Positions 1-62,450 of a stretch of DNA of 62,450 bases are shown one piece after another. The notes under the pieces were generated by a model. It saw nothing but the letters and a program-made list of their open reading frames with translations. It did not search any database and was not told the DNA's origin. Positions within the stretch are counted from its first letter, which is position 1; every line of letters begins with the position of its first letter. The position numbers and the translations under genes were made by a program. The DNA is from Paracoccaceae bacterium (GTDB taxonomy: Bacteria > Pseudomonadota > Alphaproteobacteria > Rhodobacterales > Rhodobacteraceae). The stretch covers positions 1-62,450 of the forward strand of contig JAAEZA010000021.1 in assembly GCA_018223125.1 (NCBI GenBank), written 5' to 3'.

Positions 1-47
1 GACTGTTAATCAATTGGTCGTAGGTTCGATCCCTACCGCCGGAGCCA
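1..47 (+). tRNA. tRNA-Asn (GTT), 3' part only
   Basis: The window opens inside a tRNA. The anticodon arm reads GACTGTTAATC with anticodon GTT. It is followed by a variable loop, a T arm containing GGTTCGATCC, the acceptor 3' strand and an encoded CCA ending at base 47. The D arm and 5' acceptor strand lie before the window. The anticodon and its flanks match bacterial tRNA-Asn. Confidence 0.88.
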
Positions 48-114
48 TTTTTCCCCTGACAGACTGCGGTTTTCATATCTTGAAGATCGCAGCAAAAAAA
101 ACTAAGCCCTGTTT

Positions 115-1272
115 ATGAGAACGATAACAACCACCGAACAGCTGGCAGAGTTTTGTGCCCATTGTGCAAAATTCGATTACGTCACCATTGACACCGAATT
201 CCTGCGGGAACGCACCTATTATTCCAAGCTTTGTCTGATCCAGATGGCCCATCCCGGGGAAGGGGATGAAGGCGCTGTGCTGATCGACGTGCTGGAACCG
301 GATTTGTCCCTCGATCCGCTTTACGCGCTGTTTCAGGATGAAAGCGTTGTGAAAGTGTTTCACGCGGCGCGGCAGGATCTTGAGATTTTCTACGTGGATC
401 GTGGCATTTTCCCCAAACCCTTCTTTGATACGCAAGTTGCGGCAATGGTGTGCGGTTTTGGCGAACAGGTCGGCTATGAAACGCTGGTGCGCAAGATTGC
501 CAAGGCGCAACTCGACAAATCCTCGCGGTTTACCGATTGGTCGGCGCGGCCTTTGTCGGACAAGCAAAAGCATTATGCGCTCGGGGATGTGACCCATCTG
601 CGCGAGATTTACGAGTTTCTGAAGCGCAAGCTGCACCAGACCAAACGCACTTCATGGGTTGAGGAAGAGGTCGAGATTCTGACCAATCCCGATACTTATA
701 ATGCCAATCCCGAAGATGCGTGGAAGCGGTTGAAAACCCGCAGCAATTCCCGCCGTTTTCTGGCAACGGTGCAGGAACTGGCGAAATTCCGCGAAGCTTA
801 TGCGCAAGAGCGTAACATCCCGCGCAACCGCGTGTTCAAGGATGATGCGCTGATGGAAGTGGCGGCAACGCGGCCCAAGGCGATTGGCGATCTCGGGAAA
901 TCCCGTCTGTTGCTGCGCGAGGCCCGCAAGGGCGCCATTGGTGAAGGTATACTTGCGGCGGTCAAAGCCGCTGATGCCATCCCGAATGACAGCCTGCCCC
1001 ATGTAGCGAAGGCGCGCCAGCGCCCTCAGGGCAGTGAAGGGCTTGCGGATCTTCTGCGGGTGCTTCTGAAAGCCAAAGCCGAGGAATCCGGCGTGGCGCA
1101 AAAGCTGATCGCCAATGCCTCTGATCTTGATGATATTGCGGCGGGTCTGGGCGCGGATCAGGTGTTTCGCGGCTGGCGGAATGAGGTGTTCGGCAAGGAT
1201 GCCAAGGACCTCTGCGATGGCAAGGTTGCCCTGTCTGCGGATGGCAGCAGCGTGAAAATCGTACATATCTAG
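115..1272 (+). CDS. rnd: Ribonuclease D (3'-5' exoribonuclease)
   Basis: The product is a 385-residue RNase D that trims the 3' ends of tRNA precursors and other stable RNAs in the cytoplasm. The DEDDy exonuclease residues are visible: D26 and E28 in IDTEFL, D88 in HAARQDLE, and Y154 with D158 in YALGDVTHL. An HRDC-type helical region follows at about residues 205-290, and length is normal for the family. The ATG at 115 starts directly before the conserved N-terminus. It stands alone between tRNA-Asn and a convergent lipoprotein gene, with a shared hairpin after its stop. Confidence 0.95.
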   Translation: MRTITTTEQLAEFCAHCAKFDYVTIDTEFLRERTYYSKLCLIQMAHPGEGDEGAVLIDVLEPDLSLDPLYALFQDESVVKVFHAARQDLEIFYVDRGIFPKPFFDTQVAAMVCGFGEQVGYETLVRKIAKAQLDKSSRFTDWSARPLSDKQKHYALGDVTHLREIYEFLKRKLHQTKRTSWVEEEVEILTNPDTYNANPEDAWKRLKTRSNSRRFLATVQELAKFREAYAQERNIPRNRVFKDDALMEVAATRPKAIGDLGKSRLLLREARKGAIGEGILAAVKAADAIPNDSLPHVAKARQRPQGSEGLADLLRVLLKAKAEESGVAQKLIANASDLDDIAAGLGADQVFRGWRNEVFGKDAKDLCDGKVALSADGSSVKIVHI

Positions 1273-1279
1273 GCAAAAC

Positions 1280-1303
1280 GGCCCTGACGTAAAAGGCAGG
1301 GCC
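1280..1303. terminator. Hairpin between convergent rnd and lipoprotein genes
   Basis: A 7-bp perfect stem, GGCCCTG at 1280-1286 and CAGGGCC at 1297-1303, has a 10-base loop and lies between two stop codons that face each other. A short T run (GGTTTT) follows on the plus strand, so it can plausibly end both transcripts. Confidence 0.6.
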
Positions 1304-1330
1304 GGTGGTTTTCCATTGATGGTGGAGCGG

Positions 1331-1867
1331 TCAGCGTCTCAGGCTGATCTGGTTCTGACGCCCGACGACACGAATTGCGTTGGCGGCGTTCAGTTTCTGC
1401 TCCGATATGAAAATGCCCACATCGATTTCGCGGCTATGCTCCCCCAGAACATTGGTTTGGAACTGCGGTTCTTTTGCGCGGAATTCCAGCGTGATGTTTC
1501 CGTTTTCATCGGGTTGCAGGTTGGTCGCGCTGTAAAGGCTCGCGTCGTAATAGCCCTGACGGGGGGCCACGCCACGGGCGCGCACAATTGCGCCGCCCCG
1601 CGCACGTTCAAACCGGGCTTCCTTGATCACACTGATCAGGCCGCCGTTGTTCCGGATGACCGGATCAATCCGTTGTTCCACACGGTTGCGACGGCCAAAC
1701 AAACCGGATCCGAAACTGCCTGCAGAACTTGCGCTTCCGGCAGAGCCTGCACTGCCGGCGGAGCCTGCGCTGTTGGCGCTGCTTCCGGCACTGCTGCCTG
1801 CGCTGTTGCCCAAACCGCAAGAGGACACCATCCCGACAAGGAGAACTGCGCCTATAAGTTTTTTCAT
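1331..1867 (-). CDS. Ser/Gly/Ala-rich lipoprotein of unknown function
   Basis: This 178-residue product starts with a lipoprotein signal: MKK, a hydrophobic stretch and the lipobox VSSC, which puts the lipidated cysteine at residue 17. A low-complexity stretch of SAG/SSAG repeats at about residues 21-55 looks like a flexible spacer. The C-terminal part (about 60-178) is mixed alpha/beta-like with charged residues and no motif I recognise. By its signal it should be a membrane-anchored periplasmic protein. The function is unknown. Confidence 0.75.
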   Translation of the reverse strand: MKKLIGAVLLVGMVSSCGLGNSAGSSAGSSANSAGSAGSAGSAGSASSAGSFGSGLFGRRNRVEQRIDPVIRNNGGLISVIKEARFERARGGAIVRARGVAPRQGYYDASLYSATNLQPDENGNITLEFRAKEPQFQTNVLGEHSREIDVGIFISEQKLNAANAIRVVGRQNQISLRR

Positions 1868-2024
1868 CTGCCGACCCCGTTGTTGGTCTTTTATTTACGG
1901 GCCAAGTGTTAGCCAAAACGGGTTTCAAAGAAAAGGGCCGAGTGACGCGGTGACGAATTATTGGTGGACCTGAACGGGCAGGGGACTTAGGTATCCCACA
2001 GGATTTACGCAGGAACGGTTAAGA

Positions 2025-2456
2025 ATGACTGAAGATTTTCAGGAAATCGTGGAAACATTTGAATTCCTTGACGACTGGGAGGACCGCTATCGCCATGTGA
2101 TCGACATGGGCAAGGCGATGCCACCGCTGGACGAAGCCCTGCAGGTGCCCGCGACCAAAGTGGACGGCTGTGCGTCGCAAGTGTGGATCGTACCCCATAT
2201 CGAAGGGGAGGGGCCAGATGCGGTCTTTACCTTTCAGGGGGAAAGCGATGCGATGATCGTGCGGGGCCTGATCGCGATCCTGAGCGCGTTGTTTAATAAT
2301 GTGACGGTGCAACAGGTTGTTGATACCGATGCGGCTGCGGCCTTCGCACAACTGGGGCTGGACCAGCATCTTTCGGCCCAGCGATCCAACGGTTTGCGGG
2401 CGATGATCGTGCGGATACAATCCCTTGCGCAGGCCAAAATCGCGTCAGATTCATAA
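2025..2456 (+). CDS. sufE: SufE family Fe-S assembly protein
   Basis: The 143-residue protein matches SufE, which accepts persulfide sulfur from the cysteine desulfurase SufS and stimulates it during iron-sulfur cluster assembly. The acceptor cysteine C49 sits in the family motif VDGCASQVW. The N-terminal helix EIVETFEFLDDWEDRY is typical, and length is normal. No other suf operon genes are adjacent, although a SufT-like gene and an A-type carrier occur elsewhere in this window. The next gene starts 88 bases downstream, behind a structured leader. Confidence 0.92.
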   Translation: MTEDFQEIVETFEFLDDWEDRYRHVIDMGKAMPPLDEALQVPATKVDGCASQVWIVPHIEGEGPDAVFTFQGESDAMIVRGLIAILSALFNNVTVQQVVDTDAAAAFAQLGLDQHLSAQRSNGLRAMIVRIQSLAQAKIASDS

Positions 2457-2482
2457 TAAATATGTCCAGAAAGAATTTGCGC

Positions 2483-2538
2483 CCGCGCGGTTCCTGTGAC
2501 ACGGAGACGTAAACTGGCCAGTCCGGTCACACGCGGAG
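2483..2538 (+). promoter_or_regulatory. Structured leader over the bmt ribosome binding site
   Basis: Three pairing blocks are contiguous on the 3' side. CCGCG (2483-2487) pairs with CGCGG (2532-2536), TGTGAC (2495-2500) with GTCACA (2526-2531), and CGGA (2502-2505) with TCCG (2522-2525). The outermost block overlaps the ribosome binding site GGAG (2535-2538), which ends six bases before the start codon. When folded, the site is occluded. This is what a translational switch looks like. Because the gene makes methionine, SAM, SAH or cobalamin are natural ligands to consider. The arrangement does not match the SAM-II or SAM/SAH consensus as I remember them. Confidence 0.5.
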
Positions 2539-2544
2539 CGATAT

Positions 2545-3555
2545 ATGTCTGAAAAACTACAGAAACTTCTGGATACTCAAGGCTGGATCCTGACCGATGG
2601 CGCAACAGGGACCAATCTGTTCAACATGGGGCTGGAAGCCGGTGAAGCCCCCGAGATGTGGAACGACTGGCATCCCGACCGGATCGCAAAGCTGTATCAG
2701 GGGGCTGTTGATGCCGGATCGGATATGTTTCTGACCAACAGTTTTGGTGGCAATGCCTCGCGGCTGAAGCTGCACAATGCCCAGTCCCGCGCCCGCGAAC
2801 TGTCCCGTATTGCTGCTGAAATCGGCCGTGAAGTGGCCGATAAAGCGGGGCGCGACGTGATCGTTGCCGGTTCGATGGGGCCGACAGGGGATATTATGTT
2901 GCCGGTTGGCACCCTGTCCCATGCGGATGCGGTCGAGATTTTCGAAGAGCAGGCCACCGGCCTGATGGAAGGCGGGGCAGATGTGCTTTGGGTAGAGACC
3001 ATTTCCGCCCCTGAAGAATATGCGGCTGCTGCCGAAGCGATTGGCAATATCGGTGCACCGTGGTGCGGCACCATGAGCTTTGACACCGCCGGTCGGACCA
3101 TGATGGGCGTGACTTCCAACGGAATGGTCGAGATGGTCAACGGGATGGAGAACAAGCCGTTTGCATTCGGGGCAAACTGCGGTGTCGGGGCGTCTGACCT
3201 GCTGCGCACCATTCTGGGCATGGCTGCGGCCAATCCGGACCGGCCGCTGATCGCCAAAGGCAACGCGGGCATTCCGAAATATGTGGACGGGCATATCCAT
3301 TACAACGGCACACCCGAACTGATGGCGGATTACGCGGTGCTTGCACGGGATTGCGGTGCGTCCTTCATCGGCGGCTGTTGTGGCACCATGCCAGAACATC
3401 TTGCCGCGATGCGCAAATCGCTGGAAGCCAACACGAAAGGCGAGAAGCCAACGCTGGCCATCATTGAAGAGCGGCTGGGCGGATTTTCGTCCGAAGACGA
3501 CGGCACTGCCGGCAAGCCTGCCGAAACGCGCACAAGACGCCGCCGCCGCGATTAA
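2545..3555 (+). CDS. bmt: Homocysteine S-methyltransferase (bmt/BHMT type)
   Basis: This 336-residue protein has the homocysteine-binding, zinc-dependent methyltransferase fold found in BHMT and in the first domain of MetH. The motif DGATGTNLF near residue 18 and the three zinc cysteines (C212 in GANCG, C278 and C279 in GGCCG) are present. It is annotated in relatives as betaine-homocysteine methyltransferase. Directly downstream lie a corrinoid protein and DUF1638, so it may instead take the methyl group from cobalamin, as in the split methionine synthase described in roseobacters. The C-terminus ends in an arginine-rich tail. Translation may be controlled by the leader hairpin. Confidence 0.85.
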   Translation: MSEKLQKLLDTQGWILTDGATGTNLFNMGLEAGEAPEMWNDWHPDRIAKLYQGAVDAGSDMFLTNSFGGNASRLKLHNAQSRARELSRIAAEIGREVADKAGRDVIVAGSMGPTGDIMLPVGTLSHADAVEIFEEQATGLMEGGADVLWVETISAPEEYAAAAEAIGNIGAPWCGTMSFDTAGRTMMGVTSNGMVEMVNGMENKPFAFGANCGVGASDLLRTILGMAAANPDRPLIAKGNAGIPKYVDGHIHYNGTPELMADYAVLARDCGASFIGGCCGTMPEHLAAMRKSLEANTKGEKPTLAIIEERLGGFSSEDDGTAGKPAETRTRRRRRD

Positions 3556-3622
3556 ATCATCTTAAATTGCAAAGAGCGGTCGGATTGTGAAAAACAAATG
3601 TCGCTTATTTCGCAGAATGAAG

Positions 3623-3646
3623 GCCCCCTGCAAGTAACGTGGGGGC
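3623..3646 (+). promoter_or_regulatory. Hairpin in the 5' region of the corrinoid protein gene
   Basis: In the 136-base gap between bmt and the corrinoid gene, GCCCCC (3623-3628) pairs with GGGGGC (3641-3646) across a 12-base loop. No T run follows, so it is more likely an mRNA stability or processing element than a terminator. No cobalamin riboswitch box was recognised here. Confidence 0.3.
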
Positions 3647-3691
3647 AGAGCCGCCTGTACCCGGGTGCCAAAACTAGTGGGATTTTGCCAA

Positions 3692-4393
3692 ATGTCTGAA
3701 GAAGAAGACGAAATCATCCTCTCGGAACTCAGTGACGAGGAACTCACACTTCAAATGCATGACGATCTTTATGATGGTCTGAAGGAAGAGATCGAAGAAG
3801 GCGTCAATATCCTGCTGGAGCGTGGATGGCAGCCTTACGACGTGCTGACCAAAGCACTGGTGGAAGGGATGCGGATTGTGGGCATCGACTTCCGCGACGG
3901 CATTCTGTTTGTGCCCGAAGTTCTGCTGGCGGCCAACGCGATGAAGGGCGGAATGGCGATCCTGAAACCCCTGCTTGCAGAAACCGGTGCGCCCCGTCTG
4001 GGCAATATGGTCATCGGCACCGTCAAAGGCGATATCCATGACATTGGCAAAAACCTCGTCACCATGATGATGGAAGGGGCGGGCTTCGAAGTGAAGGATC
4101 TCGGGATTAACAACCCGGTTGAAAACTACATCGAAGCGCTTGAAAGCGGAGAATACGACATTCTCGGGATGTCCGCACTGCTGACCACCACGATGCCCTA
4201 TATGAAGGTCGTGATTGACACGATGGTCGAGAAAGGCATGCGGGACGACTACACGGTTCTGGTGGGCGGTGCCCCCCTGAACGAGGAATTCGGCAAGGCA
4301 ATCGGCGCGGATGCCTATTGTCGTGATGCCGCGGTTGCGGTGGAAACGGCCAAGGAATTCATGGCCAAGAAACACAATCAAGTCAGCGCGTGA
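3692..4393 (+). CDS. Cobalamin-binding (corrinoid) methyl-carrier protein
   Basis: The 233-residue protein has two parts: an N-terminal helical cap (about 15-95) and a B12-binding Rossmann domain (about 100-230) like the cobalamin module of MetH. The axial-ligand motif GDIHDIGKN is intact, with H116 expected to coordinate cobalt. The ATG at 3692 is preferred to a GTG 27 bases upstream because the acidic MSEEEDE N-terminus is more natural. It follows bmt and is six bases from DUF1638. The three probably act together in methyl transfer from methyl-tetrahydrofolate to homocysteine. The methyl-THF:corrinoid partner is not in this window. Confidence 0.92.
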   Translation: MSEEEDEIILSELSDEELTLQMHDDLYDGLKEEIEEGVNILLERGWQPYDVLTKALVEGMRIVGIDFRDGILFVPEVLLAANAMKGGMAILKPLLAETGAPRLGNMVIGTVKGDIHDIGKNLVTMMMEGAGFEVKDLGINNPVENYIEALESGEYDILGMSALLTTTMPYMKVVIDTMVEKGMRDDYTVLVGGAPLNEEFGKAIGADAYCRDAAVAVETAKEFMAKKHNQVSA

Positions 4394-4399
4394 TGCGAA

Positions 4400-5050
4400 A
4401 TGCTGGTTGATGATACCACATTGACCGAAGACGGACTGGATGCGCGCGGGGTAAAACCTGCGCGCATTCTGGTTCTGGCCTGCGGTGCGCTTGCGCGGGA
4501 AATTCTTGCGCTGTTCCGGCTGAACAACTGGGACCATATGGACCTGACCTGCCTGCCGGCGAAACTGCATCTGTATCCAGAGCGGATCACGCAGGAGGTT
4601 GTCAAAGCGGTAGAGAAACACCGCGGCGATTACGGGCAGATTTTTGTGGCCTATGCGGATTGCGGCACAGGCGGATTGTTGCAGGCCAAGTGCAAGGAAC
4701 TGGGCGTTGAAATGATCGCAGGGCCGCACTGCTATTCCTTCTTCGAGGGAAACGAGGTTTTTGCCCAAGCCGCCGAGGACGAGATCACGGCCTTTTACCT
4801 GACCGATTTTCTGGTCAAGCAGTTTGATGCTTTCATCTGGAAACCGATGGGGCTGGACCGGCACCCCGAACTGCGCGACATGCTGTTTGGAAATTACACC
4901 AAACTGGTTTATCAGGCACAGACAGACGATCCCGAACTGGACGCAAAGGCGCAAGCCTGTGCTGAAAAACTCGGCCTGCCGCTTGAGCGCCGGTTTACCG
5001 GCTATGGCGATCTGCAAACTGCGCTGGAACGGGTCTCGGCGCGGGATTGA
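4400..5050 (+). CDS. DUF1638 protein linked to methionine synthesis
   Basis: This 216-residue protein belongs to the DUF1638 family. Recognisable segments are ILVLACGALAREI (about 24-36), the cysteine/glycine segment YADCGTGG (about 90-97) and GPHCYSFF (about 113-120), which could form a metal or cofactor site. It starts six bases after the corrinoid gene, so it is almost certainly co-translated with it. From memory, mutant-fitness work in Phaeobacter tied this family to the split B12-dependent methionine synthase. The chemistry remains unknown; reactivation or delivery of the cobalamin is an inference. Confidence 0.82.
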   Translation: MLVDDTTLTEDGLDARGVKPARILVLACGALAREILALFRLNNWDHMDLTCLPAKLHLYPERITQEVVKAVEKHRGDYGQIFVAYADCGTGGLLQAKCKELGVEMIAGPHCYSFFEGNEVFAQAAEDEITAFYLTDFLVKQFDAFIWKPMGLDRHPELRDMLFGNYTKLVYQAQTDDPELDAKAQACAEKLGLPLERRFTGYGDLQTALERVSARD

Positions 5051-5196
5051 CCTGCCCCTTCATGATCGTTGCGAACTGCCGCCAGCTTGCAAGAAACGGA
5101 AAAATACCGTTTAATCAACCTTAATTCCCAATAAATGCACGCAGGCCTATCTGCATTCCACCCCTTGTGCGGGGCCATTACAGGGAGATTGATTTC

Positions 5197-6645
5197 ATGC
5201 AAGTTACAATGCTCAGTGGTATTACAACCAGCTTTCAACGGTTCATGGTGGAGCATATTATTGACGCTGTCACCAGTGTGACGATCAACTGGCGGTTCGA
5301 GCCGAATGGTTCGTTTTCCACCGTCTCCGTCGGTCCCGCTTTAGGGAGCGAGCCGACATTCCGTTTTTTCGGCAATGGTCTGGCCATAGACGGTGACAGC
5401 TATTCCGGTGAAGTAACACGGGTTGATCTGTTTTTCCCGTCGTCTCCTTTCAAAGCCGTGCTTGTCGAGGGGGCCAGCTTTGACATCGGCGAAATGCGGA
5501 CCGCAGCCGAGAAAGTGACCGATGGTTTCGGTACGAAGGCTTACCGTGACTTCCTGAAGGTTCTGGCGGGGACCGCTGGCACCACGGTGACAGGCACGGA
5601 TGGCAAGGACGTTCTTGAAGCGAGCTTTGGCAAGGATGTTCTGAAGGGCGGCAAGGGCAAGGATGTTTTTATCCTTCAGGAAAACAAGGCTGGCAGCGGC
5701 AAAGACGTTCTGAACGGTGGCAAGGGTAAGGACATGATCACGGGTCTGGACCTGTGGGGTATGTCGATGGTGGTAAACCTTCTGGTGGCCTCTGTGACGA
5801 TCCTGTCGGAGGACGCTGGCGGGGAGGAAGAGCAGACGGTCAAAATCAAGAAGATCGAAGGCGCCTACGGCACGATCCGCGATGACACATTCATCGGCGG
5901 TGATTTTAACAACACCTTCTTTGGCAGCGATGGAAACGACACATTTTACAGCGGTGGCGGTGACGATAAAAATGTCGGTGGACGGGGCGATGATACCATC
6001 AAGTCCGGTGAAGGGAATGACAAGAACTTTGGCGGCGGCGGGGATGACTTCATCGAAGGAGGCGCCGGTGACGACGAAAGCACCGGCGGCGATGGCAATG
6101 ATTTTCTCTACGGTGGCGCCGGAAACGACAGCCTGTCCGGCGGCAGGGGCGGCGATACTCTCGACGGCGGCGCCGGGAACGATACGATCTCCGGAGGGAA
6201 GGGAAAGGATGCCATTGATGGTGGCGGTGGTGCTGACAGCATCTCGGGTGATGGCGGCAGCGACCGGATTGACGGTGGCGGTGGCGATGACACTATCGAG
6301 GGCGGTTCGGGAAAGGACCGGCTGGAAGGCGGATCAGGGGATGACAGCATCGACGGTGGTTCGGGCAATGACACGATCACCGGCGGCAGCGGCGATGACC
6401 GGCTGACGGGCGGGAAGGGCGCGGATACGTTCGAATTCTTCGCCGTCGGAGAGGAAGGTCAGGGCACCGATACAATTACGGATTTCAATGTGGATGCCGA
6501 CACGATCCGTCTGAACGGTGTTCCCGAAACCGCTGTCTCGTTCATCGAAGAAGGCGATAATCTGATACTGGCGCACCCGCGCGGGGTGATTATCCTTGAA
6601 GGGCTGGACCTGTCGGATACGCCTGACCTGAACATCGAATATTGA
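5197..6645 (+). CDS. RTX-repeat calcium-binding protein, probable type I secretion substrate
   Basis: The 482-residue protein has an N-terminal non-repeat region (about 1-120), then nonapeptide repeats of the GGxGxDxxx type. The first, lysine-rich cluster is near residues 130-180, and a long array spans about 228-412 with units such as GGAGND and GGSGDD. The C-terminal part (about 413-482) resembles the serralysin-type tail. It has no Sec signal, as expected for type I export. The ATG at 5197 follows an AGGGAG site, and an upstream in-frame GTG is less likely. No hydrolase motif is seen, so it may be adhesive or structural. No exporter genes are nearby. Confidence 0.85.
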   Translation: MQVTMLSGITTSFQRFMVEHIIDAVTSVTINWRFEPNGSFSTVSVGPALGSEPTFRFFGNGLAIDGDSYSGEVTRVDLFFPSSPFKAVLVEGASFDIGEMRTAAEKVTDGFGTKAYRDFLKVLAGTAGTTVTGTDGKDVLEASFGKDVLKGGKGKDVFILQENKAGSGKDVLNGGKGKDMITGLDLWGMSMVVNLLVASVTILSEDAGGEEEQTVKIKKIEGAYGTIRDDTFIGGDFNNTFFGSDGNDTFYSGGGDDKNVGGRGDDTIKSGEGNDKNFGGGGDDFIEGGAGDDESTGGDGNDFLYGGAGNDSLSGGRGGDTLDGGAGNDTISGGKGKDAIDGGGGADSISGDGGSDRIDGGGGDDTIEGGSGKDRLEGGSGDDSIDGGSGNDTITGGSGDDRLTGGKGADTFEFFAVGEEGQGTDTITDFNVDADTIRLNGVPETAVSFIEEGDNLILAHPRGVIILEGLDLSDTPDLNIEY

Positions 6646-6651
6646 TCCGGT

Positions 6652-6677
6652 GGCACCGCCGGTTTTCAGGCGGTGCC
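6652..6677. terminator. Hairpin between convergent RTX and dctD-like genes
   Basis: GGCACCGCC (6652-6660) and GGCGGTGCC (6669-6677) form a perfect 9-bp stem with an 8-base loop. It lies between the stop codons of two convergent genes. T tracts are weak on both sides, but position and stem strength support a shared terminator. Confidence 0.65.
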
Positions 6678-6704
6678 GGTTTCAGCGAAGGGCAACTGAC
6701 GGAG

Positions 6705-8042
6705 TTATCCTACGTAATTGCTGCGGCTGAGCCCGTATTTCGCCATCTTCTCGTTCAGGGTCCGGCGCGGAAGGGAGAGTTCCTCCATCACCGACTGGAT
6801 GGAGCCTTTGTGACGGCGCATGGTGTTGTCGATCAGCATCCGCTCGAAGGCTTCAACATATTCCTTCAGCGGCTTGCCTTCCGCGATCACATCGGGTGTG
6901 GGTTCTGACGTGTCATCCATCAGCAGGTTGGCAATGGAGTAGCTGCCGCGACGGTGTTGCAGCACCGCGCGTTCGGCCAGATTGATCAACTGGCGGATAT
7001 TGCCGGGCCAGGGGGCTTGCAGAAGCTGCGCGGCGTCCTTGGCAGAGACATCAGGCCCCTCTACACCGTATTCATCCGCAAAAGTCTCAACGTAGCGGTT
7101 GAACAGGTTCAGAATATCCTCCCCCCGTGCGCGCAGCGGCGGCGGGGTGATCTGCATGGCCGCCAGACGGAAGTAGAGATCCTGCCGGATTGCTTCCTCA
7201 AGGGATGTATTCGGGTCCGGTTCGTTGGAAATCGCGATGATGCGCAGCGGAGAGGTATCCGACCCGCGGTCATGATCCTCCAGCGCGCCGATCAGACGGG
7301 CCTGAATGGACGCTGGCAGGCTTTCCACATCCTCCAGACACAATGTGCCCCCCAGGGACGCCTCAAGCGCAGGGGTGCCGTCGTCCATCGGCCCGAACAG
7401 GCGGCGGGCCAGTTCCTCTTCGGCGAAGGCGGCGCAGTTTACCATGATGAATTTCTTGCCCTGACGGGGGCCGCAGGCGTGCAGTGCATGGGCGATGAGG
7501 CTTTTGCCGGTGCCGGTTTCACCGGACACCAGAATATGCCCGTCGGCCTGTGCAAGATCGAGAATATCCTCGCGCAGACGTTCCATCACAGGGCTGGACC
7601 CCATCAGCTTGCGAAGCAGCACTGTGCCGTCCGAGAGTTCACGCCGCAGGGTGCGGTTGTCCAGCGTCAGACGGCGGGTATGCACAGCCCGTTTCGTCAG
7701 CTCGGCCATCCGTTCCGGATCAAACGGTTTTTCAAGGAAATCATAGGCGCCGATGCGCATGGCCTCGACTGCCATCGAAACATCCCCGTGACCGGTAATC
7801 ATGATCACCGGAAGCTGGTTGTCGATGCTTTGCAGGCGTTTGAGAAAGGTGATCCCGTCCATTCCGGGCATCTTGATATCCGAAATGAAGATTCCGGGAA
7901 AATCGCCGTCGATGTTTTTCAGGGCTTCTTCCGCGCTGGAAAATGTTTGGGTGCGATAGCCCGAAAGGGTCAACCACTGGGAAATGCTCTCGCGCATGTC
8001 CTGTTCGTCATCAACGATCGCGATTGTCATTTGTTCTGCCAT
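6705..8042 (-). CDS. dctD: DctD-like response regulator lacking the GAFTGA loop
   Basis: This 445-residue regulator has a receiver domain (1-125) with phosphoacceptor D55, an AAA+ domain (145-365) and a Fis-type helix-turn-helix (400-443). Walker A GETGTGKS is intact at 174-181. The L1 loop that normally carries GAFTGA is missing: LFGPMDDGTPALEA runs straight into GGTLCLED. The Walker B acidic pair is also ED rather than DE. GAFTGA is how this family contacts sigma-54, so this protein probably does not activate sigma-54 promoters in the classical way. It lies eight bases behind the DctB-like kinase gene and should be its partner. The C4-dicarboxylate transporter genes are not in this window. 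Confidence 0.88.
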   Translation of the reverse strand: MAEQMTIAIVDDEQDMRESISQWLTLSGYRTQTFSSAEEALKNIDGDFPGIFISDIKMPGMDGITFLKRLQSIDNQLPVIMITGHGDVSMAVEAMRIGAYDFLEKPFDPERMAELTKRAVHTRRLTLDNRTLRRELSDGTVLLRKLMGSSPVMERLREDILDLAQADGHILVSGETGTGKSLIAHALHACGPRQGKKFIMVNCAAFAEEELARRLFGPMDDGTPALEASLGGTLCLEDVESLPASIQARLIGALEDHDRGSDTSPLRIIAISNEPDPNTSLEEAIRQDLYFRLAAMQITPPPLRARGEDILNLFNRYVETFADEYGVEGPDVSAKDAAQLLQAPWPGNIRQLINLAERAVLQHRRGSYSIANLLMDDTSEPTPDVIAEGKPLKEYVEAFERMLIDNTMRRHKGSIQSVMEELSLPRRTLNEKMAKYGLSRSNYVG

Positions 8043-8050
8043 GGGGCTCT

Positions 8051-9817
8051 CTATTCTGCTGCCTGAGTCTGTTCTTTGATCTGGGACTTATCTAGTTCGG
8101 GTAGCCAAAACTCAAAGACCGCGCCACCGGATTGTGAATTTCTGGCAATAAGTCGCCCACCGAGGTCTTTGGCGATACCCGACGAAATTGCCAGCCCCAG
8201 GCCAACACCGTCACCGGGCTTTTTGGTTGTGTAGAACGGCTCGAACAGCTCGTCGAGGTTTTCGATACCCTTGCCGTTGTCTTCCACTGACAGTTTAATG
8301 GTACTTCCGCCTGCCAGCGTGATCGTTATACGGCGGTCTTCCTGCAGTTTGGTCGCATCAAGGGCGTTGCGCAACAGGTTTACGATCACCTGTTCCACGC
8401 GCACCTGATCTGCAAGCACCATGACAGGGTCCGGCGGCAGGTCCGTCAGGATTTCCACCTTCATCTGGCTAAGCTGCGGTGACATCATGGAAAGCGATGC
8501 AGTCACCGCATCCCGAATGTCTACGGCCACCAGATCATCGCCGCCCTTGCGCGCATAGGATTTCAACTGCCGCGTGATGGAACCCATCCGTTCAATCAGA
8601 TCGTCGATCCGCTGGAAGGATGACATGGCTTCGGTCGGGCGGCGGCGCTGCAACAGCAGTTTGGCACCTGCCAGATAGGTCCGCATGGCGGCAAGCGGCT
8701 GGTTCAATTCGTGGCTGACAGCAGCGGACATTTCCCCGAGCGCTGCAAGCTTGGAGGATTGGGCAAGGCTTTGCTCTGCCACCTCCAGATCCTTTTCCAC
8801 CCGTTCCCGTTCGGCAATCTCGTTTTGCAGGCGTTCGTTCAGCGCCCGCAATTCGCGGCTTTCGGCCTGAAACAGGAAAGACTGGCGGATGGCGCGGCGC
8901 GACAGGAAATAAAAACCAAGGGCCGTCACGATGGCCAGCACCATCAGTTCCAGCGCCAGAACTGCGTTCACACGGGCGCGGACATCTTCAAAAGAGGCAA
9001 GATAGCTGAGCTTCCAGCCCTGAAACGGAATTTTCTGATCCAGCCGGAACAGGGGCTGTCCCTGAAAGTTCGCGTTCACGACACTGCGGTTCCAGTCCCC
9101 CGTGGCCTGCCATGCCCGTTCCACCGCAGACAGGGCAGGCTGGTTGGCAAGTGCTGCCTCCAGTGTCTGGTGGCGGAACTGGCGCTCTGTGCTCAGGATA
9201 ATGACGCCTTCGCTGTCAGAGACAAAAATGATGCTGTCCCGTGTGGACCAGCGGTCGAACAACTGGTCGAGATCCACTTCGATCAGGATGACGCCGACGG
9301 TTTCCTTCTGGCTTTGCATCTTGCGCGAATAATAAAACCCGAGCGCGCCTTCCCTGACGCCATTGGTGGTGAACACCGTATCGGGGGAGCGTAAAGCCTC
9401 GATAAAGAATGTGGAATCCCGCAGGACGGTGCCCAGTTCACGCCGGTCTGACGCGGCAACGACGCGCCCGCCGTCGTCCAGCAGAACGATAGATTTTGCA
9501 CCGATTTCATCCTTGTAGGAAATAAGCCGCTGCGATGTGCCCACGTAATCGTCGCTGTTCAGCGCGGAAATCAGTGTCGTGTCACGGGACAGCAGCAGGG
9601 GCACAACAGAGTTGCGGTGCAATTCGCTGACCAGCCGCCCCGAATAAAGCGTCATCTGTGCTTCGGCATCTGCGCGGGTGGCTTCGGAAAACCGTTGGGT
9701 AAAATAGATATTGGACAGCCAGATCAGCACACCGGTGCCAACCAGAAAAGCAAGCACACCTGCGCGAAGCATCCAATGGCTGCGGCGGCTGCGCGGTGCT
9801 GGCTCGGTTGTGTTCAT
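8051..9817 (-). CDS. dctB: DctB-like membrane sensor histidine kinase
   Basis: The 588-residue kinase has a transmembrane helix at about 17-36, a periplasmic sensor region (about 37-284) of the double PAS/Cache kind, and a second membrane helix at about 285-306. A coiled-coil linker (about 315-355) leads to the phosphorylated H369 in AAVSHELNQP and to an ATPase domain with N484 and DNGKGI (513-518). Layout and length match DctB, the C4-dicarboxylate sensor. It is upstream of the dctD-like regulator on the same strand. The substrate is inferred from family resemblance only. Confidence 0.87.
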   Translation of the reverse strand: MNTTEPAPRSRRSHWMLRAGVLAFLVGTGVLIWLSNIYFTQRFSEATRADAEAQMTLYSGRLVSELHRNSVVPLLLSRDTTLISALNSDDYVGTSQRLISYKDEIGAKSIVLLDDGGRVVAASDRRELGTVLRDSTFFIEALRSPDTVFTTNGVREGALGFYYSRKMQSQKETVGVILIEVDLDQLFDRWSTRDSIIFVSDSEGVIILSTERQFRHQTLEAALANQPALSAVERAWQATGDWNRSVVNANFQGQPLFRLDQKIPFQGWKLSYLASFEDVRARVNAVLALELMVLAIVTALGFYFLSRRAIRQSFLFQAESRELRALNERLQNEIAERERVEKDLEVAEQSLAQSSKLAALGEMSAAVSHELNQPLAAMRTYLAGAKLLLQRRRPTEAMSSFQRIDDLIERMGSITRQLKSYARKGGDDLVAVDIRDAVTASLSMMSPQLSQMKVEILTDLPPDPVMVLADQVRVEQVIVNLLRNALDATKLQEDRRITITLAGGSTIKLSVEDNGKGIENLDELFEPFYTTKKPGDGVGLGLAISSGIAKDLGGRLIARNSQSGGAVFEFWLPELDKSQIKEQTQAAE

Positions 9818-9866
9818 TCTGCCAATCTAGGCTGCAGGGCGCGGTTGCTCAAGCTTTGCCTGCCGG

Positions 9867-10544
9867 TCAGGCAGAAACCAGCGCATCCGCGATGCCCTCA
9901 AAGAACCGCACACCGTCCGTTCCGCCCAGTTGTGCATCTGCACGACGTTCCGGATGGGGCATCATGCCCAGTACCCGTTTGTTCGCCGACAGAATGCCGG
10001 CGATGTCATCGACCGACCCGTTCGGGTTTTTCGTGTAGCGGAACGCAACCCGGTCGTCGCCGACCAGACGTTCAAGGGTTTGGGCATCTGCGGAATAGTT
10101 GCCGTCGTGATGGGCGACAGGAACGGTGACCACTTCGCCCACTGTGTAGCGGGAGGTGAAGGGGGACGCCGCTGTTTCCACCCGCAGTTCCACATCCTTG
10201 CAGATGTATTTCAGCCCCGCATTGCGCATCAGCGCACCGGGCAGCAGGCCGGATTCCGTCAGTATCTGGAAGCCGTTGCAAAGACCGAAGACATAGCCGC
10301 CCTTGTTTGCAAATTCGACCACAGCATTCATGATCGGCGACCGCGCCGCAATCGCACCGCAGCGCAGGTAATCCCCGAAGGAAAAACCGCCCGGAATCCC
10401 GATCACGTCCAGCCCCTTCGGCAGCTCAGCGTCCTTGTGCCAGACCATGGAAACATTCTTGGCGTCGCCTGCCACGTTGGCCAGTGCTACCGCCATATCC
10501 CGATCACAGTTGGAGCCGGGAAACTGGATAACTGCCGCGCGCAT
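9867..10544 (-). CDS. purQ: Phosphoribosylformylglycinamidine synthase subunit PurQ
   Basis: The 225-residue glutaminase subunit of FGAM synthase supplies ammonia for step four of purine synthesis. The class I amidotransferase nucleophile is the cysteine in GLCNGFQ (about residue 90), and the catalytic His-Glu pair is in MMPHPERR near residue 198. The start codon overlaps the purS stop (TGATG at 10542-10546), so the two are translationally coupled. Its partners are PurS, just upstream, and PurL, which is not in the window. Confidence 0.97.
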
Positions 10545-10783
10545 CAGAGAATCTCGACCGAGTAGTTTTCAATCACGGTATTGGCGAGCAGTTTTTCACA
10601 CATCTGCCTGACGCTGGCTTCAGCCGCGGCCTTGTCGGTTTCGGCCAGATCCAGTTCGATCACCTTGCCTTGCCGTACGTCATTTACGCCGTCGAACCCG
10701 AGCGCCCCGAGCGAGTGGGCGACAGCCGCCCCTTGAGGGTCCAGAACACCGTTTTTCAGGGTAACGTGTACGCGAGCTTTCAT
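10544..10783 (-). CDS. purS: Phosphoribosylformylglycinamidine synthase subunit PurS
   Basis: The 79-residue PurS bridges PurQ and PurL in the three-part FGAM synthase. It begins [18 protein letters not shown] and contains the family segment [14 protein letters not shown] clear AAAGGA site precedes the ATG. It overlaps purQ and lies about 180 bases downstream of purC, from which it is separated by a terminator-like hairpin. It probably therefore has its own promoter or partial read-through from purC. Confidence 0.96.
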
Positions 10784-10890
10784 CAGGGGATTCCTTTGGC
10801 CAAGAGGTATGGCCGCGTGATAGCGCCAAGCCGTCAGTGTGGCAAGAGGAACGGGTGTCGCGGGGGGACGGAGAAGCCGAAAACACCCCC

Positions 10891-10921
10891 AAAGAAAAAC
10901 CCCGCAGCCTTGACTGCGGGG
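10891..10921 (-). terminator. Rho-independent terminator after purC
   Basis: CCCCGCAG (10900-10907) and CTGCGGGG (10914-10921) form an 8-bp stem with a 6-base loop. Read on the minus strand it is followed by GTTTTTCTTTGG, a good T tract. It lies 39 bases after the purC stop. The same 8-bp stem recurs behind the GDPD gene at 45722-45741. Confidence 0.8.
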
Positions 10922-10960
10922 TATGTTTCGTCTGGCAGGGGCCGGAAGGGCCGGGATCGC

Positions 10961-11719
10961 TCAGTTGACCAGCTTTGGACCTTCAGTCACGTTGTTGGCG
11001 GGCATCAGCCCCAGACGGCGTGCAACTTCGGTATAGGCATCAGCAAGATCGCCGAGGTCACGGCGGAATACGTCCTTGTCCAGCTTCTGTCCGGTTTTGA
11101 TGTCCCAGAGACGGCAGCTGTCGGGGGAGATTTCATCCGCTACGATCAGCCGCTGGAAATCGCCGTCGAACTGGCGGCCGATCTCGATTTTAAAATCCAC
11201 CAGTTTGATCCCGACGCCGTACATCAGACCGGACAGATAGTCGTTTACCCGCAAGGCGATGGCCACCATATCGTCCAGATCCTGCTGGCTGGCCCAGTTG
11301 AACGCAAGAATATGCTCCTCGGCCACCAGAGGGTCACCCAGGGAATCGTCCTTGTAGCAAAACTCCACAATCGGGCGGGGCAGTTGCGTGCCTTCTTCAA
11401 GGCCCAGCATCTTGCACAGCGATCCGGCAGCAACATTGCGCACGATCACCTCAAGCGGGACGATTTCGACCTGATGGCAAAGCTGTTCGCGCATGTTGAG
11501 ACGTCTGATAAAGTGGTTGGGAATACCCAGTGCCGTCAGACCGTTCATGAAATATTCGCTCAGGCGGTTGTTCAGAACCCCCTTGCCCTCGATCACGTCT
11601 TTTTTCTGCGCGTTGAACGCGGTCGCGTCATCCTTGAAATATTGTACGATTGTGCCGGGCTCCGGCCCTTCGTACAGGATTTTCGCTTTGCCTTCGTAAA
11701 TTTTTGTGCGTCGCGCCAT
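10961..11719 (-). CDS. purC: SAICAR synthetase PurC
   Basis: This 252-residue enzyme joins CAIR and aspartate using ATP in step eight of purine synthesis. The N-terminus [15 protein letters not shown] is the family signature. Further motifs are [23 protein letters not shown] and the ending segment DTYRLWD-like SPDSCRLWD. The open frame continues 41 codons upstream, but the ATG at 11719 matches the conserved N-terminus. Downstream are a terminator and purS-purQ. The divergent neighbour is the ATPase inhibitor gene, 210 bases away. Confidence 0.96.
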
Positions 11720-11929
11720 GATAGGTTCCACATCAGTGTCGGGGTTTGGGGGTTCTATAGGGTTTGTTGGGGAAAGCAGCAAGCGGTTTGCTTCAAAGGC
11801 TCCCCCAGCCGGGGTGGCAGGGTATTGCAGCGCCGCAAGCAATCCTTTGTGATTTTAAACCAGCGGGTGCTTTTATTTGACGCGGTGGCACCCTAGATTG
11901 ACTGTATAGCAGTCACAAGGAGACCCCTG

Positions 11930-12244
11930 ATGAGCACATTTAACGATCGCGAGAAAGCCTTCGAAAACAAGTTCGCCCATGATGCAGAGATGCAGTTCCG
12001 CGCCGAAGCGCGCCGTAACAAGCTTCTGGGGCTCTGGGCTGCAGACCTGATGGGCAAAACCGGTGCCGAAGCGGATGCTTATGCCGCCGAAGTGGTCAAA
12101 TCCGATTTTGAAGAAGCCGGAGACGAAGATGTTTTCCGCAAAGTGTCAGGGGATCTGACCGGCAAGGCCGACGAAGCCACAATCCGCGCGCAAATGGAGG
12201 CACTGAAAGTGCAGGCCAAAGCCGAGATCATGAGCGAGGTTTGA
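11930..12244 (+). CDS. Zeta-type inhibitor of F1-ATPase (DUF1476)
   Basis: The 104-residue helical protein belongs to DUF1476. The Paracoccus denitrificans member is the zeta subunit, which blocks ATP hydrolysis by the F1FO-ATP synthase through its N-terminal segment. The N-terminus MSTFNDREKAFENKFAHD and the segment RRNKLLGLWAADLMG match that family. An AAGGAG site stands nine bases before the ATG. It is monocistronic here, divergent from purC and far from any atp operon, which is usual for this gene. Confidence 0.88.
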   Translation: MSTFNDREKAFENKFAHDAEMQFRAEARRNKLLGLWAADLMGKTGAEADAYAAEVVKSDFEEAGDEDVFRKVSGDLTGKADEATIRAQMEALKVQAKAEIMSEV

Positions 12245-12279
12245 GGCTGTCGCCTGACAGATGAACCAGTGGCATATCG

Positions 12280-12313
12280 AAAAAGGGCCCCCGCATAAGC
12301 GAGGGCCCCGAAT
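12280..12313. terminator. GC-rich hairpin behind the ATPase inhibitor gene
   Basis: GGGCCCCCGC (12285-12294) pairs with GCGAGGGCCC (12299-12308) in nine of ten positions, closed by an ATAA loop. It is flanked by five A's upstream and by a short A run downstream, so the T tract follows the stem on the minus strand. It may end the inhibitor mRNA, the purB read-through transcript from the other side, or both. Confidence 0.6.
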
Positions 12314-12592
12314 AACAAAAAGTCGGTATAAGCGACACAACACGCCAGCCACTGAAGCATAATTCCTCGAAAACCGGTTACCCGATCCCCAACACCGACT
12401 GTAAGTAAGGCTACTTGAAAAGGTATGCCTAAAAATACTCTTATTTTAGCCATATAAAAAGTGACAAAAATCACACTTTGCGTGGTTATTTATCAAGTGG
12501 TATAAAAATATCAGTCAATTTTGGTGTTGCATTCCGGTTTTTGAGACTCCGGAATTCACTTTGTGTGTGAATGCAATCGGCGCGATGCTTTT
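12314..12592. other. AT-rich gap with overlapping inverted repeats, no gene seen
   Basis: No coding frame here has family similarity; the one long minus-strand frame overlaps the inhibitor gene and looks like a shadow. The sequence is clearly AT-richer than its surroundings. It holds ATTCCGG (12531-12537) with CCGGAAT (12549-12555), an alternative outer pairing TTGCATTC (12527-12534) with GAATGCAA (12569-12576), and ATTCAC (12554-12559) with GTGAAT (12567-12572). The last two share bases with the first, so the structures compete. A small RNA or a regulatory 3' region is possible. Confidence 0.4.
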
Positions 12593-12621
12593 GTGAATCA
12601 CCACTATGGGTGGTGATTCAC
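12593..12621. repeat. Perfect 11-bp inverted repeat after purB
   Basis: GTGAATCACCA (12593-12603) and TGGTGATTCAC (12611-12621) are perfect inverted copies around a 7-base loop, starting 20 bases past the purB stop. There is no T tract on the minus strand. GTGAAT/ATTCAC half-sites also occur at 12554 and 12567. It may be a Rho-dependent terminator stem, an mRNA-stabilising hairpin or a protein-binding palindrome. Confidence 0.6.
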
Positions 12622-12641
12622 ATGTTAACCTTGTCTTGGGG

Positions 12642-13946
12642 TCAGTCTTTGAAGACCCGCTTGAAGATCGTGTCCACATGTTTTGTGTGGTAGCCAAGAT
12701 CAAATTTCTCTTCGATCTGTTCCGGTGTCAGGGCTGCCAGAACCTCTTCGTCGCCCAGCAGCTCGGTCTTGAAGTCAGCCCCGTTCTCCCAGACCTTCAT
12801 CGCATTGCGCTGCACCAGTTTGTAGCTGTCTTCCCGTGAAACGCCCGCTTGCGTCAGGGCCAGCAATACCCGCTGGGACATGACCAACCCGCTGAACTTG
12901 TTCATGTTGGCCAACATGTTGTCAGGGTAGATCAGCATTTTGTCGATTACGCCGGTCAGACGGTTCAATGCAAAGTCGAGCGTGATGGTTGCATCGGGAC
13001 CAATGGCACGTTCTACCGAAGAGTGAGAGATGTCCCGCTCGTGCCAGAGTGTGACGTTCTCCATTGCAGGGATCACAGCCATACGAACCGTCCGCGCCAG
13101 ACCGGTGAGGTTCTCGGTCAGGATCGGGTTTTTCTTATGAGGCATGGCTGAAGAACCTTTTTGCCCTGCCGAGAAGAATTCCGCCCCTTCCAGTACCTCT
13201 GTGCGCTGCATGTGGCGCACTTCGGTGGCGATGTTTTCAATAGAACTCGCTACCAGACCAAGGGCCGCAAAGAAGGCAGCGTGGCGGTCGCGGGGGATGA
13301 CCTGTGTACTGATCGGCTCTGGCTTCAGGCCAAGCTGTTCGCATACATGTTCTTCAACGGCCGGATCAATATTGGCAAAAGTGCCCACCGCGCCGGAAAT
13401 CGCGCCGGTGCCGATTTCTTCTCGGGCGGTTTTAAGACGGGTCAGGTTGCGATCCATTTCCGCATAGAACCGCGCAAAGGTCAGACCCATGGTTGTTGGT
13501 TCGGCGTGGATGCCGTGGCTGCGACCCACACGTACCGTGTCCTTGTGTTCCATCGCGCGACGTTTCAGGGCGGCCAGCAGGGCCTCCATGTCTTTGATCA
13601 GAATATCGCTGGCGCGCACAAGCTGGACGTTGAAACAGGTGTCCAGCACATCCGAAGATGTCATGCCCTGATGTACAAAGCGGGCTTCTTCGCTGCCCAC
13701 ATGTTCGGCCAGATGGGTCAGGAATGCGATAACATCGTGTTTCGTCACCGCTTCGATTTCGTCAATGCGGGCCACGTCAAATTCTACGTCTTTGGCTTTC
13801 CACACCGCTTCCGCATTCTCGCGCGGGATCACGCCGATATTGGCCATTGCGTCACAGGCGTGGGCCTCGATTTCATACCAGATTTTGAATTTCGTTTCCG
13901 GCGACCAGATGGCAACCATTTCGGGGCGGGAATAACGTGGGATCAT
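12642..13946 (-). CDS. purB: Adenylosuccinate lyase PurB
   Basis: The 434-residue lyase cleaves SAICAR and adenylosuccinate, releasing fumarate in purine and AMP synthesis. The fumarase-superfamily signature SSAMPHKKNP (about 262-271) is intact, as are HQGMTSSDV and GRSHGIHAEPTT. The start at 13946 gives MIPRYSRPEM, the usual N-terminus; the open frame upstream has no family similarity. It stands alone on the minus strand, followed by the inverted-repeat region. Confidence 0.96.
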   Translation of the reverse strand: MIPRYSRPEMVAIWSPETKFKIWYEIEAHACDAMANIGVIPRENAEAVWKAKDVEFDVARIDEIEAVTKHDVIAFLTHLAEHVGSEEARFVHQGMTSSDVLDTCFNVQLVRASDILIKDMEALLAALKRRAMEHKDTVRVGRSHGIHAEPTTMGLTFARFYAEMDRNLTRLKTAREEIGTGAISGAVGTFANIDPAVEEHVCEQLGLKPEPISTQVIPRDRHAAFFAALGLVASSIENIATEVRHMQRTEVLEGAEFFSAGQKGSSAMPHKKNPILTENLTGLARTVRMAVIPAMENVTLWHERDISHSSVERAIGPDATITLDFALNRLTGVIDKMLIYPDNMLANMNKFSGLVMSQRVLLALTQAGVSREDSYKLVQRNAMKVWENGADFKTELLGDEEVLAALTPEQIEEKFDLGYHTKHVDTIFKRVFKD

Positions 13947-14092
13947 GAAGCGAGTGTCCTTTGTCTGACAGGCTTTGCTAATACGGGCAGATGGGCGCGG
14001 TTTAGACTGACAGAACGGAAGTGACAAGCGCGAGAGGTGTCGCATGCGCCACCGGCAGAACAGGCTGCCGGCGGGCGTGGGCCTTCAGGTGT

Positions 14093-14479
14093 TCAGGATT
14101 GCGGCGCGTGACAGACCGCTTCCACATTGTTGCCATCGGGATCGCGGACAAATGCCCCGTAGTAATGTTCGTGATAATGGGGGCGCGGGCCGGGGGCGCC
14201 GTTGTCTTCGCCACCTGCAGCCATGGCTGCTTTGTAAAAGGCGTCAACTTCTGCGTGGTTTCTGGCGGCAAAGGCCACGTGCATCGCGGGCTTTTGCTGG
14301 CCGTTCTCGCTGATCCAGAAGGTTGGCGCTTCGCGTCCAAATCCGGCTACTTTCACGCCATCTGTGTATTCGCTTGGTACTTCCATCAGCATTTTACCGT
14401 CCAGAGGGGCGAGGGCGGCGAGATAGAAATCTCTGGCAGCGTCAAAATCCGAAACGCTGATACCGGAATGGTCGATCAT
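14093..14479 (-). CDS. VOC (glyoxalase/bleomycin-resistance fold) protein
   Basis: This 128-residue protein has the paired beta-alpha-beta-beta-beta units of the vicinal oxygen chelate superfamily. MIDHSGISVSDFDAARDFY opens the first unit, and HVAFAARNHAEVDAFYKAA with FVRDPDGNNVEAVCH the second. Candidate metal ligands are H4, H67 and E119. Members act as lyases, dioxygenases or binding proteins, so the substrate cannot be told from sequence. A CCGGCAG/CTGCCGG hairpin at 14052-14071 lies just behind its stop and may terminate it. Confidence 0.85.
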   Translation of the reverse strand: MIDHSGISVSDFDAARDFYLAALAPLDGKMLMEVPSEYTDGVKVAGFGREAPTFWISENGQQKPAMHVAFAARNHAEVDAFYKAAMAAGGEDNGAPGPRPHYHEHYYGAFVRDPDGNNVEAVCHAPQS

Positions 14480-14632
14480 TGTAATGTCCTTTCAGGGCTG
14501 ATTGTCATGGGTGACTCTGGTGTAGCCTGTCTGTCCTGTCACTTTGTGTCAGTAGGGTTGCTTGCAAATGGGTCGCGGGAATGTTTATGGTTTTTCAACC
14601 GCATAGCAGTTGACTGACGATTGGGGGACCCT

Positions 14633-15835
14633 ATGCCGACTGAACTTCTGGTGCTTGGACTGCTGTGTGCCGTGATCCTCTGGGCGCTGTCTGCGGCGCG
14701 ACTGGAAAGATCCGCGATTACCCTGCCGATGATTTTCACCGCCACCGGATTCGCCATGTCCTATCCCATCGGCCTGCTGGCCGAAGAACACGCCCTGCGC
14801 GAGATCGCCCGCGTGGTGGCAGAGGTGACGCTGATCATCGTCCTTTTCGCGGATGCGAGCCATTTTCGCCCCAAACACCTTGCGGCAAGTGTATTCCTGC
14901 CGCTGCGGATGCTGGTGATCGGGATGCCGCTTACCATCGGGCTGGGCACGTTGGTGGCCTATGTAATCTTCCCCGCAGGGGGCTGGGCTGTGGCGCTACT
15001 GATTGCGGCGGTGCTGACCCCGACAGATGCGGCACTGGGGGCGAGTGTGGTCAACTCCGACAGGCTGCCGGACCGGTTGCGCCAGACCATTAATGTGGAA
15101 AGCGGGCTGAACGACGGGCTGGCGCTGCCCTTCGTGCTCTTTGGTGCGATATTGGCTGGCAACACTGGTGGAACCGGAGCCCTGGCGCTTGATGCGCTGT
15201 TGCAGGTGATCCTCGGTCCACTGGCGGGGCTGGCTGTTGGCTGGGGCATTGCCCGCGCGATGAACCGTGCGCAGCAGGCGGGTTGGGCGAATGAGGAGAG
15301 TGAGGCGATTGTCTTTCTCGCCACGGCTTTTGCCGCCTATCTGCTGGCCTCTGTCGTCGGGGGTAATGGGTTTATCGCGGCCTTTGTGGCTGGTGCGTGC
15401 TTTGGTAACACCTACCGCTATGACGCCAGTTTTATTACCGAATTCATGGAAAGTCAGGGCCAGCTTGCCACCATCGGCGCCTTTGTGATCTTCGGCGCAG
15501 TGCTGCTGCCTGTGGGGCTGACACACCTCAGCCTGTCGGCGGTTCTGTTGGCGGTGCTGTTCCTGACGGTGGTGCGGATCGTCCCGATCATGCTGTCGCT
15601 GCTGGGCAGTCATATGGTCCTGCGCGAACGCCTGTTTCTGGGCTGGTTCGGGCCACGGGGGCTGGCCTCTATCCTGTTTGCGCTGCTGGTGGTCGAGGAA
15701 TACGATATCCCCTTCGCGGACGAGATACAGGCCTGCGTGGTGGTGACGGTGTTACTGTCCATTCTGGCCCATGGCATTTCTGCGGCGCCGCTGGCGCGGA
15801 TGTTCGCGCAAAAAGACGAAGCACAGCAGGATTGA
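14633..15835 (+). CDS. CPA1-family Na+/H+ (cation/proton) antiporter
   Basis: The 400-residue membrane protein has about 11-12 hydrophobic helices. Core ion-site motifs of the CPA1 family are present: LTPTDAALGASVV, INVESGLNDGLALP and the C-terminal GWFGPRGLASILFAL. It should exchange protons for sodium or potassium across the inner membrane for pH and salt homeostasis. The ATG at 14633 follows a GGGGGA site and is preferred to a TTG 12 bases upstream. It ends base-to-base against the convergent ABM gene. Confidence 0.92.
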   Translation: MPTELLVLGLLCAVILWALSAARLERSAITLPMIFTATGFAMSYPIGLLAEEHALREIARVVAEVTLIIVLFADASHFRPKHLAASVFLPLRMLVIGMPLTIGLGTLVAYVIFPAGGWAVALLIAAVLTPTDAALGASVVNSDRLPDRLRQTINVESGLNDGLALPFVLFGAILAGNTGGTGALALDALLQVILGPLAGLAVGWGIARAMNRAQQAGWANEESEAIVFLATAFAAYLLASVVGGNGFIAAFVAGACFGNTYRYDASFITEFMESQGQLATIGAFVIFGAVLLPVGLTHLSLSAVLLAVLFLTVVRIVPIMLSLLGSHMVLRERLFLGWFGPRGLASILFALLVVEEYDIPFADEIQACVVVTVLLSILAHGISAAPLARMFAQKDEAQQD

Positions 15836-16171
15836 CTATCGCCCCTCCGGCCCGTCGTAGTGGCGTTCCACTTTAGCGACGCGCAGGGTGTAATGTTCAT
15901 ACCATTTTTCGCGTCCCATCTTCTGGGCGAACAGATGCTCTGACACCTGTTTCCAGTTCTTCAGCGCATCTTCGTCCTGCCAGTAGGACACGGTGATCCC
16001 CAAACCCTGCGCATCCCGCGTGGTTTCCACCCCGAGATAGCCGGGCTGGGCGGCAGCCAGTTCCGCCATCCTATCGGCCATCGCGCCGTAACCGTTATCC
16101 GCACCCTTGCGCTGTGCGGTGAAGATGACCGCGAAATAGGGCGGTTCGGGCAGGGGGGCGAAGCGGGACAT
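15836..16171 (-). CDS. ABM-domain (antibiotic biosynthesis monooxygenase-like) protein
   Basis: The 111-residue protein fits the small dimeric ABM/heme-oxygenase-like alpha/beta barrel. YFAVIFTAQRKG, MAELAAAQPGYLGVETTRD and ITVSYWQDEDALKNWKQ match its usual pattern. Such proteins are often annotated as monooxygenases, but the activity is rarely shown. The start at 16171 (MSRFAPLPE) is preferred to a frame start 48 bases upstream. Its stop codon abuts that of the antiporter. Confidence 0.8.
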   Translation of the reverse strand: MSRFAPLPEPPYFAVIFTAQRKGADNGYGAMADRMAELAAAQPGYLGVETTRDAQGLGITVSYWQDEDALKNWKQVSEHLFAQKMGREKWYEHYTLRVAKVERHYDGPEGR

Positions 16172-16256
16172 GGGTTGGCCTGTGCAGGGGAGTGATCCTG
16201 CGATTATGCCACCCCGCAAACCTGCCTGTCACGTGGTTTCGATGCGCGTTCGCCCG

Positions 16257-18347
16257 TTATTCCGCCGCGATTTTGATGACAGGCTCCATCTGGTCCAGAT
16301 AGCTTTGCGCCAGATGGCACTTGATCTGCTGGCTGCCCGCCAGATTGCGCATCGGCGGCACCTCGGTTTCGCACAGGTTTCCCGCCACATTTACCTTATG
16401 GGGGCAGCGCGTCTGAAAGGGGCAACCGCTCGGCGGGTTCATGGCGGAGGGAATGTCGCCCTCCAGCACGATCCGCTTTTTCAGCACACTGGTATCGGCT
16501 ATGGGAACCGCAGAGAGCAGTGCCTCCGTGTAGGGGTGATAGGGGGGAGAGAAAACCTCTTCGGTTGTGCCCATTTCCACCACATGACCTAGGTACATCA
16601 CCATGACCCGATCTGCGAGGTAGCGCACGATGGACAGGTCGTGACTGATGAACAGCAGGGTGGTTTTGTTTTCCCGCTGGATTTCCATCAGCAGGTCCGT
16701 GACTGCGGCCTGCACAGATACGTCCAGCGCCGATACGGGTTCGTCCGCCACCACAATCTGTGCAGATCCGGCGAAGGCCCGCGCGATGCCGACACGCTGT
16801 TTCTGGCCCCCCGAAAGCTGACGCGGTTTGCGATCGGCAAAGGCGCGGGGCAGTTTCACCAGATCCAGCAGTTCCAGCATCCTCTGGCGGCGTTCTGCGG
16901 CGGTATTGCCCACCTTGAAAATTTCCAGCGCACGGATGATCTGACTGCCCACCGTCATGGACGGGTTGAGCGTGTCAAACGGGTTCTGGAACACCATCTG
17001 GATCGAGGCGACGGTTTTTGTGTCGCGGTTTTCAATCGGGGTGTTTTCAATCTGGTTGTTGTTCAGCGAAACGGACCCGTCCGTAGCGGTCTCCAGCCCC
17101 ATCAACACTTTGGCGAGCGTGGATTTCCCGCAGCCGGATTCCCCCACAATTGCCAGTGTTTCGCTTTCGCGGGCTTCAAAGGACAGGGTTTCATTGGCTT
17201 TCACAACCCGAACATCGCCGCCGCCAAAAATGGCGTTTGCGGCCACTTCGTAGTATTTTTTCAACCCCTTTACCTTCAGCACCACTTCGCCCGCTTCGGT
17301 CTTCTTGGTGTTGTCGCCAAGGGCGGGCGGTGCCTTCCAGTCGATTTCCTCCACCCGCCGGCAACGGCTTTCATGGCGGTCGCGGCCACCGCCTTCAACG
17401 GCAAACATCGGGACGGCGCCCTTGTTGCACAAACCGTCAACAAAGTAATCACAGCGCGGTCCGAAATTACAGCCGGGCGGGCGTTCATGGGGCAGGGGAA
17501 AGTTGCCCGGAATGGCGATCAGCGGAGACGCATTCTTGTCTGCCCCTGGCAGCGGGATAGAGCGGAACAGCGCCTGCGTGTACGGGTGGCGCATCTTGTC
17601 GAACACATCCTCGATAGAGCCGGTTTCCACCGCCTCGCCGGAATACATCACACACAGCCTGTCACAGGTATCCAGCACCAGCCCGAGGTTATGGGAAATG
17701 AACAGCATGGAAGTGCCGTATTTTTCCCCCAGCCCCTTTACCAGATCGACGATCCCTGCCTCTACCGTAACATCCAGTGCAGTTGTCGGTTCGTCAAGGA
17801 TCAACAGCGATGGCTTGGACATCAGCGCCATCGCAATCACGATACGCTGCTGCTGCCCGCCCGAAAGCTGGTGGGGATAGGCATCAAGTATCCGTTCCGG
17901 ATCAGGCAGTTTCACATCCGTGACCACCTCGATCGCCATTTTGCGGGCTTGCTCTTTGGATGTGCCTTCATGGATCATCGGCACCTCCATCAGTTGCTTG
18001 CCGATCCGCATCGCCGGATTGAGGGATGCCATCGGCTCCTGATAGATCATCGCGATTTCAGAGCCGCGCAGGTCGCGCAGTTCTTCCTCGGACATCGTAT
18101 TCAGATCGCGGCCTTTGAACTTGATGCTGCCGCCCACAATCTTCCCGTTCTTGCCCAGATCCTGCATCACCCCCAGCGCAACGGTGGATTTCCCGCAGCC
18201 GGATTCCCCGACCAGCCCCATTGCCTCACCGGGCAGGACGGTGGTGGAGAAATCCATCACCGCGGGGATTTCTCCGGCGCGGGTGAAGAAGGAAATCGAC
18301 AGGTTTTCGATCTCTAGGATCGGGCCGTCATAGTCCCATTTTGTCAT
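16257..18347 (-). CDS. Fused double ATPase of a peptide-type ABC importer (DppD-DppF)
   Basis: The 696-residue protein carries two complete ABC ATPase modules in one chain. The first has Walker A GESGCGKST at 47-55 and signature LSGGQQQR; the second has GESGCGKST near residue 404 and signature LSGGQKQR. Each ends with the oligopeptide-ABC C-terminal motif holding a CxFxxRC-type cysteine cluster, such as GCNFGPRC and GCPFQTRC. It powers the two permeases encoded directly upstream. Substrates are peptides or similar small solutes; nothing narrows this further. It is the last gene of the operon. Confidence 0.93.
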   Translation of the reverse strand: MTKWDYDGPILEIENLSISFFTRAGEIPAVMDFSTTVLPGEAMGLVGESGCGKSTVALGVMQDLGKNGKIVGGSIKFKGRDLNTMSEEELRDLRGSEIAMIYQEPMASLNPAMRIGKQLMEVPMIHEGTSKEQARKMAIEVVTDVKLPDPERILDAYPHQLSGGQQQRIVIAMALMSKPSLLILDEPTTALDVTVEAGIVDLVKGLGEKYGTSMLFISHNLGLVLDTCDRLCVMYSGEAVETGSIEDVFDKMRHPYTQALFRSIPLPGADKNASPLIAIPGNFPLPHERPPGCNFGPRCDYFVDGLCNKGAVPMFAVEGGGRDRHESRCRRVEEIDWKAPPALGDNTKKTEAGEVVLKVKGLKKYYEVAANAIFGGGDVRVVKANETLSFEARESETLAIVGESGCGKSTLAKVLMGLETATDGSVSLNNNQIENTPIENRDTKTVASIQMVFQNPFDTLNPSMTVGSQIIRALEIFKVGNTAAERRQRMLELLDLVKLPRAFADRKPRQLSGGQKQRVGIARAFAGSAQIVVADEPVSALDVSVQAAVTDLLMEIQRENKTTLLFISHDLSIVRYLADRVMVMYLGHVVEMGTTEEVFSPPYHPYTEALLSAVPIADTSVLKKRIVLEGDIPSAMNPPSGCPFQTRCPHKVNVAGNLCETEVPPMRNLAGSQQIKCHLAQSYLDQMEPVIKIAAE

Positions 18348-18358
18348 TCCGTTCTCCC

Positions 18359-19564
18359 TTAGTCTTTGAGTGATTGTTCACGCAGGCCATCGGCCAGCAG
18401 GTTCAACCCCAGCACCATAGACATCAGGGCAAGGGCAGGGATCAGGGCAGGGTGGGGATAAAGGGTCAGCAGTTTGCGCCCCTCGTTGATGGTGGACCCC
18501 CAGTCCGGGCTTTCCGGCGACAGGCCAAGGCCGAAAAAGCCCAATGTCCCCAGCAGGATGGTGGTGTAACCGATGCGCAGACAGAAATCGACGATCAGCG
18601 GGCCCCGCGCGTTGGGCAGGATTTCCCAGAGCATGATATACCACGGGCCTTCCCCCCGTGTCTGGGCCGCCGCCACATAGTCCCGCGTCTGAATGTCGAG
18701 CGCCAGCCCCCGCACGATCCGGAACACGGTGGGAGAGTTCACGAAAACGACCGAGACAAAGATGTTCAGCAGGTTCGGATCCATCCCGAGCAGGCCGAGA
18801 GGGTCGGCGTTGAACGCCAGTCCCGAATACATCCACGCCCCGACCAGCAGTGTACCGGCAATCAGGATATTGCGCAGCATCGGGCGGGTGAAAAAGCGGG
18901 ACTGGAACAGGATCAGCAGGAACAGGATCGGGAACAGAAACAGGATTGCCGCCAGTATGTTCGGGATCGAGGTGACCCATATATTGCCGCCCCAGATGCG
19001 AATTTCCGCCCCCGCCGCGCGGATTTCAGGTGTGACCAGAAGGTAGAACAGCAGGATTACCGGAAAGGCCAGCACGAGGTTTGCCAAAAACGAAAGGATT
19101 GTATCCGCACGTCCGCCGAAATATCCCGCAGGCAGGCCAAGGGTGATCCCCACCATAAAGGCGAACAGCGTGGCTGCAGGTGCAATGACCAGCACGATAC
19201 GGGAACCGGCCACCATGCGCGAGAACACATCCCGCGCAAGGTTGTCGCCGCCGAAAAGATACCACTGGAAATCGCCTTCCGCCGCGCCGCGCAGCGGTGT
19301 GCCGGGCAGTTTGTTTTTCATTCCCGATGCCGTTTCCAGCGGGGCGTGGGTCATGATTGCATCGGCAAAGATGGCCGTCAGCACCCAGAACAGCACCAGC
19401 GCAAAGCCGACCATGCCAATCGGGCTGTCAAACAGCCTGCCATAGAGTCCGGTCCGGTTCTTGGTCATGATCGACAGGGCAAAAATCACCAGCATTCCAA
19501 CCCAGACAGGGATGAACTGCAAGAACACATAGCCAATGATCTGAAGGGATGTGAGAGCTTCCAT
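18359..19564 (-). CDS. Peptide-type ABC permease (DppC-like)
   Basis: This 401-residue inner-membrane permease has six or seven hydrophobic helices and the EAA-type loop near GARGPLIVDFCLRIGYTTILLGTLGFFGLG. An extra hydrophobic helix at about 7-32, before the usual DppC N-terminal segment (NRTGLYGRLFDSPIGMVG), makes it longer than standard DppC. It lies 11 bases upstream of the ATPase gene and 15 bases downstream of the other permease, so it is in the same transcript. Confidence 0.92.
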   Translation of the reverse strand: MEALTSLQIIGYVFLQFIPVWVGMLVIFALSIMTKNRTGLYGRLFDSPIGMVGFALVLFWVLTAIFADAIMTHAPLETASGMKNKLPGTPLRGAAEGDFQWYLFGGDNLARDVFSRMVAGSRIVLVIAPAATLFAFMVGITLGLPAGYFGGRADTILSFLANLVLAFPVILLFYLLVTPEIRAAGAEIRIWGGNIWVTSIPNILAAILFLFPILFLLILFQSRFFTRPMLRNILIAGTLLVGAWMYSGLAFNADPLGLLGMDPNLLNIFVSVVFVNSPTVFRIVRGLALDIQTRDYVAAAQTRGEGPWYIMLWEILPNARGPLIVDFCLRIGYTTILLGTLGFFGLGLSPESPDWGSTINEGRKLLTLYPHPALIPALALMSMVLGLNLLADGLREQSLKD

Positions 19565-19579
19565 AATGTCGTCCCTTCC

Positions 19580-20662
19580 TTAGCTGACGCGGATGCGCGG
19601 GTTGAGAAAAACATACCCGATGTCGGATATGAGCTGCGTCACCAGCACCACCAGCACAGCCACCACCGACACCCCGAGCAACAGCTCGATGTCGTTGTTT
19701 CCGGCGGCCTGAACCAGCGTCCAGCCAAAGCCCTTGTAATTGAACAGGGTCTCGACAATCACAACGCCGGTCAGCAGCCACGGGATTTGCAGCATGATGA
19801 CGGTAAACGGCGCTATCAACGCATTGCGCAGCGCGTGTTTCAGCACGATGTTGCGAAAGCTGACCCCTTTGAGACGGGCTGTGCGGATGTATTGCGCAGT
19901 CATCACTTCGGCCATAGACGCCCGTGTCATCCGCGCAATATACCCCACCCCGTAAAGCGCCAGTGCCATCACCGGCAGGGTGAAGTTGGCCAAGGTAATG
20001 TCATTGGCAGCGGTTGAAGCCAGCCCTTTGAACATGGTTTTCTTTTCGATCCAGCCCCATTCGTGCAGGATCGGGGACAGGCCGGTGCGCGAGGATGCGA
20101 ATAACACCACAAAAATCACACCGGACACATATTCCGGAGTTGCCGTCGTGGCGATTGCAAAGGTGGACAGCGATCTGTCCGTGCGGGATCCTTCCCGCAT
20201 GCCGGCCAGTATCCCGATCACCAGCGCCATGGGTACCATCACGATCAGCACAAACAGCATGAGCCATCCGGTAAGCGACAGGCGCTTGGCAATGATCTCT
20301 GAAACTTCGCCCTTGAATACAGTGGAAAAACCGAAGTTTCCTTGTAGCACGCCGCAAAAGCGTCCGGTTTCTTCCAGCGAAACACCCGGGCGCGAACAGC
20401 GGGTGTAAACCTCTTCTCCGACTTCGAAACGGGGTGAAGGCATGACGCCAAGCCATTGACCGTACTTCACAAAAACGTTCTGGGTATATCCGCGATTTAC
20501 CAGCCAGCTTTCGACCTGTTCGTCGGTCATCCGCATATTGCCTTCGGTCTTCGCCAGTTTTTCAAGGTTCGGGTGGAGGTTGGTCATGAAAAACACGATG
20601 AACGTCAAACACAGGGCAGTCAGTAGCATGACCCCTGTTCGCCGGAGAATAAATCTTCCCAT
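19580..20662 (-). CDS. Peptide-type ABC permease (DppB-like)
   Basis: The 360-residue permease starts MGRFILRRTGVMLLTALCLTF, the usual DppB N-terminal helix. It has an enlarged periplasmic loop (about 30-115) containing cysteines near 90-105, then five more helices. The EAA-type loop is seen in SFRNIVLKHALRNALIAPFTVI. It pairs with the DppC-like permease to form the channel. A strong hairpin separates it from the binding-protein gene upstream, which fits differential expression within one operon. Confidence 0.92.
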   Translation of the reverse strand: MGRFILRRTGVMLLTALCLTFIVFFMTNLHPNLEKLAKTEGNMRMTDEQVESWLVNRGYTQNVFVKYGQWLGVMPSPRFEVGEEVYTRCSRPGVSLEETGRFCGVLQGNFGFSTVFKGEVSEIIAKRLSLTGWLMLFVLIVMVPMALVIGILAGMREGSRTDRSLSTFAIATTATPEYVSGVIFVVLFASSRTGLSPILHEWGWIEKKTMFKGLASTAANDITLANFTLPVMALALYGVGYIARMTRASMAEVMTAQYIRTARLKGVSFRNIVLKHALRNALIAPFTVIMLQIPWLLTGVVIVETLFNYKGFGWTLVQAAGNNDIELLLGVSVVAVLVVLVTQLISDIGYVFLNPRIRVS

Positions 20663-20776
20663 AGATTTCCCTGTCGCTGGGTCGCGTGATCCCCGATTTC
20701 CCAGACGGGCTGGGCATTTACAGAGGCCGGACCTTTGGTTTTTGGTTGGTCGTCAGTCAACTGCGAAGCGTGACGC

Positions 20777-20805
20777 AAAAGGCCAGAGAACTACTCTGGC
20801 CTTTT
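20777..20805 (-). terminator. Hairpin between binding-protein and permease genes
   Basis: AAAAGGCCAGAG (20777-20788) and CTCTGGCCTTTT (20794-20805) form a perfect 12-bp stem with a 5-base loop between the binding-protein stop and the first permease gene. Such intercistronic stems often stabilise or partially terminate the message, so that binding protein exceeds permease. Confidence 0.75.
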
Positions 20806-20816
20806 GTCTTGTCGTG

Positions 20817-22478
20817 TCAGGCGGCAAAGCCGATCTTGTGGACGTGGATTTCAAAGGACGGGTGCATATCCGCCCCGACCACACCGTCCCGATAGAAGCG
20901 GTTCACGCTTTGCCAGTAAGGCTGGATCATCACCCCGTCGTCCACCAGCATTTGCTCCAGACGGGCCATGACCTCGCGGCGCTTGTCTGCATCCGCAATC
21001 GCCATCGCTTCGGTTACGGCGGCGTCGAATTCGGGGTTGGCATAGGCGCTCTCGTTCCAGGCTTCGCCGGAGCGGAAGGCAAGGGCAAGCACCTGAATCC
21101 CGAGCGGGCGCTGGTTCCAGTTGGTGGTTGAGAACGGGTATTTCGCCCAGTCGTTCCAGAAGGTCGAGCCGGGCAGCACAGTCCGTTTGATCTTGATACC
21201 GGCCTGACGGATCTGGTCGCCGATAGCGTCAGTGGAGTCTTTACGCCAGTCACTGTCGAGCGAAATCAACTCGTGTTCGAAATCTGCCATTCCGGCCTCT
21301 TCCATCAGCGCCTTGGCGCCTTCGGGATCATGGACGTGGGGGCCGATGTCTGCATATTCGGGATGGATTGGTGCCACCTGATGGTTGGCGGCCACTTCAC
21401 CGTTATTGGCAAAGCCCAGTTCCAGAACCACGGCGTTGTCCACGGCCATGGCCAGCGCCTTGCGCACCCGTTTGTCCTTATAGGGGACCATGCCTTCCAC
21501 TTCGGCCACTTGGTTGCAGCGGGCGACGATGGTGTTGGCGGTGACTGTGGTGGACCGGTTCCAGCCGTCAAGTGTTTCGAATATCTCGATATATTCACCA
21601 TCGGTGCGATAGCCGATATCATATTCTTCGGATTCAGCGCCTGCCACCCAAGCGGCGGGTTCCGTGCCAAAATCAATATATTCGATCCGGTCTGCGTAGG
21701 GGCCGTTTTCTTCGGCATCCCACCATGTGTGGTTTTCGTTGCGAACCACAACGCCCTTAACCCCGGCTTCAAAGGATTCAGGGATATAAGGCCCCGTGCC
21801 AACAGGGTTGCCCAGCATATTGTCAGGATCATGGGAAGAATGGACAATCGCCGCCGGATAATCCGCCATGCCCGGGATCAGGGTAATGTCAGGGGCAGAG
21901 GGTTTCAGGATCACGGTATGAGAGTCCGCTACTGTGATGGCACCTTCCGCTGCGGTGCCGTCCTCTCCGATCAGGGTTGCCATACGACCGGCCATGGAGT
22001 TGCCTTCAACGGCTTTATCACACCAGCCGCGAATATTCCGGGCCACATCCTCGGCGGTGAAATCATCACCGTTGTTCCACTTCACGCCCTTGCGCACGTT
22101 CAGTGTGATCTCGGTCGCGTCCTCATTGGCCTCCCAACTTTCCAGCAGACGCCCTTCAAAAGAGCCGTCGGTGTTGATCTGCACCAGATACTCAAGCCAG
22201 CCGCGGGTGAAATTTGCAATCTCGGACCAGTCATAGGCCCGCGGGTCTTTCAGTGCCTTGCAAGTCATCTGGATGCGCATTGTCCCGCCCATCTTGGGCT
22301 TGGCGCCGTGGGCTGCTGCCTCTGCCATCGGGGTGCCGATCAGCGAATAGGCAACAGCGGCTGTCGCACCCAGAGCCGTGGCACGCGACAGGAACTCCCG
22401 TCGGGACAAAAGTCCTGCCTTGTGTTCCTCTGCGTACATTTCCACTGCGGGATGCAGTTCAGATCGAGTCGAGGTCAT
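20817..22478 (-). CDS. Tat-exported ABC solute-binding protein (peptide/nickel family 5)
   Basis: The 553-residue protein has a twin-arginine signal: SRREFL at 25-30, a hydrophobic stretch and a probable cleavage near AEAAA (51-56). The mature part fits family 5 binding proteins, with [24 protein letters not shown]-type core motifs and the usual C-terminal half. It captures the ABC importer's substrate in the periplasm. It is the first gene of the operon, which continues through two permeases and a fused ATPase. The AraC-family gene upstream on the same strand is the likely regulator. Confidence 0.93.
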
Positions 22479-22786
22479 ATGTTTCTCCCTGATAGACCAA
22501 GTTCTTATTGTTTACTTGAGTATAGCACGAATTGCGGTTTTGCCCAAATCGCGGGTTGGCGGGCCCGTCCGAATTGCCGCTTGCGTTCTTGTATGCTGTT
22601 CAGTTACGTCCCCCCGCCGTAATAACAGGACACTCGCTTTAGGTGGGTTTTAGAGGCAGGAAAACGACATTGAGTGTCGTTTCCGCGACATTGTCGGGTG
22701 AGAATACTCACGCTCGGGTGAATCCAGTTCAACGCTGTTGGGTGAGAGAGGGTGGGGGCGAAGCGGTTCGCGCCCACCGGTTTCGC
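22479..22786. promoter_or_regulatory. Palindrome-rich promoter region of the ABC operon
   Basis: This 308-base gap holds no gene. AAACGACA (22662-22669) and TGTCGTTT (22675-22682) form an 8-bp palindrome, and a related CGACATTGTCG follows near 22685-22695. GGGTGA recurs at about 22695, 22714 and 22740. GGTGGGGGCGAA (22751-22762) pairs with TTCGCGCCCACC (22767-22778) at 11 of 12 positions, eight bases past the AraC-type gene's stop, and is probably its terminator. The palindromes are candidate operators for the adjacent regulator. Confidence 0.45.
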
Positions 22787-23605
22787 CTATTTCTGGGCTG
22801 TCTGGCGGTAGGCTTTGGGGCTTTGCCCCTGTTTGGCTGAAAACAGCCGCGTGAAATAGGCCGGGGAGGAAAAACCGAGCTGGTTCGAGATTTCCAGAAT
22901 TTTATGGTCTGTGTTGCTTAACATCATGCGGGCCTCTGCCAGTACCCGTTCCTGTATCAACCGCGAGGCGGATTTTCCGTTCACCTGCTGGCATACGCGC
23001 GTCAGATGGGTCGGCGTAACCCCGAGAACCTTGGCATATTCCGCAAGCGTGCGCCCCGTGCGATAATCTTTTTCCAGCATATTGACGAAGGCTTCCATCA
23101 GGCGCTGGGCCGCGTTCGTCTGGGGTTCCTTGAAATGTTTCTGTGCCATGCGCGCCAGATGGACCGACAACAGGCCCACAAGGTATTCTACGGCCAGATT
23201 GCGTCCGATACCGCTTGTATTGAATTCAGCTGAAATCCGGTCAAAGCGGTTGGCAATCTGTTTCTGGTCCATCAGGTTCAGGATCGGCATGAAAACCGAA
23301 TGATCCGGCAGGACAACCTGCACTTTGGGGTCCACGGTGACAACGATACCATACACATTCGTGGACAGTTCCAGCCGGTGGGGGACGTCATGGGGAATGA
23401 AAATCACCGTATTGGGGCCGAAGGAACGCGTGACCCCGTTAATCATACAGCGTCCGTTGCCTTTGGAGATCCAGAAGAATTTATGCAAGCCGTTGACGCT
23501 ATCAAGCCGCAGTTCGGGATGGCTGGAGCGTAATGTCCCGGCGAGCGAGCCGACATAAACCCGTTGTTCTGTATCGCGGATCAGTGTTGGGCTTTCATCA
23601 TCCAT
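22787..23605 (-). CDS. AraC-family transcriptional regulator
   Basis: The 272-residue regulator has an N-terminal cupin-like sensor region (about 10-130, with ISKGNGRCMING and FIPHDVPHRL) and a C-terminal AraC DNA-binding domain. The latter has two helix-turn-helix units, LAEYAKVLGVTPTHLTRVCQQ and ILEISNQLGFSSPAYFTRLFSAKQGQSPKAYR. The ATG at 23605 is my choice; the frame extends 27 codons upstream and would overlap miaA by four bases. It precedes the ABC transporter operon on the same strand and probably controls it. The ligand is unknown. Confidence 0.88.
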   Translation of the reverse strand: MDDESPTLIRDTEQRVYVGSLAGTLRSSHPELRLDSVNGLHKFFWISKGNGRCMINGVTRSFGPNTVIFIPHDVPHRLELSTNVYGIVVTVDPKVQVVLPDHSVFMPILNLMDQKQIANRFDRISAEFNTSGIGRNLAVEYLVGLLSVHLARMAQKHFKEPQTNAAQRLMEAFVNMLEKDYRTGRTLAEYAKVLGVTPTHLTRVCQQVNGKSASRLIQERVLAEARMMLSNTDHKILEISNQLGFSSPAYFTRLFSAKQGQSPKAYRQTAQK

Positions 23606-23682
23606 AACAGGCTCGCTTCTGGCGTCGAAAATATCAAAATTTATTCCTTGTGCCGATACTAAAGCCCAAACTGCGAATCGAA

Positions 23683-24615
23683 TCAAGAAAAGCCTGAGGC
23701 CAATTTTTCAAGCTCTTGATCGGAAATATCATTTTGCGGATCGAGTGCTGTCCACTCCCGCATCCGGTTTCGGAACCATGTGCGCTGGCGCTTGGCGTAT
23801 TGGCGGGTCTGGGTCTTGGCCAGTTCGATAGCGGTTGGCAGGTCCATCTCCTGCCACAGAAAGGCAACCAGTTCTTTCGCGCCAATCGCCTGCGCCGATG
23901 GCAACGTCGCATCCCAACCGTCCGCGATATAGGCTTTGACCTCTTCCAAAGCGCCCTGATCCATCATCAGATCGAACCGCCGCCCGATCCGTTCCGCCAG
24001 CCAGTCACGGTCCGCATCCAGATGAAGCCGTATGGCGTTCTGCGGATCAACCAGCGGGGGCGGGGTGTCGGCCTGCCAGCGGGACAGCCCCTTGCCGGTT
24101 GTGCGCAGTACCTCCCAGGCCCGTTGCAGGCGGGCGGGGTTGTTGGCGTCAAGACCGGCCAGTGTTTCGGGGTCTTCCCGTTCCAGATCCGCCAGAAACC
24201 CGTCCTTCCCAGTGTCCTGCCGCATGGTGTTTCCGGCTGCGCGAATGTCATCGGGCACCGGCGGTATCGGGGCCAGACCTTGGGTCAGCGCGCCAAAATA
24301 CAGCCCCGTTCCCCCGACAATGATCGGGCGCAACCCCTTGGCACTGGCCTCTGACAAACAGGTTTCCACATCCCGCAACCAATGCCCCGTAGAGTAGCTG
24401 TCGTATTTTCCTACGTGTCCGTAGAGCCGGTGGGGGGCTTGCGCGGTTTCGCTTGCATCGGGGCGGGCTGTCAGAACGCTCCAGCAGTCATAGACCTGCA
24501 AGGCATCCGCATTGATCACGCAACCGTTCGTCAGCGCGGCCAGCCTGAGCGCCAGCGCGGATTTTCCCGAAGCTGTCGGACCGGCTATCAGGATCGGTGC
24601 ATCGCTTTGTGTCAT
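23683..24615 (-). CDS. miaA: tRNA dimethylallyltransferase MiaA
   Basis: This 310-residue enzyme adds a dimethylallyl group to A37 of tRNAs that read U-starting codons. The P-loop GPTASGKS (12-19), INADALQVY (34-42) and the GGTGLYFGALTQGL segment are all conserved. RTWFRNRMREW near the C-terminus matches the end of the family domain. The gene is divergent from pyrH, with about 130 bases between the starts. Confidence 0.96.
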   Translation of the reverse strand: MTQSDAPILIAGPTASGKSALALRLAALTNGCVINADALQVYDCWSVLTARPDASETAQAPHRLYGHVGKYDSYSTGHWLRDVETCLSEASAKGLRPIIVGGTGLYFGALTQGLAPIPPVPDDIRAAGNTMRQDTGKDGFLADLEREDPETLAGLDANNPARLQRAWEVLRTTGKGLSRWQADTPPPLVDPQNAIRLHLDADRDWLAERIGRRFDLMMDQGALEEVKAYIADGWDATLPSAQAIGAKELVAFLWQEMDLPTAIELAKTQTRQYAKRQRTWFRNRMREWTALDPQNDISDQELEKLASGFS

Positions 24616-24680
24616 ATCTTTTGCAACTTCACAGTCTTGAGGTCGTGTTCGGGAGTTCTCTTAGGGGATCAGGGCGCAAT

Positions 24681-24708
24681 TTGCCATTGAATCACGCGCG
24701 ATTATAAG
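24681..24708 (+). promoter_or_regulatory. Putative housekeeping promoter of the pyrH cluster
   Basis: TTGCCA (24681-24686) and TATAAG (24703-24708) are separated by 16 bases and lie 39 bases before the pyrH start codon, in the only sizeable gap at the head of this 12-kb gene run. This is a prediction from consensus only. Confidence 0.4.
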
Positions 24709-24746
24709 ACAGTTTGCGCCGAAGCACCAAAATCGAGGAATCGCGC

Positions 24747-25481
24747 ATGGCTGACGCATCGCATGACGAGCAGAAACCGACATATAAACGTGTCCTTCTG
24801 AAAATTTCCGGCGAAGCGTTGATGGGCGATCAGGGGTTCGGGTTGCATCCCCCCACTGTCGAGAGAATTGCCAATGAAATCAAATCCGTTCATGATCTGG
24901 GCGTTGAGATTTGTCTGGTGATCGGCGGCGGTAACATTTTCCGCGGGCTTCAAGGCAGTGCGCAGGGGATGGAACGGACCACCGCCGATTATATGGGGAT
25001 GCTGGCAACGGTGATGAACGCGCTGGCCATGCAGGGCGCGCTTGAAAGTCTCGGGGTGTTTACCCGTGTTATCAGTGCGATCCCGATGGATCAGGTCTGT
25101 GAACCCTACATCCGCCGCCGCGCCGTGCGACATCTTGAAAAGAAGCGGGTCTGCGTATTTGCGGCAGGCACCGGCAACCCTTACTTTACCACGGATACCG
25201 CCGCGACACTGCGGGCCAATGAAATGTCCTGCGAGGCCATCTTCAAAGGCACACAGGTGGACGGTGTTTACGACAAAGATCCGAAAGAGCATGCGGATGC
25301 CGTGCGCTATGATACAGTGTCCTATGATGAAGTGCTGCAAAAGCATCTGAAAGTGATGGACGCTTCCGCGATTGCGCTGGCGCGGGACAACCACAAACCG
25401 ATCGTGGTTTTCTCGCTGGACGAGCCCGGCGGCTTTGCTGGTATTTTGCGCGGCGAAGGCACATATACGAAAGTGGGCTGA
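24747..25481 (+). CDS. pyrH: UMP kinase PyrH
   Basis: The 244-residue kinase converts UMP to UDP for all pyrimidine nucleotides. [10 protein letters not shown] and IGGGNIFRG form the amino-acid-kinase phosphate site, and [15 protein letters not shown] is the family signature. The ATG at 24747 has a GAGGA site eight bases upstream; a frame start 33 bases earlier is rejected. It opens a long same-strand run continuing to lpxB. Confidence 0.97.
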
Positions 25482-25504
25482 GACCCGCCCTTGGAGACAG
25501 AGCT

Positions 25505-26068
25505 ATGAGTGACGATATTGAAATTGATGTAGACGCCCTGAAACGTCGCATGGATGGCGCGATGAATGCGCTGAAAGGTGAATTCGCGTCGCTGCGCACC
25601 GGACGGGCTTCGGCCTCTATTCTGGAGCCGGTGATGGTGGATGCCTACGGGTCCATGATGCCGCTGAACCAATGCGGTACGATCAACGTCCCCGAGCCAC
25701 GCATGATTACCGTGACAGTCTGGGACAAGGGGCTGATCGGCGCTGTCGAAAAAGCGATCCGCAACTCCGGTCTCGGGATCAACCCTGTGGGCGATGGTAT
25801 GACCATCCGACTGCCAATCCCCGAACTGAACGAAGAGCGTCGGCAGGATCTTGCCAAAGTTGCAGGCAATTATGCCGAACAGGCCCGTGTGGCTGTACGC
25901 AACGTGCGCCGCGATGGTATGGATCAGGTCAAGAAAGCCAAAAACAACGGCATGAGCGAGGACGACCAGAAAATCTGGTCCGAGGAAATCCAGTCCATGA
26001 CCGATGCGGCAATTGAAAAGATCGATAAGGCTCTCGAAGCCAAACAAGCAGAGATCATGCAGGTGTAA
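25505..26068 (+). CDS. frr: Ribosome recycling factor
   Basis: The 187-residue factor splits post-termination ribosomes together with [23 protein letters not shown] and the C-terminal [16 protein letters not shown] helices match the family, and the length is standard. It lies 23 bases after pyrH, which is the common bacterial arrangement, with a GGAG site before the ATG. Confidence 0.98.
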
Positions 26069-26112
26069 GCCGGCCCCGCCGGCGCGCTCGCAAGGTCTGA
26101 TATGGCAGGCAA

Positions 26113-26841
26113 ATGATGCAGAAAACAGACCCTGTGACCCACGCGGATCATGTTGCGGTAATTATGGATGGCAACGGGCGCTGGGCAACCGCGCGGGGGC
26201 TGGAACGCCTGAAAGGCCATGTCAAAGGGGTGGACCGCGTGCGCGAAGTCGTGCGCGCGGCACCCGATTACGGCATCGGCTACCTGACCGTTTTTGCCTT
26301 TTCGACCGAGAACTGGAAACGCTCCGAACGGGAAGTGACGGGGCTGATGAACCTGTTCAAACGCTATATCCGTGGAGAGGCGGCAACCCTTGACGAAGAT
26401 AACGTGCGCGTGCGCTTTATCGGGGATCGCAGACCGCTGGATCGCAAGCTGCGTTCTCTTATGGACGAGTTGGAGAAGCTGACGGAAACCAATACAGGGC
26501 TGAAGCTGACCATTGCGCTGAACTACGGCGGACGGGATGAAATCACCCGCGCTGTGGGGCGGATCGCCAAAGCCGCCAAGATGGGCATGATTGATCCGGC
26601 GGAAGTGAGCGAGCAGATGATCGGCAACTTCCTTGATACATCCGATTTGCCGGACCCCGACCTGATTATCCGCACATCGGGGGAATGCCGCACCTCCAAT
26701 TTTCTGCCGTGGCAGTCCTGTTACGCCGAATATGTCTTTACCGAAACCGCATGGCCCGATTTCACTGTGGCCGAACTGGTCAAGACGCTGAACCAGTTCA
26801 GAGCAAGGGACCGCCGGTTCGGTGCGGCCGTAGCGAAATGA
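26113..26841 (+). CDS. uppS: Undecaprenyl diphosphate synthase (cis-prenyltransferase)
   Basis: The 242-residue enzyme makes the C55 lipid carrier for cell-wall and O-antigen precursors. VAVIMDGNGRWA holds the catalytic aspartate, FAFSTENWKR follows, and DLIIRTSGECRTSNFLPWQ is the C-terminal signature. Two ATG codons are adjacent at 26113 and 26116, and either could start it. The stop overlaps the cdsA start (ATGA). Confidence 0.97.
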   Translation: MMQKTDPVTHADHVAVIMDGNGRWATARGLERLKGHVKGVDRVREVVRAAPDYGIGYLTVFAFSTENWKRSEREVTGLMNLFKRYIRGEAATLDEDNVRVRFIGDRRPLDRKLRSLMDELEKLTETNTGLKLTIALNYGGRDEITRAVGRIAKAAKMGMIDPAEVSEQMIGNFLDTSDLPDPDLIIRTSGECRTSNFLPWQSCYAEYVFTETAWPDFTVAELVKTLNQFRARDRRFGAAVAK

Positions 26842-27626
26842 ACACGGGTGCGGATTTTTCGGATCTGCGCACGCGGGTTATCTCTGCCCTGGCGCTGGTG
26901 GCAATCGGTCTGGCGCTGGTCTGGGTCGGCGGGGATGCCTTTGGCGTGCTGCTGGTGATTGCAGCGGGATTGATGGGCTGGGAAACCAGCCGCATGCACG
27001 CAAGCGCCCCGCTGATCAACTACGTGTTCGGGCTGGTTCTGGCGGCTCTGGTTCTTTCTGCCATGTTCCTGCCGGTGCTTTGGGCTGTCGTGCTTGCGGT
27101 TATGCTGGCCGGAGCGGTGTTTCTCGGGCATCAACGCCCTTGGGCTGTGTTGCTGGCCGCTGCCGCGATCACTGCAGGCTGTTATACACTGCAAATCCTG
27201 CGCAGCGACTTTGGTATCGGCTGGACGCTCTGGCTGCTGGTGGTCGTTGTCGCAAGCGATGTCGGCGGATATTTTGCCGGCAAGATGATCGGCGGGCCGA
27301 AAATCCTGCCGCGGATCAGCCCAAAGAAAACATGGTCCGGCACGGTTGGCGGCTGGGTATTGGCGGCTCTTGTCGGAGCTGTCGCCTATACCGCAGGGCT
27401 TGGCGGTGTCGGGATTGTATTGCTTTCGGTGCTGGTCGCTGTCGCCGCACAAATTGGCGATCTTCTGGAATCTTCGATGAAGCGCCGTGCCGGGATCAAG
27501 GATTCCAGCAACCTTATCCCCGGACACGGCGGATTGTGGGACCGGTTTGACGGAACCATTGGCGCGTCCTGTGCGCTCGGGCTGGTGCTCGCCCTTGGCG
27601 GTGCCGGAGCCCTGGGGCTGGTTTGA
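26838..27626 (+). CDS. cdsA: Phosphatidate cytidylyltransferase CdsA
   Basis: This 262-residue membrane enzyme makes CDP-diacylglycerol from phosphatidate and CTP, the branch point of phospholipid synthesis. About seven hydrophobic helices are followed by the family signature KDSSNLIPGHGGLWDRFDG. The start at 26838 overlaps the uppS stop, and its own stop overlaps the dxr start, so all three are translationally coupled. Confidence 0.95.
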   Translation: MNTGADFSDLRTRVISALALVAIGLALVWVGGDAFGVLLVIAAGLMGWETSRMHASAPLINYVFGLVLAALVLSAMFLPVLWAVVLAVMLAGAVFLGHQRPWAVLLAAAAITAGCYTLQILRSDFGIGWTLWLLVVVVASDVGGYFAGKMIGGPKILPRISPKKTWSGTVGGWVLAALVGAVAYTAGLGGVGIVLLSVLVAVAAQIGDLLESSMKRRAGIKDSSNLIPGHGGLWDRFDGTIGASCALGLVLALGGAGALGLV

Positions 27627-28783
27627 TGCGGCGTGTTTCCGTTTTCGGGGCCACCGGATCTATCGGGCAGAACACCCTTGACCTGATCGCGCGCAGACCT
27701 GACGATTTTAATGTTGTCGCCCTGAGCGGTGGCGCCAATGTGGCGCTGCTGGCCGAACAGGCAAAGGCCTTGCGGGCCGAATACGCCATCGTGGCGCGGG
27801 AAGACCTGCTGGGCGATCTGCGTGCGGCCCTCGCGGGGAGTGCTGTGAAACCCGTTGCCGGGCGTTCGGCCCTGCTGGAAGCGGCGGCTATTCCGGTGGA
27901 CTGGGCGATGTCCTCCGTTGTGGGGTTTGCCGGTCTGGAAATCAGTCTGGCCATCGCGCGCAATTCCAAGACCCTCGCACTGGCCAATAAGGAAAGTCTG
28001 GTCTGTGGTGGCGCGCTTCTGAGCAAGGTCTGTCAGGACAACGGCACCTGCCTGTTGCCGGTAGACAGCGAACATTCCGCGATCTTCCAGTGTATTGGCG
28101 GCGCTGGCAAAGAGGTCGAACGTATCATTCTGACCGCTTCGGGCGGTCCGTTCCTGCATGCGGACCCGAAAGCATTGGAAAGGGCCACGCCGGAACAGGC
28201 GATGGCCCATCCGAACTGGGACATGGGGCAGCGGATTTCCATCGACAGCGCGTCGATGTTCAACAAGGCCATGGAGGTTCTGGAAACCCACGCCCTGTTT
28301 GATGTGTCGCCCGAACAGATCGAGGTTATCATCCATCCCCAGTCGATCATACATTCGATGGTCGGCTTTACGGACGGCGCGATCATGGCGCATCTTGGTC
28401 CGGCAGACATGCGCGGCCCGATCGGTTTTGCGCTGAATTGGCCGGATCGGGTGGACCTGCCGCTGGAGCGTCTGGACTTCGGGGCGCTTGGCGCGCTCAG
28501 CTTCCAGCATCCTGATCCGGCACAATTTCCGGCCCTTGAGCTGGCCAGTCAGACCATGCAGATGGGCGGGCTGGCAGGGGCTGTCTTCAATGCGGCCAAA
28601 GAGGCGGCCCTTGATCTGTTTCTGGACCGCAGGATCGGTTTTCTGGATATGGCTCGTGTGGTGCGTTATGTACTGGCGCAGACAGATGTATCCGGCAGTG
28701 ATACACTAAACATAAAAGATGTGATTGACGCAGATGCAATCGCACGTGTGAGAGCGGGTGAAGCCGCGCAGAAAGGGTTTTAG
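27626..28783 (+). CDS. dxr: 1-deoxy-D-xylulose-5-phosphate reductoisomerase Dxr (IspC)
   Basis: The 385-residue enzyme converts DXP to MEP using NADPH, the committed step of the non-mevalonate isoprenoid route that feeds UppS nearby. The nucleotide site FGATGSIGQNTLD (7-19), LANKESLV and the metal/substrate segment LPVDSEHSAIFQ are intact. The ATG at 27626 shares a base with the cdsA stop. Confidence 0.97.
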   Translation: MRRVSVFGATGSIGQNTLDLIARRPDDFNVVALSGGANVALLAEQAKALRAEYAIVAREDLLGDLRAALAGSAVKPVAGRSALLEAAAIPVDWAMSSVVGFAGLEISLAIARNSKTLALANKESLVCGGALLSKVCQDNGTCLLPVDSEHSAIFQCIGGAGKEVERIILTASGGPFLHADPKALERATPEQAMAHPNWDMGQRISIDSASMFNKAMEVLETHALFDVSPEQIEVIIHPQSIIHSMVGFTDGAIMAHLGPADMRGPIGFALNWPDRVDLPLERLDFGALGALSFQHPDPAQFPALELASQTMQMGGLAGAVFNAAKEAALDLFLDRRIGFLDMARVVRYVLAQTDVSGSDTLNIKDVIDADAIARVRAGEAAQKGF

Positions 28784-28786
28784 ACC

Positions 28787-30130
28787 ATGTTCGATTTCCT
28801 GTCCCACATACCGCTTGTCGGGGGAACGCTGACCTTTCTGGTGCCGTTCATTATCGTGTTAAGTATCGTGATTTTCATCCATGAATTCGGCCATTATATC
28901 GTTGGACGCTGGTGCGGCATCCATGCCGAAGCGTTTTCCATGGGGTTTGGTCCGGTTCTGAAAACATGGACCGACAAACGGGGCACCCGCTGGCAGATTG
29001 CCGCCTTGCCCTTTGGCGGGTTTGTTAAGTTCCTCGGGGATGCAAACGCGGCCAGCGGCGGTGCAGACCGCGGCGCGATAGAGGCCATGCCTGAAGCCCT
29101 GCGCGCCCGCACATTCGAGGCAGCAGCGCTCTGGAAGCGTGCGCTGACGGTTTTCGCAGGTCCGGGGGCCAACTTTATCCTGTCCATCGTGATTTTCGGC
29201 CTGATCGCCATGGGGTCGGGGCGTCCGTCCCCCGATCTGGTGGTCGGCGAGGTGAAATCGGTTCCCGGCGAAACGATCGGTTTGCAGTCTGGCGATCAAA
29301 TCCGCAGCTTTAATGGCCAGCCTGTTTCGGCATGGCAGGATTTTGAGGACTTCAAATATCGCGCTGACGAAAACAGCACGCCTACATACGGTGTGCTGCG
29401 TAATGGCGAAGAACTGACGGTGAGCGGCCCGTTCCCCTGGCTGCCGATTGTATCTTCGGTCAATCCGGTCACGCCTGCGGCAAAGGCCGGTGTGAAAAAA
29501 GACGATCTGGTGATCGAAATGGACGGCAAGCCGATTGCCTCTTTCTTCGAACTGCAAACTATTGTGCAGCAAATGACTTCCCGTGAAGTGTCCATGAAAG
29601 TCCTGCGCGGCACCGAGGTTGTCGATCTTGCGATCACACCCCGTTCCATGGCCTACGAAAAAGAAGACGGCAGCTTTGGCGAGCGGATGATGATCGGCAT
29701 CGGGGCAGGGCTGTCGGTGGCTCCTGTATATGAAACGGTCGGGCTGCTCGGGGCGCTGGATGCGGGTGTCGGCTCTGTCTGGCATCTGGCCAAAACCTTT
29801 GTGCGCACCATCAGCGAACTGGTGACCGGTGGTCTGTCAGTCAAGAACTTGCAAGGTCCGGTCGGGATTGCTGTGGCCTCCGGCGATAGTGCCTCGCAGG
29901 GGCCGCTGGAACTGGTCTTTATGATCGCCTTTATTTCCACGGCAATCGGTCTGATGAACCTGTTGCCGATCCCGATCCTTGATGGCGGTCATCTGGTGAT
30001 CTTTGCCTATCAGGCGATCTTCCGGCGTGCCCCCAGCGATCGCGCCCTTCAGGTTGCAATGGGTGTTGGGCTTTCGCTCTTGTTGATGTTGATGATTTTC
30101 GCCACCTTTAACGACATTATGCGCCTTTGA
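28787..30130 (+). CDS. rseP: Site-2 zinc metalloprotease RseP
   Basis: The 447-residue inner-membrane protease performs intramembrane cleavage, classically of anti-sigma factors and leftover signal peptides. The zinc motif HEFGH is at 32-36 in the first helix, and the third ligand is in the NLLPIPILDGGHL helix near residue 392. Two PDZ-like domains occupy about 130-290. It starts three bases after dxr and precedes bamA, as in many proteobacteria. Confidence 0.96.
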   Translation: MFDFLSHIPLVGGTLTFLVPFIIVLSIVIFIHEFGHYIVGRWCGIHAEAFSMGFGPVLKTWTDKRGTRWQIAALPFGGFVKFLGDANAASGGADRGAIEAMPEALRARTFEAAALWKRALTVFAGPGANFILSIVIFGLIAMGSGRPSPDLVVGEVKSVPGETIGLQSGDQIRSFNGQPVSAWQDFEDFKYRADENSTPTYGVLRNGEELTVSGPFPWLPIVSSVNPVTPAAKAGVKKDDLVIEMDGKPIASFFELQTIVQQMTSREVSMKVLRGTEVVDLAITPRSMAYEKEDGSFGERMMIGIGAGLSVAPVYETVGLLGALDAGVGSVWHLAKTFVRTISELVTGGLSVKNLQGPVGIAVASGDSASQGPLELVFMIAFISTAIGLMNLLPIPILDGGHLVIFAYQAIFRRAPSDRALQVAMGVGLSLLLMLMIFATFNDIMRL

Positions 30131-30205
30131 ATCCGGAAACGGTTCGATTAGAAAGGGTGTAGAAAATTATAAGGTTTGGTTAAGGCCTTGGGGGTTTGGG
30201 ACAGT

Positions 30206-32581
30206 ATGAAGACTTTGCAGATGTCACGGCGCATGAAGCGTAACTTGAAACTCGGTGGTGCGGCTTTGGCGCTTGGCGTGGCGGCAGTTCCGCTGGACAG
30301 CGTCATTTCCCTGCAAAGTTCAATGGCTTACGCGCAAGCCACTGCGCGGTTCTCGCGGGTGGATGTGTCGGGCAACCAACGGATTGCGGCAGATACCGTT
30401 CGATCTATTGCCGGTATTTCGGCCGGAGTGACTGTAACCCCCGGTCAAATAAACACTGCCGTGCAGAATCTCTATTCATCCGGTCTGTTTGAAACAGTAG
30501 ATGTGCGCCCCGAAGGCGGACGTCTGGTGATTGATGTCGCCGAATATCCCACAATCAACGCTGTCGCGATCGAGGGCAACCGCCGCCTCAAGGATGAAGA
30601 CCTGATCGGTCTGATCGGATCTACCCCGCGTCGTGCCTATTCCCCTGCGCAGGCCGAAGCCGATACGCAGGCGCTGACCGAAGCCTATGCGCAGGCGGGG
30701 CGGCTGGCAGCGCGGATCGAACCCAAGATCATCCGCCGTACGGACAACCGGGTTGATCTGGTGTTTGAAGTGCGTGAAGGCCGCGTGATCGAGGTTAACC
30801 GCATCAGCTTTACCGGAAACCGCAGATATTCCGACCGCCGCCTGCGCGGGGCGCTGGAAACAAAACAGGCTGGGCTGTTCCGCACGCTGGTGCGCAAGGA
30901 CACTTTCATCCCCGAGCGGCTGGAATTCGACAAGGAAAAACTGCGGAACTTCTACCTGAAGCGTGGCTACATCGACGCGCAGGTGCTGTCCTCTTCTGCC
31001 GATTTCGCGCGGGAGCGGAACTCTTTCGGCGTGAATTTTCAGGTGCAGGAAGGCCAGCAGTACCGCTTTGGCAAGCTGACACTGTCCAGTCCGGAACAGG
31101 ACGTTAACATCGAAAACTACCGCAGTGCGATGAAGATCGACGAAGGGCGCGTCTACAACCCTGAACTGGTGAACACCACGCTGGAACGGCTGGACGTGAT
31201 CTCTGCGGATCTGGGGCTGCCTTTCGTGCAGGCCCGCCCCCGTGTGACCCGCAACGACGATACCCGCACACTGGATATCGAATTCGAACTTGCCCGTGGC
31301 CAGAAACGTTTCGTGGAACGCATCGATATTGAGGGGAACAGCACCACGCTGGACCGCGTGATCCGGCGGGAGTTCGAGACGGTCGAAGGTGATCCTTTCA
31401 ATGCCCGCAAGGTTCAGGAAGCCACGGACCGTATTCGTGCGCTCGGCTATTTTGCCAATGTGGACGTGCAAACACGTCAAGGCTCTGCACCCGATCAGGT
31501 TGTGATTGATGTGAACGTCGAAGAACAAGCGACAGGCTCTCTGGGCTTCGGGGTCGGTTTTGGCACGGACTCCGGCCTGAGTGGTAGCATTACGCTGACA
31601 GAAGATAACTTCCTTGGCCGCGGTCAGAAAGTCGGGCTGACGCTGAGCACCACCAGCGACGAGCGTGAATACTCTTTCACCTTCACGGAACCGAAGATGT
31701 TTGACCGTGATCTGGCCGGATCGCTGACCCTGTCCTACCAGACAACTGACGATGATGATCTGACCTACAATACGAGTCAGGTGCTGGTGCGCCCCAGTCT
31801 TGAATTCCCTGTCGGAGAAAGCGCGTCGCTGGAAACCTCTTTGTTGTTTGCCAGTAACGAAGTGATACCGGATACGGCGTCCTCGCCGCTTATTCAGGCG
31901 GAATCGGGGCGTAAATCCTCTTTCGGAATTGGCCTTGGCTACACTTATGACCGCCGGAACTCTCCGGTGGATCCAACCGCTGGCTTTATTTTCAGCATCG
32001 ATCAGACGCTGGCCGGCCTGGGGGGAGACAACAAATACTATAAGGCTGTCGCCAATGCCAAAGCCTACAGAAGCATCTTTAACGAAGAAGTGGTTCTTTC
32101 CGCCGAAGTGGAAGGTGGCTATCTGAAAGGTCTCGGGGGGAACACCACCAGTGTGATCGACCGGTTCAATCTTGGCGGTAACTCTTTGCGCGGTTTTGAA
32201 GCTTACGGGGTTGGTCCACGGGACATCACTCCTGACAGCAGTGGCGATTCTTATGATGCGGCACTGGGTGGTAATTTCTACGCATTGGCCCGTCTTGAGG
32301 CGAGCTTCCCGATCGGTCTGCCCGAAGAATACGGTATCTATGGCGGTCTGTTCCTTGATGTGGGCAGCCTTTGGGGGCTGGACACAACCACCGCGACTGC
32401 GGGTGGGATTACGTCGACGGCGTCCTCTTCCGACTTCGAACTGCGCTCTTCTATCGGTGTTTCCCTGTTCTGGGATACCGCGCTTGGCCCGCTTCGGTTC
32501 AACTTTGCCAAGCCGATTGATTACGTCGAAGGTGTCGACAAGACAGAGTCCTTTAACTTCACCATTGACACGCGCTTCTAA
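30206..32581 (+). CDS. bamA: Outer-membrane assembly factor BamA
   Basis: The 791-residue protein inserts beta-barrel proteins into the outer membrane. A signal peptide ends near AYAQA (about residue 41). Five POTRA domains follow (about 44-440), the first with FSRVDVSGNQRI, and then a 16-strand Omp85 barrel ending in the typical terminal phenylalanine (TIDTRF). The ATG at 30206 (MKTLQMSRR) is chosen over a TTG 30 bases upstream. It is followed three bases later by the chaperone gene. Confidence 0.96.
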   Translation: MKTLQMSRRMKRNLKLGGAALALGVAAVPLDSVISLQSSMAYAQATARFSRVDVSGNQRIAADTVRSIAGISAGVTVTPGQINTAVQNLYSSGLFETVDVRPEGGRLVIDVAEYPTINAVAIEGNRRLKDEDLIGLIGSTPRRAYSPAQAEADTQALTEAYAQAGRLAARIEPKIIRRTDNRVDLVFEVREGRVIEVNRISFTGNRRYSDRRLRGALETKQAGLFRTLVRKDTFIPERLEFDKEKLRNFYLKRGYIDAQVLSSSADFARERNSFGVNFQVQEGQQYRFGKLTLSSPEQDVNIENYRSAMKIDEGRVYNPELVNTTLERLDVISADLGLPFVQARPRVTRNDDTRTLDIEFELARGQKRFVERIDIEGNSTTLDRVIRREFETVEGDPFNARKVQEATDRIRALGYFANVDVQTRQGSAPDQVVIDVNVEEQATGSLGFGVGFGTDSGLSGSITLTEDNFLGRGQKVGLTLSTTSDEREYSFTFTEPKMFDRDLAGSLTLSYQTTDDDDLTYNTSQVLVRPSLEFPVGESASLETSLLFASNEVIPDTASSPLIQAESGRKSSFGIGLGYTYDRRNSPVDPTAGFIFSIDQTLAGLGGDNKYYKAVANAKAYRSIFNEEVVLSAEVEGGYLKGLGGNTTSVIDRFNLGGNSLRGFEAYGVGPRDITPDSSGDSYDAALGGNFYALARLEASFPIGLPEEYGIYGGLFLDVGSLWGLDTTTATAGGITSTASSSDFELRSSIGVSLFWDTALGPLRFNFAKPIDYVEGVDKTESFNFTIDTRF

Positions 32582-32584
32582 AGG

Positions 32585-33163
32585 ATGGCGCGGATGACAG
32601 GCAGGACGTTTGGTCTTGGCGCGGTGCTTTCTATCTGTCTGCTGATAGCAGGCGGGTCGGGCGCCATCGCGCAGGCGCAGGATTTTCCGCTTTATGACCA
32701 ACCCCTGCCGGTTGTCAGCATCAACCGAGAGGCTCTGATCCAGCGCAGTGAACTCGGGCGGCATCTTTCGGAGATTTTGGCGGAACGACAGTCTGCGCTG
32801 GTTGCCGAGAACGAAGAGCTTGCAGCCCGTCTGGAGCAGGAAGAGCTAGATCTGACAGAGTTGCGCAAGACCATGAGCGCACAGGAATTCAAGCCCATGG
32901 CCGAGGCATTCGACGCCAAGGTGAAGAAAACCCGCAGGGAACAGGACCAGAAGTCTGTTGAACTCTCCAAATCGCTTGAATCCATGCGCTTCCGCTTTTT
33001 CCGGCAGGCCGAAAGCATCATCCTGCAACTGATGCAGGAGCGGGGCGTGATGTTTGTGCTGGATGAAAGCGTCGTCTGGATGAGTCAGGGCGGCGATGTT
33101 ACAAACACTGTCATAGAGCGGATGAATTCCGCCTATGCTGCGGGTGAAATATCCATCGAATAG
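32585..33163 (+). CDS. skp: Periplasmic OmpH/Skp-family chaperone
   Basis: This 192-residue exported protein has a signal peptide ending near IAQAQD (about residue 31) and then a long coiled coil (about 60-145), the prongs of the jellyfish-like Skp trimer. It holds unfolded outer-membrane proteins for BamA, encoded just upstream. The motif VVSINREALIQRSELG resembles the OmpH start. Conservation is low, as is normal for Skp. Confidence 0.9.
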   Translation: MARMTGRTFGLGAVLSICLLIAGGSGAIAQAQDFPLYDQPLPVVSINREALIQRSELGRHLSEILAERQSALVAENEELAARLEQEELDLTELRKTMSAQEFKPMAEAFDAKVKKTRREQDQKSVELSKSLESMRFRFFRQAESIILQLMQERGVMFVLDESVVWMSQGGDVTNTVIERMNSAYAAGEISIE

Positions 33164-33186
33164 GCTTTGGCTTGCCGAACAGGCTG

Positions 33187-33203
33187 CGGTTCCACTGGAA
33201 CCG
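33187..33203. other. Short perfect hairpin between skp and fabZ
   Basis: CGGTTCC (33187-33193) and GGAACCG (33197-33203) form a 7-bp stem with a 3-base loop in the 88-base gap where many relatives carry lpxD. With no T run it is more likely an mRNA processing or stability element than a terminator. Confidence 0.35.
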
Positions 33204-33251
33204 TGGCACGAGGCAGGCTAAGGTTGGTTTTCTAGAACAAAGGAAGAAGTA

Positions 33252-33728
33252 ATGGCAGACGGCGAGACCGGCAACACGTTGTTAACCGCGGATATTCAAG
33301 ACATCAAACGGATGATCCCCCACCGGTACCCGTTTCTTCTGATCGACCGCGTGAAAGACGTGGATCTGAACAAAAGCGCTGTTGGCATCAAGAATGTCAC
33401 CTATAACGAACCGCATTTTCAGGGGCATTTCCCGTCCAGTCCGATTATGCCCGGCGTAACAATTGTGGAAGCAATGGCCCAGACAGCGGCTGTGCTGGTG
33501 GTTATGACACTGGATATGATCGACAACGATATGCTGGTCTATTTCCTGTCCATCGACAAATGCAAGTTCCGCCAGCCGGTTACACCCGGTGACCAACTGG
33601 AACTGCACGTTAAAGTGATCCGCGGGCGTGGCAAGCTGTGGCGCTTCTCGGGCGAAGCTATGGTAGACGGCAAGGTTGTTGCCGAAGCCGAATTCAACGC
33701 AATGATGGTTCCACCAGAGGATCAGTAA
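33252..33728 (+). CDS. fabZ: (3R)-hydroxyacyl-ACP dehydratase FabZ
   Basis: The 158-residue hotdog-fold enzyme dehydrates beta-hydroxyacyl-ACP in fatty-acid elongation and competes with LpxA for hydroxymyristoyl-ACP. Catalytic H59 (FQGHFP) and E73 (IVEAMAQ) are present, and [13 protein letters not shown] is the N-terminal signature. An AAAGGAAG site precedes the ATG. lpxA begins two bases past its stop. Confidence 0.97.
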
Positions 33729-33730
33729 AA

Positions 33731-34537
33731 ATGGCTGTTCATGAAACTGCTACAGTCCACCGGATGGCGGTGGTCGAAGAGGGTGCTATTGTAGGCCCCG
33801 ATTGCAAGATCGGCGCTTTTGCCGTGGTCGGGCCGGAAGTCACGCTCGGGCGCGGGGTTGAACTGAAATCCCATGCAGTTGTTGAAGGATGGACAGACAT
33901 CGGTGATGAAACCGTCGTCTTTCCTTTCGCCAGCATCGGACATGTTCCGCAGGACCTGAAGTTCGGGGGCGAACGGACCAAGCTGGAGATCGGTAAACGC
34001 AACCGCATCCGTGAACATGTGACGATGAATCCGGGCACCGAAGGGGGTGGCGGTCTGACAAAAGTGGGCGACGACAGCCTGTTCATGATGAGCGTACACA
34101 TCGGGCATGACTGTATCATCGGCAACAATGTGGTTCTGGCGAATAACGCTTCGCTTGGCGGCCATTGCATTGTCGAGGACAATGTTGTGATGGGCGCACT
34201 GTCCGGCGTGCACCAGTTCTGCCGCATCGGCAAGGGTGCCATGATCGGGGGACTGGCCGCAGTGGTGGCGGATGTGATCCCTTACGGCACCGTGCTTGGC
34301 GATCGGGCCACGCTGGAAGGCTTGAATCTTGTCGGGCTAAAGCGGCGCGGCTATGACAAGAACACCATCAACGGAATGCGCAGCGCCTTCCGATTGTTGT
34401 TCAACGGCACCGGTTCGCTCAAGGAACGGGCGGCGAGCCTGCAACTGGAATATGCCTCCAATGCGCTGGTTCAGGATGTGACGGACTTTATCCTCGACGA
34501 ATCCAGCCGCCACATGACGACCCCAAAAGCGGACTAA
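33731..34537 (+). CDS. lpxA: UDP-N-acetylglucosamine acyltransferase LpxA
   Basis: This 268-residue enzyme performs the first step of lipid A synthesis. The left-handed beta-helix hexapeptide repeats run over about residues 4-190, the catalytic histidine is H126 in HIGHDC, and the C-terminal helices end the chain. The ATG at 33731 is chosen over a frame start that would overlap fabZ by 90 bases. Confidence 0.97.
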   Translation: MAVHETATVHRMAVVEEGAIVGPDCKIGAFAVVGPEVTLGRGVELKSHAVVEGWTDIGDETVVFPFASIGHVPQDLKFGGERTKLEIGKRNRIREHVTMNPGTEGGGGLTKVGDDSLFMMSVHIGHDCIIGNNVVLANNASLGGHCIVEDNVVMGALSGVHQFCRIGKGAMIGGLAAVVADVIPYGTVLGDRATLEGLNLVGLKRRGYDKNTINGMRSAFRLLFNGTGSLKERAASLQLEYASNALVQDVTDFILDESSRHMTTPKAD

Positions 34538-34541
34538 GGGC

Positions 34542-35426
34542 ATGGTCAGCGCACCGGATCTGCAACCACTGGCGATTGTGGCCGGTGACGGGGATTTACC
34601 CAGGTTGCTTGCGGAAGAGTGCCAAAGATCCGGCCGCGACTTTGTACTGGTTCTGTTTGCCGGATTTTCCCCTGGCTGGACCGAGGGACTGCCGGTGATC
34701 AGGGCGGAGTTTGAAAAACCCGCCCGCATGTTCAGGGCTCTGAAAAAAGGCGGTTTTCACGCTGTTACCTTTGCCGGTGCGATGCAACGTCCACAGCTTA
34801 AGCCTCTGAAGTTCGACTGGAAATTCCTGCGTCTTGCCCCAACCCTGCTGCCCGCGATGAAATCGGGCGACGATGTCACCTTGCGAACGATCACTGCGAT
34901 TTTTGAGTCTGAGGGTATGGAAGTCCTCGGCGCCCACGATGTGCTTGCAACGCTGCTGGCCCCAAGCGGGGTGCAGACAGTCGCGAAACTGTCCAAAGCG
35001 GATTGGGCGGACATCAGGCGGGGATTTGATATTGCCGAGGCGGCGGGCCGGCTGGACGTGGGGCAGGGCGCTGTGGTGGCACAGGGGATCTGCCTTGCGG
35101 TAGAAAGCATTCAGGGCACCGACGAAATGTTGCGCTTTGTGGCAGATACCGGTGCGGCGTTCCGGCTGGATAAAAACGGTGCGCGCGGGGTGCTGTGCAA
35201 GCTGCCCAAACCCGGACAGGACTGGCGCACCGACTTGCCGAGCATTGGTCCCGCCACAATTGAAGCCGCAGCGAAAGCCGGTTTGGCCGGTGTGGCGGTG
35301 CAGGCGGGTGGGGTGCTTGTTCTCGGTCTGGAGCAAACCGTAGCAAAAGCGGATGAACTGGGCCTGTTTCTGGTGGGTGTCGGGCGGGATGACCCGTCAG
35401 GAAACACCAACGGAGCGACCCCGTGA
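34542..35426 (+). CDS. lpxI: UDP-2,3-diacylglucosamine pyrophosphatase LpxI
   Basis: The 294-residue protein is the alphaproteobacterial substitute for LpxH, hydrolysing UDP-diacylglucosamine to lipid X. The N-terminal IVAGDGDLPRLLAE and the C-terminal GVAVQAGGVLVLG plus DELGLFLVGV segments match the family (DUF1009). It starts four bases after lpxA and its stop overlaps the lpxB GTG start, so the lipid A genes are tightly coupled. Confidence 0.94.
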   Translation: MVSAPDLQPLAIVAGDGDLPRLLAEECQRSGRDFVLVLFAGFSPGWTEGLPVIRAEFEKPARMFRALKKGGFHAVTFAGAMQRPQLKPLKFDWKFLRLAPTLLPAMKSGDDVTLRTITAIFESEGMEVLGAHDVLATLLAPSGVQTVAKLSKADWADIRRGFDIAEAAGRLDVGQGAVVAQGICLAVESIQGTDEMLRFVADTGAAFRLDKNGARGVLCKLPKPGQDWRTDLPSIGPATIEAAAKAGLAGVAVQAGGVLVLGLEQTVAKADELGLFLVGVGRDDPSGNTNGATP

Positions 35427-36601
35427 AAGCTTTTATTATTGCAGGGGAACCCTCTGGCGACAAGCTGGGCGGTGCGCTGATGGCGGGGCTGAATAGCCTG
35501 CATCCCGAAATCCGCTTTCAGGGCGTGGGTGGCGCCGCCATGGAATCCGAAGGGCTGCACAGCCTTTTTGATATGGACGACCTGTCCGTCATGGGCCTGC
35601 TGGAGGTTCTGCCCCGTATCCCAAAACTGTTGCGCCGGATCAAACAGACGGTAGCGGCGGCACAGCGGTTTGAGCCGGACGTGTTAATCACCATCGATAG
35701 CCCCGATTTTTGCCTGCGGGTGGCCGAGAAGCTTAAGGCGGTGCGACCGGATTTGAAAGTCGTGCATTACGTCGCGCCCTCTGTTTGGGCATGGCGGCCG
35801 GAGCGAGCTGAAAAGATGGCCCGCCATGTGGACCATGTACTCGCCCTGCTGCCGTTCGAGCCACCCTATATGACGGCCGCAGGCATGAGTTGTGATTTCG
35901 TCGGCCACCCCATTGTAGCGGAGCGCCAGCCGACAGGTGACGAAACAGCCGCTTTTGCGCAGGAGCAGGGGATTGATCCGAACAGACCCGTGGTTTGTCT
36001 GTTGCCCGGATCCCGCAGGGGGGAGCTGTCCCGTATGGGGCCGATTCACAGCGAAGTTGCCCGCCGCATTGCAATCCAGGTGGAAGGTGTGCAGTTTGTT
36101 CTGCCTGCCGCCTCTGCTGTGGTTAATCAGGTAAAGGCGATGGTTGAGGGATGGGAAGTCACCCCCTTTGTCCTCGACCCGCGGGGCTTAAGCGTGGCTG
36201 CGAACGAGCACCGCAAGCGGATGGTTTTCACTTTGAGCGATGCTGCGCTTGCTACGTCCGGAACGGTCGCACTGGAATTGGCCGCGGCCAGCTGCCCGAT
36301 GGTGGTGGGCTATAAAGCGAATTACCTGACGACACGGATGGTCAAAAAACTGGCGCAGATTGATACGGCAAATCTTATCAATATCGTCACGCAAACCCGT
36401 GAAATACCGGAGTTTTTGTTTGAATCCTGTACGGCTGATCTGATCGCTCCGGCGCTGTTGGCGCTGCTGAAGGACCGGCAGGTTGCAGCGGCACAGAAAG
36501 ACGTCTGCGCGCAGACCATGCAGGCGCTCGGGCTTGGTGGAGAGGATCCGGGGGTGCGGGCGGCCCGTTCGGTTCTGGGGTTTCTGCATAGCGCGGAATA
36601 A
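35423..36601 (+). CDS. lpxB: Lipid-A-disaccharide synthase LpxB
   Basis: The 392-residue glycosyltransferase joins lipid X with UDP-diacylglucosamine. The N-terminus IIAGEPSGDKLGGALM and the middle segment VVHYVAPSVWAWRPERAEKM are diagnostic. Translation begins at a GTG that overlaps the lpxI stop (GTGA). It is the last gene of the pyrH-lpxB run and faces the convergent ybaK-like gene. Confidence 0.97.
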   Translation: MKAFIIAGEPSGDKLGGALMAGLNSLHPEIRFQGVGGAAMESEGLHSLFDMDDLSVMGLLEVLPRIPKLLRRIKQTVAAAQRFEPDVLITIDSPDFCLRVAEKLKAVRPDLKVVHYVAPSVWAWRPERAEKMARHVDHVLALLPFEPPYMTAAGMSCDFVGHPIVAERQPTGDETAAFAQEQGIDPNRPVVCLLPGSRRGELSRMGPIHSEVARRIAIQVEGVQFVLPAASAVVNQVKAMVEGWEVTPFVLDPRGLSVAANEHRKRMVFTLSDAALATSGTVALELAAASCPMVVGYKANYLTTRMVKKLAQIDTANLINIVTQTREIPEFLFESCTADLIAPALLALLKDRQVAAAQKDVCAQTMQALGLGGEDPGVRAARSVLGFLHSAE

Positions 36602-36616
36602 GGGCCTGCCGGCCCT
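36601..36616. terminator. Small hairpin after lpxB
   Basis: AGGGCC and GGCCCT form a 6-bp stem around TGCC, directly at the lpxB stop and between convergent genes. There is no T tract. Position suggests a role in ending the lpxB message, but support is weak. Confidence 0.35.
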
Positions 36617-36670
36617 CTTGCGCGCTGGCGCAATTCACCCGCGGATATTTCGCCCAAAAAGAGGCATTGC

Positions 36671-37141
36671 TTAACCTGTGAAACAGGTCACTTCCGCCTG
36701 TGTGACCTGTTGCAGCTTGCGGGGATCAATCGCGAAAAGGTGGCGGGGCGTTCCGGCAGCGGCCCAAATTGCATCATAGTCCATCAGGCGCGGATCCATG
36801 AAGGTTCTGATCGGGTTCAGATGGCCGATTGGAGAGACTCCGCCAATGGCAAATCCGGTCTGGCTGCGGATCAGGGTTGCATCAGCCTTGCCCAGCGGTT
36901 CCCCCGAAACAATAGCGGCCTGACCGGCGTCCACGCGGTTGCCCCCTGCCGTTAGAAACAGGATCGCAGCGCCGCTGCGCTCTCCGCGGAAGATGATGGA
37001 TTTTGCGATCTGGTCCACTTCGCAGCCTTGGGACTGCGCCGCCTGCGCTGCGGTATGGGTATCAATTGCAGTTTCCACTACTGTGATGTTCAGGCCAAGC
37101 GCCTCTGCATGGCGCTGCACTCGTTTCAGACTTTTGCTCAT
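36671..37141 (-). CDS. YbaK/EbsC-family aminoacyl-tRNA deacylase
   Basis: The 156-residue protein has the YbaK fold, whose members hydrolyse mischarged tRNA such as Cys-tRNA-Pro. DQIAKSIIFRG carries the conserved active-site lysine, and FAIGGVSPIGHLNPIRTFMDPRLM is the signature segment. The start at 37141 (MSKSLKRV) matches the family; a longer frame would run through the divergent glnE promoter. Exact tRNA specificity (YbaK, ProX or related) cannot be read from sequence. Confidence 0.9.
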   Translation of the reverse strand: MSKSLKRVQRHAEALGLNITVVETAIDTHTAAQAAQSQGCEVDQIAKSIIFRGERSGAAILFLTAGGNRVDAGQAAIVSGEPLGKADATLIRSQTGFAIGGVSPIGHLNPIRTFMDPRLMDYDAIWAAAGTPRHLFAIDPRKLQQVTQAEVTCFTG

Positions 37142-37218
37142 GCCGGATTTTTGCGACGAATTGCGAAGGGATGCAACTGCGACTTGACGGTTATATCCGA
37201 TCCGCGCAAGCTCCGGGC

Positions 37219-39981
37219 ATGACTTTGGAAACACAGCTAAAATCCGCTCCCGTTCCGTATAATCCCGAACTGGCCGTTGATGTGCTTGACAGGTTCGAAG
37301 GGCAGAGCGCACGGACCCGCGATCTGGTGGCCGGTATGGCAGGCACCAGCAGCTATTTGCGTGGTCTTTTGCAGCGGGAGGCGGATTGGTTTGAAGCCGC
37401 ACTCAAACAAGAGCCGGGTGCCTGTTTTGACGGGGTGCTGGCTGCAGTTGATCCCGAGGATGCCGCCGGTTTGGGGACGGCCCTGCGGATTGCAAAACGG
37501 CGGATCGCTTTACTGTTGGCGGCCTGTGATCTGGGCGGTGTCTGGACGCTGGAACAGGTCACGGAACATCTGACACGCTTTGCCGATTTCGCCACCGATA
37601 CAGCGCTACGCGCCCAGATCGCCACTCTGATCGCCCGCAAAAAGCTACCGGGGTGCGGACCCGAGGATATTGAGGATTGTGCCGGCATTGTCGTTCTCGC
37701 GATGGGGAAAATGGGGGCTTACGAGCTGAATTATTCCTCTGATATCGATCTGATCGTTCTGTTCGATGACGAGCGCCATTCTGACGAAAACATTGATGAA
37801 GTGCGTATGGCGTTTCAGCGGGCCACGCGGAATCTGGCGAAAATCCTGTCTGAGGTTACACCCGATGGATATGTCTTTCGTACCGATTTGCGGTTGCGGC
37901 CAAATCCCTCTGTTACGCCGGTTTGTGTGCCAATGGATGCGGCAGAACGCTATTACGAAAGCGAGGGGCGGACCTGGGAGCGGGCTGCCTTCATCAAGGC
38001 GCGCCCCTGTGCAGGAGATATAAAGGCAGGGGCTGCGTTTCTGCAAAGGATCACCCCGTTTGTGTGGCGGCGCCACCTTGATTTTGCTGCCATTCAGGAT
38101 GCCCACGACATGCGGTTGAGGATTCGCGAACACAAGGGGCTGGGCGGGCCGATCGGGATTTCGGGCCATGATATGAAACTTGGGCGGGGCGGCATCCGCG
38201 AAATCGAATTTTTCGCACAGACACAGCAGTTGATTGCAGGTGGTCGCGATCCGGAGTTACGCTGTTCGGGTACCCTTGATGCGTTGGCCGGGCTGGCGCG
38301 CAAGGGCTGGATACCAGAAGAGGTAGCCGAGAACCTGACAGCCGCATACCGTGCCCACCGTACTACAGAGCACCGCATTCAGATGCTGCGGGATGCCCAG
38401 ACCCATGTCATGCCCACCAGCGAGGAAGGGCAGGCGCAGGTGGCAAACCTGTCCGGCTGGAGCGATGTAACAGGGTTTCTGGCGGATCAGACTGCCCGTC
38501 TGCAAGGCGTTCACGACCGGATCGAAACGCTTTATAGTCCTGTGTCGAACGGAGAAACCGCGCAAGAAACCGTTGCGCTTGACCCTGCGCTGCGCGAACA
38601 GATGGACAGTTGGGCGGCGCTTCCTGCCTTGCGCTCGCCGCGTTCTGTCCAGATATTCGAGCGTCTGCGCCCCGAGATCGAACGCCGCATTGCCGGCGTG
38701 AAACGGCCGGATTTCACCCTGCGGCAGCTGGATTCCTTTATCCGCCGGCTGCCTGCGGGGGTGCAGCTGTTTTCCCTGTTCGAGGCCAATCCCCAGATCC
38801 TCGATCTGTTGCTCGACATCTGCTCTACCGCGCCCGGACTCGCGCAATATCTTGCCCGCAACACCGGTGTTTTCGATGCAGTGCTGAGCGGCGCATTCTT
38901 TGGCGATCTGCCAGACGCGGAAGGGTATGTTCAGGGCGCCAAGGCAGCTTTGAGCGGTGTGACGGATTATGAGGATGCGTTGAATACGGCGCGTCGCTGG
39001 CAGAAAGAGCAACACTTCCGCATCGGTGTTCTGATGCTGCGAAGGCTGGCCGGTCTGGAAGAGGTCGAGCAGGCTTATTCCGATCTCGCCACTGCTGTGC
39101 TTCGGGTGCTGTTGCCATGGATTGAAGGGGATATCATCCGACGTTACGGCCGGTTTGAACAGCAGTCCGTCAGCATTCTTGCAATGGGCAAGCTGGGATC
39201 CCGCCAGATGACGGCAAGCAGCGATCTGGACCTGATCCTGCTTTATGATGTGGAAGGGGATATGTCGGACGGGCGCAAGGGGCTGTCGGCGCCCCAGTAT
39301 TTCGCACGGCTGACACAGGCGATGATCATGGCGCTGTCTTCCCCTATGGCGGAAGGCGAACTTTACGAGGTAGACATGCGTCTGCGCCCGAGCGGGCGGC
39401 AGGGGCCGGTGGCTACATCCATCAACGGGTTTGCAGCCTATCAGCGGGATGAGGCCTGGACCTGGGAGCATCTCGCGCTGACGCGGGGGCGCGTGGTTGC
39501 AGGGGACAGTGCCAAGGTGGACACGGTGCGCGACACGGTGATTGCCAAGGAACGCAAGCCTGTTCTGGTGCGCGAGGACGTTGCTGCCATGCGTGCGCGG
39601 TTGGCTGCTGCCAAGGGCAATCGGGCGTCGGTCTGGGAGGTAAAGGACATTGCTGGCGGTATTCTGGATATAGAATTGATTGCGCAGATGGTGGCGCTTC
39701 TGGAAGGCTGCGATGCCCGTGATCCCCGCGACCAGCTTGCCGCGGCCAAGGATGCAGAGGTCGCCGCTCTTGCAGACGTGCATCGCCTGCTTTGCACCGT
39801 GCAACAGGCGCAAAGGCTGGTGATCGAGGGGCGGTTTGATCCGGACCAGCTTGGCACGGATGGCATGGGGTTTGTCGTCGGGTTTGCCGGTTTTGACAGT
39901 AGAGAGGCGCTGGAAGCAGAGATTCTGGCGCAATGTTCCCGTGCAGAGGCCGTTATAGCGCGCATTCTGGCGGCAGAGTGA
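37219..39981 (+). CDS. glnE: Glutamine synthetase adenylyltransferase/deadenylase GlnE
   Basis: The 920-residue bifunctional enzyme attaches AMP to and removes it from glutamine synthetase in response to PII. Two nucleotidyltransferase domains are seen, the first around residue 172 (NYSSDIDLIVLFD) and the second around residue 663 (ASSDLDLILLYD), with helical regions after each. Length fits alphaproteobacterial GlnE. The ATG at 37219 is preferred to a start 48 bases upstream. No clear Shine-Dalgarno is visible. It is divergent from the ybaK-like gene. Confidence 0.95.
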   Translation: MTLETQLKSAPVPYNPELAVDVLDRFEGQSARTRDLVAGMAGTSSYLRGLLQREADWFEAALKQEPGACFDGVLAAVDPEDAAGLGTALRIAKRRIALLLAACDLGGVWTLEQVTEHLTRFADFATDTALRAQIATLIARKKLPGCGPEDIEDCAGIVVLAMGKMGAYELNYSSDIDLIVLFDDERHSDENIDEVRMAFQRATRNLAKILSEVTPDGYVFRTDLRLRPNPSVTPVCVPMDAAERYYESEGRTWERAAFIKARPCAGDIKAGAAFLQRITPFVWRRHLDFAAIQDAHDMRLRIREHKGLGGPIGISGHDMKLGRGGIREIEFFAQTQQLIAGGRDPELRCSGTLDALAGLARKGWIPEEVAENLTAAYRAHRTTEHRIQMLRDAQTHVMPTSEEGQAQVANLSGWSDVTGFLADQTARLQGVHDRIETLYSPVSNGETAQETVALDPALREQMDSWAALPALRSPRSVQIFERLRPEIERRIAGVKRPDFTLRQLDSFIRRLPAGVQLFSLFEANPQILDLLLDICSTAPGLAQYLARNTGVFDAVLSGAFFGDLPDAEGYVQGAKAALSGVTDYEDALNTARRWQKEQHFRIGVLMLRRLAGLEEVEQAYSDLATAVLRVLLPWIEGDIIRRYGRFEQQSVSILAMGKLGSRQMTASSDLDLILLYDVEGDMSDGRKGLSAPQYFARLTQAMIMALSSPMAEGELYEVDMRLRPSGRQGPVATSINGFAAYQRDEAWTWEHLALTRGRVVAGDSAKVDTVRDTVIAKERKPVLVREDVAAMRARLAAAKGNRASVWEVKDIAGGILDIELIAQMVALLEGCDARDPRDQLAAAKDAEVAALADVHRLLCTVQQAQRLVIEGRFDPDQLGTDGMGFVVGFAGFDSREALEAEILAQCSRAEAVIARILAAE

Positions 39982-40045
39982 CGCCATAGGAATTGTTTTT
40001 CCCCGTAGCGGCTGCTAACCCGATGGAAAAACAGGAGGCAGGAAC

Positions 40046-40321
40046 ATGGTTTTCAAAGGCGATCTGGATATCGACCCCCGCGGTCTGATCTATGAGGCAT
40101 ACCGCCTTGATATCGGGCCGGAGGAATGCCGCAGTATCTTTCTTGACTGGGCGATGGGCACACAGCTTGGGGCGGATATGTCCGCCATGTTGCAGACGCT
40201 GCTGGATGAATATGCGGGCAACGCCCCTGATCACGCCATGACACAGGTTCTGCGCGAAGGGCTGCAAAAAATGGATCGCCCCTTGGGGCGGCAGGGCGGA
40301 CGGGCACGCCGCGTATCGTAA
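40046..40321 (+). CDS. Small conserved-looking cytoplasmic protein, unknown function
   Basis: This 91-residue protein has an excellent AGGAGG site before its ATG and normal codon use, so I take it as real. It reads as helical, with segments such as GPEECRSIFLDWAMGT and MLQTLLDEYAG, and ends in a basic tail rich in arginine. No signal, membrane helix or known motif is seen. It lies between glnE and a convergent M20 dipeptidase. Confidence 0.8.
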   Translation: MVFKGDLDIDPRGLIYEAYRLDIGPEECRSIFLDWAMGTQLGADMSAMLQTLLDEYAGNAPDHAMTQVLREGLQKMDRPLGRQGGRARRVS

Positions 40322-40344
40322 TCGCGGCGCGCCATTCTTGTTGG

Positions 40345-41727
40345 TTACGCGGCGTTGCGTGACAGCGAATCCAGAATACGCGCCCAGCTGCGGATGCCTT
40401 TGTGGAAAGACCGCAGGTCGTATTTTTCGTTGGGGCTGTGAATCTGGTCATCGTCCTGCCCGAACCCGATCAGCATGGACTCCGTGCCTAGGATTTTCTG
40501 GAAGTGACCTGCAATCGGGATGGAACCGCCGCAGCCCACATAAACCCCGTCGTTTTCCCATTCGTCTGACAGGGCGGTGCGTGCCGCCTCGAATGCGGGA
40601 TGGGTGATTTCCATATTGGATGCCGGTGCAGCGCCGTAGTCGATGAATTCCGCGCTGCAGTCTGCAGGCAGATGGCTGCGGATATGATCCTGAAAGGCGG
40701 CGCGGATCTTGTGGGGGTCTTGCGTGCCGACCAGCCGGAAGCTGACCTTGGCATGGGCCTGCGACGGGATCACGGTTTTGGACCCTTCACCGATATAGCC
40801 ACCCCAAATGCCATTCACATCGCAGGTCGGGCGCGACCATATCTGTTCAATCGCGGAACGGTTCTTTTCGCCTGCCGGAAGGCTCAGCCCGACATCGCCA
40901 AGAAAACTCTCTGCGCTCCAGTCCAGATTACGCCATTGTTCGGCGACCTGTTCGGGCAGTTCGGGCACGCCGTCATAAAATCCGGGCAGGGTGACTGCGC
41001 CATCGTCGTCATGCAGGGCAGCCAGTGCCTTGTTCAACACGCGGATCGGGTTGCGGGCGGGGCCGCCGAACATACCCGAATGCAAATCCTTGCTTGGTCC
41101 GGTGATTGTTACCTGCTGTCCGACAAGCCCGCGCAACATAGTTACGATTGAAGGGGTTTTCGGCGTCACCATGCCAGTGTCACAAATCAGGGTGATGTCT
41201 GATTTCAGTTCCTCTGCGTTTTCCTTCAGGAAGGGCACCAGAGACGGGGAACCGGATTCCTCCTCGCCTTCAAAGAAGATTGAAACCTTCACGGGCAGCG
41301 ATCCGGTCACGGCTTTCCACGCGCGACAGGCTTCCAGAAAGGTCATCAACTGGCCCTTGTCGTCCGAAGATCCGCGCCCGCGGATGACCTTGCCGCTCGG
41401 GGTATCCTCGATTGCGGGCTCAAACGGCGGATTGTCCCAAAGGTCAAGCGGATCAACGGGCTGCACATCGTAGTGACCGTAGAATGTGACGTGAATACCG
41501 TCCCCGTCCTGATGGCCGATCACCATCGGATGGCCCGGTGTGGGCCGTTTGGACGCCTCAAAGCCCAGACTCTCCAGATCCTTGACCAACCAGTTCGCGG
41601 CTTTGTCGCACTCTTCCTTGTAAGCGGAATCTGTAGAGATCGACTGGATGCGCAGCAGGTCGAGCAGACGGTCCTGTGCCTTGTCCTGATCAGCGTCAAT
41701 ATGGGCGAGAACGGAGTCGAGTGACAT
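40345..41727 (-). CDS. M20-family dipeptidase (zinc metallopeptidase)
   Basis: The 460-residue enzyme fits the M20 dipeptidase group. Metal-site motifs are YGHYDVQP (H85, D87), GRGSSDDKG (bridging aspartate near 122), EGEEESGS with the general base near 155-156, and the C-terminal QIHSPNEKY histidine. It should cleave di- or small peptides in the cytoplasm. Two ATG codons are adjacent (41727 and 41730); the inner one has better spacing from AAAGG. It may use peptides taken up by ABC importers, though none is adjacent. Confidence 0.92.
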   Translation of the reverse strand: MSLDSVLAHIDADQDKAQDRLLDLLRIQSISTDSAYKEECDKAANWLVKDLESLGFEASKRPTPGHPMVIGHQDGDGIHVTFYGHYDVQPVDPLDLWDNPPFEPAIEDTPSGKVIRGRGSSDDKGQLMTFLEACRAWKAVTGSLPVKVSIFFEGEEESGSPSLVPFLKENAEELKSDITLICDTGMVTPKTPSIVTMLRGLVGQQVTITGPSKDLHSGMFGGPARNPIRVLNKALAALHDDDGAVTLPGFYDGVPELPEQVAEQWRNLDWSAESFLGDVGLSLPAGEKNRSAIEQIWSRPTCDVNGIWGGYIGEGSKTVIPSQAHAKVSFRLVGTQDPHKIRAAFQDHIRSHLPADCSAEFIDYGAAPASNMEITHPAFEAARTALSDEWENDGVYVGCGGSIPIAGHFQKILGTESMLIGFGQDDDQIHSPNEKYDLRSFHKGIRSWARILDSLSRNAA

Positions 41728-41806
41728 CATTTGGCCTTTCGGTGTTTGTATTCGGATTGGAAAAACTACACACTGTTTCCAAGCGGAGTTAAAGGGCAAT
41801 TGGCGG

Positions 41807-42814
41807 ATGAAGTCTGAAATCTTGAAACGGCTGGCCAAAGTGGTTTGCTTGGGCGCTGGCGTGGCTGGCGGCACGGGCGCCTGGGCCGATCCTGTGTTTC
41901 AACAACCCATAGACTGCACATTGGGCGAGACCTGCGAAATCCAGCAGTTCATGGATCACGACACCGGCGAAGGCAGCCGCGATTTTGCTTGTGGTATCGC
42001 CAGTTACGACGGGCACAAAGGCACTGATTTCCGTGTTTCTGTGCCAATGATGGACGAAGGCGTTGCCGTGCTTGCCGCCGCAGACGGGATTGTGCTGGGC
42101 CTGCGCGATTCCATGACGGACCGCCGGATTGTCCTGCCCGAAGACCGTCAGGCTGTGGAGGGCAAGGAGTGTGGTAACGGTGTGGTGCTGCGCCATGCAG
42201 AGGGTTGGGAAACCCAGTACTGCCACATGAAGTTGGGCTCTGTACGTGTCCGTAAAGGCCAGAAGGTAAAAGCCGGTGATCCATTGGGAGAGGTCGGCCT
42301 GTCAGGGAAAACCCAATTCCCGCACCTGCATCTTTCGGTGCGCAAGGACGGGATACCAGTGGACCCGTTCGCGCCGGAATATGACGGGGAAACATGCGCT
42401 TACAACGGGACCGGCACACTTTGGGAAGACAGCTTTGCGCAGGCTTTCACCTATCAACCTGTTAAGGTTATCGACCTTGGTCTGGCCGACCGCGCCTTGG
42501 ATATGCGGGATGTGGTGGACGGGCGCTGGTCCGATTTTACCATCGAAAAAGATGCGCCACTGGTGGTCTACGGTCTGGCTGTGAACGGGCAGGAAGGGGA
42601 CCGGCTGCAACTGGTGCTGGACGGTCCCGACGGAAATATCGTCGACATGACGCAGGATGGTCTGGGCAAGCCGCAGGCGCAATGGTTCGCTTTTGCCGGC
42701 AAGCGCCATCCGGCCGGTGGCTGGGGGGACGGTAGCTACGGGATGACAGTACGCGTGTTGCGCGATGGTGCCATCCTGCACGAACGCAGCAGCAGGGTTG
42801 AATTGGTGCCCTGA
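41807..42814 (+). CDS. Exported M23-type (LytM) peptidase
   Basis: The 335-residue protein has a signal peptide cleaved near GAWA-DP (27/28). A LytM domain follows with H70 and D74 (GHKGTDFR) and the HxH pair H173/H175 (FPHLHLSV), so the zinc site looks complete. A C-terminal beta-rich region (about 215-335) may be a binding domain. It probably cuts peptidoglycan cross-bridges in the periplasm. It is divergent from the M20 gene. Confidence 0.9.
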   Translation: MKSEILKRLAKVVCLGAGVAGGTGAWADPVFQQPIDCTLGETCEIQQFMDHDTGEGSRDFACGIASYDGHKGTDFRVSVPMMDEGVAVLAAADGIVLGLRDSMTDRRIVLPEDRQAVEGKECGNGVVLRHAEGWETQYCHMKLGSVRVRKGQKVKAGDPLGEVGLSGKTQFPHLHLSVRKDGIPVDPFAPEYDGETCAYNGTGTLWEDSFAQAFTYQPVKVIDLGLADRALDMRDVVDGRWSDFTIEKDAPLVVYGLAVNGQEGDRLQLVLDGPDGNIVDMTQDGLGKPQAQWFAFAGKRHPAGGWGDGSYGMTVRVLRDGAILHERSSRVELVP

Positions 42815-42822
42815 CTAGCGGA

Positions 42823-43125
42823 TCAGCCGTGCTTTACGACCCTGAGGCTGGAAACCGGCAGGCGAAATTCCCCCAATAGCGCTGTCAGAACACGGATGTG
42901 TTTCTGGATGCTGTAACCGGCTGCGCCATCCCTGCGGTCGGTCTCTAGCAGAGCCTCGCGCCGGAGCAATGTCTCTATTGCAAACTCGCGCGTCGGGGTG
43001 CGGCTGGTTCCGGTGATGAAGCGCAAATCGGCATCCCGCCGGTAATGAGCCAGCCCCAATCGGGCGGCACTAATCAAAATCTTCGGACGGCGCAAATTAC
43101 TTAATATTTCGTGTGATTCGGGCAT
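42823..43125 (-). CDS. DUF6477-like small protein
   Basis: This 100-residue protein resembles the Rhodobacterales family I know as DUF6477, with RRPKILISAARLGLAHYRRDADL near the start and a basic, helical remainder. It has an AAAGGAA site before the ATG. It is divergent from the DUF6456 regulator-like gene, with about 200 bases between starts, a pairing I recall from other Rhodobacteraceae. The function is unknown. The family name is from memory and moderately certain. Confidence 0.75.
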   Translation of the reverse strand: MPESHEILSNLRRPKILISAARLGLAHYRRDADLRFITGTSRTPTREFAIETLLRREALLETDRRDGAAGYSIQKHIRVLTALLGEFRLPVSSLRVVKHG

Positions 43126-43194
43126 GGTAAATTCCTTTCACGCCCTGCTTAGGCACAAAACAACAACCGTTGCGCGAAACAGGTTTCTGCGAAC

Positions 43195-43248
43195 TGTGGG
43201 TAAACTTCAATTTATCCTTTGGAAACAATACATGTGTTTTGTGGATAA
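43195..43248. promoter_or_regulatory. Two DnaA-box-like sites in a divergent promoter region
   Basis: TGTGGATAA at 43240-43248 is an exact reverse copy of the DnaA box TTATCCACA. TGTGGGTAA at 43195-43203 differs at one position. Both point the same way in the gap between the DUF6477-like and DUF6456 genes. They could place the pair under replication-linked control, or be chance matches in AT-rich DNA. Confidence 0.35.
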
Positions 43249-43331
43249 CTTTAACTAAGTTTTCAACAATTCAACCATTAGTGGATGTGGCCCTCGCTAT
43301 TTAAGGGTAAGCAAAACATGGAACCACAGGA

Positions 43332-44423
43332 ATGCAGAGACAGTACGAACAACCAGAACCTATTAAGCCACGGGGAAATCTTGAAGAAGCCGCCGCCAGT
43401 TATCTGGCACATGTGGTCAACGGAGAGAGTATCAGATCCATTGCACAGGATAAAAACGTGCATCCTTCAACCATCATGCGGCGTATCCGCAAGATAGAAT
43501 CCCTTAGGGACGATCCGGTTCTGGATCAATACCTTAACAGCGCCGTTGTACGGGGCGAAAAGAGTGTTGCACCCTTGCGCCCGGCACTGGCCGGGACCGG
43601 TCCGGAAACGATGTCGGCAGGGGAAAAGACCCTGCTACGAAGGCTTGGGGAAACCGGATCGCAGCTGGTGGTGTCAAAAGGTCTGAAAAAGGCCATGGTG
43701 GTGCGGACCAATCCCGATCAAACCCAAAGCCGCACGGCCGTCGTGAACGCCCATCTGGCCGGTTCATCCGTGATAAAGGACTGGCTGCGTTGCGTGAAAA
43801 CCGGTCGCGTTTCGCTCTACGAGATTACCGTAGCGGGACGGGCCGCGCTGAAACGGGCGATTGCGCAGGATACGGTAAAGGGGAAGTCACCACAGGAAAC
43901 CGGCCCTTCGCCGGACGTCTTTAGCGAACAGCATAAGGAGTGGGGGGAAAGGGTGATCCACGATCCAGATCGGGGGACGGAGCGCAAAAGGGTTAATCTG
44001 CGGGAGAGCCCGTTAACCGTGCTCGGGCGTAAGAAGGACCGATCTGGCGTCCCATTTCTGAGCGGTGAACTGATATCGGCGGGCGATCGGCTACGCGAGG
44101 ATTTCGAGCTGGCTCAAATGGGGCCGCGGGTCGGGCAAAACTGGGACCGTTTCCTGACCGGGGGGCAACGGGGCAGTTTTAACAGCTGTAGCGGCGGGTC
44201 CAACGCGGCGCAAGAGCGGCTGAGCGCTGCTCTTACAGCGCTCGGGCCGGGGCTGGCCGATATCGTCCTGCGGTGCTGTTGCTTCCTAGAAGGGCTCGAA
44301 AATGCAGAGAAAAAACTTGGGTGGTCCGCGCGTTCCGGCAAAATCGTCCTGCGCATCGCGCTGCAACGGCTGCTGGTGCATTACGAAACAGAGGCCAGTG
44401 GCGATTCCCGCCTGATCGGTTGA
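43332..44423 (+). CDS. DUF6456 protein with N-terminal helix-turn-helix
   Basis: The 363-residue protein begins with a helix-turn-helix-like segment at about 14-55 (AHVVNGESIRSIAQDKNVHP, then STIMRRIRKIE). A less conserved middle follows, and the C-terminal domain at about 225-355 resembles DUF6456, with ESPLTVLGRKKDRSG, LRCCCFLEGLENAEKKLGW and ARSGKIVLRIALQRLL. It is probably a DNA-binding regulator of the cell cycle or general physiology in this order, but no target is known. tpiA lies convergent, four bases past its stop. Confidence 0.8.
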   Translation: MQRQYEQPEPIKPRGNLEEAAASYLAHVVNGESIRSIAQDKNVHPSTIMRRIRKIESLRDDPVLDQYLNSAVVRGEKSVAPLRPALAGTGPETMSAGEKTLLRRLGETGSQLVVSKGLKKAMVVRTNPDQTQSRTAVVNAHLAGSSVIKDWLRCVKTGRVSLYEITVAGRAALKRAIAQDTVKGKSPQETGPSPDVFSEQHKEWGERVIHDPDRGTERKRVNLRESPLTVLGRKKDRSGVPFLSGELISAGDRLREDFELAQMGPRVGQNWDRFLTGGQRGSFNSCSGGSNAAQERLSAALTALGPGLADIVLRCCCFLEGLENAEKKLGWSARSGKIVLRIALQRLLVHYETEASGDSRLIG

Positions 44424-44426
44424 GGA

Positions 44427-45170
44427 TCAGGCGTCTAGCGCGTTTACAATGTGGGAAAAATCGGACGCTTTCAAAGATGCGCCGCCGACAAGTCCGCCAT
44501 CCACATTTGCGATCCCTGCAATGTCACCGGCGTTCTTGGGGTTCATGGAGCCGCCATAAAGAATCCGCATGTCCTGCGCATCCGCTCCGAACCGTTTGAC
44601 CAGTGCATCGCGGATAAAGCTGTGAACTTCACCGATTTCTTCCAGTGTCGGGGTTTTGCCGGTGCCGATGGCCCAAACCGGTTCGTAGGCGATGACCAGG
44701 TTTTCCGGGCTTGCTGCATCCGGCGTGGAGTCTTGCAACTGGCGGCCAACTATCTCCAGCGTCTGGCCGGCTTCACGCTGCTCCAGAGTTTCACCGATGC
44801 AGACAATCGCTGTCAGGCCGGCCTCCCAAGCGGACAGGGTTTTGGCGCGAACCAGCCCATCGGATTCACCGTAAGTTGCCCGTCTTTCAGAGTGTCCGAG
44901 GATCACATAGCTGGCACCCGTATCCGCCAGCATCGGTGCGGAGATGTCGCCCGTGTGGGCACCGGCGGTGTTTTCGTGGCAGTCCTGTCCGCCCACTTCG
45001 ATCTGCATCTCGTCACACACCTTGACCATCGAGCGGATCAGTGTGGCAGGGGGGCAGATGACAATATCACAGGCCGCGTCGGGGCAGGCGGCGTGCAGGG
45101 CGCGGACCTCGTCCAGCGCCTGACGCAGGCCATTCATTTTCCAGTTTCCGGCGGCAAGTTTCTTTGGCAT
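44427..45170 (-). CDS. tpiA: Triosephosphate isomerase
   Basis: The 247-residue TIM-barrel enzyme interconverts dihydroxyacetone phosphate and glyceraldehyde 3-phosphate. K11 in GNWKMNG, the histidine in LGHSERR and the glutamate in IAYEPVWAIGTG are the catalytic residues. The start at 45170 (MPKKLAAGNW) is preferred to a GTG-type start 15 bases earlier. Confidence 0.97.
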   Translation of the reverse strand: MPKKLAAGNWKMNGLRQALDEVRALHAACPDAACDIVICPPATLIRSMVKVCDEMQIEVGGQDCHENTAGAHTGDISAPMLADTGASYVILGHSERRATYGESDGLVRAKTLSAWEAGLTAIVCIGETLEQREAGQTLEIVGRQLQDSTPDAASPENLVIAYEPVWAIGTGKTPTLEEIGEVHSFIRDALVKRFGADAQDMRILYGGSMNPKNAGDIAGIANVDGGLVGGASLKASDFSHIVNALDA

Positions 45171-45313
45171 GACGTTCCGTCCCATCCCGTTGATATTTCT
45201 GCCCTTTGCGCGGGCGCTTCGGGATCATTTACCGCAAAAGCAGCGGGACACCAAGGGTATTGGTCGCCGTCTTGTGCAGATTAGGACGAAAATGTCTTCG
45301 GGTGGAACTTGGG

Positions 45314-45664
45314 TTACATGCCTTCGAACTTGATGGATTCGCCACAGCCGCAGGCTTCGGTCACATTGGGATTGTTGAACTTGAAACCTGCTTCCAGCAA
45401 GGACACCTCATAGTCGATTTCAGTGCCGAACAGGAACATTTGGGCCATCGGTGCAATCATCACGCGCGCACCTTCCTGTTCTACCACTTCGTCCATCGGG
45501 TCCACTTCGTCCACGTATTCCATCGTGTATTCCATACCCGCACAGCCGCCCTTCTTCACGCCGATGCGCAGGCCCTTCTTGTCGCCTGCAGTCATCAGTT
45601 TGACGATTTGTGCCGCTGCCTTGTCGGTGATCGACACAGCTTGTTTTCCAGGAATTCCAAACAT
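45314..45664 (-). CDS. A-type iron-sulfur carrier (IscA/SufA/ErpA family)
   Basis: This 116-residue protein carries nascent Fe-S clusters to apoproteins. The three conserved cysteines are in GGCAGMEY (near 41) and the C-terminal EACGCGESI (near 105 and 107). The first ten residues are a short extension before the HesB domain. It stands alone; the suf operon is not in the window. Which of the A-type names applies cannot be decided here. Confidence 0.92.
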   Translation of the reverse strand: MFGIPGKQAVSITDKAAAQIVKLMTAGDKKGLRIGVKKGGCAGMEYTMEYVDEVDPMDEVVEQEGARVMIAPMAQMFLFGTEIDYEVSLLEAGFKFNNPNVTEACGCGESIKFEGM

Positions 45665-45710
45665 GTCAGTCTTTCGAAGCTTGTTACGGGACTAATATAG
45701 GGGTTCCCTC

Positions 45711-45741
45711 CAAAAAGAGAACCCCGCAGCGGACTGCGGGG
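45711..45741 (-). terminator. Rho-independent terminator after the GDPD gene
   Basis: CCCCGCAG (45722-45729) and CTGCGGGG (45734-45741) form an 8-bp stem with a 4-base loop. On the minus strand it is followed by GTTCTCTTTTTGG. It lies about 60 bases past the GDPD stop and has the same stem as the purC terminator. Confidence 0.75.
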
Positions 45742-45801
45742 CGCATTGGTAACGCGACTGTGCATGAAGGACAAGTCCGTGTGACAGTCGGGCAGGGTGG
45801 A

Positions 45802-47025
45802 TCAGCTTGGGCTGCCCAGCCCTACGCAGTTTGCATAGTAGGTTGTCGTCGCAGGCCAGTCAGAGAACATACCTTCGATGCCAACCTGTTGTGCCAGCAC
45901 GTCCAGAGCCTCAAAGTACATACCGTCGGTGGTTGTCGCATCCTTGATGGATTTGAAGTACCAGCCGCCGCCATTGGCCAGCGGGCCGGACCGTTCCAGC
46001 GACCAGGCAATGATCTTCAGGTCTGCGGCCTTGGCCTCTTTTGCATAGGCGCTTGGTACAACCTGACCGTCTTCCAGTGTCAGCAGCATCCAGATCGGAG
46101 GAGCCACATAGTTTACACCCATCTCTTTCAGTTCTGCCATTGTCGGCTTGAAGGTTGCCGGATCATTCGGGTCGATCAGGCCTTCGTCGTCGTCATGGGC
46201 TTCGTAGCGGTCGTCCAGATAAACCGCCTGCTTGCCGAATTCCGGTTCGTTTTCAACCCAGTAAAGCACATCGCTCAGGTTGAAGGACTGGGCCCAGACA
46301 TCGGAAGCGGGCACGCCCGCCGCTTTATATTCGTCAATCATCTTTTGGGCGTAGTCTTCTTGAGTGAAGCCGTTAAAGGGCATTTCAACCGAAGGGGCTT
46401 TGAGTTCCGGTGTGAATTTCACGTCCAGTTCCTGCATCAGCGCAATGGATTCGGCATGGGTCATCAATGTGCCTTTGGTGGCATAAAGATCGGTGCGCCA
46501 GCCGGCGGTGCCGTCCAGATATTCCTGTGCGGACGCGGCTTTTTTGTTAGCACCGTCCATTTTGGCATTCAGGGTTTTGAATTCTGCCAAAGTGATGTCG
46601 GACGCGCGGCATTCGGCTTGCGCTGCGTCATCGCCGTTGGCAGCTGCAAACGGAGTGGTGCATTTGCTGCCAAGATCGGTGGCGACGATGTTTGTCGTTG
46701 TGTGCAGGTCGTTTTGCGCGTGACGGCACACCAGTTCCTTGTCGGCAGTGAACGTCACATCGCATTCAACAATTCCGGCCCCCATCAGGGCAGCAGCCTT
46801 GTAGGATTCGGCGGTGTGTTCGGGGAACATCAGCGGTGCACCGCGGTGACCGATGGAAAAGTCATGCTTCCGGAAATCCATTCCGGCGCAGGATTGCAGT
46901 TTTGTTTTCAGCGCACCCTCTGCCATCTGGTCGATCAGATAAGCGGGACGCGGGCCGAGTTGCACGGATTGTGCCGCCGCAATGGCGGGCACAAGGGAAA
47001 GGGCAAGTGTGGTCAGACGCAGCAT
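45802..47025 (-). CDS. Periplasmic glycerophosphodiester phosphodiesterase
   Basis: The 407-residue enzyme has a signal peptide ending near AIAAAQ (about 18-19) and a GDPD barrel. The motif [17 protein letters not shown], the metal-binding [17 protein letters not shown] and ELKAPS are present. It should release glycerol 3-phosphate from phospholipid head-group diesters such as glycerophosphocholine. The length above 400 fits the GlpQ-like periplasmic class. The ATG at 47025 has a GGAGA site, and an adjacent TTG is discounted. Confidence 0.9.
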
Positions 47026-47120
47026 CAAAGTCTCCTGTATTCACTGGTGGCGCTTATGTGGCGGCGCTCTGTGACAGGAAATCGGCGGCGGCGTAAACGT
47101 TGTGTAAACTTATGAAAAAG

Positions 47121-47483
47121 TTACATAAAGCCCAGTTCAAGCCGTGCTTCGTCAGACATCATGTCCATGCCCCATTGGGGTTCCCACACCAGCTGCACAT
47201 TGGCAGCCTGCACGCCTGGCACAGCCATGACAGCGTCTTCAACCCAGCCTGGCATCTCTCCGGCAACAGGGCATCCCGGCGCTGTAAGCGTCATCAGGAT
47301 ATCCACAACGCCCGCATCGTCGATCTCAATGGTGTAAATCAGCCCCAGATCAAAGATATTCACCGGAATTTCAGGATCATGCACGGTGCGGCATGCCTCG
47401 GTAATGGCTTCGTGCAACGGATGGTCCGTCGTCGATGGCTTGATCAGGGGTTGACCTTCGAGGTGTTGGTTTTCGGCGTTCAT
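47121..47483 (-). CDS. sufT: SufT/MIP18-like Fe-S maturation factor (DUF59)
   Basis: The 120-residue protein has the MIP18 domain, with EACRTVHDPEIPVNIFDLGLIY at about 29-50 and LTAPGCPVAGEMPGWVE holding the conserved cysteine near residue 70. Family members help insert Fe-S clusters, often beside suf genes. Here it is separate, between the GDPD gene and the RimK-like gene. SufE and an A-type carrier elsewhere in the window belong to the same pathway. Confidence 0.88.
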   Translation of the reverse strand: MNAENQHLEGQPLIKPSTTDHPLHEAITEACRTVHDPEIPVNIFDLGLIYTIEIDDAGVVDILMTLTAPGCPVAGEMPGWVEDAVMAVPGVQAANVQLVWEPQWGMDMMSDEARLELGFM

Positions 47484-47618
47484 GACAAGGGGCCTGCTGT
47501 TTAATTCCTGACGGTTCTTATATGGAATCTAAGGCGGAGTGTCCAGAATACAAGGAAACCGGATCTGCGGCGTTTCCGCCCTGTTACCATAGGGGAACAG
47601 GGTAAAGTACGGGTCGGC

Positions 47619-49016
47619 CTATATGGATTTGCGGGTGCGGGTCGGGCGCACGCTGCGTTCGATGTGGTCCATCAGTTTTCCGGCTACGTTCCGCTGGGTC
47701 GCTTTTTCGATACCTTCAAGACCGGGGGAGGAGTTCACCTCCAGCACTTTCGGTCCTTCGGATGACCGCAACAGATCGACGCCGGCAAAATTCAGCTTCA
47801 TGGCGCGTGCTGCCCGGATGGCGGTTTCCCGTTCTGCCTTGGTGATTTTGACAGCTTCGGCCACGCCGCCCTGATGCAGGTTGGAGCGGAACTCACCGGC
47901 AGCGGCCTTGCGCCGGATCGCTGCTACAACCTTGCCGCCGATCACCAGACAGCGCACGTCCTCTCCGGCGGCTTCCTTAACAAAATGCTGCACCAGAAAA
48001 TCCGCTTTCAGACCGCGGAAGGCCGAAATCACGCTTTCCGCGGCTTTCTGGGTTTCCGCCAGAACCACGCCCTTACCTTGCGTGCTTTCGAGAAGTTTCA
48101 CGATCAGCGGTGTGGAACCGGCAATGGAAATCAGGTTCTTTGTGTCTTTCGGGGAAGAGGCAAAGGCCGTTGTCGGCGTGCCGATCTTGTAGCTGGCAAG
48201 AATCTGGTGCGCGTGCAGTTTGTCCCGGCTGGAGGTGATCCCGTCAGAGCCGTTGACGCAATAGGTTCCGATGGTTTCGAACTGGCGCACAACCGCTGTG
48301 CCATAGGATGTAATCGAGGCACCGATGCGCGGGATGATCGCGTCATAGCGGGGCAGGATCTTGCCATCGTAATGCACTTCGGGCGCGGTGGTACGGATGT
48401 TCATATAACAGCGTGTGGTGTCGATGGTCTCAATGACGTGATCACGGGATTCCGCTTCCTCGATCAGGCGGCGGGTGGAATAGTTGTTCGGTTCTCTCGT
48501 CAGAATTGCGATGCGCAACGGGCGTTTTGGAACGTTTGTCAGCGTTTTCTTGTACAAATCGAACGAAAGCTCCGGTTGATTGAAACCTTCGGCGGGATTG
48601 ATCGTTGTGCCCGCAGGGAAAGCCTGACGCCCCAGAAGCATGCGGTAGGCCATGTTCTTGCGATCCGACAGGGTGACTTCGATCGGCCAGGACTGGTCGC
48701 CAAAGCGCACGGTTGTCTGGATCACAATGCGGGATTCCCGTTCGCCGTTCGAACTGGTCACTTCGCGCTGGTCGATCACATCCGCCGAGCAGATGACATG
48801 GATATCGTCCCGTTCGGGGATGGGGTTGATACCAAAGCGCACTCTCGGGCGCGCTGCCGTGCCGAATTTCTCGATATTGAAGGCGTGAAGCGCAGAGGTT
48901 CTTGCACCTGTATCCACTTTGGCCTTCAGGGCCGGAAGGCCGAGATCGGGCAGGGCGAGCCATTCTTCCCATCCCAGAATAAACGGTGTGTCGTTGCTGG
49001 TTTCTGAATCTGCCAT
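47619..49016 (-). CDS. Fusion of RimB-type zinc protease-like domain and RimK ATP-grasp ligase
   Basis: This 465-residue protein joins two domains. Residues 10-150 form the retropepsin-like 'ATP-dependent zinc protease' (RimB) domain with K-V-D35-T-G-A and RMLLGRQAF. Residues 165-455 are a RimK ATP-grasp glutamate ligase, with [31 protein letters not shown] and [14 protein letters not shown]. RimK adds glutamates to the C-terminus of ribosomal protein S6, and RimB trims them in systems where they are separate genes. Writer and eraser in one chain is therefore plausible. S6 as target is inferred. Confidence 0.85.
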
Positions 49017-49082
49017 CTGTAGTCCCCTGGTCCCCTGTCACTTTATGCTTGATTTTGTGGGCCATAGCGGTAGAGGGGCGCT

Positions 49083-50213
49083 ATGTCTAACACATTCGGT
49101 TTCACCATCTCCGCCCGCCAAGGTCGCGCCCGCACGGGTGTTGTGTCAACACCCAAAGGCGAAATTCGCACTCCGGCTTTCATGCCTGTCGGCACAGCGG
49201 CGACTGTTAAGGCAATGATGCCGGAGAGCGTCCGCGAAACGGGTGCGGATATTCTGCTGGGCAATACCTATCACCTGATGTTGCGTCCGGGGGCGGAACG
49301 GATTCACAATCTGGGTGGGCTTCACCGCTTTATGAACTGGGACCGTCCGATCCTGACGGACAGCGGCGGTTTTCAGGTCATGAGCCTGACGGAATTGCGC
49401 AAGCTGACGGAAGAAGGCGTGAAATTCCGCAGCCATATTGACGGGTCGGAACATAATCTGACGCCCGAACGGTCTATGGAAATCCAGAAGCTGCTGGGCA
49501 GTGACATCGTCATGTGTTTTGACGAATGCCCCGCCCTGCCAGCAGATCGCGAGCGGATCGAGGAAAGCATGCAGCTTTCCATGCGTTGGGCGCAACGCTC
49601 GCGGGATGCTTTCGGGGATCGTCCGGGCTATGCGCTGTTCGGTATCCAGCAAGGCGGCCTTGAAGAAGACTTGCGGGCGCAAAGCGCCGAAGCCCTGCGC
49701 AGCATCGAATTTGACGGTTACGCTATTGGCGGCCTGGCGGTCGGGGAAGGGCAGGAGGCAATGTTCGGCTGTCTGGACTACGCCCCCGGTCAACTGCCCG
49801 AGGACAAGCCCCGCTATCTTATGGGGGTGGGCAAGCCGGATGATATCGTCGGCGCGGTCCAGCGCGGTGTGGATATGTTCGACTGTGTCCTGCCGAGCCG
49901 TTCGGGGCGCACAGGGCAGGCGCAAACCCGAATGGGCGCGATCAACCTGCGCAACGCCCGCCACAAGGATGATCCGCGCCCTTTGGATGCGGAATGTACC
50001 TGTCCGGCCTGTGCAAACTATTCCCGCGCCTATTTGCACCATGTGATCAAGTCGCAGGAAATCATCGGGTCGATGCTGCTGACGTGGCACAATCTGCATT
50101 ACTATCAGGAACTGATGGCAGGTTTGCGTGATGCCATTGCTGGCGGCAGCCTTGATGACTTTGTTGCAGCCTTTCATGCCCGACGGGCAAAAGGGGATAT
50201 AGAACCGCTCTGA
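49083..50213 (+). CDS. tgt: Queuine tRNA-ribosyltransferase
   Basis: The 376-residue enzyme swaps guanine 34 for preQ1 in GUN-anticodon tRNAs. [11 protein letters not shown] holds an active-site aspartate, [14 protein letters not shown] follows, and the zinc site is the C-x-C-x2-C plus histidine cluster in [16 protein letters not shown]. Length is standard. It is divergent from the RimK-like gene, with 66 bases between the starts. Confidence 0.97.
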
Positions 50214-50240
50214 CCGGCCGGTCCGGTTTTGGCTTCAGGG

Positions 50241-50681
50241 TCAAGAGCCCGCCTTTTTTTCTTCTACCTCGCAAATCTGGCGCAACAGGCCGGCGTTTGC
50301 CACCATGAAGACCACCAGATCGAAAGGATCGGCGGATTTGATGGCAAGCTTTGTGTCCTGAATTTCCAGAAGATCGCTAATGGCGAAAGTGCCTTGCTCC
50401 ACCATGCCCATCTGCCAGTCGGGCAGACGTCGGGTGGTTAGTGGCCCTTCGTCGAGAACCTCAATATCCTTGTGGCGCCAGTCTCTTTCAAGCCGCAGCA
50501 TCAGATCCTTGATCCTGTCTTTCGGCCCTTCCAGATACTGCACGAAATTGTCCTGCTCGCGGTGCAGGAATCCGGTAATATCATCCCGTTTGTTGCACCG
50601 GTAACTTGCAATCAGGATGGCGTCATGTTCGCTTGAATTGCGTGGAATCAGCGCGGAACTTTGGTAAATCAGATAATACAA
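50241..50681 (-). CDS. BLUF-domain blue-light photoreceptor
   Basis: The 146-residue protein is a short, single-domain BLUF protein that binds flavin. The flavin-contact residues fall at exactly the spacing of AppA: Y6, N30 and Q48, with W89 and M91 in the C-terminal strand. NKRDDITGFLHRE and FVQYLEGP are the family motifs. Translation starts at TTG, with an AAGGAA site about eight bases upstream and a stop codon just before that. There is no attached output domain, so it must act through a partner protein. It is divergent from lon. Confidence 0.9.
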   Translation of the reverse strand: MYYLIYQSSALIPRNSSEHDAILIASYRCNKRDDITGFLHREQDNFVQYLEGPKDRIKDLMLRLERDWRHKDIEVLDEGPLTTRRLPDWQMGMVEQGTFAISDLLEIQDTKLAIKSADPFDLVVFMVANAGLLRQICEVEEKKAGS

Positions 50682-50982
50682 TAGATGGTTTCCTTGTTAC
50701 GCAAAGCCGGATGTTAACCGTTTGCGGTCGGAAAATACCGGATTTCCCCTAATTATTAGGCAGGAGCCTGCCTTACCGCAATAGGAAGCTTCCGGAAACG
50801 GAGTTTTTCGCGCCAGCGGACTTGCGGGTGTTTCCACATCACGTCAGAATGGTCGCCAATAAATCCGGCGGTGCTTGACGATCCTGCTGTCACTTACCAC
50901 ATACAAAGACCGAGAAGAGAAGAAGCGGTGTGTTGCTGGTAATCCGGGGCCTGATGCTTCTTGCTAAATAAAGGACGATAAT
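50682..50982. other. Gap between BLUF and lon genes, regulatory region
   Basis: No gene is seen in these 301 bases. GGCAGG and CCTGCC (about 50759-50772) form a short palindrome. A heat-shock-like promoter lies near 50874. An AAGGA site (50970) precedes the lon start. Confidence 0.5.
50874..50903 (+). promoter_or_regulatory. Putative RpoH (heat-shock) promoter of lon
   Basis: CTTGAC (50874-50879) is followed after 17 bases by CCACATA (50897-50903). This resembles the alphaproteobacterial sigma-32 promoter (CTTGAC, then a C-rich start of a TAT-like box). It stands about 80 bases before lon, a classic heat-shock gene. Judged by consensus only. Confidence 0.42.
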
Positions 50983-53394
50983 ATGACCAACGCGAGCAGC
51001 GTTTCCTACCCAGTACTCCCCTTGCGCGACATTGTGGTGTTTCCACACATGATCGTTCCCCTTTTCGTAGGGCGTGAAAAATCCGTACGCGCGCTTGAAG
51101 CGGTGATGGCCGACAATAAGGAAATCCTTCTGTCCAGCCAGATCGACCCCTCCGAGGACGAGCCGAGCGCAGACAGCATTTACGAGACCGGCGTTCTGGC
51201 CTCTGTACTGCAACTGCTGAAACTGCCCGATGGCACTGTTAAAGTGCTGGTCGAGGGCCGCGAGCGGGTGCGCATCACGGAATATCTGGACAACCCCGAT
51301 TACTTCGAGGCCAACGCCGAAATCCTGCAAGAGTCCGTGCGCGAGCCGGAAGCTCTTGATGCGCTCAGCAGTGCGGTTGCCAAGGAATTCGACCGCTACG
51401 CCAAGCTGAACAAGAATGTTCCCGAAGAAGCCCTGAGTGCCGCCGCCGAAAGCGACAGCCCCGCAAAGCTGGTTGATACCATTGCGGGCCATCTGAATGT
51501 GCGGGTGGACCAGAAACAGGAACTTCTGGAAGAACTCGACCTGTCGGAACGGCTGGAAAAGGTATTCGGCCTGATGCAGGGTGAAATGTCCGTTCTCAAG
51601 GTTGAGAAGAAGATCAAATCCCGCGTCAAGAACCAGATGGAACGCACCCAGCGTGAATACTATCTGAATGAACAGATGAAAGCGATCCAGCAGGAACTGG
51701 GTGACGGGGAACAGGGCGGCGACGAACTGGCCGAACTGGAAAGCCGCATCGCGGAAACCAAACTGTCCAAGGAAGCCAAGGAAAAAGCCGAAGGCGAGCT
51801 GAAAAAGCTGAAACAGATGTCCCCGATGTCTGCCGAAGCGACGGTTGTACGCAATTATCTGGACTGGATGCTGTCGATCCCGTGGGGCGTAAAATCCCGC
51901 GTGAAAAAAGACCTGAACCGCGCACAGGATGTGCTGGATGCGGATCACTATGGTCTGGAAAAGGTCAAGGAACGGATTGTCGAATATCTGGCCGTGCAGC
52001 AGCGCAGCGCCAAGCTGAAAGGCCCGATCCTCTGCCTCGTCGGTCCTCCGGGTGTGGGTAAAACCTCTTTGGGTAAATCTGTTGCCAAGGCGACAGGGCG
52101 GGAATTCATCCGTATTTCCCTTGGCGGGGTGCGTGACGAAAGCGAAATTCGCGGTCACCGCCGGACTTATATCGGCTCCATGCCGGGTAAGATCATTCAG
52201 GCGATGAAAAAGGCGAAAACGAACAATCCGCTGATCCTGCTCGATGAAATCGACAAGATGGGTCAGGACTTCCGTGGCGATCCGGCATCGGCCATGCTTG
52301 AAGTGCTCGATCCGGAGCAAAACGCCACTTTCACGGACCACTACATGGAAGTGGAGTATGATCTTTCAAACGTCATGTTCCTGACAACGGCGAACAGCTA
52401 TAACATGCCCGGCCCGCTTCTGGACCGGATGGAGATCATTCCGCTGTCCGGCTATACCGAGGACGAAAAAACCGAGATTGCCAAACAGCACCTGATCACC
52501 AAACAGATCAAGAACCACGGTCTGCGCAAAGGTGAGTTCGAGGTCGAAGATGACGCACTGCTGGATATTGTGCGCACCTATACCCGTGAAGCCGGTGTAC
52601 GGAACCTTGAACGGGAGATGGCCAAATTGTGCCGGAAAGCCCTGACCAAGATCGTGAAGGGAACTGAAAAGGCTGTCGTTGTGACCAAGGACAATCTGGA
52701 AGAGTTTCTGGGGGTCAAACGGTTCAAATATGGTCTGGCAGAGGAAGAGGATCAGGTTGGTGTCGTCACCGGTCTGGCCTGGACCTCTGTGGGTGGCGAA
52801 CTGCTCTCGATCGAGGCGCTGAAACTGCCGGGTAAGGGCCGGATGAAGACCACCGGCAAGCTTGGCGATGTCATGAAAGAAAGCATCGACGCAGCCAGTT
52901 CCTTTGTGCGCTCCATCAGCCCGGATGTTGGCGTGAAGCCGACCGAGTTCGAGAAGATCGACATTCACGTTCACGTTCCCGAAGGGGCAACCCCGAAGGA
53001 CGGTCCGTCAGCCGGTGTGGGCATGGTGACATCTATCGTGTCGGTCCTGACACAGATCCCCGTCCGCAAGGACATCGCCATGACAGGCGAGGTGACATTG
53101 CGCGGGAATGTGTTGCCGATTGGCGGGTTGAAAGAGAAACTTCTTGCGGCTTTGCGGGGCGGGATCAAAACGGTCCTGATCCCCAAAGACAACCAGAAGG
53201 ATCTGCCGGAAATCCCTGACAATGTGAAGGACGGCTTGGAAATCATTCCGGTCAGCACCGTGCGCGAAGTGATCAAACATGCGCTGGTGCGGGAGCCTGA
53301 AGCGATTGAATGGGACGAAGCCGCCGAAGAGGCTGCCGCAGCAGCGGCGTTGAAATCGGCATCGGATAGCGACAAGCCGACCGTCGCCCATTAA
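50983..53394 (+). CDS. lon: ATP-dependent Lon protease
   Basis: The 803-residue protease degrades misfolded and regulatory proteins. The N-terminal substrate domain (about 8-200, starting YPVLPLRDIVVFPHM) leads to an AAA+ domain with Walker A GPPGVGKTS near 355. The serine protease domain has S676 in PKDGPSAGVGM and K719 in GGLKEKLL, spaced as in the E. coli enzyme. The HU-like gene follows 119 bases later, an order common in proteobacteria. Confidence 0.98.
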   Translation: MTNASSVSYPVLPLRDIVVFPHMIVPLFVGREKSVRALEAVMADNKEILLSSQIDPSEDEPSADSIYETGVLASVLQLLKLPDGTVKVLVEGRERVRITEYLDNPDYFEANAEILQESVREPEALDALSSAVAKEFDRYAKLNKNVPEEALSAAAESDSPAKLVDTIAGHLNVRVDQKQELLEELDLSERLEKVFGLMQGEMSVLKVEKKIKSRVKNQMERTQREYYLNEQMKAIQQELGDGEQGGDELAELESRIAETKLSKEAKEKAEGELKKLKQMSPMSAEATVVRNYLDWMLSIPWGVKSRVKKDLNRAQDVLDADHYGLEKVKERIVEYLAVQQRSAKLKGPILCLVGPPGVGKTSLGKSVAKATGREFIRISLGGVRDESEIRGHRRTYIGSMPGKIIQAMKKAKTNNPLILLDEIDKMGQDFRGDPASAMLEVLDPEQNATFTDHYMEVEYDLSNVMFLTTANSYNMPGPLLDRMEIIPLSGYTEDEKTEIAKQHLITKQIKNHGLRKGEFEVEDDALLDIVRTYTREAGVRNLEREMAKLCRKALTKIVKGTEKAVVVTKDNLEEFLGVKRFKYGLAEEEDQVGVVTGLAWTSVGGELLSIEALKLPGKGRMKTTGKLGDVMKESIDAASSFVRSISPDVGVKPTEFEKIDIHVHVPEGATPKDGPSAGVGMVTSIVSVLTQIPVRKDIAMTGEVTLRGNVLPIGGLKEKLLAALRGGIKTVLIPKDNQKDLPEIPDNVKDGLEIIPVSTVREVIKHALVREPEAIEWDEAAEEAAAAAALKSASDSDKPTVAH

Positions 53395-53513
53395 GCGGAT
53401 CGCACACGTAAAAACTATCTGGCGCCACAACCATGTTTATGGTTGTGGCGCTGGTGTTTTGGCCCAATACTTCCCTGAACGTAACTGAAATCAAAACGGA
53501 AAGAGGCACCAGC

Positions 53514-53900
53514 GTGGCTACTTCGACGACATCGACAACCGACCTGACCGAGACTGACGAAAGCGAAACCGCAACTGTTGTGGAAACCGTGGCTGAAGCC
53601 GCCGAATTCGACGGAAAGATTCGCAAGAAGGACATTTATGACCATGTGACGGTCGCCACCGGACTGCGAAAACGGGAAGTGCGCGAAGCCGTCGATGCGA
53701 CTCTGGCCTATTTCCACAAATGTCTGAGCGAAGGGCATGATCTTCAGGTGCCACCCTTGGGTAAAATCCGCAGTATCGCGCGGGGTGACGGCGAAAATTC
53801 CAAGCTAATTCATAAGGTTATGCTGCAAAAACCAAAATCCGAGAAAAAAGATGACGAAGAAGGTAATTCTTCTCTTGCAGACCCCGGAAACGCCGATTAA
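53514..53900 (+). CDS. HU-like DNA-binding protein with Thr/Glu-rich N-terminal tail
   Basis: The 128-residue protein begins at a GTG (53514) with an AAGAGG site eight bases upstream. Residues 1-35 are rich in threonine and glutamate. Residues 36-105 resemble the HU/IHF fold, with IRKKDIYDHVTVATGLRKREVREAVDATLAYFHKCLSEG and then VPPLGKIRSI. The C-terminal tail is charged. The normal HU arm sequence is not clear, so it may be a specialised Rhodobacterales HU relative. It sits between lon and tRNA-Val. Confidence 0.85.
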   Translation: MATSTTSTTDLTETDESETATVVETVAEAAEFDGKIRKKDIYDHVTVATGLRKREVREAVDATLAYFHKCLSEGHDLQVPPLGKIRSIARGDGENSKLIHKVMLQKPKSEKKDDEEGNSSLADPGNAD

Positions 53901-53912
53901 AAGGCCGCTATC

Positions 53913-53995
<83 letters not shown>

Positions 53996-54009
53996 AAGCA
54001 CTACCAACA

Positions 54010-54034
54010 AAAGCCCCTGCAACGCAGGGGCTTT
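54010..54034 (+). terminator. Terminator behind tRNA-Val
   Basis: AAAGCCCCTGC (54010-54020) and GCAGGGGCTTT (54024-54034) form an 11-bp perfect stem with a 3-base loop, 22 bases after the tRNA. GTGCGTTTT follows. It lies inside the left edge of the island. Confidence 0.75.
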
Positions 54035-54077
54035 GTGCGTTTTAAGGTTACAACTTTGGTAACAAAACGGATTTGGG

Positions 54078-54563
54078 ATGGTCGGTAAGATTAGGAATCT
54101 TGTGACCCGCGACGGACGTTATCATGCGCGTCTTGTTGTCCCGAAGACACTCCGGGACATGATTGGCAAGACTGAACTACGAGAGCCATTAGGAGGTGAT
54201 CGTCGTGAGGCGATCAAGTCGCTCCCAAGTGCAATAGCGGAGTTTCAGCGTCAGATACTAGCCGCTGAGCAGAAGTTAGCGCAGCAGAACGGACATGTGG
54301 GAGGCTCAACGGAAATAGCGCGCTACCCTATGACGCCTGAGCAAATTGCTCGCAGCCATTATTTGCGTCGTCTTGCCTTCGACGACGAGCTTCGAAATGA
54401 TCCACGATATATGAATATGATGGAGCATCTGGAGCTAGACACGAACTAGTAATCTCCAGAAGTGCGGGAGCGTTATGTACAGCTGGTGTTGGATGACGCA
54501 CCCTCGGTCGGGGCTTCTGTTCTTTCAGATGAAATCCGTGTCCTAGTAAGGGAAACGGTATAG
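54078..54563 (+). pseudogene. Integrase (tyrosine recombinase) N-terminal remnant, interrupted
   Basis: The first 123 codons read as the N-terminal part of a phage-type integrase: RDGRYHARLVVPKTLRDMIGK is the usual SAM-like/DUF6538 opening, and YLRRLAFDDELRNDPRY follows. Two consecutive stop codons (TAG TAA at 54447-54452) interrupt it. The frame stays open after them for 36 more codons (SPEVRERYVQLVLDDAP onward) before a third stop at 54561. The catalytic domain with the Arg-His-Arg-Tyr residues is missing. Its place beside tRNA-Val is that of the recombinase that inserted the island. Confidence 0.78.
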
Positions 54564-54742
54564 TCAAACCGGTGGACACCAGCGGCGACAAAGACGGACG
54601 GGCAGGTATCGCCTCCAATACTGCGCACGTAAAATTCTGGATGATTTATGTACAACTTGTGCGGATTGCCTTTGCAATTCGGCTTGTCCTAGGGCACATG
54701 ATTAATTGCACATTTTTTAAACAAATTGCTTAGGTGAAGTGA

Positions 54743-57577
54743 GTGAATAGCGATATTAGTGTAATTGCCAAACCCAGAGCCTTACAGGCTATGGGAGGCT
54801 GGCAGGCGTCACAGGATTTTCTGCATCATATGCATCAGACACCAACGGCTCCGGCCTTGCGGGTTGGGGGGAAGCGTTTCAGCTATGAGGATTTGGGACA
54901 ACTGTCACAAGGGCTCGCCCGTGCGGTGCAGGCCGCTTTAGCACAACGGAAGAAGCCTGCTACTGCCTGTGCTATTTTCGCAGACCGCAGCCCCGAGAGT
55001 TACGCAGGTGTGCTGGCCGCGCTGCAACTGGGCCTGTCGTATGTGCCGCTTAATCCGAAATTTCCAGCTGAACGCAACCGTATGCTGCTGGAACGGTCCA
55101 AAGCTGGCTTTGTAATCTGTTCTCCGTCGGAACAGGCACACATGGAAGAACTGACACGCGGGACTGATGTTCAGATTGTCGCCGCGCCACAAGACGGGCC
55201 GCTTTTAGAGGCGGACATAAACAACCCCATTGCTTATATTCTTTTCACCTCGGGCAGCACTGGCATGCCCAAGGGGGTAGAGATCAGTCATGCCAACCTT
55301 GATGCCTATCTGTCTGCGGCACTGTCCGTCACGGATTACGGACCTGCCGACCGGTTTTCGCAGAACTTTGATTTGACATTTGATTTGTCGGTACATGACA
55401 TGTTCCTTTGCTGGCGCGTTGGCGGAGAACTGATCGTACCTTCGGCCAAGGATCTGGAGTACCCTGCAGAATACATACAGCGGGAGGGCGTAACCTGCTG
55501 GTTCTCGGTGCCTTCGCTGGCACAGAAAATGAACCTGCAGCATGGACTGGCCCAAGGGTCACTCAGTAGCATTCGGCATTCGCTTTTCTGTGGCGAAGCG
55601 CTGCCACTGGATCTGGCTGTTAAATGGCAGGCCGCTACAGGCAGCGTGGTAGAAAACTGGTACGGCCCGACCGAAGCCACTATCGCATGCATGCGATATC
55701 GCCTGCCTGAGCAGGCGGGGCAGATGGAGACGCACTTGGGTCTGACACCGATCGGTGATTGCCTGCCGGGTATGCGCGCCTTGGTGCTGGACACGGACAT
55801 GCAAGAGGTAGAACCTGGCGGCACCGGCGAGTTGTACATGGCCGGTCCTCAACTGGCTCAAGGTTATCTGGATGATCGGGAAAAAACCGCAGCCGCATTT
55901 ATGGACCTGCCACAGCACGGTGGGCGATTCTACCGGACCGGCGACAGGGTAAAACGCGTTCGGGCGGATGAACTGCATTTTATTGATCGTGCGGATAACC
56001 AGATCAAGATCCGTGGATACCGCGTCGAGATTGGCGAAATCGAAGCCCGCATTCGCGAGTTGACTGGCGGCTGTTCCGCCGTGGTGACGCCGCTGCCGCT
56101 GAAGTCTCCGGTTCCGACGGTGCTGGTTGCTTCGATAGAGGGGTGGGATGGCGACAGTGCTGCGCTTCTGGACCGGCTGGGAGAGGTGCTGCCTTCTTAT
56201 ATGATACCTTCTGCACTACGCTTGGAGGCGAGCTTCCCCAAAAACGCCAGCGGCAAGGTGGATCGCGGTTCGATTGGCGCAGCTTTGGCGGCCGAAACGG
56301 AAACTGCGGCTTCGACGACAACAGAGAATGTGCGCGTTGTTACGACGCAAAATATGCGCCGTCAGCTTATCTCTTTGGTTCGGCAGATCAATCCAGCGCT
56401 AAGCAGGGACGCAATTCTCGATGCACCGGACCTTATGGCGGCTGGGCTGGATTCCCTGGCTTTTGCGGAATTTTCGGTCCGGCTTGAGAAGCACTTTGGT
56501 CTGGAGTTGGATCAGAACCTCGTCGCAGATATGGCTGAAATGCGTATCGGCAAGCTGGCTAAACAGGTCAAACGTCTGCTTGAACCGGTGATTGAAAACC
56601 ACCCTGCGGCCGGAACGGGCATGGCATCCCTTCAACGGAAAAACAGAAAAGCTGCTGGCAGGGGCAAAGTAAATAACAAGCGCGGTAATAAGATTGCAAA
56701 AAAGACGGTGCACTATAAATCCCGACGTACCATCGAATGTGTGAACCAGTTTCCTGACTGGGCGGCGGCGGCTGAACACCCGTTGGCACTGTTCTTCGGA
56801 TCTTCCGGAGTAGCCGCGGCCATAGATACCAAGGTTGTCGAGGCGCGTGCTGCAGCATTGGGAATACCGGTCTGCGCGGCCAATCTCGGGATGGCCAAAC
56901 TTAGCAATGCAGGCACGGTCGAACTGGTTGAATACGTAGGTGATGTGATCCGTGAACTGGGCAAGCCTGTAGCCTTTGGCGTCTATGAATTGGAGCTGAT
57001 GCAGCTTAGCCCTTTGCCGACGGGACGGGAGATCGAAGTCGTCAAAGCATATCTGGAGGGAGATTATGTTCTGGAAGAGCTGGACAATATCGATCCTTGG
57101 AACCGATGGGAGACCGAGGCCGGCGGAACTATCCTGCAGCGAGAAGGCAAAAGAAACGCTGCCGATCAGGCGCCAGCTTCAAGTGCGCAGTGGAGTAAAA
57201 AACGCGAAGCCGAGGTCGCTAATGCGCATATAGGCCAGCTTGAATTTATAGAAATACAACGGAATATCTGGCTACAGGGAGCCGCGATCGCCGAAAGCTT
57301 TTGTCCGCGTCTGCTGGGGTTTGTACATCCGGTAGAAGAGTCCGTCATACGTGCGGCGCAGGATCGAGGCGCGGCAGGGCCCCACCTCGATAATCTGTTT
57401 GACGAGGTAGACGTTGCTTTGCGTCACCCGCTCGTCCGGCCTTCAGAGTTGGAACTGAAACCCGAAGATTTCCGTGATTTCCATCACGTCAACCGTTTCA
57501 GTGGTAGAGAGAAAATGTCAAAACAGCTTACCAATGCCGCATTAGCAGTTGGAAGGTACGAACCTGCGGCGGGTTAA
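54743..57577 (+). CDS. Adenylation-carrier-SGNH (DltA-DltC-DltD-like) fusion protein
   Basis: The 944-residue protein starts at GTG with AGGTGA upstream. Residues 25-515 are an amino-acid adenylation domain: FTSGSTGMPKG (168-178), FDLS with D214 (the alpha-amine-binding aspartate of GrsA), NWYGPTEAT (305-313), YRTGD (397-401), KIRGYRVEIGEIEA and K505. Residues 535-612 are a carrier domain with S571 in GLDSL. A basic linker (630-662) leads to an SGNH/DltD-like domain (675-935) with FFGSSGVA (S687/S688) and DFHHVN (D912, H915). No membrane helix or signal is seen. It probably activates an amino acid, loads it on its own carrier and transfers or releases it. Substrate and acceptor are unknown. 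Confidence 0.82.
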   Translation: MNSDISVIAKPRALQAMGGWQASQDFLHHMHQTPTAPALRVGGKRFSYEDLGQLSQGLARAVQAALAQRKKPATACAIFADRSPESYAGVLAALQLGLSYVPLNPKFPAERNRMLLERSKAGFVICSPSEQAHMEELTRGTDVQIVAAPQDGPLLEADINNPIAYILFTSGSTGMPKGVEISHANLDAYLSAALSVTDYGPADRFSQNFDLTFDLSVHDMFLCWRVGGELIVPSAKDLEYPAEYIQREGVTCWFSVPSLAQKMNLQHGLAQGSLSSIRHSLFCGEALPLDLAVKWQAATGSVVENWYGPTEATIACMRYRLPEQAGQMETHLGLTPIGDCLPGMRALVLDTDMQEVEPGGTGELYMAGPQLAQGYLDDREKTAAAFMDLPQHGGRFYRTGDRVKRVRADELHFIDRADNQIKIRGYRVEIGEIEARIRELTGGCSAVVTPLPLKSPVPTVLVASIEGWDGDSAALLDRLGEVLPSYMIPSALRLEASFPKNASGKVDRGSIGAALAAETETAASTTTENVRVVTTQNMRRQLISLVRQINPALSRDAILDAPDLMAAGLDSLAFAEFSVRLEKHFGLELDQNLVADMAEMRIGKLAKQVKRLLEPVIENHPAAGTGMASLQRKNRKAAGRGKVNNKRGNKIAKKTVHYKSRRTIECVNQFPDWAAAAEHPLALFFGSSGVAAAIDTKVVEARAAALGIPVCAANLGMAKLSNAGTVELVEYVGDVIRELGKPVAFGVYELELMQLSPLPTGREIEVVKAYLEGDYVLEELDNIDPWNRWETEAGGTILQREGKRNAADQAPASSAQWSKKREAEVANAHIGQLEFIEIQRNIWLQGAAIAESFCPRLLGFVHPVEESVIRAAQDRGAAGPHLDNLFDEVDVALRHPLVRPSELELKPEDFRDFHHVNRFSGREKMSKQLTNAALAVGRYEPAAG

Positions 57578-57601
57578 ATATGCTCCGAACCCGCAGATAG
57601 C

Positions 57602-58516
57602 TTATAGCGCTTTACGGTAGCCCAATTGGGCGGCCTTCGGGAAGTTAACTTTCTCGGCTATCTGGCGGACTTCAGCATGAGCATCGGACTTCCAGGAAGA
57701 AGCTGGTCGGATCTCGATTTTGGTAGCTTGCTTTTGCAAGACTTCTTCGTTTGCGGGCGGGAACAGATGCGTACGTTCCCATGAGATTTCCGCACTTTGG
57801 AGCCCGGTAAAGAAGCTGGTGTTCTGCGCCAATCCGGCCCAGGCTTGGATCTGTTCAAGCACCATCTTGGGGGCGCTTGCAAAATCCTCGTATTTCAGCT
57901 GCAGGTAGGCATTTCCGGCCAATTGCTCCAGCTCTTGCATGCGTTTTACCCGTTTGTTCCAGTTGCGCGCGCGCTGGCGTAAAACCTCCGGTTTATTAAC
58001 GAGTTTGCTCCAGCTTACGACAACGGCGCGGGGATCACGCACCAAATTAAGGATATGCAGCTCGATCTCTCCGGTGAGTTGCAATGCCAGTGCAAGGTTG
58101 GGGATCTTCGAAGAATCAATCAGTACACGATTTTGTGCCTCTGCGCTGGCAAAACGGTAGAGACTGACCAGCAGTTCCAGAAAGCCGGCGTGTGCCGCGC
58201 GAATATCACTGCGTGCGGCAGCATCACTCCAGTCCTTAATCTCGTTAGAGGCTTTCTGGAAGGCGGCAAATCCGTCACGCAACTCTTCCATGGCGCTTGA
58301 TCCGTGGTGCTGCGCCATGCAGTCAGCTACTTTCCCCCAGTAACCACATAGCGGCAGTGTTTGACCGCAGGAACACTGCCAGTTCTTGTTCATGGACGCT
58401 GCCAGATGGCGGATCTGGCCGACATTCTGACAATCCTCGTTCTGTGACAAAAGCTGAGATAAAAAGGTGCTACCGGAGCGCCCGGCTCCGGCGATAAAAA
58501 CGACTTTAGTAGTCAC
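57602..58516 (-). CDS. PAPS-dependent sulfotransferase family protein
   Basis: The 304-residue protein has the 5'-phosphosulfate loop GAGRSGSTFLSQLL (10-23) and the 3'-phosphate segment LVRDPRAVVVSW (about 158-169), as in cytosolic sulfotransferases. A cysteine-containing stretch WQCSCGQTLPLCGYWG (46-61) recalls bacterial sulfotransferases acting on glycans or lipids. Translation starts at GTG with AAGGGG upstream. It is convergent with the adenylation fusion gene, 24 bases away, inside the island. The acceptor is unknown. It could modify the same product. Confidence 0.86.
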   Translation of the reverse strand: MTTKVVFIAGAGRSGSTFLSQLLSQNEDCQNVGQIRHLAASMNKNWQCSCGQTLPLCGYWGKVADCMAQHHGSSAMEELRDGFAAFQKASNEIKDWSDAAARSDIRAAHAGFLELLVSLYRFASAEAQNRVLIDSSKIPNLALALQLTGEIELHILNLVRDPRAVVVSWSKLVNKPEVLRQRARNWNKRVKRMQELEQLAGNAYLQLKYEDFASAPKMVLEQIQAWAGLAQNTSFFTGLQSAEISWERTHLFPPANEEVLQKQATKIEIRPASSWKSDAHAEVRQIAEKVNFPKAAQLGYRKAL

Positions 58517-59018
58517 GCAGACAACCCCTTAAGGAAAAAGAAAGGACTAAGGCCCAGATTCTGCCAGACATTGCCGGAATGAGGACCTGTTGTCTATTGC
58601 TGCTTTATTCCGTTCACACAGACACCACATTTTAACCATCGCGCCTAGCCTTTCGGCAAGACTTCAGCGTTGCTGGCCCAAACCGGGATTAGGCGGGCGA
58701 AATCAGCTATATTCGTACGCATAAGGATGGCTCCAACCGTCCGTCGTTCTTGATTTGCATTACCGGCGTACGATTGGGTGGACTACAAGCAACTGGTTGT
58801 AACCTGACCTTGCGATCCGCATCCTGCATATGCTCATCGTGTTGCGCATACCGACAAAGGACGGTACCCACCTCACACATCGTATTTCGCCAGCGTAAAG
58901 GACGCCCAATGTGCCGGTGGACATATTCTGTAGCGCTGTCCAAATAAAATTTGGGTCACTATTTTACCCGTTACATCGTTACAAATATGGATGTAAGTAT
59001 CTGATTTTATTAAGGTGA
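58517..59018. other. Right part of the island, no gene seen
   Basis: These 502 bases hold short open frames on both strands, none with recognisable similarity or a good ribosome binding site. The part next to 58516 should hold the sulfotransferase promoter. The rest may be decayed island DNA. Confidence 0.5.
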
Positions 59019-59055
59019 TCGGGAGTTCGAGCCTCTCACGACCCACCATTTACCC
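59019..59055. repeat. Right attachment site (37-bp copy of tRNA-Val 3' end)
   Basis: The copy is identical over 37 bases to 53959-53995. It includes the T arm, acceptor strand and CCA of tRNA-Val but no upstream tRNA sequence, so it is not a tRNA gene. It marks the right end of the island. Confidence 0.88.
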
Positions 59056-59669
59056 CAAACTTCCATGGCGCGCTACCGCAGCGCTTCTGAGGAACTCTGC
59101 GTCGCTGGCAAAGTGCTTGCCTCTAATCCCCTGAGAACGGATTTTGGTTGGGTCATCATGAAAGCGTGATGACTTTTTTCGCTGGACTGGCAACTGTTTG
59201 TTCACTGGAAGGTCGAAAGACAAACACGTTGAATTCCGGTTTAGGCGCTAACAGAACAGTAGACCGTTCAAATTAACGAAGCATGCTCCGCCAAGGACCA
59301 ACTGTGATGGCGGCTATTCGGCGAAGTATAGAGGGTGAGCGCTGGCGGGTCGGATGGTTGCTCACGTCCCATTGCAGACATCCGATCAGGCGTCACTCGC
59401 TGCACTGCGGATTCCTCTCGTCCGTCGTTCTCTCAAATTGCGCGAGCACTATTCGCGCGGAGGTTAGGGCCATGAAGAACTTCGGGGACTGAATATTTTG
59501 ATAAGTATTTTTCTAACCTTGCATTGTAAAATTGTTGAACTTATCAATTTCACCAAAAAATGAGAACACGGTTTTAAATATTACTTTCATACCTTTAGAT
59601 CCCGCCTTCGAACGGGGCGCACCATACCGCGGCAGCCCATCAAAAGGCACAATTCAGAGCGCATCTTCC
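59056..59669. other. Gap right of the island; terminator-like hairpin, no gene supported
   Basis: No frame here has family similarity. GTCATCA (59152-59158) and TGATGAC (59167-59173) form a 7-bp stem followed by six T's on the plus strand, a good terminator with no intact gene in front of it, which hints at a lost gene. From about 59490 to 59600 the sequence is strongly AT-rich and probably holds the promoter of the TMEM43-family gene. Confidence 0.5.
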
Positions 59670-60845
59670 ATGAGAAAGTTTACTCAAACCACCAATGTCG
59701 GGCTTGGCCCGCGATTGAAAAAGGCATTCAAGGACGTCGGGCTTGGGGTGGCATTGATCGGCTTCGCGCTCATGGGGATTCTCTGGAACGAAGGTAGTTC
59801 GGTCAAGGAGGCGCGGGCGTTAGACGAGGGCGCGGGCTTTGTCGTGCCCTTGACTGATCTGACGCCAAGCGCGGAAAATGAGGGTGCGCTGGTTCACATC
59901 AGCGGGCCGCTGACGCTCGACGGGAACCTGGCAGACACGGTGCTTGGCATTGAGGGCGGCGCGCAAACCGTGCGGTTGGAACGGAAGGTCGAGCAGTTTG
60001 CATGGATTGAAGAGTCCCGCACCGGCATCAAGACCAACGCTGGCGGCTCGCAGGACCGCACCACAAATTACACTTACCGCTTGGCGTGGACGGATAGCCC
60101 CGAGTCTGGCGCGTCCTTTTACGTTTCCGAAGGCCATGAAAACCCACCAGTCCCGATCCGCAGCAATACACGCCGTCACAAAACAGGACAAATCGGCGGC
60201 TTCATGGTGAGCGAAGGCGTTGGTGATCTCGGTGTTTCTGAGCAGATGATCTTGGCACAGCGACAGGCGGATATGATCGCCGCCGCGCTCAAACCGGACC
60301 GTGCAGCACATTTGACGGCGGGTGCCGTGCAATTCTCCGAGAATGTCCACGATCCGCAACTGGGCGATCTGCGTATCAGCTATTTCACCTCCGACATTGA
60401 GGAGGCGAGTGCCGTTGGCAAGCAGGATCTGGGCACGGTGGTCCCCTATGTGGCACAGAACGGGACAACGGTTTTTCTGCTCGAAGAGGGTCTTCAGCCC
60501 GCCGGCCAGATGTTTGAGACCGCACAGGCCGTGAGCCGCCACAAGACTTGGGTGTTTCGCGTGCTGCTGCTTGTGATGATGTTTATCGGGTTCAAAGCGC
60601 TTCTGTCGATCGTTGGTGTGCTGGCCAGTGCCGTCCCCGTATTAGGTTGGCTAACCTCCAATCTGACGACGCTGATCGCCGTTGCTCTAACGGTGCTAGT
60701 CGGTGGTGGCGCGATGGCTATCGCTTGGCTTATGGTGCGCCCCCTCGTGTCGGGCGCGATCTTAACAGGCGTGCTCTCCGTCGCTGTCGTGGTCGGCGCA
60801 CAGGTCGGCCGCAAAGCTCAAACGACCCCCTCTCAATCATTCTAA
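59670..60845 (+). CDS. TMEM43-family membrane protein
   Basis: The 391-residue protein has one hydrophobic helix near the N-terminus (about 24-39), a large soluble loop (about 45-310) and three or four hydrophobic helices at about 315-385. This topology and the opening FKDVGLGVALIGFALMGILWNEG, with NEG after the first helix, match the TMEM43 (DUF1625) family. The function in bacteria is unknown. The ATG at 59670 fits the family N-terminus, and a longer frame is rejected. A small exported protein gene starts 19 bases after its stop, so they may form an operon. Confidence 0.82.
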   Translation: MRKFTQTTNVGLGPRLKKAFKDVGLGVALIGFALMGILWNEGSSVKEARALDEGAGFVVPLTDLTPSAENEGALVHISGPLTLDGNLADTVLGIEGGAQTVRLERKVEQFAWIEESRTGIKTNAGGSQDRTTNYTYRLAWTDSPESGASFYVSEGHENPPVPIRSNTRRHKTGQIGGFMVSEGVGDLGVSEQMILAQRQADMIAAALKPDRAAHLTAGAVQFSENVHDPQLGDLRISYFTSDIEEASAVGKQDLGTVVPYVAQNGTTVFLLEEGLQPAGQMFETAQAVSRHKTWVFRVLLLVMMFIGFKALLSIVGVLASAVPVLGWLTSNLTTLIAVALTVLVGGGAMAIAWLMVRPLVSGAILTGVLSVAVVVGAQVGRKAQTTPSQSF

Positions 60846-60864
60846 CTACCTAAAGGATACTTTC

Positions 60865-61338
60865 ATGAAACGCGCTTTTCTGACGGCCTTGGCCGTGATG
60901 ACCTCCTCCGCCGCAACTGCTGGCGCCTATTGCGAACTGGACGGATCGGAAATGTTCAGCTGCACCTTTAACGGTGGCGCAAAGGGTGTTGAGGTTTGCG
61001 ATGCTTTTTGGATGGACGGCGATATGGCTTCCTATGGCTTCTTTAAAACCAGCGGCGAAGTCGAAAAGGAAATCATCACCGACAAAGCCTCCCTGCTTTA
61101 CGACGAGGGCACGGGCATGGGTACGATGATGAGCGAGTCCGTCACCTTTCAAACCGAAGACGGCTATGGCTACAAGGTCTACTGGTGGGCCGAACAGGGT
61201 GACGCAGAGGTCAGCGGCGGCATTACCGTCTACAAGGACGGCAGCGAAATCACCGACCTGTCCTGTGATCCGGGCTCCGTGCAGCAAAGCCTTGGCGAAT
61301 TCATCACGATGATCGACAACGCGCAAGTCTCCCCATGA
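60865..61338 (+). CDS. Small exported protein, family 1 of a Cys-patterned trio
   Basis: The 157-residue protein has a signal peptide (MKRAFLTALAVMTSSAATA, cleaved near residue 20). The mature form opens YCELDGSEMFSCTFNGG and then VEVCDAFW. This C-x8-C-x11-C spacing, followed by a polar beta-rich region, resembles the next two genes. It ends with another cysteine (LSCDPGS) and a helix. An AAAGGA site precedes the ATG. The stop overlaps the next start (ATGA), so the two are co-translated. The function is unknown. Confidence 0.82.
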   Translation: MKRAFLTALAVMTSSAATAGAYCELDGSEMFSCTFNGGAKGVEVCDAFWMDGDMASYGFFKTSGEVEKEIITDKASLLYDEGTGMGTMMSESVTFQTEDGYGYKVYWWAEQGDAEVSGGITVYKDGSEITDLSCDPGSVQQSLGEFITMIDNAQVSP

Positions 61339-62135
61339 GGCTTTGGGTTTCAGCTATGTCCGCGGTGGTCCTCGGCTCTGCTGCAGGGGCGCAGTCGGTG
61401 TGCTCGGGCGAGGTGGTGTTTCAATGCGCCAGCGACGCGCCCGAGGCGGTGCGAGAACAGATTACAGTCTGTCATTCCGATGGGCGTTTTGAAATGGTGC
61501 GGCACCAATTGGCCACGGGCGAGAGGCGTTATGACGTCCCTCTGAGCGCCGATGCGGGGCTGACCCACTACAGCTACGGTTGGCACGACGACGAAACGAT
61601 AAAGGTCGAACTGGGCTTTTGGGATGAGCCATACGCTATGCCGCGCATTCTGCACATGGCGCTGTTGTGGGATGAAGAGGAAGACCAACAGCGATTGGAC
61701 TTGCCCTCGGAAGCCTGGCTGCAAACCGCCGATTGGCAGGTGCCGATTGAACAGGAGCTGTGCCTGCCGCAGAGCGTCTATGCCGACCTTGCCGCGATGG
61801 AGATGGGGTTTGCGGATCGCGGGCCTGTGGGTTTGTTTTTTTCTGGGGATGAAATCGTACCGACGCCCGAGACCGTCGGGCGCGCGCGCGTGCATTCTGA
61901 TACTACTTTGCCCGTCTATCAATGGAGCAGGCCCAATGCTGCAACGCCCGTATGGTGGCAGCTTTATGGTGGTGACGATGTAGAGGTATTGGCCGTGCAA
62001 GGCGATTTTCACGCAGTGGCGATCCCGACGGGGGTGAGTGAGTGCGTGATCCGTCCCGAAGACATGGGTCATCCTTACAACGGCCCTTGTGCCACGGGTT
62101 GGGTGGATCAGCGTTTTTTGGAGATGATCCAGTAA
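61335..62135 (+). CDS. Exported protein with Cys-patterned N-terminal domain and extra C-terminal part
   Basis: The 266-residue protein has a signal peptide cleaved near GSAAGAQS (about residue 20). The mature N-terminus SVCSGEVVFQC and ITVCHSDGRFE give a cysteine pattern like that of the preceding gene, and RRYDVPLSADAG resembles the other two proteins' following strands. The C-terminal part (about 165-266), with PVYQWSRPNAATPVWWQLYGGDDVEVLAVQG-like text and two more cysteines, recalls a bacterial SH3-like fold but is not certain. It overlaps the previous gene by four bases. Confidence 0.8.
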   Translation: MRLWVSAMSAVVLGSAAGAQSVCSGEVVFQCASDAPEAVREQITVCHSDGRFEMVRHQLATGERRYDVPLSADAGLTHYSYGWHDDETIKVELGFWDEPYAMPRILHMALLWDEEEDQQRLDLPSEAWLQTADWQVPIEQELCLPQSVYADLAAMEMGFADRGPVGLFFSGDEIVPTPETVGRARVHSDTTLPVYQWSRPNAATPVWWQLYGGDDVEVLAVQGDFHAVAIPTGVSECVIRPEDMGHPYNGPCATGWVDQRFLEMIQ

Positions 62136-62211
62136 CAGGTCGCTAAAGCGTAGAACAGAGTAGCAGACAAAGCACTTGGCAGTTTCCAATTTGACAAGCG
62201 GGGTAAAAGAG

Positions 62212-62450
62212 ATGCGGAAAATTATGACGATTGCGGCCTTGCTGGCAGCAAACCAAGCCTATGCGTTTTGCGACGACGGCGTTCTGGAAACCGATGTGCT
62301 CTGTGTAACGGAAGAGGCCGAAGAAATTAAACTTTGCCGCACGGTCCATCCCATGACCGAAATGGAGATGTTGACCCTTCACGTTTCTCCGGCGATCTCC
62401 GAGGGGCCGCTCAGCGAAGTGGCGCGGGACATTCCGTTTGCGATGGTGCT
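62212..62450 (+). CDS. Third small exported protein of the trio, cut by the window end
   Basis: Seventy-nine codons are visible. An ATG at 62212, with AAAAGAG before it, begins a signal peptide (MRKIMTIAALLAANQAYA, then FCDDG). The mature part has cysteines in FCDDG, VLCVTEE and IKLCRTV, the same order and similar spacing as the two genes upstream, and ISEGPLSEVARD follows. The rest lies past the window edge. Confidence 0.72.
   Translation, partial: MRKIMTIAALLAANQAYAFCDDGVLETDVLCVTEEAEEIKLCRTVHPMTEMEMLTLHVSPAISEGPLSEVARDIPFAMV

Follow-up and report, generated by a model that had tools for sequence, protein, structure and literature searches.

Known Polymer Acylation Systems and the Studied Locus

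Two major bacterial systems of polymer acylation are named in PMC12148441, and known acylation is a process in which the acyl group crosses the membrane and the reaction is finished outside. The role assigned there to DltB and DltX of the Dlt system is to bring the acyl group across the membrane, and the MBOAT-SGNH and AT3-SGNH acyltransferases, such as PatA/PatB and OatA, are described as acting on envelope polymers through acyl-serine SGNH chemistry (PMC12148441). A sulfated capsule has been modelled as reaching its final size first and leaving through an ABC transporter afterwards (PMC11641403).

The window analyzed here is a stretch of 62,450 nucleotides from a marine bacterium that encodes, in one chain, an adenylation domain, a carrier domain, and an SGNH domain, next to a partner sulfotransferase gene. 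The explanation we favor, with a probability of about 0.58, is that the chain works in the cytosol and transfers aminoacyl groups to a surface glycan, which is co-sulfated by the partner and exported by an ABC transporter. What computation shows is the order of the domains and their fold, the conserved residues, the linkage to the partner, the capsule or exopolysaccharide (EPS) context (5/15 loci), and the structure of the islet. The two genes and their domains are as follows.

54743..57577, plus strand: adenylation-carrier-SGNH chain, GTG start, 944 residues (open frame and domain models)
54824..56275, plus strand: adenylation domain, about residues 28-511 (Pfam/NCBIfam models)
56345..56578, plus strand: carrier (PP-binding) domain, residues 535-612 by estimate, best Pfam stretch 562-594
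56453-56455, plus strand: codon of the phosphopantetheine serine S571 in the carrier domain
56699..57574, plus strand: SGNH domain as modelled, residues 653-944, with S688, E749, H862, D912, and H915
56804-56806, plus strand: codon of S688, the serine of FFGSSG in the SGNH domain
57602..58516, minus strand: partner sulfotransferase (family A), 304 residues, Sulfotransfer_3, convergent with the chain across a 24 bp gap

Domain Organization and Substrate Pocket

The sequence-only reading had proposed a single 944-residue chain (54743..57577) with adenylation, carrier (S571), and SGNH domains, and both domain models and fold agree with it. In Pfam, AMP-binding scores 226 bits (cut-off 29.9) and PP-binding 24.6 bits (cut-off 20.8), AMP-binding_C stays at 15.8 bits, below its cut-off of 24.5, and no model exceeds its cut-off in the C-terminus. 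In NCBIfam, AA-adenyl-dom (TIGR01733) scores 335.7 bits against a cut-off of 317.4, and the DltA equivalog TIGR01734 scores 251.2 bits, far under its cut-off of 559.85. As had been claimed, the chain has no membrane helix or signal by hydropathy, the highest 19-residue mean being 1.42 and that of the first 60 residues 0.31; the maxima of 12 other rows, which include one duplicate and leave out L014, L043, and L044, range from 1.19 to 1.84, the top value coming from the L026 adenylation domain.

Compared with the Amylibacter cionae m18 copy, also of 944 residues, the chain has a dN/dS of 0.19 (144.8 synonymous and 94.2 non-synonymous changes) and is under purifying selection; because of this and of the same domain order in 15 loci, it is not a chance frame. 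The SGNH part differs from A. cionae m18 by a dS of 0.07 and 5 residue changes, and the adenylation part by a dS of 0.32 and 42 changes, as if the 3' part of the gene had been exchanged by recombination.

The pocket residues of the adenylation domain, numbered by what we take to be the GrsA positions and compared visually with the LgrA alignment, are D214, L215, H218, F254, L281, C283, W306, I314, A315, and K505. The string D-L-H-F-L-C-W-I-A-K is identical at 9/10 positions in all 14 rows with letters, and the sole variation is S for A in L043; L014/L028 is incomplete with masked letters and was used only as far as readable. One amino acid is likely common to the whole chain family, and F254 and W306 suggest that it is probably small.

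Distribution of the Chain

A search for the domain order and its neighbors, which the sequence-only reading had proposed, gave 15 loci with the same adenylation-carrier-SGNH order, including the window, each with a homologue of the partner sulfotransferase on the contig. The other 14 are listed below.

L037: A. cionae m18
L026: NORP86
L014: Thalassobium R2A62
L040: Maliponia aquimaris
L015, L016, L038, L039, L041: further members of the window organism's family, some metagenomic
L043, L044: plasmids of Leisingera thetidis and Phaeobacter sp. G2, with the homologues OKQ63_RS25960 in the former species and N1037_21570 in the latter
L029, L031, L033: gammaproteobacterial bins

At E 0.001, the SGNH domain occurs in 5/198 genomes of the family, one of them (G143) with only a 66-residue match, in 7/390 genomes of the order, one of them (G517) with a decayed piece, and in 4/398 genomes of the phylum, namely two true chains, one MBOAT partner, and one weak match. 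At E 0.01, it was found in 2 of 72,556 plasmids; 37 pattern matches in genome_contigs yielded 12 loci with the domain, and none of the 27 pattern matches in viral_contigs was confirmed. Left out of the 15 were L027 (the L026 surroundings repeated elsewhere on the same contig), L030 (a contig-start piece with the SGNH end only), L042/G517 (the decayed piece), L013/G143 (the 66-residue partial match), L076/G680 (weak match), and L075/G850 (MBOAT-partner protein); L025, L028, L032, L034, L035, and L036 duplicate L037, L014, L038, L015, L040, and L016, respectively, their contigs being of equal length. The carrier model of L016 scores 20.1 bits, just under the PP-binding cut-off of 20.8. The remnant L042 lies near a contig start, contains stops, and has a changed catalytic-His position.

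Fold and Conserved Residues of the SGNH Domain

Structure prediction and fold search, the check that the sequence-only reading had named for the C-terminal region, gave an SGNH fold for residues 653-944 and not an unrelated one (Foldseek, VIA-align). Foldseek returned nothing at E 0.001 or better (best 1.7e-3, DltD second at 1.9e-3), and VIA-align settled the fold: its three top rows are the designed scaffolds 9hi5, 9hi4, and 9hi6, and the longest alignments among the 50 entries listed are DltD chains. Over 243 columns, the profile of the domain matches a DltD-like SGNH protein whose gene adjoins that of an MBOAT (hhalign probability 96.6, E 6.6e-10), and two unrelated controls gave 0.2 and 0.1; its sequence comparison with the PDB gave only chance matches, at E 0.89 or worse. 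The claim of a DltD-like C-terminus is thus supported by the modelled fold and the profile match. The MBOAT gene and the DltD-like gene after it lie at 138-2526 of L075 (G850), and the latter encodes the closest outside relative of the domain that was met. DltD PF04914 matched 0/12 members of the SGNH family at E up to 10, a search in which the HMMER filters drop most weak matches; Pfam as a whole gave only two single chance-level matches among these 12 (E 0.16 and 0.17). Over 14 genomes, PF04914 was found in the B. subtilis and L. lactis controls only, and not in the window genome.

K505, S571, G686, S687, S688, G716, E749, H862, and H915 are unchanged in 15/15 rows. S688 is the block I serine after the first strand, G716 is assigned by eye as the block II glycine, the block III region holds the invariant E749 without an assigned Asn, and H915 is the candidate histidine of the block V DxxH. 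Both FFGSSG and the DFHH pair (D912/H915) noted earlier are present, with the qualification that D912 is not fixed in the family: D occurs in 8/15 rows and N in 7/15.

The fold also admits two other functions. The SGNH domain could act as a hydrolase or thioesterase that sets the amino acid free or transfers it to a small acceptor in solution, in which case the product would be a small aminoacyl metabolite and not a decorated glycan; hydrolases and thioesterases do have this fold, with comparable Z (1vyh 12.5, TesA 11.4), the chain has no condensation domain (Pfam), and the window islet carries no glycan gene. However, the longest listed alignments are to DltD chains, the remote homologue is the DltD-like MBOAT partner, capsule contexts and a constant sulfotransferase partner (below) accompany the chain, and pure hydrolysis would be a futile cycle, so we regard this function as unlikely. 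Alternatively, the adenylation and carrier domains alone might be active, with the SGNH domain being an esterase that edits or removes glycan groups and is fused for other reasons. This agrees with the variation at D912 and with the sialate O-acetylesterases and carbohydrate esterase among the listed structural matches (7pzg, 6njc, 5b5s), but the order of carrier then SGNH is constant and no separate aminoacyl-transferase gene was recognized by eye beside the chain in the 15 loci, which makes it very unlikely. Aminoacyl transfer to a glycan remains the preferred function.

Partner Sulfotransferase

The sequence-only reading had called the chain a self-contained machine and does not mention the sulfotransferase at 57602-58516, which shares the island with it. 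The description as self-contained is not supported, since a homologue of this partner lies on the contig of the chain in 15/15 loci and five of the loci are capsule or EPS clusters. The partner matches Sulfotransfer_3 (PF13469) at 61.5 bits against a Pfam cut-off of 27 and has P-loop-like and RDPxxxxxS motifs; GxGR(S/T)G(S/T)T, D(S/T)SK, RDPRAVxxSW, and HL(F/Y)PPxN are kept in the 12 aligned members, which are 12 of the 15 loci without L014, L015, and L031. Three cysteines (CxC...C) also occur, together with HL(F/Y)PPxN, in 12/12 aligned partners; from the alignment, the former is perhaps a metal site and the latter perhaps a substrate loop.

In 12/15 loci the homologue lies within 1.1 kb of the chain, in L041/L057 and L014 roughly 10 kb separate the two, and in L015 it is a 38-residue piece at the contig edge. 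Its orientation varies, being convergent with the chain in the window, L037, and L043, divergent in L026, L029, L031, L033, and L044, and on the same strand in L016, L038, L039, and L040; the frames are open in the loci checked. All 6 genomes with the partner at E 1e-20 among 390 genomes of the order are among the 7 with the SGNH domain, where each search covered 390 genomes and the two sets are taken to be the same. The probability of this co-occurrence by chance is 1.5e-12 counted by genomes and 3.4e-7 counted by genera, with kinship ignored.

A second sulfotransferase is fused in frame ahead of the adenylation domain in L015, L016, L038, L039, and L040, recognized as Sulfotransfer_3 by Pfam in L016 and by tblastn with the L026 protein in the other four. 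It is a separate gene in L026 and L031 and a short piece in L029; Pfam was run on L016, L026, and L029 only, and the L029 piece falls below the cut-off. Polyketide-synthase sulfotransferase domains act on carrier-bound substrates, and the nearest solved sequences to the partner, although weak, are of this kind (4gox, E 0.0099; CurM 4gbm, E 0.19). Together with the five fusions, this suggests another explanation, in which the sulfotransferase O-sulfates a hydroxyl amino acid bound to the carrier and the SGNH domain transfers or releases the sulfo-aminoacyl group. Against it, the fused domain belongs to another subfamily than the partner and was found neither in the stretches read of L037, L033, L041, L057, L043, L044, and L014 nor in the window islet; W306 and F254 suggest a small side chain; and there are the five capsule or EPS clusters, as well as further sulfotransferase genes in L044 (annotated) and sulfotransferase-like frames in L014 (by eye). 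We consider this explanation quite unlikely, and co-sulfation of the glycan remains preferred.

Capsule and Exopolysaccharide Surroundings

Five of the 15 chain loci lie in capsule or EPS clusters, four of them with an ABC exporter; the Kps models match there under their cut-offs.

L014: KpsM-like, KpsE-like, ABC ATPase, and glycosyltransferase, with further frames resembling sulfotransferases by eye
L026: UDP-galactopyranose mutase and ABC exporter
L057: ABC-2 permease, KpsE-like, and Poly_export, immediately adjoining the sulfotransferase
L043: rfbABCD, sugar transferase, export protein, and, within this stretch, no listed ABC exporter
L044: ABC exporter, glf, glycosyltransferases, and further annotated sulfotransferase genes

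No evident glycan cluster was seen in the DNA read of the other 10 loci, mostly by eye, and the window islet has no glycan gene among its open frames and Pfam matches. The window genome carries a KpsE-like protein and an ABC ATPase on another contig, and two PF01648 matches. Because the partner accompanies the chain in 15/15 loci and five loci are capsule or EPS clusters, the chain appears to belong to a glycan pathway as a modifying enzyme and not to stand by itself. In the gammaproteobacterial loci, some 5 kb or less separate the chain from an AAA-FHA ATPase (L029, 12950-14215; L031, 10587-11846; both scanned) that weakly resembles the XrtA/PEP-CTERM ATPase, below the cut-off; similar-looking frames occur in L030 and L033.

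The tRNA-Val Islet

In the window, the two genes are enclosed by two identical repeats at a tRNA gene.

53913..53988, plus strand: tRNA-Val (anticodon tac), integration site (ARAGORN)
53959..53995, plus strand: left 37-bp direct repeat, putative attachment site, covering the tRNA 3' end and 7 bp beyond
54078..54449, plus strand: short open frame with a DUF6538 domain (PF20172, 34.1 bits, cut-off 27), presumably the N-terminal remnant of a tyrosine integrase
59019..59055, plus strand: right 37-bp direct repeat, putative attachment site, 100% identical to the left one

The repeat-to-repeat distance is 5060 bp. In G245, of the same genus, the tRNA-Val is directly followed by a terminator-like sequence and by genes that lie beyond the islet in A. 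cionae m18, for which reason its site is judged empty; at other places, G245 has a diverged chain and a diverged sulfotransferase of its own, and the sulfotransferase is part of a capsule cluster. In A. cionae m18, 4648 bp of the islet are present at 92.4% identity, followed by the repeat, the terminator-like sequence, and the G245-type genes. The terminator-like sequence lies inside the left end of the islet in the window, while in A. cionae m18 it comes behind the right repeat. A simple model with one insertion step falls slightly short of this difference, which probably reflects several insertions at a hot spot. Within the genus, the tRNA-Val site is an insertion hot spot, judged empty in G245 and filled in the window and A. 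cionae m18, with different sequence adjoining the same cargo in the latter two. The DNA to the right of 59055 weakly matches A. cionae m18 at other positions, and another islet may follow there; a TMEM43 family membrane protein, of a family better known from animals, is encoded at 59532-60845 (Pfam, 185.9 bits), just right of the islet.

The short integrase frame and the decayed SGNH-end copy in G517 raise the question of whether the genes on the island are cargo in decay that no longer has a function. Against this stand the dN/dS values relative to A. cionae m18 (chain 0.19, partner 0.14), with both genes at full length, and decay is the least probable of the explanations considered. A defence island was also rejected, as neither the two genes nor the DUF6538 frame are matched by a PADLOC model. 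So was a phage gene: in PHROGs, the adenylation part of the chain matches just two families, both without an assigned function, the sulfotransferase matches none, and viral_contigs gave no confirmed relative.

Proposed Mechanism and Significance

Under the preferred explanation, the adenylation domain would activate one small amino acid with ATP to an adenylate, and the amino acid would then form a thioester on the phosphopantetheine arm of the carrier at S571. We infer all chemical steps, those up to the thioester from the domain families, and likewise the identity of the amino acid, transfer instead of hydrolysis, the acceptor, the use of PAPS, and the cytosolic location. The SGNH domain would take the aminoacyl group onto S688, assisted by H915, and pass it to a hydroxyl or amine on a sugar of a glycan that has not yet left the cytoplasm; such a glycan is most likely what the soluble acceptor of the sequence-only reading becomes. 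The partner sulfotransferase(s) would add sulfate to the same glycan, and the product would exit through an ABC-type capsule exporter. Since the acceptor would be cytosolic and ABC-type export would come afterwards, no DltB/DltX-like membrane relay would be needed. In the window, the two genes would be mobile cargo at tRNA-Val that modifies a glycan whose synthesis is encoded at another place of the genome.

A wider reading, which we hold tentatively and at slightly less than even odds, is a third acylation route besides the MBOAT-SGNH pairs and the AT3-SGNH fusions, in which a soluble carrier-fed SGNH domain aminoacylates a sulfated capsule before export, so that positive amino and negative sulfate charges are combined, and which has spread between marine bacteria as two-gene mobile cargo. 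If true, this would explain the aminoacylation of polymers that are built inside and exported by ABC transporters, and bacterial coats would be decorated without the usual membrane relay. The chain would also be a compact tool for enzymatic glycan modification, and its linkage to sulfotransferases offers a testable tie between two charge modifications of marine bacterial coats. That the pair sits in a tRNA islet suggests mobile cargo as a means of swapping coat chemistry, with possible consequences for recognition by phages and grazers.

Comparison with Known Systems

An NRPS module with a thioesterase shares the adenylation and carrier domains with the chain, but the chain has no condensation domain and carries a C-terminal SGNH domain in the place of the thioesterase, which in NRPSs is usually an alpha/beta-hydrolase. 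AlmEFG, which adds glycine to lipid A in Vibrio, likewise combines an adenylation enzyme for a small amino acid, which stands alone, with a carrier, and 4oxi, which we take to be the AlmE structure, matches the adenylation domain of the chain at E 4.2e-60. There, however, the system consists of three separate proteins, and AlmG is a membrane acyltransferase, not an SGNH protein.

Among the literature matches listed, mainly non-subscription papers represented by titles and abstract starts, neither the adenylation-carrier-SGNH order nor this SGNH family nor its linkage to sulfotransferases was found, and all three were likewise absent from the Pfam/NCBIfam models matched. To this extent, the earlier view that the architecture matches no named system still stands: each domain type is known, and no named family was found for the order, the SGNH family, or the sulfotransferase linkage.

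The MBOAT-SGNH and AT3-SGNH acyltransferases (PatA/PatB, OatA) have the SGNH domain in common with the chain. In those systems, a membrane part carries the acyl group across, whereas the SGNH domain here would be fed by the chain's own carrier domain, and no membrane acyltransferase part was seen in the window chain (hydropathy) or on the islet (Pfam). With the Dlt system (DltA, DltC, DltB, DltX, and DltD), the chain shares the DltD-like fold. Unlike Dlt, it is a single soluble chain; no DltB (MBOAT) or DltX-like gene occurs among the islet frames and Pfam matches, as had been stated for DltB, and the chain is linked to sulfotransferases and, in five loci, to capsule or EPS genes. Because the Dlt sequence tests failed, with the DltA models far below cut-off and the SGNH domain missed by PF04914, the chain is not filed under Dlt. 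One soluble protein that activates, loads, and transfers would, if confirmed, be a third arrangement, and by analogy the chain would work like Dlt minus its membrane step.
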